Position numbers and translations under genes: made by a program. A DNA stretch of 36,399 nt from an uncultured Prochlorococcus sp. (GTDB taxonomy: Bacteria; Cyanobacteriota; Cyanobacteriia; PCC-6307; Cyanobiaceae), in assembly GCF_902616385.1 (NCBI RefSeq), contig NZ_CACMSM010000014.1:1-36399 (forward strand). The letters are read 5' to 3'. Below, in pieces: positions 1 to 36,399 of the stretch; the first letter of the stretch is position 1, and each line of letters begins with the position of its first letter. The notes beneath the pieces are model-generated. The model searched no databases. It was not told the origin of the DNA and was given only the letters and a program-made list of their open reading frames with translations.

Positions 1-333
1 GTAATTCCTAATTCAACCCTCTCATTAGGAGAACTTCCTAAAACTATTGAATCAAATGAAGGAGTTATATTTTATTCAGAACAAATAACAACAAAATCAG
101 AAACATTAGAAACTTTAATTAAATTAAAGGAATTAGGTGTTGATTCAAATAGGATTCTTTTAATAACTCCTATTTGCTCAAATAAAGGATTAAATGAAAT
201 TGCGAAATTATTCCCTAATCAGGTAATTTACACTTCTTGCATAGATGAGGAAGACGAAAAAACAAAATTATTATTACCGGGTATTGGGAATCCTCTATCG
301 CGTTTAAGTACTATATTTCAAGATAAGAACTAA
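1..333 (+). CDS. upp: Uracil phosphoribosyltransferase, 3' part (5' end outside window)
   Basis: Frame 1 is open from the window edge to TAA at 331-333 and gives the last 110 residues of a protein. The stretch TPICSNKGLNEIAKLFP followed by IYTSCIDEE and then LPGIGNPLSRL matches the C-terminal layout of uracil phosphoribosyltransferases: a PRPP-loop region, the IYTAAID-like strand, and the PGxGdaxdR uracil-binding tail. The enzyme salvages uracil with PRPP to make UMP in the cytoplasm. The central Pro-Gly and the Arg of the tail are kept, but the tail differs from the usual GDAGDR, so a divergent cyanobacterial branch is likely. The next gene starts 29 bp downstream on the same strand. Family assignment is by motif memory; the start and N-terminal half are not visible. 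Confidence 0.72.
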   Translation, partial: VIPNSTLSLGELPKTIESNEGVIFYSEQITTKSETLETLIKLKELGVDSNRILLITPICSNKGLNEIAKLFPNQVIYTSCIDEEDEKTKLLLPGIGNPLSRLSTIFQDKN

Positions 334-362
334 TATAGAATATAGGAGTAAGTTTTTTACCA

Positions 363-653
363 ATGTCTGAATACAGAGATTCGTCTTCAAATAATCTTTT
401 ATCATTAATAAGCGGTGCTTTTATTGGAGCAGCAGGTCTAGCTTGGTGGTTAATATCCGAAGCAGACAAAAGAAAGGAGGAAAAAAAACAAAAAGCAATG
501 ATGTATTCCTCCAGAATTCAAGACGGCTCAGAAGCGATTGATTCAAATGAAAATATAAATGAAGTTGAAGGAGAAAATCTGGAGAAGAAAGTTGAGCAAC
601 TTAATTCTGCAATTGCTGATGTAAGGAAGCAACTTGAAGAGTTGGGGCAATAG
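363..653 (+). CDS. Small membrane-anchored coiled-coil protein, unknown function
   Basis: This 96-residue protein is not one I can name. One hydrophobic segment at about residues 12-30 (Leu/Ile/Ala/Gly ending in AWWLI) is followed by a highly charged Lys/Glu stretch. Residues 70-95 have heptad-like Leu/Val spacing that suggests a short coiled coil. The layout fits a protein anchored in a membrane by its N-terminus with a cytoplasmic helical tail. An AGGAG at 344-348 lies 14 nt before the ATG, an acceptable though long spacing. It lies between the uracil phosphoribosyltransferase gene and ilvD on the same strand, with 29 and 23 bp gaps, so co-transcription is likely. No function is inferred. 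Confidence 0.75.
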   Translation: MSEYRDSSSNNLLSLISGAFIGAAGLAWWLISEADKRKEEKKQKAMMYSSRIQDGSEAIDSNENINEVEGENLEKKVEQLNSAIADVRKQLEELGQ

Positions 654-676
654 AATAAAAAAGGATCACAAAGAAT

Positions 677-2350
677 ATGAATAAACTCAGATCATCTGCA
701 ATAACCCAAGGTGTGCAAAGATCTCCTAACAGATCAATGTTAAGAGCTGTTGGATTTAATGATGAAGATTTTAATAAACCTATTATTGGAGTTGCAAATG
801 GATACAGCACCATAACACCATGCAATATGGGTTTAAATAAGTTAGCTCTAAAAGCTGAAGAGTCAATAAAAAGATCTGGCGCAATGCCTCAAATGTTTGG
901 GACGATAACAGTAAGTGATGGCATTTCTATGGGAACAGAGGGCATGAAATATTCCCTAGTTTCAAGAGAAGTAATTGCTGATTCCATTGAAACAGCATGC
1001 AATGCTCAAAGTATGGATGGAGTACTTGCTATAGGTGGATGTGACAAAAATATGCCGGGTGCCATGATTGCGATTGCAAGGATGAATATTCCATCAATTT
1101 TCATTTATGGAGGGACAATAAAGCCTGGAAAATTGCATGGAGAAGATCTTACTGTTGTTAGTGCATTTGAAGCTGTTGGACAATTAACATCAGGCAAAAT
1201 TAATGAAGAAAGGCTAATCCAAGTTGAGAAAAATTGTATTCCCGGTGCCGGTAGCTGTGGAGGGATGTTTACAGCTAATACAATGTCTGCGGTTATTGAA
1301 GTACTAGGGTTAAGTCTTCCTCACAGTTCTACTATGGCTGCTGAAGATCTTGAAAAAGAACTAAGTGCAGATAAAAGTGCTGAGGTATTGGTCTCTGCAA
1401 TAGAAAAAGATATAAGACCTCTAGATCTAATGACAAAGAAAGCATTTGAAAATGCAATATCAGTAATTATGGCAATTGGTGGATCAACAAATGCGGTCTT
1501 GCACATCTTAGCTATTGCGAATACTGCAGGAATAGAAATCAACATTAATGATTTTGAGAGAATCAGACAAAAAGTACCCGTTATTTGTGACCTTAAACCG
1601 AGTGGTAAATATGTGACGGTGGATCTTCATAAGGCAGGTGGGATTCCACAAGTAATGAAAATACTTTTGAATGCAGGATTAATACATAGCGATTGTAAAA
1701 ACATTGAAGGCAAAACCATCTCAGAATACTTACAGAATATTCCAGATAAGCCTCCAACAAATCAAAATGTCATAAGAGACATAGATAACCCTCTTTATAA
1801 AAAAGGACACCTAGCAATATTAAAAGGTAACTTAGCGAGCGAAGGTTCTGTAGCCAAAATTAGCGGAGTAAAAAACCCTGTATTAACAGGTCCAGCAAAG
1901 ATTTTTGAAAGTGAAGAGGATTGTTTAAAATCGATATTAAATAATGATATCAAGGCTGGCGATGTTGTTGTTATTAGAAACGAAGGTCCTGTAGGAGGAC
2001 CAGGTATGAGAGAGATGCTAGCTCCTACATCTGCAATTGTTGGTCAAGGACTCGGGGAGAAGGTAGCTTTAATTACCGATGGCAGATTTAGCGGGGGTAC
2101 CTATGGTCTTGTTGTGGGCCACATAGCTCCAGAGGCTGCTGTTGGCGGAAATATTGCTCTAATAAAAGAAGGTGATTTAATTACTGTAGATGCTGTAAAA
2201 CAACTAATTGAAGTTAATTTATCTGACGAAGAATTAGAAAAAAGAAAAAAAGATTGGGTAAAGCCTACACCAAAATACAAAAGAGGAATACTTTCAAAAT
2301 ATTCAAAAATCGTAAGTACATCAAGTTTAGGGGCTGTTACTGATTTATAG
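677..2350 (+). CDS. ilvD: Dihydroxy-acid dehydratase
   Basis: This enzyme dehydrates 2,3-dihydroxy-isovalerate and 2,3-dihydroxy-3-methylvalerate to the 2-oxo acids, the step before transamination to valine and isoleucine. The length of 557 residues is typical. Three cysteines expected to bind the Fe-S cluster are in place: C49 in TPCNMG, C122 in [10 protein letters not shown] and C194 in [14 protein letters not shown]. The C-terminal part carries [14 protein letters not shown] and the [10 protein letters not shown] motif, both diagnostic of the IlvD/Edd family. The start gives the expected N-terminal [20 protein letters not shown]. It is probably transcribed with the small gene upstream. Its 3' end faces the leftward gene at 2372 with only 21 bp between and no clear terminator. 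Confidence 0.97.
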
Positions 2351-2371
2351 ATCAGCTCAAAGTTTATTTTC

Positions 2372-2758
2372 TTAATCAATAAAGCTTTTTATCCTATTTG
2401 CTAAGTTTTCCAATCTAGCGCTGTATTTTGGTGAGTTGCATTTTTTTCCATTATTGCTATTCATCCACAATGTTTTAACTCCACACCACAATATTGGTTC
2501 ATCAGGAAAATTAAGCTTAGAGATAACTAAAACTAACTCTTTATTTGATTTAAAAAGTTCTAATTCAAGATCATAAATTTCTAATCTTTTACCTTCTTTA
2601 TCTCGACATAAGATATTAACTGTTAAATCAATATTTTCATCTTCGAATTCGTATTCACCATTTATTTTTACTACAGAATGAACAAAAGGTTTATTTGTTA
2701 AATCTGCTGACTTGGCGATTAAGCTCTCTATATTTTTGGGTGGATTTTCAAATAACAC
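2372..2758 (-). CDS. Conserved-looking small protein of unknown function, GTG start
   Basis: This 128-residue protein is not one I recognise. It reads as a soluble alpha/beta protein, acidic in the middle (EYEFEDENIDLTVNIL), with a Trp/Cys-containing segment ILWCGVKTLWM and a basic helical end. The start codon is GTG at 2758-2756 and lies inside the last codons of the CIA30-family gene, so the two frames overlap by 11 nt. That arrangement suggests translational coupling and that the two products work together or are made in set ratio. No in-frame ATG lies close by, so the GTG start is the best choice but is not certain. It is the last gene of the leftward block that begins at glpX. Confidence 0.68.
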   Translation of the reverse strand: MLFENPPKNIESLIAKSADLTNKPFVHSVVKINGEYEFEDENIDLTVNILCRDKEGKRLEIYDLELELFKSNKELVLVISKLNFPDEPILWCGVKTLWMNSNNGKKCNSPKYSARLENLANRIKSFID

Positions 2759-3296
2759 TTATTGATTTAATTAAAACTTTTATTGAACCCTGTTTAAACT
2801 CATTATTAAGTAATCCATCATCACCGAACTTAGAATGTAGTAGTTGCAATCTTTTAATTTTAGATGGCTTGAATTTAAATGGAAAACGTACTTTATTAGC
2901 TCTTACTGAAGGTTTTAACTCTCTAAAAGGAATTTGAACATTTGTTGTCCCGAATTTTTTTGTTGGGAATGATTTAATCCATCTAAGTCCACCCGGAATA
3001 AATTCGGTTAGTCCTAGTAGATCATCTTCACAAGCAACAGCAAATTTAAAAGTTCTTCCTTGTCCATCAATATTTAATTCAAAGGATGAATATTCAATTA
3101 CGTTTAAAGAGGGTTTATAAATAGGTGATCTACAACTAACAAATCCTCCTGCTTTCTCGACAATATTGCCTTTCAATATCAAACCAGAATTTGAAATTTC
3201 ACAAAAAGCTGAACTTGACCCGCCCATAACAGTATCATTTAATGTTTTCCAACCATCAAACTCCTTTTTCTGAAATAAAAATTTTTTCTTACTCAT
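2748..3296 (-). CDS. CIA30-family protein (complex I intermediate-associated protein 30 domain)
   Basis: The protein has 182 residues. It opens with FDGWKTLNDTVMGGSSS, the W-x-x-x-NDxVMGGxSx signature of the CIA30 (NDUFAF1-like) family, and continues with GFVSCRSP, the GRTFKF strand and a beta-rich jelly-roll-like region. In mitochondria the family helps assemble NADH dehydrogenase complex I. Cyanobacterial members have no proven role that I know of, so a link to NDH-1 assembly is only inference. No signal peptide or membrane segment is visible. It sits 30 bp after pgl on the same strand and overlaps the next gene by 11 nt. Confidence is high for the domain and low for the function. Confidence 0.85.
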   Translation of the reverse strand: MSKKKFLFQKKEFDGWKTLNDTVMGGSSSAFCEISNSGLILKGNIVEKAGGFVSCRSPIYKPSLNVIEYSSFELNIDGQGRTFKFAVACEDDLLGLTEFIPGGLRWIKSFPTKKFGTTNVQIPFRELKPSVRANKVRFPFKFKPSKIKRLQLLHSKFGDDGLLNNEFKQGSIKVLIKSISVI

Positions 3297-3326
3297 TAAA
3301 TAATTTAAATTATTAATTGACTCTAA

Positions 3327-4064
3327 CTAAATTTCTAATTCTTTTGCTGATTCCTGATCACAAAATATGGAAATTTGGTTAATAGATTTTATTAATTTTG
3401 ATGGTGTTCTATCTGGTGGCTCTTTTTCATCTAATAACCTCTCAAGAGCAATTCTTTTAGAAGCTCCACTAACCAAAAATAATATCTTTGAAGAGGCTGA
3501 AAGGACCTTTGGAGTTAATGAAATTCTTTTTAATCCTTTGCCTTCATTAAAAATAACAAAATCATCTACATTATTATTTTCTTGATAAGGGAATAGTGAG
3601 GCTGTATGACCATCGTCTCCAAGACCTAATAATGTTAAATCAAAGGTTGGAGGGTTAGATCCGCATTTTTCAAATAATTTAGAAATAAATTGATTTTTTG
3701 TAGTTTCATCATCAGCATTTAAATCATTGAAAATTTCATAGAAAAAAGCTTTAGATCCAAAGTTAGTTAACAATGAATTCTTCAACATTAACGAGTTACT
3801 TAATTCTGAATTTGGATCAACACATCTTTCATCTCCTAAAAAGACATCAACCATATCCCATCTAATATCACTTTTTGATAAAAGCTTATAGACAGATTTA
3901 GGAGTTGAACCTCCACTTACACAAAATTTGAACCTGTCTTTCTTTTTTAAAATATGAATAATGTGACTTTCAATAAACTTATAAACCGCTGTAGATAGCT
4001 CTAACTTGTCTTTGTAAATGTTAAGTGTATATCCATTTTTAACCTTTTCAATCATTTCATCCAT
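3327..4064 (-). CDS. pgl: 6-phosphogluconolactonase
   Basis: This enzyme hydrolyses 6-phosphoglucono-lactone to 6-phosphogluconate, the second step of the oxidative pentose-phosphate pathway. The 245-residue length is normal for the SOL/DevB-type family. Visible motifs are SGGSTPKSVYKLL (residues 50-62), DVFLGDERCV (73-82) and LLGLGDDGHTASLFP (145-159), which form the sugar-phosphate pocket shared with glucosamine-6-phosphate isomerases. The ATG lies inside the gnd reading frame, overlapping its end by 13 nt, so translation of pgl is probably coupled to that of gnd, which acts at the next step. The start gives a slightly extended N-terminus; a second ATG lies three codons later. Confidence 0.95.
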   Translation of the reverse strand: MDEMIEKVKNGYTLNIYKDKLELSTAVYKFIESHIIHILKKKDRFKFCVSGGSTPKSVYKLLSKSDIRWDMVDVFLGDERCVDPNSELSNSLMLKNSLLTNFGSKAFFYEIFNDLNADDETTKNQFISKLFEKCGSNPPTFDLTLLGLGDDGHTASLFPYQENNNVDDFVIFNEGKGLKRISLTPKVLSASSKILFLVSGASKRIALERLLDEKEPPDRTPSKLIKSINQISIFCDQESAKELEI

Positions 4065-5470
4065 TCAGTATGAAAACTACCTTCCCTATCAATTCTTTCA
4101 TATGTATGAGAGCCAAAACAGTCTCTCATTGCCTGCACAAGATTCTGAGGAAGTCTATTGGTTCTATAACTATTCAAATAATCTAAAGTACTAGATAAAC
4201 ATGGGACTGGTATACCTGCCTTTGTGGATAGAGAAACTACCTTAGCTAAGTTATCTAATCTTGTCGCAATTTCATTATTAAACCAATCATCAAAAATTAA
4301 ATTTTTTAAATCAGGATCTTTGTTATAAGCATCTTGAATTTTACTTAATAATTTTGATCTAATTATGCAACCACCTTTCCATATTTGTGCAATTGACGGC
4401 ATATTCAAACCATAGTTATATACTGCAGATGCTTCTCTTAAAATATCCATACCTTGGGCATAGCTAGCAATTGTGGCAAGGACTACAGCATCAAATAAAG
4501 GTTTCATTCCATCTGATACATTTCCTAAATCAAAATCCTCTATCTCTTTAGATGGAATAGTTTTTTCAATCTCACTACGTTGCTCTTTTAAAGAACTCAT
4601 TACTCTTGCATTTAAAGATGCATAAATAGTTGGGACTGATACCCCCAGTTCTAGAGCACTCACAACAGTCCATAAACCTGTCCCTTTCTGGCCAGCTTTA
4701 TCTAATATTTTTTCCACGACATCATCTCCAGTTATATCATCTTTTGTATTTAGACAAATCTCTGTTATCTCAACAAGATAAGAAGCTAATTCATCAGTAT
4801 TATTCCAAATACCAAATACCTCTGACATCTGCTCTCCATTCATACCTTTGACTCTCTTCATAAGGTCATAAGCTTCTGCAAGTATTTGTTCAATTCCATA
4901 TTCAATTCCGTTATGAACAGTTTTTACAAAATGACCTGAGCCTCCTGGTCCAACATATGCAACGCATGGTCCATCTTCAACTTTGGCAGCCATTTTTGTT
5001 AGTAAGCTTTCTATTGCATCATATGAAGACTTAGTACCACCTGGCATCATACTTGGACCCTCTAGAGCTCCTTTGGCACCTCCAGAGACTCCCATCCCAA
5101 TGTATCCAAAACTTTTACTTTCAAGAGTATTCACCCTCCTTTCTGTATCTTTAAATTGAGAGTTACCGCCATCTATTAATAAATCTCCTTCCTCGAGATA
5201 TCCAGAAATATTATCAATGACAGCATCTGTTGCTGGACCAGCTTTTACCATCATGAGAATTCTTCTAGGTCTCTCTAGCTTATTAACAAATTCTTGAAGA
5301 GTTTTAGCTCCTTCTATATTCTTCCCAAGGCCACGACCTTGTAAAAATTCTTCGGTTTTTGAGTAAGTCCTATTAAAAACTACACTAGAAAATCCATTTC
5401 TCTCTGCGTTAAGAACTAAATTTTCGCCCATAACACCAAGACCTATTAAACCAAAATGTGCCTTGGACAT
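4052..5470 (-). CDS. gnd: 6-phosphogluconate dehydrogenase, decarboxylating
   Basis: This enzyme oxidises and decarboxylates 6-phosphogluconate to ribulose 5-phosphate, making NADPH. It has 472 residues, the usual length. The NADP-binding fold opens with GLGVMG (residues 10-15) followed by NAERNG and NRT. The substrate region holds GGNSQFKDTERR (101-112), MGVSGGAKGALEGPSMMPGG (126-145) and the catalytic segment FVKTVHNGIEYG, in which K183 and E190 fall at the known catalytic positions. The C-terminus keeps the QAMRDCFGSHTYER element. It precedes pgl with a 13-nt overlap and follows glgC after 95 bp. In cyanobacteria the pathway serves night-time glycogen oxidation; no regulatory site is evident here. 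Confidence 0.98.
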   Translation of the reverse strand: MSKAHFGLIGLGVMGENLVLNAERNGFSSVVFNRTYSKTEEFLQGRGLGKNIEGAKTLQEFVNKLERPRRILMMVKAGPATDAVIDNISGYLEEGDLLIDGGNSQFKDTERRVNTLESKSFGYIGMGVSGGAKGALEGPSMMPGGTKSSYDAIESLLTKMAAKVEDGPCVAYVGPGGSGHFVKTVHNGIEYGIEQILAEAYDLMKRVKGMNGEQMSEVFGIWNNTDELASYLVEITEICLNTKDDITGDDVVEKILDKAGQKGTGLWTVVSALELGVSVPTIYASLNARVMSSLKEQRSEIEKTIPSKEIEDFDLGNVSDGMKPLFDAVVLATIASYAQGMDILREASAVYNYGLNMPSIAQIWKGGCIIRSKLLSKIQDAYNKDPDLKNLIFDDWFNNEIATRLDNLAKVVSLSTKAGIPVPCLSSTLDYLNSYRTNRLPQNLVQAMRDCFGSHTYERIDREGSFHTEWMK

Positions 5471-5565
5471 AAAAAATTAAAAAACTCAATAAATACAGTT
5501 TGCCTGCAACTCAACAAAATTGCTCAAAAAAAATACTTATGTCAGCGAAAAATGATGGAAAAGAT

Positions 5566-6861
5566 TTAAATAACAGTTCCGTTTGCAATAGTTGCATTTT
5601 TAACTACTACAACAATTCCATTTCTGATATAAAAGCCTAATTCTGGCTTATCTGCTTCTTCTACTCGATCTTTATTAATAATCACGACATTATCACCAAT
5701 TCTTGTATTCTTATCAAGAATTGCTCTTTTTACAGTAGTCCCTTCACCTACTCCAAGAGGCGTTCCGCCCCCTTTTCTTAATGCAATCCTCTCTTCAGGG
5801 GATTCAAAGAAATCGGCTCCCATTACAAGAGTATCCTCAAGAACCGAGTCACTTTCAATCCTGCTTCTTACACCTAAAACACAATGTAAAATACTGCATG
5901 ATTTCAAAATTGTACCTTCACAAACAATTGAATCTGTAATTTGAGCATCTACAAGTTTAGAAGGGGGTAAAAATCTTGGTCTAGTATAAATTGGGAATTT
6001 CTCATCATAAAAACTAAATGGAGGTTTTGGTTGCTCAGTCAATGCAAGGTTTGACTCAAAGAATGCCCCAATGGTGCCGATATCTTCCCAATAATCATCG
6101 AATACATAACTTTTAAGAGTATCGCCTCTCTTAAGGGCCTCTGGAATTATGTCCTTACCAAAATCCGTATAATTAGGAAATTTATTTAGAAGATCGAAAA
6201 GAGTATTTCTGCTAAAAACGTAAATACCCATAGAGGCTAGATATGGTTTTTCGGCAGCTGACTCCTTACTTAATCCAAATTTTGAAGTATCTACTGCCAT
6301 AGCCTTCAACTTCTCTCCAGTAGGCTTTTCACTAAATTCTTTTATATTTCCTACATCATCGGTTCTCATTAGGCCAAAACCTTCTGCTTGAGCTTCATCA
6401 ACAGGCAAAGCTGCGACAGTTAAATCAGCACCATTATCTCTATGATGTTGAACAAATAAACTGTAGTCCATTCTGTACAGTTGATCACCTGACAATATTA
6501 AATATTCATCAACATCCCATTCTTGAAATAACCATTGGTATTTTCTTACAGCATCAGCAGTACCTTCAAACCACTTGGGACTATCAGGAGTCTGTTGAGC
6601 CGCTAAAACCTCCACAAATCCTTGTCCGAAGGGGCCATTTAAATTATAGGTTCTTCCTATATGTCTATTTAGAGATGCACTATTGAACTGGGTCAATACG
6701 TACATTTTTTCAATGCCTGAATTTATACAATTACTAATCGGAATATCTATCAAACGATATTTACCTGCCAATGGCACAGCAGGTTTAGCCCTCATTTTTG
6801 TTAGAGGGTAAAGTCTAGAACCTTTTCCTCCGCCGAGGATTATGGCCAACACACGCTTCAT
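5566..6861 (-). CDS. glgC: Glucose-1-phosphate adenylyltransferase (ADP-glucose pyrophosphorylase)
   Basis: This enzyme makes ADP-glucose from ATP and glucose 1-phosphate, the committed step of glycogen synthesis. The N-terminus [19 protein letters not shown] (residues 9-27) is the nucleotidyl-transferase signature, followed by [15 protein letters not shown] (35-49). The middle has [10 protein letters not shown] and [19 protein letters not shown]. The C-terminal third is a left-handed beta-helix ([20 protein letters not shown]), where allosteric control by 3-phosphoglycerate and phosphate resides in the family. At 431 residues it is full length. The 130-bp leader region separates it from hemA, so it probably has its own promoter, and the leader reads CCTCC where a Shine-Dalgarno would be expected. 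Confidence 0.98.
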
Positions 6862-6991
6862 TCAATCTAATGGAGGTATATATACAACTACTTAAAGTAA
6901 CTGATTATGGGCATATTTAGAAATACAAATGGTCAGTTTACAAAGGTATTTCGATAAATCACTGGAAAAACTTAATATAAATCGAAAAAAG

Positions 6992-8302
6992 TTAGTTATT
7001 TTTATCCTCTTCTACCAAAGAAAACAATTTTTCAACGATTTTCAAAGAAACTTGTCTTTCTTCTCTTGATTGAGGACTTCTCAACTTGGTAACAGGCGTA
7101 TGAAGTATTTTATTAATTATTCCTTTAGTCAGAGCTTCCACAACTTTTCTTTCTCGAGCCGAAAAATCTGGTCCCATTCTGCTAAGTGCTTTTTGCAATT
7201 CCTCTTTTCGAATTAACTCCAAATCTGATCTAAGTTTATTAATTACTGGAACGGCCTCTAAACTTGCCCACCATTCTAGAAAAATGATCCTTTCTTCTTC
7301 TACTAAAGATTCTGCTTCCTTTGCTATTTTCTGTCTAAATTCTTGATTTCTTGAAACAACCTCTTGTAAGTCATCAACATCAAATGATTTTACAAATTCA
7401 TGTTGTTTGACATCATTAGATATATTTCTCGGAACACCAATATCAATAAATTTAAGTCTATTACTCAAATTTATTTTTTCAATTTTTGTGAGATCAATAA
7501 TTGGCTCTTCAGAAGCAGTACTGGTGAAAACAAGCGACGATAATGATATGTTTTCTTCTAATTCGTTTAACCCTTTACAAGCAATCTCTAAATCAGGGAA
7601 GTCTTGAGCAAGATTCAATGCTCTATCAATATTTCTATTTAAAAGTATAAGTTTATGGCATCCTTTTGATTTTAAATGAGTTATTAAAAGCCTACTCATT
7701 CGTCCGGCGCCAACAACAAGAACGTTCTCTGATTCCAAACTTACAAGAGTATCAAAACCCTTTTCTTGTCCAATTTTTAATTGAGCTAGTTCTACCGCTG
7801 CTGAACTGATTGACACAGCTCCAGTTCCTAAATTTGTTTCTGATCTTACTTTTTTACCTGTACTAACTGATTGAGTTAATAATCTATTAAGAATTGGTCC
7901 AGTTGATTGATTCTCCTGACCTAATCTCATCATTTTTTTTACCTGCGAGAGGATTTGTCCTTCCCCTAAAACGAGGCTATCGAGTCCTGCCGATACTTTC
8001 ATCAAATGCAAAACTGCTTCTTCCTGTCTAAAGCAAAAAAGATGTGGATTTAAATCTTCAAAAATAATTCCAGAATATTTTGATATGAATTCTTTAATTG
8101 ATGAAATTCCAGTATTTTTATCCTTTACTAGCGCATATATTTCCAGCCTATTACAAGTACTTAAAATTGACACCTCTAATACATCATTGAAAGCTTTTAA
8201 CGCTTTCAATGACTCTGTTATGGATTGGTCAGGAATACTTAACTTCTCACGCACTTCGACAGGTGCCGTGCGATGACTCAGTCCGACGACAACAATATGC
8301 AT
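6992..8302 (-). CDS. hemA: Glutamyl-tRNA reductase
   Basis: This enzyme reduces glutamyl-tRNA(Glu) to glutamate-1-semialdehyde with NADPH, the first committed and main regulatory step of heme, chlorophyll and bilin synthesis. The 436 residues include GLSHRTAPVEVREKL at the N-terminus and STCNRLEIYA with the catalytic C50. GEGQILSQVKKM follows, then the NADPH-binding part with VLVVGAGRMSRLL and LLNRN, and a helical dimerisation tail. The start gives the expected MHIVVVGLSHRTAPVE beginning. It lies 18 bp after glpX on the same strand, so the two are very probably co-transcribed. The next gene, glgC, follows after 130 bp. Confidence 0.98.
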   Translation of the reverse strand: MHIVVVGLSHRTAPVEVREKLSIPDQSITESLKALKAFNDVLEVSILSTCNRLEIYALVKDKNTGISSIKEFISKYSGIIFEDLNPHLFCFRQEEAVLHLMKVSAGLDSLVLGEGQILSQVKKMMRLGQENQSTGPILNRLLTQSVSTGKKVRSETNLGTGAVSISSAAVELAQLKIGQEKGFDTLVSLESENVLVVGAGRMSRLLITHLKSKGCHKLILLNRNIDRALNLAQDFPDLEIACKGLNELEENISLSSLVFTSTASEEPIIDLTKIEKINLSNRLKFIDIGVPRNISNDVKQHEFVKSFDVDDLQEVVSRNQEFRQKIAKEAESLVEEERIIFLEWWASLEAVPVINKLRSDLELIRKEELQKALSRMGPDFSARERKVVEALTKGIINKILHTPVTKLRSPQSREERQVSLKIVEKLFSLVEEDKNN

Positions 8303-8320
8303 AAAATCAAAAGTGAATTT

Positions 8321-9322
8321 TTAAAGGCTGATACTCTTAGCGCCATCTTTTATATGGACAGTATTTGTGAACCTTGCAGTACTATCTAATGTACTAATAA
8401 CTAGACTACTTGTTCTAACACAATCCCTTTCAAATTTAACTCCGTCAAATAATAATCCATCAGTTATTCCACTTCCAGCGAAAACAACATTTTCTCCCGA
8501 TGCCAATTCATTCGCTTCATAGATTTTATCTATATCTGTTATGCCCATTTCATTAAGACGTTTTATATTCCCTTCTTTTGTGTAATCAGCCCATTCAGAA
8601 GTTTGAGCGATTGCTGGATCATAAACTAGTTGTCCTTGAAAGTGTCCGCCGAGAGCTCTCATTGCAGCCGCTGAAATAACACCCTCTGGAGCTGCACCTA
8701 TACCCATCAAGCAATGTGTACCAGTACCTGCGAAACCACATGCAATCGCAGCTTGAACATCACCATCAGAAATCGGTTGTACTTTTGCACCACATCCTCG
8801 AATCTCTTTAATTAAATCTTTATGCCTAGTTCTATCCATTACAACTACAGTAAGCTCATCCATAGAAAGGCCCAAGCAATCACTTAGTATCTTCAAGTTT
8901 TCAGTAGCTGAATTTCTAATATCTACTTTACCTTTGGCAGCAGGAGGCGCTGCTAATTTGTTCATGTAAAAATCAGGCGCATTGAAAAGACCACCCGTAT
9001 CAGAGGCAGCTAAAACCGCCATAGAACCTCTTTGATTATTCGCACAAAGATTTGTTCCTTCACAAGGATCTACTGCAAAGTCAACCCCTGGGCCATTTCC
9101 ACTACCAACCTCTTCACCTATATAAAGCATAGGTGCTTCATCTCTTTCACCTTCTCCAATAACAATTTTCCCTTTCATTTCAATTTTGCCCATTCGCAAT
9201 CTCATTGCTTCTACAGCTGCAGCATCAGCTTCATCTTTTTGACCAAGTCCTGTTAGTTTTGCTGAGGCAATAGCTGCTTGCTCGACAACTTCGAGAATTT
9301 CTTGAATTAAAGTTTGATTCAC
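8321..9322 (-). CDS. glpX: Class II fructose-1,6-bisphosphatase / sedoheptulose-1,7-bisphosphatase
   Basis: This is the cyanobacterial bifunctional phosphatase of the Calvin cycle, acting on fructose 1,6- and sedoheptulose 1,7-bisphosphate. It has 333 residues. GlpX-family metal and substrate motifs are seen: [19 protein letters not shown] (residues 55-73), [10 protein letters not shown] (85-94), [12 protein letters not shown] and a [20 protein letters not shown] region. In other cyanobacteria the activity is redox- and AMP-controlled; nothing in the sequence here proves that. Upstream lies a 187-bp divergent region shared with rpe that holds two palindromes and a possible promoter. hemA follows after 18 bp, linking carbon fixation and tetrapyrrole synthesis in one transcript. 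Confidence 0.97.
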
Positions 9323-9366
9323 AATTAAATTTTGAGGATTTTCTTAAAGGTTTTGAGTATGATCTC

Positions 9367-9387
9367 ATAAAAAATGTCATTTTTTAT
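9367..9387. promoter_or_regulatory. 21-bp perfect palindrome in the glpX-rpe divergent region
   Basis: ATAAAAAATG and CATTTTTTAT flank a single T, giving 10-bp perfect arms. It lies 45 bp upstream of the glpX ATG and immediately downstream of a possible leftward -10 (CATAAT, complement of 9395-9400). It could be an operator or a 5'-end RNA hairpin. With A/T-only arms apart from one G:C pair, chance occurrence in such A+T-rich DNA cannot be excluded. Confidence 0.35.
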
Positions 9388-9429
9388 AAGAATTATTATG
9401 CTAGTAAGCTTTTTTTAACTCTTTACAGG

Positions 9430-9442
9430 TGATACTTTATCA
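9430..9442. promoter_or_regulatory. Dyad TGATA-CTT-TATCA upstream of rpe
   Basis: A 5-bp inverted repeat with a 3-bp spacer lies ten bases before the possible rpe -35 hexamer. It is one of two dyads in the 187-bp region between the divergent glpX and rpe genes, and could be a small operator. The arms are short, so this is a weak call. Confidence 0.2.
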
Positions 9443-9451
9443 GGCCGTGAC

Positions 9452-9482
9452 TTGAAATTAGGAATAAACAACTAAATATAGT
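9452..9482 (+). promoter_or_regulatory. Possible sigma-70 promoter of rpe
   Basis: TTGAAA at 9452-9457 and TATAGT at 9477-9482 are separated by 19 bp. The hexamers are good but the spacing is longer than the ideal 17. The predicted start of transcription near 9489 would leave a leader of about 20 nt before the ATG at 9510. Confidence 0.3.
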
Positions 9483-9509
9483 ATCTTTATTAAATATTTT
9501 AAAAATTAA

Positions 9510-10265
9510 ATGACTGAGTCAAATCAAACAATTTTAGCTGGTGTTAATAGACCAATTCAAATAATTCCTTCAGTTTTACCAGCAGATTGGGCAAATATGG
9601 GGGCATGTGTGAAAGAGCTCGAGGAAGCTGGGGTAGATAGAATTCAATTTGATGTAATGGATGGGAATTTCGTGCCAAATCTTACATTCGGTCCTGAAAT
9701 GATTGCGGCATGCAGGAAATATTGCAATGTCCCTTTTGAAACTCAATTAATGGTAAGTCAATACAACTGTGAAACCATGCTTGAATCTTATGTAAACGCT
9801 ACAAAGGGAGCGAATGGTGAACCAGGAGTAGTAATAGCTCATGCCGAAGCAAATATTCATTTGCATAGAGTTCTCGGAAGAATAAGAGATTTAGGAGGAT
9901 CTCCTTCTGTTGCATTAAACCCTCATACGCCTTTTGAAATAGTTAAAAACATTATGGATATGGTTGATCATGTTTTAGTTATGACAGTTAATCCAGGCTT
10001 TGGTGGACAAGCTTATATACCAACAATGCTCAATAAAATCAGAGAAATAAGAAACTTTGTTATCGAAAAAAACTTAAATGTCGACATTGAAGTTGATGGG
10101 GGAATAAAAGCAAATTGGACTATTTCACAATGTGCAGATGCTGGAGCTAATTGTTTTATTGCAGGTAGTGGAATGTTTGCTTACCCAACATTAAAAGAGG
10201 GATGTGATGACTTGAGAAAAGTTGCACAGGAAGCTCAAAAGGGGAATGTTCTTTCTGAACCTTAA
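9510..10265 (+). CDS. rpe: Ribulose-phosphate 3-epimerase
   Basis: This enzyme interconverts ribulose 5-phosphate and xylulose 5-phosphate, serving both the Calvin cycle and the pentose-phosphate pathway. It has 251 residues in a TIM barrel. Motifs are IIPSVLPADWANMG (residues 18-31), the metal-binding FDVMDGNFVPNLTFGP (47-62), VNPGFGGQAYIP (160-171) and EVDGGIK near the C-terminus. The N-terminal extension of about 17 residues before IIPSVL is modest and common in cyanobacterial members. It is divergent from glpX and convergent with ccsA, whose stop lies 25 bp away with no clear terminator. The context with glpX, gnd and pgl is metabolically consistent. Confidence 0.98.
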   Translation: MTESNQTILAGVNRPIQIIPSVLPADWANMGACVKELEEAGVDRIQFDVMDGNFVPNLTFGPEMIAACRKYCNVPFETQLMVSQYNCETMLESYVNATKGANGEPGVVIAHAEANIHLHRVLGRIRDLGGSPSVALNPHTPFEIVKNIMDMVDHVLVMTVNPGFGGQAYIPTMLNKIREIRNFVIEKNLNVDIEVDGGIKANWTISQCADAGANCFIAGSGMFAYPTLKEGCDDLRKVAQEAQKGNVLSEP

Positions 10266-10289
10266 TAAATTTTCTGAGAAATTAACAAA

Positions 10290-11219
10290 TCACCCAAATA
10301 TCCAGCCATAACTATGTAACCCTATGCCTAAGAAATTAACTCCTAAATAACATACTAAAACTACTAAAAAGCCTGTAGATGCTAATAATGCTGGTTTGCG
10401 TCCTTGCCAACCCTTGCTTATTCTCATATGTAGATAAGCCGCATAAAACAACCATGAGATAAATGCCCATGTTTCTTTTGGATCCCAACTCCACCATGTA
10501 CCCCAGGCCTCGTTAGCCCAAACTGCACCTGAAATTAAACCGAGAGTCAAAAGAACAAAACCTACTAATATTGAACGATAACTTAGTGTATCTAATTCTT
10601 CCGAATGAGAAAATTCAATAGAATCAACTAAATCATTTATAGGATAGCTATTTGAAAGTTTAAATCCTCCTATACCTGTAGAACTACTTCTGATTTGAAG
10701 GGGCTTATTTTTATTAATAAACAAAACGGACATAGAAAGTAAAGAACCTATTATTAATGCTGCATAACTAAGCATTACGACGCTAACATGCATTACTAAC
10801 CAACTAGACCTTAAAGCTGGAACTAAGTTGGATGATAATTTCAAATCCTCAGGTAAAACAAAACAAGCAAAAGCCACAGTCAACAACTCAATAGGTATGG
10901 CAATTGAGGGAATTATTGGGGCTTGGTATTCTCTTTCAACCAATAGTTGACCTAATGTGATACCCCAAGTAAGAAAATAAAGAGATTCATACAAATTGCT
11001 AATAGGAAAATGACCAGAAATTGACCACCTAAAAAGTAATTGAATTGTTATCAATAAGTTCACTAAAATCGTAATAAGTCGTACAGCAGAAGAAGACTTT
11101 TTTTTAAAAACTGCACCCAAAGAAATTGGTAAGTTAATTAATAAAAAATAAAAAACTAAAAGACCTAAAACTGAAACCGGTTCATATATTAAATTTTTAA
11201 AAAGATTATCTAGAATCAT
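10290..11219 (-). CDS. ccsA: Cytochrome c biogenesis protein CcsA (system II)
   Basis: This is an integral membrane protein of the CcsBA (system II) heme-ligation machinery, which carries heme to the lumen/periplasm and attaches it to apocytochromes c. At 309 residues it has about eight hydrophobic segments (for example 13-35, 47-63, 102-122, 143-165, 216-236, 253-266, 278-300). The WWD heme-binding motif is clear: GTWWSWDPKETWAF at residues 240-253. Histidines at 144, 264 and 302 are candidates for the conserved heme ligands. Its partner ccsB (ccs1) is not in the window. It follows the LptB-like gene on the same strand after 107 bp. Confidence 0.95.
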   Translation of the reverse strand: MILDNLFKNLIYEPVSVLGLLVFYFLLINLPISLGAVFKKKSSSAVRLITILVNLLITIQLLFRWSISGHFPISNLYESLYFLTWGITLGQLLVEREYQAPIIPSIAIPIELLTVAFACFVLPEDLKLSSNLVPALRSSWLVMHVSVVMLSYAALIIGSLLSMSVLFINKNKPLQIRSSSTGIGGFKLSNSYPINDLVDSIEFSHSEELDTLSYRSILVGFVLLTLGLISGAVWANEAWGTWWSWDPKETWAFISWLFYAAYLHMRISKGWQGRKPALLASTGFLVVLVCYLGVNFLGIGLHSYGWIFG

Positions 11220-11326
11220 CCAAGAAATTTATCTGATTTTAAATTTTATGACTTACAAATAATAATTTAAATCATACCTTTGTGAGCAAATCTTTAATAA
11301 TAAATCTTTTATTTTGTAAAAGGATT

Positions 11327-12055
11327 TCAAAGTTTGAAATTATCTCCTAAATAATATTTCTTCACAATTGGATTATCAGCTAATTCACTTGATGATCCAT
11401 TAGCCAAGATTTTTCCCTCACTTAATACATATGATTTATTTGTAATTAAAAGGGTTTCCCTTACATTATGGTCTGTAATAAGAATGCCTACCCCGTCACT
11501 ACTTAATTTAAGAATTAGTTTCTTTAAATCATTAACAGCTAGAGGGTCGATCCCAGCAAACGGCTCGTCTAATAACAAATATTTAGGCCCTTTTCTGCCT
11601 ACAGTGAGAGCCCTGGCTATTTCACACCTCCTCCTCTCTCCTCCTGAAAGTTGATAACCATAATTATCTACAAAATTATTCAAATTAAATTCATTAATTA
11701 ATTGTTCTCTTCTATTTCTAATTGCCGCTCTACTATAAGATGAATTTTGCAAAGCCAAATCTATATTATCCTTAACAGTTAGGTCTCTAAATATACTCGC
11801 TTCTTGAGTTAAATAACCCAACCCAAGTCTTGATCTTATTGGGAGAGGAAGATTGGTTATATTTTTACCATTCATAAAAATTTCACCTTTGTCAGGTTTT
11901 ATATTCCCAACAGCAAGATTAAAAGTAGTAGTTTTCCCAGCACCGTTAGGTCCCATTAAACCTACAACTTCCCCTTGATTTACAGTTACGGAAACATCAT
12001 TTACGATTAATCTTCCTTTAATTGAAAGAGATACATTATTAATTTTTAGTTTCAT
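11327..12055 (-). CDS. lptB: LPS-export-type ABC transporter ATPase, LptB-like
   Basis: This ABC ATPase has 242 residues. Walker A is GPNGAGKTT (35-43), the signature LSGGERRRCEIARAL (136-150), Walker B YLLLDEPFAGIDP (159-171), and the H-loop ITDHNVRETL. The DEPFAGIDP and DHNVRETL forms, with the Q-loop YLTQEASIFRDLTV, are typical of LptB, which powers lipopolysaccharide transfer from the inner membrane through LptFG. LptA, LptC, LptF and LptG are not in the window. A branched-chain amino acid (LivG-like) transporter ATPase is the main alternative, but the H-loop and lack of permease neighbours favour LptB. A 19-base A/T homopolymer lies just upstream. Confidence 0.88.
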   Translation of the reverse strand: MKLKINNVSLSIKGRLIVNDVSVTVNQGEVVGLMGPNGAGKTTTFNLAVGNIKPDKGEIFMNGKNITNLPLPIRSRLGLGYLTQEASIFRDLTVKDNIDLALQNSSYSRAAIRNRREQLINEFNLNNFVDNYGYQLSGGERRRCEIARALTVGRKGPKYLLLDEPFAGIDPLAVNDLKKLILKLSSDGVGILITDHNVRETLLITNKSYVLSEGKILANGSSSELADNPIVKKYYLGDNFKL

Positions 12056-12090
12056 TTTCCTTGAGATCGATTAGTTTTCTTGTTTTCTTG

Positions 12091-12109
12091 AAAAAAAAAA
12101 AAAAAAAAA
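12091..12109. repeat. 19-base poly(A)/poly(T) tract
   Basis: Nineteen consecutive A on the given strand (T on the coding strand of lptB) lie between the DUF309 gene and lptB, 36 bp upstream of the lptB ATG. It is the longest homopolymer I noticed in the window. It may act as an UP-like element, a weak terminator tail or a slippage site; the exact count could also be a sequencing artefact. Confidence 0.9.
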
Positions 12110-12156
12110 TGAAATAGAAAATAATAATTTTTTTGAAGATAAAGAAATATTCATTT

Positions 12157-12528
12157 TCATAAAAGAGGTTTCAAAAAAGGCTTATCGTTCTCATTCAATA
12201 GCTCTTTATACTGTAATTTCCTCAATAAATCTTCCAAACATTTGCAGAAGGATTCAAGATCAATTCCTAAATTAACCTTTGTTCTTGTTTTTATTCTACC
12301 TAAACCCTCTCCAAGCAAAATAGTAGCTCCATTTAAATTTCCTTTGCTTAGGTGAAACTGAGAAACAGATACTTGTAAAATTCCCTGGATAACTTGTCTT
12401 TCGTCACCATCAACGGAATTCCATATTTCTTCAAAAGCATCATGAGCCTCATACCAATCATGCTTATTAAAAAGATTTAAAGCCGTAAAAAGAGAATCCT
12501 TAAAATTTTTTGTACTTTCTTGGTTCAT
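12157..12528 (-). CDS. DUF309 family protein
   Basis: This is a 123-residue helical protein. The segment FNKHDWYEAHDAFEEIWN (about residues 19-36), followed by RQVIQGILQVSVSQFHLSKGN, is the diagnostic core of DUF309, a family of small all-helical proteins found in bacteria and plants. Its conserved His-Asp-x-x-E-x-H-D-x-x-E/W pattern suggests a buried polar or metal-like site, but no biochemical role is established to my knowledge. It starts 11 bp after typA on the same strand, so the two are almost certainly co-transcribed, and precedes the LptB-like gene by 101 bp. A function cannot be assigned from context. Confidence 0.88.
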   Translation of the reverse strand: MNQESTKNFKDSLFTALNLFNKHDWYEAHDAFEEIWNSVDGDERQVIQGILQVSVSQFHLSKGNLNGATILLGEGLGRIKTRTKVNLGIDLESFCKCLEDLLRKLQYKELLNENDKPFLKPLL

Positions 12529-12539
12529 GAAACTAATTA

Positions 12540-14336
12540 TTAATTTCTTTTCTTTTTATTTATTTTTCTCATTCTTATTGAATCAGGTGTTACCTCTAGC
12601 ATTTCATCTGGACCAATATATTCGAGTGCTCTTTCAAGGGTAATATCAACAGGTGATTGCAAAGTATCAAGTTCTTCTGCCCCTGCAGACCTCATATTAG
12701 TCAACTGCTTAGTTTTACATATATTCAATTCAAGATCTTGAGGTCGATTATTTTCTCCAATTATCATTCCCTTATAAACTTTAACTCCAGGTTTAATGAA
12801 ATAGACTCCCCTATCTTCAGCATTCTTTAATGCATAAAATGTGGCAACACCTTCCTCAAAGGCTATAAGGACTCCATTTCTTCTAGTTTCAAAATCTCCT
12901 GTTTTAGGTTTATATTCATAAAATGAGTGACTCATGATGCCTTCACCTCTTGTTATCCGAACAAATTCACCACGAAATCCAATTAGTCCTCTTGATGGTA
13001 CAAGGAACTCTAATTGAGTTCTCCCGTCTGAACTTGTCTGCATATTTTTCATCTCTGCCTTTCTAGATCCAAGTTTTTCTATACAAGAACCAACGGATAC
13101 TTCAGGCACATCTAGGACCAAAGTCTCTATAGGCTCACATTCAACATTATCAATTTCTCTAAAAATTACTTGAGGTTGTGAGATTTGAAACTCGAACCCT
13201 TCTCTTCTCATAGTTTCAATTAAAATGCCTAAATGTAACTCTCCTCTTCCTGAGACTGAAAACCTATCAGGAGAATCAGTTTCTTCAACCCTTAACGCGA
13301 CATTTGTTAAAAGTTCCCTTTCCAATCTATTTTTTAATTGTCTACTAGTAACAAATTTCCCTTCTTTACCTGCGAATGGAGAATCGTTAACAACAAAAGT
13401 CATATTTAAGGTGGGTTCATCAACTTTGATCAATGGAAGTGGATGGGGAGAATCGGGACATGCTATGGTCTCACCAATATTGACATCATCGAAACCAGAA
13501 ACTGCAACGATATCTCCCGCAAATGCTTCATTTATATCAATCCTCTGTAATCCTTCGAATCCAAGTAATTTACTAACCTTTCCTTTAATAGTTTTACCGT
13601 TTTCTTTAATTAAACTAGCTTGTTGACCATTTTTTATAGTTCCATTATGAATTTTCCCAATTACAATTCTGCCTAAGAAATCAGAATAGTCCAAAGTAGT
13701 TATTTGTAGCTGAAGCGGCTTATTGGCATCACCTACTGGAGGTGGAACATGTCTAATAATAGCTTCAAAAAGAGGCATCATATTGTCACTGTTAGATTCC
13801 ATCTCTTCTTTTGCAAAGCCGGAAAGGCCGCTTCCAAAAAGATAAGGAAAATCACATTGATCATCATCTGCTCCTAACTCTAAAAACAAATCCAATACCT
13901 TATCAATTGCTATTTCTGGGACTACTCTTGGCCTATCAATTTTATTTACAAAAACTATAGGCCTGAGTCCTTTTTCTAATGCTTTTTTTAAAACAAATCT
14001 TGTTTGAGGCATCGGTCCCTCATTTGCATCAACGATAAGCAGACAACCATCAACCATTCCCAAAACCCTCTCTACTTCTCCTCCAAAATCTGCATGTCCG
14101 GGTGTATCTATAATGTTAATTCTGGTATTTTTATAGTTCACCGCAGTATTTTTTGAGAGTATGGTTATTCCTCTTTCTCTTTCTAAATCATTCGAATCCA
14201 TTACGCATGTAGGAATAACTTCATTGTCTCTAAATATTCCTGACTGAGATAATAACGCGTCTACGAGAGTTGTCTTACCATGGTCTACGTGGGCAATAAT
14301 TGCAACATTCCTAATTTCTTTTATCGAAGATGACAT
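12540..14336 (-). CDS. typA: Translational GTPase TypA/BipA
   Basis: This ribosome-associated GTPase of the EF-G/LepA superfamily is implicated in stress and cold adaptation and 50S assembly. It has 598 residues, standard for the family. G1 is [10 protein letters not shown] (15-24); the switch I region has [12 protein letters not shown]3 is [11 protein letters not shown] (77-87); G4 is NKID (131-134). Domains II, III (EF-G-like) and the TypA-specific C-terminal part with [20 protein letters not shown] and [11 protein letters not shown] follow. The start gives the usual short N-terminus before the P-loop. DUF309 follows after 11 bp. Confidence 0.98.
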
Positions 14337-14346
14337 TTATAAATCT

Positions 14347-14375
14347 TATATAAAATAGTAGATTGACTTTGTTAA
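14347..14375 (-). promoter_or_regulatory. Possible typA promoter
   Basis: On the minus strand TTAACA (complement of 14370-14375) is followed after 17 bp by TATATA (complement of 14347-14352). The spacing is ideal. The predicted start of transcription would leave only a few bases before the typA ATG at 14336, so either the message is nearly leaderless or the true promoter lies further up in the 130-bp gap. Confidence 0.28.
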
Positions 14376-14466
14376 GGCTAACTCAAAAAATGCTTATTAT
14401 GAGAATTTTCTCTTTAAGACTTTGAAAAACATAATCATATTGAATAATTTAATTAATGAATTAGGT

Positions 14467-15180
14467 TTATAATTTTCTATTTGAACTTTCAAAAATCTTT
14501 AAAGCTTCAATTGATCCCTCATATCTCCAATGCCAAGGTTCATAATCTATAAATTTATTATCTTTGGTGAAAGATAACTTAAAATGAAATTTAGCTGCGT
14601 TATTTATTAACCATCTAAAGGCGTCAGTATTTTCGAATTCGGTTTCAAAGTCTGTTTGTCTTTGAGTAGCATCACCAATATCAATTGCAAAACCAGTACT
14701 ATGTTCAGAATATCCAGGGGGGGCTGAAACTCTAGCTCTTTCTGCGGCTTCCTGATTTCTAAAAGATTTAAGAGAATAGAAGATTTCGTTTTGCAAATTT
14801 ATTGATCTATAACCACTCAAGAAAACTAAGTATATCCCATTCTTTTTTGCTTCATCCCTCATTTTTAACAATGAATCACGCATATCAATATGAACTTGAA
14901 TATTGGGCTCAATTAAAACTAGTTTCTCCTTAGGAATTTCCGCATAGGGTAAATGGCCTAAAATTCTATGGTCATGATTTATCTGAGCCTGAAAATTGAT
15001 ATTTCCATGAGATCCTATTTCTATATTTCTAATTAATCGCAATACAAGGAGAGAAAAAAGGAGAACAAGAAATGGAGCAAATATTATTAATTTTTTAAAG
15101 AATATTAAGTTGGAATTTTTTAAGTAGATTCTTTTGGCTAGTGGAATATCAAATTGATTTAAATCTTTTTTTTGTTCCAA
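14467..15180 (-). CDS. Membrane-anchored D,D-carboxypeptidase, VanY-like (peptidase M15B)
   Basis: This 237-residue zinc peptidase would remove the terminal D-Ala from peptidoglycan stem peptides. One hydrophobic segment (about residues 31-50) with positive residues before it predicts an inner-membrane anchor with the catalytic domain outside. The M15 zinc motifs are intact: LSGYRS (121-126), GYSEHSTGFAIDIGD (156-170) supplying H160 and D167, and YEPWHWRYEG (213-222) supplying E214 and H217. It stands alone between typA and chlP. A second M15 enzyme, VanX-like, lies at 20654-21337. No vanRS-type regulator or D-Ala-D-Lac ligase is near, so wall remodelling or recycling, not antibiotic resistance, is the likely job. 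Confidence 0.9.
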   Translation of the reverse strand: MEQKKDLNQFDIPLAKRIYLKNSNLIFFKKLIIFAPFLVLLFSLLVLRLIRNIEIGSHGNINFQAQINHDHRILGHLPYAEIPKEKLVLIEPNIQVHIDMRDSLLKMRDEAKKNGIYLVFLSGYRSINLQNEIFYSLKSFRNQEAAERARVSAPPGYSEHSTGFAIDIGDATQRQTDFETEFENTDAFRWLINNAAKFHFKLSFTKDNKFIDYEPWHWRYEGSIEALKIFESSNRKL

Positions 15181-15292
15181 TATTTATAAATGAACCTGGA
15201 AAACATATTTCGATATTAACTATTATTTTAAGAAATGCACTTTTATAAGCAAAAAAGATGTAGTTTTTATATACAGTATTATTTTTTTTCAT

Positions 15293-16633
15293 ATGTTGAG
15301 GGTAGCTGTTATTGGTGGAGGTCCAAGTGGTTCATGTGCGGCAGAAATACTTGCTAAAGCTGGGATAAAAACTTGGCTCTTCGAGAGAAAATTAGATAAT
15401 GCAAAACCATGTGGAGGAGCAATTCCACTTTGCATGGTCGAAGAATTTGATTTGCCCGAGTCAATTATTGATAGAAAAGTTAGGCATATGAGAATGATAT
15501 CTCCATCAAATAGAGAGGTAGATATAAGTTTAGATAGAGTTTATGGGAAAAGTGATAATGAGTTTATTGGGATGTGTAGAAGAGAAGTTATGGATGCCTT
15601 TATGCGCAACAGAGCATCAGATCTTGGCGCTACATTAATAAATGGATTAGTTACTTCTATTGATACTGGCGATAATAATCAAGGGCCATATAAGCTTTCC
15701 TACTCAGATTTTACGCATGGAGATAAAAAAGGGGAACTCAAAGAGCTTACTGTTGACCTTTTGATCGGAGCTGATGGAGCCAATAGCAGAGTCGCAAAAG
15801 CAATGGATGCAGGGGATTACAAAGTTGCTATAGCATTTCAGGAAAGAATTAAGTTGCCTAAAGAAGAAATGAGTTACTACGAAGATCTCGCTGAAATGTA
15901 TGTTGGTACTGATGTTTCTCCTGATTTTTATGGGTGGGTATTTCCTAAATATGATCATGTTGCTGTGGGCACTGGAACCATGCAAAAGAATCAGTCATTA
16001 ATTAAAGCACTTCAAGAGGGTGTAAGAAATAGGGCAAAGAAAAGACTTGTTAATGGTGAAGTAATAAAGGTAGAAGCTCACCCTATTCCTGAGCATCCTA
16101 GGCCAAGAAGAGTAGTTGGGAGAATGGCATTGGTTGGTGATGCAGCTGGTTACGTTACAAAAAGTTCTGGAGAGGGTATTTATTTTGCTGCAAAAAGCGG
16201 AAGAATGTGTGCTGAAGAAATTGTTGAAGCATCAAAAAACGGTCAAGTAATTCCATCAGAAAAAGATTTAAAAAACTATCTAAAAAAATGGGATAAAAAA
16301 TATGGCACAACTTATAAGGTGCTGGAAATCCTTCAAAATATTTTCTACAGAAATGATTCTGCAAGAGAAGCCTTTGTTGAGATGTGTGATGACATGGATG
16401 TACAAAGACTGACTTTTGATAGTTACTTATACAAAAGAGTTGTCTCCATGAAACCATTACAGCAACTTAAAATTACAATGCTTACACTTGGTTCGATTTT
16501 AAGAGGGAAAGCCCTAGCACCTCTAAAATATAAACCCGTTGATAGTGCTGTTAGGGAAAATAAAGAAGTAGAAAAAATGCTAGAAAATTATTCAATTAAG
16601 GGAGGCATTAAAGTTAAGAGTTCAAAAGTGTAA
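15293..16633 (+). CDS. chlP: Geranylgeranyl diphosphate/chlorophyll reductase
   Basis: This enzyme reduces three double bonds of the geranylgeranyl chain to phytyl, for chlorophyll and tocopherol. It has 446 residues. The FAD-binding GGGPSGSCAAEILAKAG lies at residues 8-24, with ERK following. FIGMCRREVMDAFMRNRA and the DLLIGADGANSRVAKAM motif come in the middle. GDAAGYVTKSSGEGIYFA begins at residue 282 and completes the flavin site. This is the full layout of the ChlP/BchP family. The ATG chosen is the first in frame and gives the standard MLRVAVIGGGPSG start. A TATTAT at 15277-15282 is a possible -10. Its 3' end overlaps glyS (opposite strand) by 20 bp. Confidence 0.97.
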   Translation: MLRVAVIGGGPSGSCAAEILAKAGIKTWLFERKLDNAKPCGGAIPLCMVEEFDLPESIIDRKVRHMRMISPSNREVDISLDRVYGKSDNEFIGMCRREVMDAFMRNRASDLGATLINGLVTSIDTGDNNQGPYKLSYSDFTHGDKKGELKELTVDLLIGADGANSRVAKAMDAGDYKVAIAFQERIKLPKEEMSYYEDLAEMYVGTDVSPDFYGWVFPKYDHVAVGTGTMQKNQSLIKALQEGVRNRAKKRLVNGEVIKVEAHPIPEHPRPRRVVGRMALVGDAAGYVTKSSGEGIYFAAKSGRMCAEEIVEASKNGQVIPSEKDLKNYLKKWDKKYGTTYKVLEILQNIFYRNDSAREAFVEMCDDMDVQRLTFDSYLYKRVVSMKPLQQLKITMLTLGSILRGKALAPLKYKPVDSAVRENKEVEKMLENYSIKGGIKVKSSKV

Positions 16634-18776
16634 AGTCGGCTATTTTTAAAGAATAATTTCGAATTAGGCCTAACAAATTGAGTCTATTAGTTCTTATTTT
16701 TAAATCCTCTGACATTATTAGGACTCCCTTTTCATTATCAAATAAATCCTCGATAGTGTTTATATTACCCTCAAACAAATTTAGGAGTTCCAAATAATTG
16801 CAATAACCTTCCGAAAAAAGTTTTTCTAATTCTCCAATAAAATCAAAAGCTTTCAATTCACATTCTTTTTCAAAAAGTTTTCTGTTTACATAATCTCTTG
16901 TTGAGAGAACATTTGTTGAAAGATCACTATTATTAGCTAATTTGCTTACCCTAGTAATTACCTTCTGGATTTCGACAAAATTTTCCTTTTCTTTAAAATT
17001 CATAATAGCTTTAATCCTATTTTTAAGATCAACAATATTCAATACTCTTTTTTGAGATAATTCATCAGAACAGCAAACAGCCTTTATTAATTCTTTACTT
17101 AGTGATATTTCTTCTAAATGACTAACAATTCTTTGAACTAAAAATTCATTTAAATCATTAAATACTTTTTCTCTTGAGAAGTTTAAATTCGGAAATGCGA
17201 TTTTCCAAAGATCAATAAGTTCGTTAAACAATTTATCTAAAGGTAAATCAAGTTCATAATCCCAAATTATTTTAATCACTCCATTCAAATTTCTTCTTAA
17301 AGCATAAGGGTCAGATGATCCACTGGGACGCTTACCAGAAATAAATATACTTATTAAAGTTTCGACCTTATCTGCTATAGAAACTATTGCACCATATTTT
17401 GTGGAGGGCAAAGCATCTTTATAAAAAGAAGGTAAATAATGTTCAGCTACGGCCAAGCAAACATCCTCACTAAATCCCTCATGTTTAAGATATTTACCGC
17501 CCATTATTCCTTGCAGCTCTGGGAATTCAAAAACAATTTCGCTACATAAGTCGTTTTTACAGTATTTAGCAGCTTCTATTATTTTTTTTTCTTCTAAAGA
17601 CTTATCGTTTAAAAATTTAAGAATTTTTTTAGTAACTTCCTCTATCCTCTCTACCCTCTGAAATATATTTCCAAGTCCTTTTAAATAGGAAACAGATTTA
17701 AGCTTTTCATTTCTTTCGATTGAAGCAACTTTTTTGTCACTTTGTACGAAAAACTTTGCATCTGAAAACCTTGCCCTTAATACTTTCTCATTACCTTTGG
17801 CAATATTATTATTTGATTCTTCAAGACCATTTGAAATAATGCAGAAAGTTGTACTAATATTTTTTTCAGAGCTTAAATCTAGTTTAGAAAAACTTTTGTT
17901 TTTCAATAAAAAAGGAATGTATCTCTGATGACTTTTCATGACTGTTGAGAGAACTTCAACCGGAAGATCAAGAAATTCATCACTAAATTTGCCAATAATT
18001 AAGTCTGGCCATTCAACTAAATCAGTTAGTTCATTTAGTAATCCTTCTGAAAGGTCAGGTTTCAGATTTAAAGATTTAGATGCCTGATTTATTAAACTTT
18101 CAATTTTTTCTTTTCTTTCTTTTCGAATAGCTACTACTCTATTTCGTTTCAATAATTCAAAAAAATCTTCAGGATTCTGAACTTCTAAAACTTCATTGAT
18201 AAGCCTATGACTTTTTGTTTTATTACTTATTTTGATCTTTGGATCACATTCATCAAATTCAAAATCAAGAATTTCATCGTTATAAATAGAGGCAATCCAC
18301 CTAATAGGTCTTGAAAATTTTATGTTCCCAGCCCCCCATTTCATAAATCTAGGGCCTTGAAGACTCTTTACTAATTTTGGGATAATAGAAGACAAAGAAA
18401 TTTTTGTTGATAGTCCTTTCTCAATTTTCTTTCCAAATACAAAATCACCCTTTTCTGTATTTTTTATTTCTAGCTCACCTACATCTATATCTAAGCTATT
18501 AGCAAATCCTAATGCAGCATTTGTAGGACATCCATTTAAATAAGCTGAATTTGCTTTAGGCCCTTTTCTTTCTATTATCTTATCTTCTGCATAATCAACT
18601 AAACCTTCGAGAAGTAGAACTATCCTCCTTGGTGTAGAAGTAACAACTATATTTTCGAATTTGATTAATTTTTTATTCAATTCAAATTCTATTAAAGATT
18701 TAAATTGCTCTAGAACAGAATGAGAAAATTTTGCGGGCAACTCTTCTGTTCCTATCTCAAGTAAATATTTAGACAA
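16614..18776 (-). CDS. glyS: Glycyl-tRNA synthetase beta subunit
   Basis: This is the beta chain of the bacterial alpha2-beta2 glycyl-tRNA synthetase, which recognises and binds tRNA(Gly). It has 720 residues, a normal length. The N-terminus YLLEIGTEELPAKF (4-17) is the family signature, followed by TPRRIVLLLEGL. The middle has FMKWGAGNIKFSRPIRWI and EWPDLIIGKF, and the HD-like region contains DPYALRRNLNGVIKII. The C-terminal helical domain is poorly conserved, as usual. The catalytic alpha subunit (glyQ) must be encoded elsewhere, as in most cyanobacteria. The last 20 bp overlap the chlP 3' end tail to tail. It is divergent from sir, with an 86-bp gap. Confidence 0.97.
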   Translation of the reverse strand: MSKYLLEIGTEELPAKFSHSVLEQFKSLIEFELNKKLIKFENIVVTSTPRRIVLLLEGLVDYAEDKIIERKGPKANSAYLNGCPTNAALGFANSLDIDVGELEIKNTEKGDFVFGKKIEKGLSTKISLSSIIPKLVKSLQGPRFMKWGAGNIKFSRPIRWIASIYNDEILDFEFDECDPKIKISNKTKSHRLINEVLEVQNPEDFFELLKRNRVVAIRKERKEKIESLINQASKSLNLKPDLSEGLLNELTDLVEWPDLIIGKFSDEFLDLPVEVLSTVMKSHQRYIPFLLKNKSFSKLDLSSEKNISTTFCIISNGLEESNNNIAKGNEKVLRARFSDAKFFVQSDKKVASIERNEKLKSVSYLKGLGNIFQRVERIEEVTKKILKFLNDKSLEEKKIIEAAKYCKNDLCSEIVFEFPELQGIMGGKYLKHEGFSEDVCLAVAEHYLPSFYKDALPSTKYGAIVSIADKVETLISIFISGKRPSGSSDPYALRRNLNGVIKIIWDYELDLPLDKLFNELIDLWKIAFPNLNFSREKVFNDLNEFLVQRIVSHLEEISLSKELIKAVCCSDELSQKRVLNIVDLKNRIKAIMNFKEKENFVEIQKVITRVSKLANNSDLSTNVLSTRDYVNRKLFEKECELKAFDFIGELEKLFSEGYCNYLELLNLFEGNINTIEDLFDNEKGVLIMSEDLKIRTNRLNLLGLIRNYSLKIADFTLLNS

Positions 18777-18862
18777 GAAAAAAATATAACTTAACTTACT
18801 ATAATTTACTACCAGTTAAATAAGCTTTTCGCTAATGTATAAAAAGAGATATTTTTGGTCCT

Positions 18863-20650
18863 TTGATCAAGGTTGAGAAAGTAAAAAAGAAAAAAGATTC
18901 TGCAAAGGAAGAAACAGTTTGTTTGGCAAATGGACTAGAAGTTTCTAAATTTGAAAATTTTAAAAAAAGTAGCCAATTTCTTAAAGAACCACTTGCTACA
19001 GAATTAGTCAATGAGAGTGATCATTTTACCAATGATGCTGTTCAGTTATTAAAATTTCATGGTAGTTATCAACAAGATAACAGGGAAAATAGAAGGCCCG
19101 GCAAAAGTAAAGATTGGCAAATGATGCTTAGGTTAAGAAGTCCGGGCGGTGAAATCCCTGGGAATTTATTTTTAGCATTAGATGAATTATCTGACAAACT
19201 AGGTAATGGAACACTTAGGGCCACTACAAGACAAGCTTTTCAAATGCATGGAATTAGAAAGGAAAACCTAAAGGAAGTAATTCAAACAATAGTAAATTCA
19301 ATGGGCTCCACACTAGCTGCATGTGGGGACATAAACAGAAACGTTATGGCCCCTGCGGCTCCATTTGATTCGTCAGAATATAATATTGCAAGAGCATTAG
19401 CAAAGAAAGTTGCAGATCTTCTCACCCCAATGGCTGGGCAAGGCACTTTTTTAGAGCTTTGGGCTGATGGAGATTTAGAGTACACCATAAAGCCTGACAA
19501 AGATATTGAAGCAATTAGGAAGCTCCAATTCAAAAATAATGTTTTTAGTGGAATAAAAGATGAGCCTCTTTATGGTTCAACTTATTTACCGAGAAAATTC
19601 AAATGTGCCGTGACAGTTCCTGGGGACAATTCTGTTGACCTTCTCACCAATGACATAGGCATAGTTGCCTTTACTTCTAAAGATGGAAACCTAGAAGGAT
19701 GCAACTTCTATGTTGGAGGTGGTATGGGTCGAACACATAATAATGAGGAGACCTTTGCCAGAATTGCAGATCCACTTGGATATGTTGAAGAACCTGATGT
19801 TTATGAATTAATACAAAGCATTGTGGCTATTCAAAGAGATTATGGTGATAGAAAATCAAGAAAAAATTCGAGAATGAAATATCTTCTTCATAGAAAAGGT
19901 ATTAAATGGTTCAAGAAGATACTTTCTGATAAGTATTTCAAAAAAGAAATTAAAAAAATTAGAAAAGAACCTGATAAGGTTCTTATTGATTACCTAGGTT
20001 GGCATAAACAAAATAAAACCTCCCATTTCGTAGGTTTACCATTATTGTCAGGAAGATTATCTGGAGAGAAGAAGAATACCATCACAAGTATTGTTAAAAA
20101 ATATAATTTAGATTTAAGACTCACACCTAATCAAGATATTTTACTTTGTAATATCCCCAATAAAAACAAAGGTGAAATTCAAAAATCTCTATCAAAAATT
20201 GGATACGAAAATTTAGAAAACATTAATGAAATACAAAGACACGCTTTAGCTTGTCCTGCTTTACCACTTTGTGGTCTTGCAATGACTGAAGCTGAAAGAA
20301 TATTACCTGATGTACTAAAAAGGATTGAAAATTTACTATTAGATCTAAAAATACAAAAGACAATATTATTCAGAATGACAGGATGTCCGAATGGATGCAC
20401 CAGGCCTTATATGGCTGAATTAGCACTTGTTGGAAGTGGGCAAAACAAATACCAATTGTGGTTGGGGGGCAGTAAAAATCTACAAAGGCTTGCTAAACCA
20501 TTTTTACAAAGAATGGAACTTAATGATTTAGAAAAAACTCTTCAACCATTACTTGATAATTGGAAGAGTAATTTGGATTTGGATTTCGGAGATTTTATAA
20601 ATTCTCAAGATGAGAATTATATATTAAATTTACTAAATGAAAATCAATAG
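18863..20650 (+). CDS. sir: Ferredoxin-sulfite reductase
   Basis: This enzyme reduces sulfite to sulfide with six electrons from ferredoxin, using siroheme and a 4Fe-4S cluster. It has 595 residues. The cluster ligands are C464 and C470 (ACPALPLCGLAMTEAER) and C508 and C512 (TGCPNGCTRPYMAEL). Upstream sit LRSPGGEIPGN and RATTRQAFQMHGI of the first half-repeat. Length and sequence favour sulfite over nitrite reductase, and no nitrate-assimilation gene is near. The start is TTG at 18863; no ATG or GTG lies in frame between it and the upstream stop at 18833, so the TTG or a slightly later non-ATG start is used. It is divergent from glyS, and its stop is 3 bp from that of the VanX-like gene. Confidence 0.93.
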   Translation: MIKVEKVKKKKDSAKEETVCLANGLEVSKFENFKKSSQFLKEPLATELVNESDHFTNDAVQLLKFHGSYQQDNRENRRPGKSKDWQMMLRLRSPGGEIPGNLFLALDELSDKLGNGTLRATTRQAFQMHGIRKENLKEVIQTIVNSMGSTLAACGDINRNVMAPAAPFDSSEYNIARALAKKVADLLTPMAGQGTFLELWADGDLEYTIKPDKDIEAIRKLQFKNNVFSGIKDEPLYGSTYLPRKFKCAVTVPGDNSVDLLTNDIGIVAFTSKDGNLEGCNFYVGGGMGRTHNNEETFARIADPLGYVEEPDVYELIQSIVAIQRDYGDRKSRKNSRMKYLLHRKGIKWFKKILSDKYFKKEIKKIRKEPDKVLIDYLGWHKQNKTSHFVGLPLLSGRLSGEKKNTITSIVKKYNLDLRLTPNQDILLCNIPNKNKGEIQKSLSKIGYENLENINEIQRHALACPALPLCGLAMTEAERILPDVLKRIENLLLDLKIQKTILFRMTGCPNGCTRPYMAELALVGSGQNKYQLWLGGSKNLQRLAKPFLQRMELNDLEKTLQPLLDNWKSNLDLDFGDFINSQDENYILNLLNENQ

Positions 20651-20653
20651 ATT

Positions 20654-21337
20654 TTAAATTTTTCCATAGAGGGCATTTGCTTTTTTATTTTTCCAAGCCC
20701 ATAATTGATCACCATAACTAAAATGCCACCATTCATTAGGATGTTGAGCAAATCCGAATTTTGTCATAATTTCTCTTAATAAATTTCTTCTACTATTCCA
20801 AATAATTGCTCCTTCATTCTTTATGTTTCTATAAAAATAAGGATTCGAGGTCTCATCCATTTGATCAACCATGCTTCCCATTTCAACAAGATTTCCATCT
20901 TTATCTGATAAACAAACATCCAATGCACCCCCAGTTGAATGAGGAGGAGGACACCTAGTGTCATGAGAAGGATATGCCCAAAATTTTTCAACTTTTTTTA
21001 AAATGGATGGATAAGATTTTATATTTTCAAAAGAAATATCAATATCAGATTTTTCACACTCTAATAAAAATGCTCTTTGAAACATAAATTCCTGGACTTC
21101 TAAAGGTCTCCAACTGTCATAAATTAAAAGGTTAAAACTACTCTTTGATATCAAATAATCATTTACTTTTACTAATCTATTTACAACCTCCTCTCTTAAT
21201 TTCCAAATAGAATTTTTATCTTTGTAAGGTGCTCCTAAATGTAAGTAAGGGTGGGGATCTAAAAACTTTAGGCAGCTAGGTATAGCTATTAATTTTTCTC
21301 CATTATCTTTAATTGGTATTTTATTCCAAATTTTCAA
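20654..21337 (-). CDS. D-alanyl-D-alanine dipeptidase, VanX/DdpX-like (peptidase M15D)
   Basis: This 227-residue enzyme would cleave free D-Ala-D-Ala. The family residues are in place: YDSWRP with R77, PHSTGGALDVCL giving zinc ligands H133 and D140, and NEWWHFSYG giving E202 (general base) and H205. The spacing parallels VanX. No clear signal peptide is seen, so a cytoplasmic location is likely, consistent with recycling of D-Ala during starvation as proposed for DdpX. It is the last gene of the long leftward run, 57 bp after recG, and meets sir tail to tail with 3 bp between stops. Resistance genes are absent nearby. Confidence 0.92.
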   Translation of the reverse strand: MKIWNKIPIKDNGEKLIAIPSCLKFLDPHPYLHLGAPYKDKNSIWKLREEVVNRLVKVNDYLISKSSFNLLIYDSWRPLEVQEFMFQRAFLLECEKSDIDISFENIKSYPSILKKVEKFWAYPSHDTRCPPPHSTGGALDVCLSDKDGNLVEMGSMVDQMDETSNPYFYRNIKNEGAIIWNSRRNLLREIMTKFGFAQHPNEWWHFSYGDQLWAWKNKKANALYGKI

Positions 21338-21394
21338 TTGAAATTTGCAATTGATTTATGGTGGCATATATATCAAAAATTACAATGATAGTTT

Positions 21395-23851
21395 TCAATT
21401 TAAGAAATCATGAATGAATTTATTATCAGAATTATCAATAAGTATATTCCTTAAAACATTATTTTCTTTTAAATCAGGATCATCACTAACAATCTTAATA
21501 GCCTCTTCACGAGCCTTATCAATAAGAAATTTATTGTTAGGTAAATTGTCCAGTACAAAATCAGGCAATCCGGATTGTCTATATCCTAAAATCTGGCCTG
21601 GACCTCTAAGCTCCAAGTCTTTTTCAGCAATATAAAAGCCATCATTAGATTGTTGCAAAACACAAAGTCGTTTATTTTCTAGTCCATTTTTATCGGGGGT
21701 TACCAAATAACAAAAAGATTTTGTTGATCCTCTTCCAACTCTCCCCCTTAATTGATGTAGCTGGGACAATCCAAATCTGTCCGAATTATAAATAATCATA
21801 ATTGTGGCGTTAGGCACATCAATACCAACCTCAATTACTGTGGTTGAAACCAATATATTAATTTCATTCTTTAAAAAAGAATTAATTACTTCATTCTTTT
21901 CTTGTGAACTTAATTTACCATGTAATAATCCAACTTTTTTGTTAAAAAAGACCTCTTTTGATAAATGTTTAAATGTTTTCTTTGCGGAGCTTAAATTCAT
22001 TTTTTCTGAATCTTCTATAAGTGGCAAAATCACATAAGCTTGCTTTCCCTTATTGATCTCATCTTCAACAATCTTGAACAAGTTAGTTAAATCATCTTCT
22101 GAAATTATTTTTGTTGTTATGGGAACTCTCCCAGGTGGGAGTTCTGTAATTTGACTTACATCTAAATCACCATAAATAGAAAGCGCAAGAGTTCTTGGAA
22201 TTGGTGTCGCTGTCATTGATAATAAGTTAGTATTTTCTCCTTTATTTAGTAATCTATTTCTTTGAGTAACTCCAAATCTATGTTGTTCATCAATTACAAC
22301 CATGCCTAATGCATTAAAGATAACTTTATCCTCAAATAATGCATGAGTACCTACGAGAATATCAACTAATCCATTTTTCAAATTAGAGAAAATTTCTTTT
22401 CTCTTTTTTTGAGGAGTATTCCCAGTAAGTAGTTCAACAGAAACTAAAAGGGGATTCAAATATTTTAATAAATTTTTATAATGCTGTTCTGCCAATACCT
22501 CAGTTGGGACCATAAATGCACCTTGCAGGTTTTTTTCAATGACAAGTAAAAGAGACGCTATTGCAATTATAGTTTTACCGCTTCCCACATCTCCCTGAAG
22601 CAATCTAGACATTGGTACGGGATTAGATAAATCTTTCTTAATTTCATTTAAAACATTTTCTTGAGATTTTGTTAATTCAAAAGGAAAAGTATTTAAAAAT
22701 TCTTTTAATAAAGATTTCTTTTGTGGTAATTGTTGGGAAGTTACATTTTTATTTGTCTTTCTTTTTCTAAGTAGGAACTTTATTTGAAGTAGGAATAACT
22801 CATCAAAAACCAATCGTTTTTTTGACTCAATAAGTGCCTGTTGTGTTGGTGGGAAGTGAATATTAATCAACGACTCTCCTTTTGATAATAAAGATAATGA
22901 ATCAAGTTGCTTTTTATTTAAAATTTCTGGATATTCCTTTGCATAAATTAGTACCTTTTTCATAAGTTTTATAAAACTCATATTTGATAGAGCTTCACCT
23001 AATGAATACAAGGGTAATATTTTGCCTGAGAAATTAAAATTATCATTGTTATCCTTAAGAATTTCAATCTGCGGATCTACAAAAGTTTTTCCATACTCTG
23101 TCAATTTAACCTTACCGGAAATTGCTAATTTGGTTCCAGGAATATACAAAGATTTTTGTGATGTGAAGAAGGAGTAAGATCTAAATCTTTTTCCTAAAAA
23201 AAACTTTGTAACTTTTATTGAAGACGTTTCATCAGAAACTACAATATTCATTATTGATAAATTATTATTTTTTTTACTCTTATGAATATAAAATCTTTTA
23301 ATGTTTGCGATGCACGTGTATAAATTATCTGGTTTTAAATTTATTATCTTAACTCTATTTGTATAGTCTAGATATGTTCGTGGGAAATAATTAATTAGAT
23401 CTTTTATATGAAATATCCCTAATTCATTAAGCTTATTTTTATAAACTTTTCCTACATTTTTTATTAATGAAATATCCGAATCAAAAGACAAACTTGAATC
23501 AGCTTTACTCAGAAAAACATTATTGTTAATACTATTAGAACTTTCTATTTCTAAAGTTTTACCTAGTTTATAAAGATTTTTTCTTGTATCTATAATTAAC
23601 CTTTTTCTTTGATTTTCATCTAATTTATTATATTCATTATATTTTTTAGAAAATTCATAAAATATCCTTAAATATTCGTCTGAGATATTTAGATTATCTA
23701 GTCTTTTTAATGATTCATGCAAATAATCATTAAAATACTTCTCTCTTCCTAAAGTATTAATAAATTTGTTTTCAGTTTCAATAGTAAGAGATTTTTGAAG
23801 AGGTCTTATCCAATCTTTAATTAATTTATTATTATTCTCGCTAATAGTCAC
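21395..23851 (-). CDS. recG: ATP-dependent DNA helicase RecG
   Basis: This helicase remodels stalled forks and branched DNA by fork reversal. It has 818 residues, longer than the roughly 690 of E. coli because of an N-terminal extension of about 130 residues, which is common in cyanobacterial RecG. The wedge (OB-fold) domain follows around residues 170-270. Helicase motif I is GDVGSGKT (420-427), motif II DEQH (521-524), motif III SMTATPIPRTLA, and the C-terminal motifs VSTTVIEVGIDVPNAT and QLHQLRGRVGRG are intact. The TRG-like end ELRGPGQILGYRQSGLP is also present. It is 22 bp after the Asn-rich unknown gene on the same strand. Confidence 0.97.
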   Translation of the reverse strand: MTISENNNKLIKDWIRPLQKSLTIETENKFINTLGREKYFNDYLHESLKRLDNLNISDEYLRIFYEFSKKYNEYNKLDENQRKRLIIDTRKNLYKLGKTLEIESSNSINNNVFLSKADSSLSFDSDISLIKNVGKVYKNKLNELGIFHIKDLINYFPRTYLDYTNRVKIINLKPDNLYTCIANIKRFYIHKSKKNNNLSIMNIVVSDETSSIKVTKFFLGKRFRSYSFFTSQKSLYIPGTKLAISGKVKLTEYGKTFVDPQIEILKDNNDNFNFSGKILPLYSLGEALSNMSFIKLMKKVLIYAKEYPEILNKKQLDSLSLLSKGESLINIHFPPTQQALIESKKRLVFDELFLLQIKFLLRKRKTNKNVTSQQLPQKKSLLKEFLNTFPFELTKSQENVLNEIKKDLSNPVPMSRLLQGDVGSGKTIIAIASLLLVIEKNLQGAFMVPTEVLAEQHYKNLLKYLNPLLVSVELLTGNTPQKKRKEIFSNLKNGLVDILVGTHALFEDKVIFNALGMVVIDEQHRFGVTQRNRLLNKGENTNLLSMTATPIPRTLALSIYGDLDVSQITELPPGRVPITTKIISEDDLTNLFKIVEDEINKGKQAYVILPLIEDSEKMNLSSAKKTFKHLSKEVFFNKKVGLLHGKLSSQEKNEVINSFLKNEINILVSTTVIEVGIDVPNATIMIIYNSDRFGLSQLHQLRGRVGRGSTKSFCYLVTPDKNGLENKRLCVLQQSNDGFYIAEKDLELRGPGQILGYRQSGLPDFVLDNLPNNKFLIDKAREEAIKIVSDDPDLKENNVLRNILIDNSDNKFIHDFLN

Positions 23852-23873
23852 ATTTGAAAAAAGAGTTATTTTT

Positions 23874-25028
23874 TCAACGTATCTTATTCAAAGTTATTTC
23901 TTTTTGCCTCCAATATGTCTCTTTTTTAATCAAACGCTGAAATTGATTTTTTAGCTCATATATTTTGTTCCTTTGAATAGAAAGATTTAAATTTTCAAAC
24001 TCTAACTCAACAGTAGATATATTGAAGAAAATAATGCAAGGAAAATCATTACCGATTAATGATGAGCGATTTAAGTTTAATTCGAAATTAATAACAAAAG
24101 GATATGGATGTTTTATCATAAAATTTTTGCCTACTAAGTAATCAAAGGTATCTTTAGATATCATCTTTTTTATTAGATTTGCCTTGTATAATTCTTGATT
24201 AATATTATATGAAAGATTCAATAGTAAATTTTCCAATGACTTGTCTATTAAATCAAAATCATTAAAAATCTGATTTTTGGGTAAATTATCCATTTGATTG
24301 ATATTTTCTTTTTCTTGATATCTTGTTTTTTCCACCTTTTCCTCTCCTATTAATTCAAGTAAGGAGGAAATAAATTGTTTTTCAACTCCTAAATTTTCAA
24401 AAATATTGTTTTTAGATAAATAATTATTATTTTGGTTTTTATCTAAATCAAGTGATACGAATCTCTCAAAATTTTGAGCTCGATAATATTCAGAAGTATT
24501 TGATAAGTCTTCAGTAATCTCGAACTGAATTGGTTCTTTTAATTGAAAACCATCTTCATATTGAAATTTTTCTTTTTGATGATCATTTATTTTGGTGGAA
24601 CTATCAAAAATAGTAAAATTAATTTCCTTATTCATATTTTCTTCAATTTCATTTATCTTTAATTGTTCTACTGTTAAAAAGGGCAAATTCGTAAATATTA
24701 ATTTACTTATTTTTTTTTCAAAAAGACTATAGGATTTATTTTCATTTAAGAAATTATTATTAATTATAGGGTAACTATATATTTGATTAAGGCCTTTTTC
24801 TACAGAGATGAGAAGTAGATCTCTTACTAGATTAAGATAAAGTTCATATTCCCTATAGATATTTCTAGTTAATATTCTTTTTTGTATATCTGCTCTCTCT
24901 AATTGAGAATTAATTTTATCAGTATCTATGTAATTATTGAAATTATTCAAATCATTCAAGTGACTATTTTGTTTGCATTGATGCGACCTCTTCAGCAAAG
25001 TCCATCTGATTTTTTTCGATACCTTCAC
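23874..25028 (-). CDS. Asn-rich protein of unknown function between tsf and recG
   Basis: I do not recognise this protein. Read from the ATG at 25028 it has 384 residues, but the first 22 codons overlap the end of tsf in another frame. A TTG at 24959-24957, just past the tsf stop, would give 361 residues and is an equally good start. The product is rich in Asn, Ile, Lys, Glu and Leu, and mostly helical by eye. Residues 70-330 look low in complexity, and a more structured C-terminal part contains [20 protein letters not shown] and a mixed-charge helix [19 protein letters not shown]. No signal peptide, membrane segment or catalytic motif is seen. It is probably co-transcribed with rpsB-tsf and recG. 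Confidence 0.7.
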
Positions 25029-25620
25029 CCAATGTATATCGTGTAAAGCGTCTTACTTTGATATTTTCCCCAATTTTTGCAGCTGCTTGTTTAACAAGGT
25101 CCTCAACTGTTAGAGAACTATCTTTAATGTAGGGTTGTGAAAGCAAAACAAGCTCATTAAGTCTTTTTGCTATTCTCCCTTCAACTATTTTTTCTTTAAT
25201 TTGTTCTGGTTTTCCAGATAAATCATCCCTACCCATTTCAATCTGCTTTTCTTTTTCCACAACATCTTCAGGTATTTCGTCAATTGATACATACTCAACA
25301 TTCGGGCATGCTGCTACTTGCATTGAGACATCCTTCAACAGAGATTGGAATATATCGCCTCTAGCAACGAAATCAGTTTCACAATTTAACTCTAGTAAAA
25401 CTCCGACTCTTGATCCAGTATGAATATAACTACCAATTGAACCTTCGGCCGCTACTCTTCCCGATTTCTTTTCAGCACTAGCTATTCCTTTCTTCCTTAA
25501 CCATTCCAAAGCTTTATCTAGATTTCCTTCAGTTTCGTTAAGTGCTTTTTTGCAGTCCATCATTCCTGCACCAGTTTTGTCTCTAAGATCTTTTACAAGT
25601 TTTGCTGTAATGTTTCCCAT
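24964..25620 (-). CDS. tsf: Elongation factor Ts
   Basis: This is the nucleotide-exchange factor for EF-Tu. It has 218 residues, the short form found in cyanobacteria and many bacteria. The N-terminal UBA-like domain holds [19 protein letters not shown] (9-27), and the core starts with the TDFVAR motif (82-87) that contacts EF-Tu. The rest of the dimerisation region is present in the compact form. It follows rpsB by 44 bp, the near-universal rpsB-tsf order, and probably shares its control through the rpsB leader. Its 3' end may overlap the next gene if that gene starts at its first ATG. Confidence 0.98.
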
Positions 25621-25664
25621 TTGAAGTAATAAAAAATAGTGAATAGTAAGTTTTAAATTGGAAT

Positions 25665-26369
25665 TTAATTTTTTCTTTCGGCATTAGAGCCCTTTCTACC
25701 CTCATTTATGGCATCTGCAAGTCTTCCTAAAATAAGTTGCACAGATCTAACGGCATCATCGTTACAGGGAATTGGAACTTCACACAAATCCGGATCGCAA
25801 TTTGTATCCAACATTGATACTAATGAGATATCTAATTTTCTAGCTTCTAATACTGCATTAGATTCTCTTCTCTGATCAACCAATACAACTACATCTGGTA
25901 ATCTTCTCATACCCTTAAGTCCACCTAAGTATTTTTGCAATCTTTCAAGTTCTCTCCTTAATACTGCAGCTTCTTTTTTAGGCCTCATTGCTATTGAACC
26001 ACTACTATCCATTCTTTCTAGATCCTTTAATCTTTCAATCCTAGCTTTCATTGTTGTCCAATTAGTCAACATCCCTCCAAGCCATCTTTGATTTACATAT
26101 GCAGCTCCACAGCGTGTAGCTTCCTGAGCTACTACATCTGATGCTTGTTTTTTTGTACCGACAAATAGGAAACGTTTACCGCTTTTTGCTGCGTTTCTAG
26201 TCCATTTATATGCATTGTTCATACACAATGCTGTTTTAACAAGATCAATAATATGCACTCCATTTCTCGCGCAATATATATACTTAGACATCTTGGGATT
26301 CCAACGTCTAGTTTGATGCCCAAAATGAGCACCAGCTTCCATCATTTCTGATAGTGATACAACAGCCAT
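25665..26369 (-). CDS. rpsB: 30S ribosomal protein S2
   Basis: This ribosomal protein lies at the 30S head-body junction and is needed for S1 binding in many bacteria. It has 234 residues. The signature [19 protein letters not shown] (9-27) and later [13 protein letters not shown] and [10 protein letters not shown] are classic for S2, as is [19 protein letters not shown]. The ATG at 26369 gives the standard N-terminus. It has an unusual 5' leader with two interleaved helices (see the leader entry), and the nearest strong Shine-Dalgarno, GGAGG, sits 25 nt before the ATG, too far for normal use unless RNA folding brings it close. tsf follows after 44 bp. Confidence 0.98.
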
Positions 26370-26446
26370 AATTTAATAAAAGGTTTCGGGTTAGCCTCCA
26401 TCTGACGGGGAATTAACATTAATAATTCACCCGAAACTGTCAGATG
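26370..26446 (-). promoter_or_regulatory. Structured rpsB 5' leader, pseudoknot-like, candidate S2 autoregulatory element
   Basis: Read 5' to 3' on the minus strand: helix 1 is CATCTGAC (26446-26439) pairing with GTCAGATG (26406-26399), 8 bp. Helix 2 is GTTTCGGGT (26437-26429) pairing with ACCCGAAAC (26391-26383), 9 bp. Their halves alternate 1-2-1-2, the order of an H-type pseudoknot, with a 1-nt first loop. Inside helix 1 a hairpin GAATTA (26428-26423), loop TTAATGT, TAATTC (26415-26410) extends by CGGG with CCCG past a one-base bulge and competes with helix 2. A GGAGG at 26399-26395 lies between the helix halves. Autoregulation of rpsB-tsf by S2 is known in gamma-proteobacteria; here it is inference from position and structure. 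Confidence 0.7.
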
Positions 26447-26465
26447 TGTGAAATTTATTTCAATT

Positions 26466-26471
26466 ATTCTA
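26466..26471 (-). promoter_or_regulatory. Possible -10 hexamer for rpsB-tsf
   Basis: TAGAAT on the minus strand lies about 20 nt upstream of the structured leader and would place the transcript start near 26459, leaving a leader of about 90 nt that contains both helices. No good -35 is seen at the right distance, so this is a weak call. Confidence 0.25.
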
Positions 26472-26499
26472 GCAAGTGATGTGTATTTCTAAAAGTTTT

Positions 26500-27411
26500 T
26501 TATCTTGATTTGGTTAACTGTTTAATGTAAATCATATTTAGAGGGATCCTAAGTATTTCAAGTGCAAGTCTATTTCTTCTTATATGTACTAGGAATCTTA
26601 ATAAAGGAAGGATTCTATCAACACTGATTAGTCCTCCCAAGCAAAGAATTTGCCAAAGTAAATTATGGAGAGGAGTTAATTGAATCATAAATCTAACCCT
26701 TAAATTTGGGTGTTTCTTATAAAACACTAAAGCCATTTTTGCTCTCTCTTTTTCTTGAGCTATTAATGAATCTATTTGTTCGCAATTAAATGGCGGATGC
26801 CAATGAAAACCTACTGCATTTGGACATCTAATTAATTTTGTCCCAATTTTTTTTAATCTTTCTCCAAGTTCTAAATCCTCCCAACCGTAAAGACTAAATG
26901 AAGTATCAAATAATCCCACACTTAAAATCAATTCCTTTGATATCGCTACATTCCCAGTAGCAAAGTATGCAAAAGAAGTGTCCATTATTTTATGTGTTTC
27001 ACTCTGAGGATTAAGAAAATTAGATGTATTGACTACCGAGCCATAGGTAAAACATTTCTTATCATTTTTGCTCCAAGAGGCAAGTAATTTTTCTACGTGG
27101 CAATTTATAAAATTGTCTAAAACAATAAGATCACTATCAATGAATATAATAATTTTATATTTTGACTTAATTACTCCCAGATTTCTTCCAAGTGCAGGCC
27201 CTCCATGTTCTTGCTGAAATAGAACAACGTGTGGGAGATTAGCTTTGTTTTTATTTATCCATGAGGTTGTGCCATCAGTTGACCCATCATCAACTACTAT
27301 AACTTCATAATTACTGATATTTGTATTTAATTTTTGATTCTCAAGGGCAAATAGACATTTCTCTAATATAGGTAATCTATTGTAAGTTGGTATAACAATA
27401 CTTACATTCAT
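26500..27411 (-). CDS. Family 2 glycosyltransferase
   Basis: This 303-residue enzyme has a GT-A fold. The N-terminus VSIVIPTYNRLPILEKCL (3-20), VIVVDDGSTDGT (38-49), GGPALGRNLGV (70-80) and the metal-binding DSD (92-94) are the usual GT2 landmarks. A second motif, YGWEDLELGERL (174-185), is typical of the galactosyltransferase-like C-terminal part that positions the acceptor and holds a catalytic acid. A hydrophobic patch near residues 240-270 may make it membrane-associated. The donor and acceptor sugars cannot be told; cell-envelope polysaccharide is the likely target. It is followed by rpsB and preceded by the 49-aa gene, with a 61-bp gap, so its link to the dev operon is uncertain. Confidence 0.9.
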   Translation of the reverse strand: MNVSIVIPTYNRLPILEKCLFALENQKLNTNISNYEVIVVDDGSTDGTTSWINKNKANLPHVVLFQQEHGGPALGRNLGVIKSKYKIIIFIDSDLIVLDNFINCHVEKLLASWSKNDKKCFTYGSVVNTSNFLNPQSETHKIMDTSFAYFATGNVAISKELILSVGLFDTSFSLYGWEDLELGERLKKIGTKLIRCPNAVGFHWHPPFNCEQIDSLIAQEKERAKMALVFYKKHPNLRVRFMIQLTPLHNLLWQILCLGGLISVDRILPLLRFLVHIRRNRLALEILRIPLNMIYIKQLTKSR

Positions 27412-27472
27412 GATTATGTCTTAAATATGCATAATGTATTAAATTCCAAAATATAAAAATAAAAAATATTCC

Positions 27473-27622
27473 CTAATCAGCTGCGCCGCCATTATTTGCT
27501 GTACCTGTAACGTTTCCACCATCAGGTCTTCCATCAGTTCTTAATTTTCTTTTTTTGAATTTTCTAGCATAGGCTCTATTCCGTTCCTGCTTTTCTTTTT
27601 TTAGATTCCTTCTCTTAGACAT
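27473..27622 (-). CDS. 49-aa highly basic small protein, unknown function
   Basis: ATG at 27622-27620 to TAG at 27475-27473 gives 49 residues. The first 28 are very basic: MSKRRNLKKEKQERNRAYAR, then KFKKRKLR. The tail is Gly/Asn/Ala-rich and ends GGAAD. The shape resembles small nucleic-acid- or ribosome-binding proteins, but I cannot name it. The gene sits 18 bp after devA on the same strand and 61 bp before the glycosyltransferase. Evidence for coding: it fills most of the devA-glycosyltransferase gap, its codons avoid stops, and its base composition is more G+C-rich than the flanking spacers, especially in the tail. No Shine-Dalgarno is clear. Confidence 0.68.
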   Translation of the reverse strand: MSKRRNLKKEKQERNRAYARKFKKRKLRTDGRPDGGNVTGTANNGGAAD

Positions 27623-27640
27623 AAAATTTTTAACTTTTAA

Positions 27641-28369
27641 TTATATTAGCTCACTATGAGCACTATATATTTTACCATCTTCCATATTTAATATCCTATC
27701 AGCCATATCAGAAATTCTTGGATCATGCGTCACCATAAGTACAGAACAATTTTGCTCTTTTGCTAGTTTCCTTAAAAGTGTTACTATTTCTCTTCCTGTG
27801 ACGCTATCTAAAGCAGAAGTGGGCTCATCAGCTAATAAAAGTTTTGGGTTAGCAGATAAAGCTCGTGCAATTGCTACTCTCTGTTTCTGCCCACCAGATA
27901 AGTCATTTGGCAACTTTTTATGATGTTCTGCTAATCCAACTGCTGACAACCAATTCCGTGCTATTTCACGTCTTTGCAAATATGTTAAACCTTTTATTAA
28001 ATCGGCGCCCATCTGGACATTTTGTTCTGCTGTTAAACATCTCAGAAGATTGTGACCTTGAAAAATCATTCCAATACTTCTTCTAAGAATCTGACGAGTT
28101 TTGCTTGATGCTCCATTCAACTGATTATTTAATACAGTTAAATCTCCACTTTGACAGGTTCTCAAGGCACCAATTAATGTTAAAAGAGTCGTTTTACCGC
28201 ATCCAGAAGGTCCTTTCAAAAGAACCAACTCTCCTTTATCAATATTTAAATTAACGTCATTAAGAACTTGTTTTTTATTCTCATTTTTTCCATAAAAGTG
28301 ACTCAAATTATTTATTGAAACTGTTTTAAGGTTTTTAACATTATTTTTTGATTTATTAGCTTTAACCAT
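27641..28369 (-). CDS. devA: DevA-type ABC transporter ATPase
   Basis: This is the ATPase of a DevBCA (MacB/LolD-like) transporter. It has 242 residues: Walker A GPSGCGKTT (53-61), Q-loop MIFQGHNLL (101-109), signature LSGGQKQRVAIARAL (157-171), Walker B LLLADEPTSALD (177-188), and H-loop VMVTHDPRI. The LADEPTSALDSVTG form is typical of LolD/MacB-type ATPases that work with FtsX-like permeases. It is 13 bp after devC and is the third transporter gene of the operon. In Anabaena DevBCA exports heterocyst glycolipids with a TolC-like outer-membrane partner; here, without heterocysts, the substrate is unknown. Confidence 0.93.
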   Translation of the reverse strand: MVKANKSKNNVKNLKTVSINNLSHFYGKNENKKQVLNDVNLNIDKGELVLLKGPSGCGKTTLLTLIGALRTCQSGDLTVLNNQLNGASSKTRQILRRSIGMIFQGHNLLRCLTAEQNVQMGADLIKGLTYLQRREIARNWLSAVGLAEHHKKLPNDLSGGQKQRVAIARALSANPKLLLADEPTSALDSVTGREIVTLLRKLAKEQNCSVLMVTHDPRISDMADRILNMEDGKIYSAHSELI

Positions 28370-28382
28370 TTATCTTCGATTG

Positions 28383-29555
28383 TTAAAAAATTTCGGCAGG
28401 ATCAGCTTCAACTAATTTACGCATCGCAACAGCAGCGGATCCCATACACATAACTAAAACTAAAACGAAAATTAAAATTGTTTTTTCTGCATCCATTATT
28501 ATTGGGAGTTTAGTAGAACTTCTTATAACTGAGTAAAGTATTTGACCAGAGAAATAAGCAGGTAAATAACCAAACAATGCCAACAAAAACCCCTCTCTAG
28601 CTACAACAAAGAAAAGGGACTTAATTCTATACCCCATTGCCAATAGGGTGGCGTACTCTGGAAGGTGATCTGTAACGTCACTATAAAGAATTTGATAAAC
28701 AACCACACACCCTACAACGAAACCCATTAATGCTCCCAAACTAAATATGAAACCTATTGCAGTACTATTTTTCCAATAATTCTTCTCAAATTCTATAAAT
28801 TGATTTTTTGTAAGAACCCTAACATCATTTGGGAGTGAGTTATTTAATATCCTTGAAATCAATTCAGGATCAGATCCTTTTTTTAGCTTTACTAAACCAA
28901 TTTCTATACTGCCAGGAGGATTAGCAGGGAAAAGTCTTAAGAAGGTTTCTCGACTAGTTATCAAATTACCATCTGCACCAAAAGATGGTCCCAACTCCAC
29001 AAGGCCCTCAACAATTACTCTTTTTCCAGCAACCTCAGTCTCAACTTTTTTTTCAGATAAGAACCATTCTTCAATCGGTCCAAATTCAGGTCTAGATAAT
29101 TTGTCAAAAAGAACTCTTGATGGATTTCTCAATTTATAAGCTTTCTTTGAGAACCCCTCATCTAAAAGAAGTGAATCGGAGGGATTAAAACCTAATGCAA
29201 GTATTGATCTAGTTTTAAGATTTTCGGGATTTCTCCAAAGTAAATAATTAAGATTAACGGGAGCAGTTTTTTCAACATCTTCTACTGCGAGAGTCTGAAT
29301 TAATCTTCTTTTTGGGAATCCACTCATGCTTATAGAACTTTTTGATCTGGGACTTATCAAAACAAGATCGGCATCCAGAAGTTTATGAATAGTTACGCTC
29401 GTATCAAATAAACCATCTCTAAAACCTAATTGCATAAACATCAAAATCCCTGCAAAACTTATTCCAGCTATTGCAACAGCTAGCCTTAATGGTTGCCTAG
29501 TTAATAACAACCAAGCTAATGGTATTTTTCTGAATTTTAAAAAAGAAAAACTCAT
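28383..29555 (-). CDS. devC: DevC-type ABC transporter permease (FtsX-like)
   Basis: This membrane component has 390 residues. It starts with a basic amphipathic segment and PLAWLLLTRQPLRLAVAIAG, the DevC-family beginning, then a first transmembrane helix (about 22-42). A long extracytoplasmic domain (about 50-260) is followed by three more helices near 268-292, 320-340 and 355-380, giving the four-helix MacB/FtsX layout. The start codon overlaps the devB stop as TAATG, so translation is coupled. With devB and devA it forms a complete inner-membrane exporter; a TolC-like outer channel would be encoded elsewhere. Its substrate cannot be told. Confidence 0.93.
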   Translation of the reverse strand: MSFSFLKFRKIPLAWLLLTRQPLRLAVAIAGISFAGILMFMQLGFRDGLFDTSVTIHKLLDADLVLISPRSKSSISMSGFPKRRLIQTLAVEDVEKTAPVNLNYLLWRNPENLKTRSILALGFNPSDSLLLDEGFSKKAYKLRNPSRVLFDKLSRPEFGPIEEWFLSEKKVETEVAGKRVIVEGLVELGPSFGADGNLITSRETFLRLFPANPPGSIEIGLVKLKKGSDPELISRILNNSLPNDVRVLTKNQFIEFEKNYWKNSTAIGFIFSLGALMGFVVGCVVVYQILYSDVTDHLPEYATLLAMGYRIKSLFFVVAREGFLLALFGYLPAYFSGQILYSVIRSSTKLPIIMDAEKTILIFVLVLVMCMGSAAVAMRKLVEADPAEIF

Positions 29556-30468
29556 TAGGGAATAAATTTTGCAATCACTTTCATTCCTGCATAGTTTTGA
29601 ACGATATCTATAGAATCTTGATCTAGTTTTACTAGTACCTCGATAATTCGTGAATCAGCATCCCCTGTTGGATCAGTCGATAGAACTTTTCTTTGTTTTA
29701 CCTGAGGACTAATCCTAATAACCTCTCCTTTAAGATTTTTTTGGAAACCTCCATTCTCACTGGTCAATTCAACATTCTGAGAGATAAAGACTCTATCAAT
29801 GTCAGATTCATAAACCTCTATCAAAGCTTCCATTTTTTGACTAGAACCAATCTCCAAAATTCCTTCATTTTGAGGCCTTTCACCAACTCTCGTGTTTATT
29901 CCAAGGATAAAACCATCGATTGGACTCCTTAATCTTGAATTAAATAGATCTATCTTGATATTTTTTTGATCTCCGATTAGATTTATTTTCTGTTTTTGCA
30001 ATTTTAATAATTCATCTTTTCTCTGTGAAAACTCTACAAAAGAATATGCATCTTTGCTCAAAGCTTGCTCATACCTTTGAATTTGATTTTTCTTTAGGGT
30101 AATTTCTTCGTTAATAGTATTAATTAGATTTTCGTTTCTTTCAAGATCAGCAATTAATTTTTCTCCATTTTCAAAGATTGCCAGGATATCACCTTTTTTT
30201 ACAAAATCTCCTTCATTTACTAAAATTTCGACAATTCGAGGGGAAGAGCCAAACTGACTTATTGGAGCTGCCAATTGTCTAATCTCTCCCGAAGGAGAAA
30301 GTTGACCAAGTGCTGCAACAGCTGTAATAGGAGGTATGAAATCTGAAGTTATTTCCTCTTTAAATTTTGAACTAGATTTATTATTTCCAGAACAGGAAAT
30401 AACACCAAGAGATATTGGTGTAAATAATAAAAAATAAATAAATAAATTTTTTAATATTTTTGATTTCA

Positions 30469-30469
<1 letters not shown>
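29555..30469 (-). CDS. devB: DevB-type membrane fusion protein, probable lipoprotein
   Basis: This periplasmic adaptor (HlyD/MacA family) has 304 residues and links an inner-membrane ABC exporter to an outer-membrane channel. The N-terminus is a signal sequence ending in a lipobox-like VISC with C26, so it is probably a lipoprotein. The biotinyl-lipoyl half-motif VNEGDFVKKGDILAIFE comes at about residue 87, then a coiled-coil hairpin (about 105-170), the second lipoyl half LRSPIDGFILGINTRVGE, and a beta-barrel part with IVQNYAGMKVIAKF at the end. The ATG overlaps the pcyA stop as TAATG, and its stop overlaps devC in the same way. Confidence 0.92.
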
Positions 30470-31218
<749 letters not shown>

Positions 31219-31235
31219 TTAAAGAGAGAACCGAA

Positions 31236-32486
31236 ATGAACGTAGGAGATGTTAATTACTACACTCATTCAAGCAAAACTAGATGTGTGTTTGTGGATAA
31301 TAAAGAATTGCCGCTTATAAGCATTGATATTTGGTGCAAAGCAGGTTCTTCATTTGAGGATGTTGATAAAAACGGCACCGCTCATTTTCTAGAACATATG
31401 ATTTTTAAAGGATCTAACAAAATAATGCCAGGTGAGTTTGACCATAAAATTGAATCACTAGGCGGAATAAGTAACGCTTCAACAGGTTATGATGATGTAC
31501 ATTACCATGTATTAGTTCCACCCAGTAACTTTAAAGAATCACTTGCTCTTTTGACAAATATTGTCGTTGCTCCAGTTTTTAATCCTGATGAATTTATAAA
31601 AGAAAAAGGGGTAGTTATTGATGAAATAAAACAACAAAATGATCAGCCTGAAGAGAGACTATTTAATTATTTTTTGAAAAGGGTTTGGTTAAGTCCGAAT
31701 TATGCCAATTCGATTCTGGGAACTGAACATAGTATTAAAAACTTAGAGATAAATGACCTTGTAAAATTTCACAGCAAAAATTACACTACTGAAAAAATTT
31801 GTATTGCAATCGCTGGGAATCTCTCTGAAGAAATTTATAAAATTTTTGAAAAAAGTGATCTATCTGGCATAAAAGAAAGCTCAGAAGTCATAAACCAAAA
31901 ATATTTACCTTCTTTAAAAATTAGAAATGGTAGAGAGTCAGTTAAGTTTGATAATTTAGAGTTTTCAAGAATATTTATGGCTTGGTTTATCCCAAACCTA
32001 AATGATCAAAAAAATATTATTGGGCTTGAGATATTAGCGTCAATTCTCGCTGTAGGAAGAAACAGCAGATTAGTTAAAATTTTAAAAGAAGATAGGAATC
32101 TTGTTGAATCGGTATATGTAGATGTAAATGCTGGAGAATTAGGAGGATTATTTATAATGGAAGCAAGTTGTGAGCCCAAAGATATTGATTTAGTAGAAAA
32201 GCAAATTAATAAAACAATAGATGAGATCTCAAGTTGTAAAGCTTTGGCTTTGGATGAAATAAAAAAAGCAATAAATATTGTAAAAAGTAATTATATCTTT
32301 AATTTAGAGACATCTACACAACTCTCTTCGTTTTTTGGAAATGAACTTCTTTGGGGGAGAAAATCTTCAATAAATGATTTAGAGAGTCATTTAAAATATT
32401 GGAATGACTTTGATAACTTCAAAGAGATAACAGAATTTATCCGTGGCGAGAAATTCACCTTAGTAGCATCCCCTAGTAAATGTTAA
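31236..32486 (+). CDS. M16 family zinc peptidase, catalytic subunit
   Basis: This 416-residue protein has the inverted zinc motif HFLEH (H50, E53, H54) and the downstream acid in EKGVVIDEIKQQNDQPEE, so it should be active. The family includes the mitochondrial processing peptidase, the chloroplast stromal enzyme and bacterial PqqL/YmxG proteins that degrade or trim peptides. Two M16 half-domains are visible. It overlaps the next gene by 7 nt and is divergent from pcyA with a 41-bp gap. The pairing with a partner lacking the zinc motif suggests a heterodimer. No signal peptide is seen, so it may be cytoplasmic. Confidence 0.93.
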   Translation: MNVGDVNYYTHSSKTRCVFVDNKELPLISIDIWCKAGSSFEDVDKNGTAHFLEHMIFKGSNKIMPGEFDHKIESLGGISNASTGYDDVHYHVLVPPSNFKESLALLTNIVVAPVFNPDEFIKEKGVVIDEIKQQNDQPEERLFNYFLKRVWLSPNYANSILGTEHSIKNLEINDLVKFHSKNYTTEKICIAIAGNLSEEIYKIFEKSDLSGIKESSEVINQKYLPSLKIRNGRESVKFDNLEFSRIFMAWFIPNLNDQKNIIGLEILASILAVGRNSRLVKILKEDRNLVESVYVDVNAGELGGLFIMEASCEPKDIDLVEKQINKTIDEISSCKALALDEIKKAINIVKSNYIFNLETSTQLSSFFGNELLWGRKSSINDLESHLKYWNDFDNFKEITEFIRGEKFTLVASPSKC

Positions 32487-33697
32487 AAAAATATTTTTTA
32501 AATAATAAAAAAAGAAATTTTTCAACTGCCTCAATTTGGATTAAGGGGGGGAGTGATATGGATAGTACTGGCAAAAAAGGTATAAACAAGATCCTTTGTT
32601 CATTACTTACCAGAGGATGTAAGGGTTTTAACAATTTCACTTTCTCTGAATATATTGAGTCCTATGGAGCAGAATTAAATCAAGAAATATTTGAAGATGG
32701 TATTTCAATAAGTATTAAATCCCTAAATGAACATTTCAGCAAATTATTCCCTTTATTGGGTTTAATAATTAATAAACCAACTCTCTTAGAAATTGAGTTT
32801 CAAAAAGTAAAAAAATCCTCAATTAATATCATAAAAAAAGATAAAGAGAATCCATTTAATATCTGTTTTGAAAACTGGAAAAGAATTGTTTACTCAAATC
32901 ATCCTTATGCCTTTAATACAACTGGTAATGCGAATGATGTTTCAAAGATTACCTATGAAGATGTTTTGCTTGAGTTTAAAAATTTCAAAAGTCGAGACAG
33001 GTATTTGATTTCAAATAACTTAGGAATAAATGGAGTAAGTATAGAAACATTAGGGAAAAACCCTCTAGAAGAAAAATCAATAACTATAAATCACGATTTA
33101 AATCCTAACAGTAGATTTTATTGTAATAATAATGATTCAAATCAAACAATAATAATGATGGGGGACCAAACTTGCTCGCGAAGAAATAGTGAATATTTTC
33201 CTCTTAAGGTTTTGGAGTCATATTTATCTTATGGGATGAGCGCTGCTTTATTTAAACTTTTTAGAGAAAACCATGGTATCACTTACGATTTAGGTGTTTA
33301 TTATCCTATCAGGAGTGGGAATGCTCCATTTTTAATTTATTTATCCGTATCTAATGATCAAGCACTTTTTGCTTTTGAACTTTTATCAACACTATGGAAA
33401 AAATTACTTCTAAATCCGTTGACTGATGCTGAAATATTTTTAGCAAAAGAAAAACTAAAAGGTTCTTTTCTATTAGGTAATCAATCACTAGATGAAATTT
33501 TACAGAGAAAGATACAATTAATTAGTTATGGTATTTCACCAATTTCTCAGAACGATTTAAATTCAAAAATAGAGGGAATTTCTTCGTTAGATATTTTGAA
33601 ATTAACTAATAAATATTTTTCAAAACCTTTTCTGAGTATTTCTGGAAATAAAAATATAAGTTTAGAAATTTCTAAAATGTGGGAGAAAAACTTTTAA
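32480..33697 (+). CDS. M16 family peptidase-like protein, non-catalytic partner
   Basis: This 405-residue protein has the M16 fold but the HxxEH motif is replaced: at the matching place, after GKKGINKI, no HxxEH is present, so zinc binding is lost. The second-half motif with Arg and Tyr (FRENHGITYDLGVYYP), used to bind substrate in M16 partners, is kept. This is the usual division of labour in MPP-like and bacterial M16 heterodimers: one catalytic, one substrate-holding chain. The ATG lies 7 nt before the end of the upstream M16 gene, so translation is coupled. It meets sipA tail to tail with 5 bp between stops. Confidence 0.9.
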   Translation: MLKKYFLNNKKRNFSTASIWIKGGSDMDSTGKKGINKILCSLLTRGCKGFNNFTFSEYIESYGAELNQEIFEDGISISIKSLNEHFSKLFPLLGLIINKPTLLEIEFQKVKKSSINIIKKDKENPFNICFENWKRIVYSNHPYAFNTTGNANDVSKITYEDVLLEFKNFKSRDRYLISNNLGINGVSIETLGKNPLEEKSITINHDLNPNSRFYCNNNDSNQTIIMMGDQTCSRRNSEYFPLKVLESYLSYGMSAALFKLFRENHGITYDLGVYYPIRSGNAPFLIYLSVSNDQALFAFELLSTLWKKLLLNPLTDAEIFLAKEKLKGSFLLGNQSLDEILQRKIQLISYGISPISQNDLNSKIEGISSLDILKLTNKYFSKPFLSISGNKNISLEISKMWEKNF

Positions 33698-33702
33698 ATT
33701 AA

Positions 33703-33912
33703 TTAATTTTTCTCAATCTTATCAATATCTATTAAAAACGAACCTCTCCTAAACTTTACTTCAACAGTATCTGGAGATTTAATTGAAAGGATTTCCCCAA
33801 TTTCGTCAATTGCCACTAAATCAGGTGGTCTTAACATCGGCATATTTTCTGAAGTCTTCAAGTAAGAGACTGGCGCAATCAACTTAACCTTATCGTTGAT
33901 CTCAAATTTCAT
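33703..33912 (-). CDS. sipA: SipA family protein (DUF3148), NblS-interacting
   Basis: This 69-residue protein has the DUF3148 core: K-V-K-L at the start, then YLKTSENMPMLRPPDLV (17-33), GEILSIKSPDTVEVKF and a final strand. The MPMLRPPD motif is the mark of SipA, a small SH3-like protein that binds the sensor kinase NblS (Hik33) and stimulates its autophosphorylation in Synechococcus. NblS controls high-light and nutrient-stress genes. The gene is short but well conserved and fills the gap between the M16 pair and ftsH. It is divergent from ftsH with a 107-bp region that contains an 18-bp palindrome. Confidence 0.85.
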   Translation of the reverse strand: MKFEINDKVKLIAPVSYLKTSENMPMLRPPDLVAIDEIGEILSIKSPDTVEVKFRRGSFLIDIDKIEKN

Positions 33913-33984
33913 TTATAAATTAGATACATTAAAGGGTAGTATAAGCATAAAGTTAGGGAAAATATCAACGAAATGCACTGATTC

Positions 33985-34002
33985 ATTCTAGAATCCTAGA
34001 AT
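33985..34002. promoter_or_regulatory. 18-bp palindrome upstream of ftsH
   Basis: ATTCTAG and CTAGAAT are perfect 7-bp inverted arms around AATC, ending 17 bp before the ftsH ATG at 34020. It could be an operator, an RNA hairpin in the ftsH leader, or chance. It does not match the LexA consensus, and no HLR1 (RpaB) direct repeat is seen in this gap. Confidence 0.35.
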
Positions 34003-34019
34003 TAACTTTCTACAAATTA

Positions 34020-35933
34020 ATGAATCAAAAATTTAAAACATTAATTTTATGGGCTTTACCTATATTTTTAGTAATAGCACTTTCCTACCAATTTTTATCT
34101 TCAAGCAACGTTGATTCGCTTAAATCCAACGGCACTACTGTTGCACCAAGAAATTCAGCGGTAGCAAGAGTTAGTTACGGCAGATTTTTAGATTACATTA
34201 ATTCGGGAAGGGTTACATCTGTTGATATTTTTGAGGGAGGCAGAAATGCAGTTATAGAAACAATAGATTCAGATTTAGATAATAAAGTTCAAAGATTGCG
34301 TGTAGATCTTCCCGGCTTAACACCAGAACTTATAAATATTTTAAAAAATGAGGGAATTAGTTTTGATGTTCACCCAATAAAAACAGCTCCTCCTGCATTA
34401 GGAATTTTAGGTAATTTACTCTTCCCTGCTATCTTAATTGGAGGTTTAATTTTGTTAGCGAGGAGGTCAAACGGTATGCCTGGAGGTCCTGGCCAAGCAA
34501 TGCAGTTTGGAAAAACTAAAGCAAGATTTGCAATGGAAGCTGAAACAGGAGTTGTATTCGATGATGTTGCAGGAGTTAATGAAGCTAAACAGGATTTGCA
34601 AGAAGTTGTCACTTTTCTGAAAAAACCAGAAAAATTTACTTCTGTAGGAGCAAGAATTCCCAAAGGGGTTCTATTGGTAGGACCTCCTGGTACTGGTAAA
34701 ACCCTTTTAGCTAAAGCAATTGCAGGTGAAGCTGGTGTACCATTCTTCTCATTATCAGGTTCTGAATTTGTTGAAATGTTTGTTGGTGTTGGAGCTAGTA
34801 GAGTTAGAGACCTTTTTAAAAGAGCTAAAGAAAATAGTCCCTGTTTAATTTTTATTGATGAAATCGATGCAGTCGGAAGGCAAAGAGGTGCAGGTATTGG
34901 TGGAGGTAATGATGAGAGAGAACAAACTCTCAATCAATTACTTACTGAAATGGATGGTTTCGAAGGTAATAGTGGCATAATTATAATTGCAGCCACAAAC
35001 AGGCCCGATGTCCTAGACTCAGCGCTAATGAGACCAGGCAGATTTGATAGACAGGTAACTGTAGATGCACCTGATATCAAGGGTAGACTATCAATATTGG
35101 AAGTTCACGCAAGGAATAAGAAACTTCAAGAGGATTTAACGCTTGAAAGCATTGCGAGAAGAACACCAGGTTTTACTGGAGCAGATTTAGCAAATCTATT
35201 AAATGAGGCTGCTATATTAACTGCCAGGAGGAGAAAAGACTCTATAAGTATCTCAGAAATAGATGACTCTGTAGATAGGATTGTCGCAGGAATGGAAGGT
35301 TCTCCATTAACAGATGGTAGAAGCAAGAGATTAATTGCTTATCATGAAGTTGGCCATGCTCTCATAGGTTCACTTGTCAAAGCCCATGATCCTGTTCAAA
35401 AAGTGACCGTAATTCCAAGAGGTCAAGCTAAAGGATTAACTTGGTTTACCCCAGATGATGAACAAACCCTTGTTAGCAGGGCGCAATTAAAAGCTAGGAT
35501 AATGGGTGCTTTAGGAGGAAGAGCTGCTGAAGATGTAGTTTTTGGAGAAGGTGAGATTACAACAGGAGCTGGAGGTGATTTCCAACAAGTTGCTTCAATG
35601 GCCCGCCAAATGGTTACTAGATTTGGAATGAGTAATCTAGGTCCTATAGCTTTAGAAAGTGGTAATCAAGAAGTATTTGTTGGCAGAGATTTAATGACTA
35701 GAAGTGAAGTTTCTGATTCAATCTCTAAACAAATAGATGAAAGTGTAAGAATAATGGTCAAAGAATGTTATAAAGAAACCTACGATATAGTAAGCAAAAA
35801 TAGAGAAGCTATGGATAAGATAGTTGACCTATTAATCGAAAAAGAAACATTAGACGGTGATGAATTTGTAAGTATTCTCTCCAAATTCACCAAAATTCCT
35901 GAGAAAGAGAGGACACCTCAATTATTAAGCTAA
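34020..35933 (+). CDS. ftsH: ATP-dependent zinc metalloprotease FtsH
   Basis: This membrane-bound AAA+ protease removes damaged membrane proteins; in cyanobacteria FtsH complexes degrade photodamaged photosystem II D1. It has 637 residues: N-terminal membrane helix about 8-28, extracytoplasmic domain about 35-120, second helix about 122-142, then the AAA domain with Walker A GPPGTGKT (221-228) and [13 protein letters not shown], the SRH region ([22 protein letters not shown]), and zinc motif HEVGH (442-446). The full-length layout is intact. Which of the cyanobacterial FtsH1-4 types it is cannot be told here. Its stop shares bases with the clpP stop on the other strand. Confidence 0.98.
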
Positions 35934-36399
35934 ACTTTTATTGGTTTCTTATCTAACACAAGATCAATCAAACCGTACTCAACAGCTTCGTTGGGAGACA
36001 TATAAAAATCCCTATCAGTATCTTCTTTGATAGTGTCATAATCCTTTCCAGTTCTTTCTGATAATTCAGTGTTTAGTCGTTCTTTTAAGAACAAAATTTC
36101 ATCTGCTTGAATTCTTATATCACTGGCTTGCCCTCTAGCACCTCCTAGTGGTTGATGAATCATTATTCTTGAATGTCTAAGGCTGCTTCTTTTACCTTTA
36201 GTACCTGCTGCAAGCAAAAAAGCACCCATACTAGCTGCTAAGCCAACACAAACTGTATGAATGTCAGGTTTTACATGTTGCATTGTGTCAAAGATCCCCA
36301 ATCCGTCATAAACAGATCCGCCAGGTGAATTTATGTACATATAAATGTCTTTATCTGGATCCTCTGCTTCGAGGAACAATAATTGAGCAACAATTCTAT
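35930..36399 (-). CDS. clpP: ATP-dependent Clp protease proteolytic subunit, C-terminal part (5' end outside window)
   Basis: The reading frame is open to the window's right edge: the visible part starts [19 protein letters not shown], a position about 45 residues into a normal ClpP, and then gives about 155 residues to the stop. Catalytic residues are present: Ser in [11 protein letters not shown], His in [10 protein letters not shown], and Asp in the [18 protein letters not shown] stretch, so this is a catalytic ClpP and not a ClpR. The exact paralogue is not known, since the N-terminus is missing. The last base triplets overlap the ftsH stop by 4 bp on the other strand. ClpX/ClpC partners are not in the window. 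Confidence 0.95.

Follow-up and report, generated by a model that had tools for sequence, protein, structure and literature searches.

A conserved pseudoknotted rpsB leader in picocyanobacteria: a candidate uS2-responsive form of the rpsB motif with a nine-pair knot and no Shine-Dalgarno sequence

The window analyzed here is the whole stretch of 36,399 nucleotides from an uncultured Prochlorococcus sp. (contig NZ_CACMSM010000014.1); its minus strand carries rpsB, encoding ribosomal protein uS2 (25665-26369, 234 aa; Pfam Ribosomal_S2, E 7.3e-91), and then tsf, encoding elongation factor Ts (24964-25620, 218 aa; Pfam EF_TS, E 1.3e-35). The 77-nt leader in front of rpsB, on the same strand, contains two perfect helices whose halves alternate in the order 5′1-5′2-3′1-3′2, that is, an H-type arrangement, as had been proposed in a preliminary description of this DNA; our search returned both helices at the same positions. 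Helix 1 (P1) has eight base pairs, 26446-26439 with 26406-26399 (5′ half CATCTGAC, 3′ half GTCAGATG; recognized by complementarity and covariation), and helix 2, the pseudoknot, has nine, 26437-26429 with 26391-26383 (5′ half GTTTCGGGT, 3′ half ACCCGAAAC; recognized by complementarity). Nested within them is P3 (26428-26410), an AT-rich hairpin of 6 bp that is variable and covarying in relatives, and these three are the only perfect helices of at least 6 bp in the leader. P3 is followed by CCC (26409-26407), which is able to pair with the GGG of the helix 2 5′ half as a competing extension of the hairpin. A conserved CACA (26450-26447), also present in E. coli, stands directly 5′ of helix 1, and a conserved GAGGCUA (26398-26392), which we read as motif residues rather than a Shine-Dalgarno (SD) sequence, lies 3′ of it. 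The GGAGG at 26399-26395 is 25 nt from the ATG (26369) with the 3′ half of helix 2 in between, again as first described; the last 13 nt before the start codon (26382-26370) are an A/U-rich spacer without an SD.

No helix pair of 8 + 9 bp in H-type order arose in 20,000 dinucleotide shuffles of the 77-nt leader, and a 6 + 6 bp pair arose in 672 of 20,000. A mechanical test for the H-type order responds twice more elsewhere in the window, to A/T runs at about 12101-12199 and within an ORF at about 30341-30439; the shape alone is therefore not unique, and the reality of the leader rests on its conservation in relatives. The second of these places holds a 10-bp inverted repeat (GTTATTTCCT / AGGAAATAAC, 30348-30403, within the ORF at 29555-30469), which probably helps the test to fire there. 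The ordinary minimum-energy fold of the leader, a nested fold unable to represent the pseudoknot, scores weakly (z -1.34; 20 of 200 shuffles fold as well or better).

We collected rpsB loci from Prochlorococcus genomes with a few Synechococcaceae (the best 80 of 582), from 300 genomes of the window's family (282 with rpsB; leaders were taken from a spread of genera), and from further genomes of the class and phylum. The family is called picocyanobacterial here on account of the Prochlorococcus genomes among its sampled relatives. Of the first 166 loci, which include the window twice, all have the motif except the incomplete L050 and L055; three others (L012, L070, and L111) were missed by the regular expression and proved intact on reading, so that no complete family leader examined lacks the motif before rpsB. 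This amounts to 162 distinct leaders in the family and 54 outside it: 54 of 57 class leaders could be anchored, all of them distinct, and the motif is visible in the remaining three (L219-L221, which also show GGAG, were missed by the start-codon pattern, and stay outside the counts). Another 27 family genomes, mostly of unsampled genera, gave 26 matches, the one miss (G179) also being without an rpsB match; the 25 loci L269-L293 all have GTTTCGGGT with ACCCGAAAC, except for a 3′ half of ACCCGGAAC in L269, and in L294, from the same genome as L198, the pattern caught the 3′ part only.

Our own cyanobacterial model (R1, built on the family) matches once in the window and nowhere else in the genome that contains it; a weak second match (E about 0.005) occurs in two other family genomes (G034 and G077). 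Searched against the phylum with strict filters, this family-built model matches 100 of 386 genomes, which is no census, and 57 of 58 family genomes among those listed. None of seven weak matches in other families of the class (G404, G413, G451, G497, G507, G590, and G594) lies at rpsB, nor does any of the six matches in other classes whose place could be compared with that of rpsB (G305, G330, G429, G438, G485, and G601), and R1 finds the motif in none of 12 rpsB leaders from another class of the phylum (L256-L267; L259, which sequence anchors had caught by chance, is excluded from the counts). Several of those twelve share GATAGGTT..CCCTAGTCC, GGATGRGAC, and GTTTAGCCCGTAGTACAA 5′ of AAAGGAG, words that may belong to a different or far-diverged rpsB leader.

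Helix 1 and P3 covary. In alignment A1 (70 leaders), five of the eight helix 1 pairs change on both sides with 97.5% of cells paired, and five of the six P3 pairs do so with 73% of cells paired. For a formal covariation test we anchored columns by sequence only, which aligned 211 of 218 leaders (90 distinct rows), and set them against 300 null alignments in which the inferred substitutions were redistributed over a tree; that this tree was built from the short aligned blocks themselves weakens the test. Anchors failed in L111, L213, L244, L249, L250, L254, and L255, which were left out. Helix 1 supplies the five highest-scoring of the 946 column pairs, with E values of 0, 0.35, 0.6, 0.98, and 2.9; a single pair is significant on its own (its score was never reached by the null), and the other four have E of 0.35-2.9.

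Upstream of the motif, a predicted extended -10 promoter element (TGCTAGAAT, 26474-26466) would place the transcription start near 26459. The element is conserved: in the 60 nt upstream, TGNTANNNT occurs in all 162 family leaders, where shuffling would give 10.3, and in 48 of the 54 from outside the family, where it would give 4.0. Its distance to the motif is mostly 12-20 nt, so the mRNA probably begins a little 5′ of helix 1. If transcription started downstream of 26437, the fold would be cut out of the transcript, but the promoter-like element makes this unlikely. A scan also listed an intrinsic terminator within the leader (a 7-bp stem with an A/T tail), which we rejected because its stem is an alternative pairing of helix 1 and helix 2 halves, its tail is not a U run, and rpsB comes next.

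The preliminary description regarded such a structure as undescribed in cyanobacteria. That claim fails, because Meyer et al. (2009) list Cyanobacteria among the carriers of an rpsB motif with a pseudoknot (PMC2704228), and because model searches match in both directions. The published motif has a long P1, a variable P3, and, in Cyanobacteria, a P2 that is absent or very short (PMC2704228). The window leader lies directly upstream of rpsB, its P1 is 8 bp long and covaries, its P3 is variable in an alignment that leaves no room for P2, and the strand before P3 is complementary to the extension of the P1 3′ strand in 70 of 70 sequences. The Rfam comparison that had been suggested for the leader gave a match to t44 (RF00127) at 26389-26468 over the full model, with a score below the cut-off (28.3 bits, E 2.5e-4; cut-off 44); the E. 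coli leader L167, as a positive control, scores 83.5 bits. In the other direction, R1 finds the E. coli rpsB leader in a 5.7-kb search (22.1 bits, E 7e-6). From these likenesses in sequence and pairing, the window leader is judged a member of the published rpsB motif / S2 leader family. The preliminary proposal is borne out in part: a pseudoknotted rpsB leader, conserved, covarying in helix 1, and homologous to the leader through which S2 reportedly acts in E. coli.

Standard Rfam annotation overlooks the picocyanobacterial leader. Among 145 genomes of the class t44 reaches its cut-off in none, though the filters of this search were strict enough to lose the window's own sub-threshold match as well. 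The Rfam entry RF01815 ('rpsB'), which we take from the shared name to be that of the 2009 motif, also matches none of the 145 at its cut-off of 40 bits; this says little, since the cut-off is reached in none of 14 control genomes either. Below the cut-off (E<=0.1) RF01815 matches 16 of the 145, none of them of the window's family, and the four matches that could be placed (G304, G559, G338, and G318) are directly upstream of rpsB. In short searches of individual leaders, six of 20 from outside the family match t44 or rpsB, all below cut-off, and none of 20 other family leaders has an Rfam match at E<=0.05. An Rfam scan of 5′ UTRs in the Prochlorococcus MED4 transcriptome is reported to have yielded no conserved element, in a set that may not have included the rpsB leader (PMC3898218).

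The family's leaders have a form of their own. The knot has 9 bp in 161 of 165 family leaders (162 of them distinct), 8 bp in one, and 10 bp in three; it ends 6-14 nt from the ATG, and GGAG, GAGG, or AGGA occurs in the last 20 nt before the start in none of the 165, with an SD likewise in none of the 26 further loci L269-L294. Outside the family, the knot has 7-8 bp in 42 of 54 leaders (six are shorter and six longer), and every leader but L225 (53 of 54) has a GGAG after it, the first base lying -3 to 4 nt from the knot end. In the deep-branching class member L249 the SD, AGGAG, shares its first bases with the knot (CTACGGGT/ACCCGTAG), whose formation could by itself mask the site.

We do not retain the GGAGG at 25 nt as the SD of rpsB, the role suggested for it at first. 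It is a motif residue: both E. coli and 43 of the 54 cyanobacterial leaders outside the family retain it, and their SD is a separate word further on (AGAGG in E. coli, GGAG in nearly all of the 43). In L278, L282, L287, L288, L293, L142, L148, and L158 it reads GGTGG with the helix 2 halves unchanged, and this difference in some family genera is a further sign that it is not used as an SD. Nor is the loss of the SD special to rpsB, since tsf and the window's ORFs largely lack one too: an SD was found at none of 136 tsf starts in the family versus six of 17 outside, and an SD-like 4-mer stands at -20 to -4 in one of 26 long ORFs of the window. Prochlorococcus is reported to initiate translation, in all likelihood, without depending on the SD (PMC5607370). 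A 9-bp knot near the ATG without an SD is apparently a new form within a known family, of which we found no description in the open-licence literature; an apparently regulated rpsB leader has been retained in genomes that have largely lost their SD sites.

We put at roughly 0.7 the probability that this is a picocyanobacterial S2 leader, through which uS2 exerts translational feedback on rpsB-tsf. Repression by uS2 would be expected here from homology to the E. coli leader, through which S2 is reported to repress rpsB-tsf (PMC10931766; PMC2704228) with the assistance of bS1 (PMC10931766). By the mechanism that we propose, uS2 in excess of the need of ribosome assembly would bind the leader fold (in E. 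coli together with bS1) and stabilize the 9-bp pseudoknot; the knot would block initiation at rpsB, and tsf output would drop as well. When free uS2 is scarce, the knot would open, perhaps to the GGG-CCC pairing, and ribosomes would bind the A/U-rich spacer without an SD. Initiation would be blocked because the 3′ strand of the knot (-22 to -14) ends 13 nt from the ATG, presumably within the space taken by the 30S subunit. This occlusion step is not carried over from E. coli, whose S2 operator reportedly does not include the ribosome-binding site (PMC10931766); in cyanobacteria, binding may lead to repression more directly. As the leader has no SD that could be masked, whatever repression occurs must target SD-independent initiation. 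It is possible, if somewhat doubtful, that the leader of picocyanobacteria has turned into an SD-independent switch: once the lineage had lost its SD sites, the knot would have grown to nine pairs and come to stand in the former place of the SD, and uS2 would block an SD-less, bS1-type initiation at the start codon itself, unlike the distant operator of E. coli. The leader is well suited to a clean test of the way in which a ribosomal protein might stop SD-independent initiation.

Conservation and covariation show that a structure is selected, not what binds it, and we found no experiment on a cyanobacterial rpsB leader in the literature searched; both points would suit a conserved leader that is not regulated at all, serves RNase protection of the 5′ end or ribosome standby or enhancement, and has no uS2 role in cyanobacteria. 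We consider this unlikely in view of the homology to an E. coli leader reported to answer to S2 and of the association with rpsB, where R1 has its one match in the genome and in the window.

The feedback reading leaves room for a second fold of the leader. The AT-rich hairpin had been said to exclude helix 2; the hairpin itself does not, as it ends one base short, and it is its GGG(26432-26430)-CCC(26409-26407) extension, formed in the nested minimum-energy fold, that competes with helix 2, because the GGG belongs to the helix 2 5′ half. The nested minimum fold takes two to five bases of the knot 5′ strand in 162 of 162 family leaders, so two folds compete; freeing the borrowed bases costs a median of 6.7 kcal/mol versus -13.0 for the knot duplex, with the knot loop cost excluded. 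Of the three pairs of this extension, two GG-CC pairs persist in all 70 sequences compared and the third in 66 of 70. Such regularity is what one would see if the GGG-CCC pairing formed first and a later swap to the pseudoknot, set by temperature, transcription speed, or uS2, were the regulatory step. We think this improbable: the knot already holds the GGG constant, which leaves no room for covariation in its pairing with CC, the energies omit the knot loop cost, and outside the family the cost of freeing the knot bases is lower (median 3.9), with no such pairing in two of 54 leaders.

In the reading that we prefer, helix 2 is the part that uS2 would stabilize. No helix 2 pair in alignment A1 changes on both sides, all nine pairs being formed in 70 of 70 leaders, and the sequence-anchored test of 946 column pairs found no significant covariation of helix 2 among cyanobacteria; helix 2 hardly varies, so the test has little power there. 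The covariation that the preliminary description called for is accordingly seen in helix 1 (the top five pairs, one of them significant), with nothing significant in helix 2. Among the leaders dropped from the test, three cyanobacterial ones carry compensatory double changes in helix 2: L244 and L250, which belong to one genus, have U-A in place of C-G, and L249 has A-U in place of U-A. E. coli has G-C at a helix 2 position that is C-G in cyanobacteria; in cyanobacteria outside the family, pairing is kept at the inner positions and the outer ones are free to vary. Conservation, free variation at the ends, and compensatory changes on deep branches and in E. coli all point to the predicted helix. 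It is very improbable that helix 2 does not form and that its halves are conserved separately for protein or 16S contacts, a reading that would suit the near lack of variation and of significant covariation within cyanobacteria, but one that is opposed by the nine pairs formed in 70 of 70 leaders, the free outer and paired inner positions, the compensatory changes just named, and the pseudoknot in the published motif (PMC2704228).

Set beside known systems, the window leader resembles the published rpsB motif in its site before rpsB, its P1, its variable P3, the absence of P2, and the same pseudoknot strands (PMC2704228); it differs in the knot, which is given five pairs outside Firmicutes (PMC2704228) and has nine in the window, at the start codon. 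With the E. coli leader and t44 it shares CACAC, P1, GUGGAGGC, and the knot-closing AACCC, aligned over the whole model, whereas E. coli has a 5-bp knot with 24 nt and a separate AGAGG before the ATG, and the window has 9 bp, 13 nt, and no SD. Other cyanobacterial rpsB leaders share P1, the knot core, and the promoter-like element with it, as well as the GGAGG in the 43 of 54 counted above; their knot, mostly of 7-8 bp, abuts an (A)GGAG, whereas that of the window's family has 9 bp and stands before a start without an SD.
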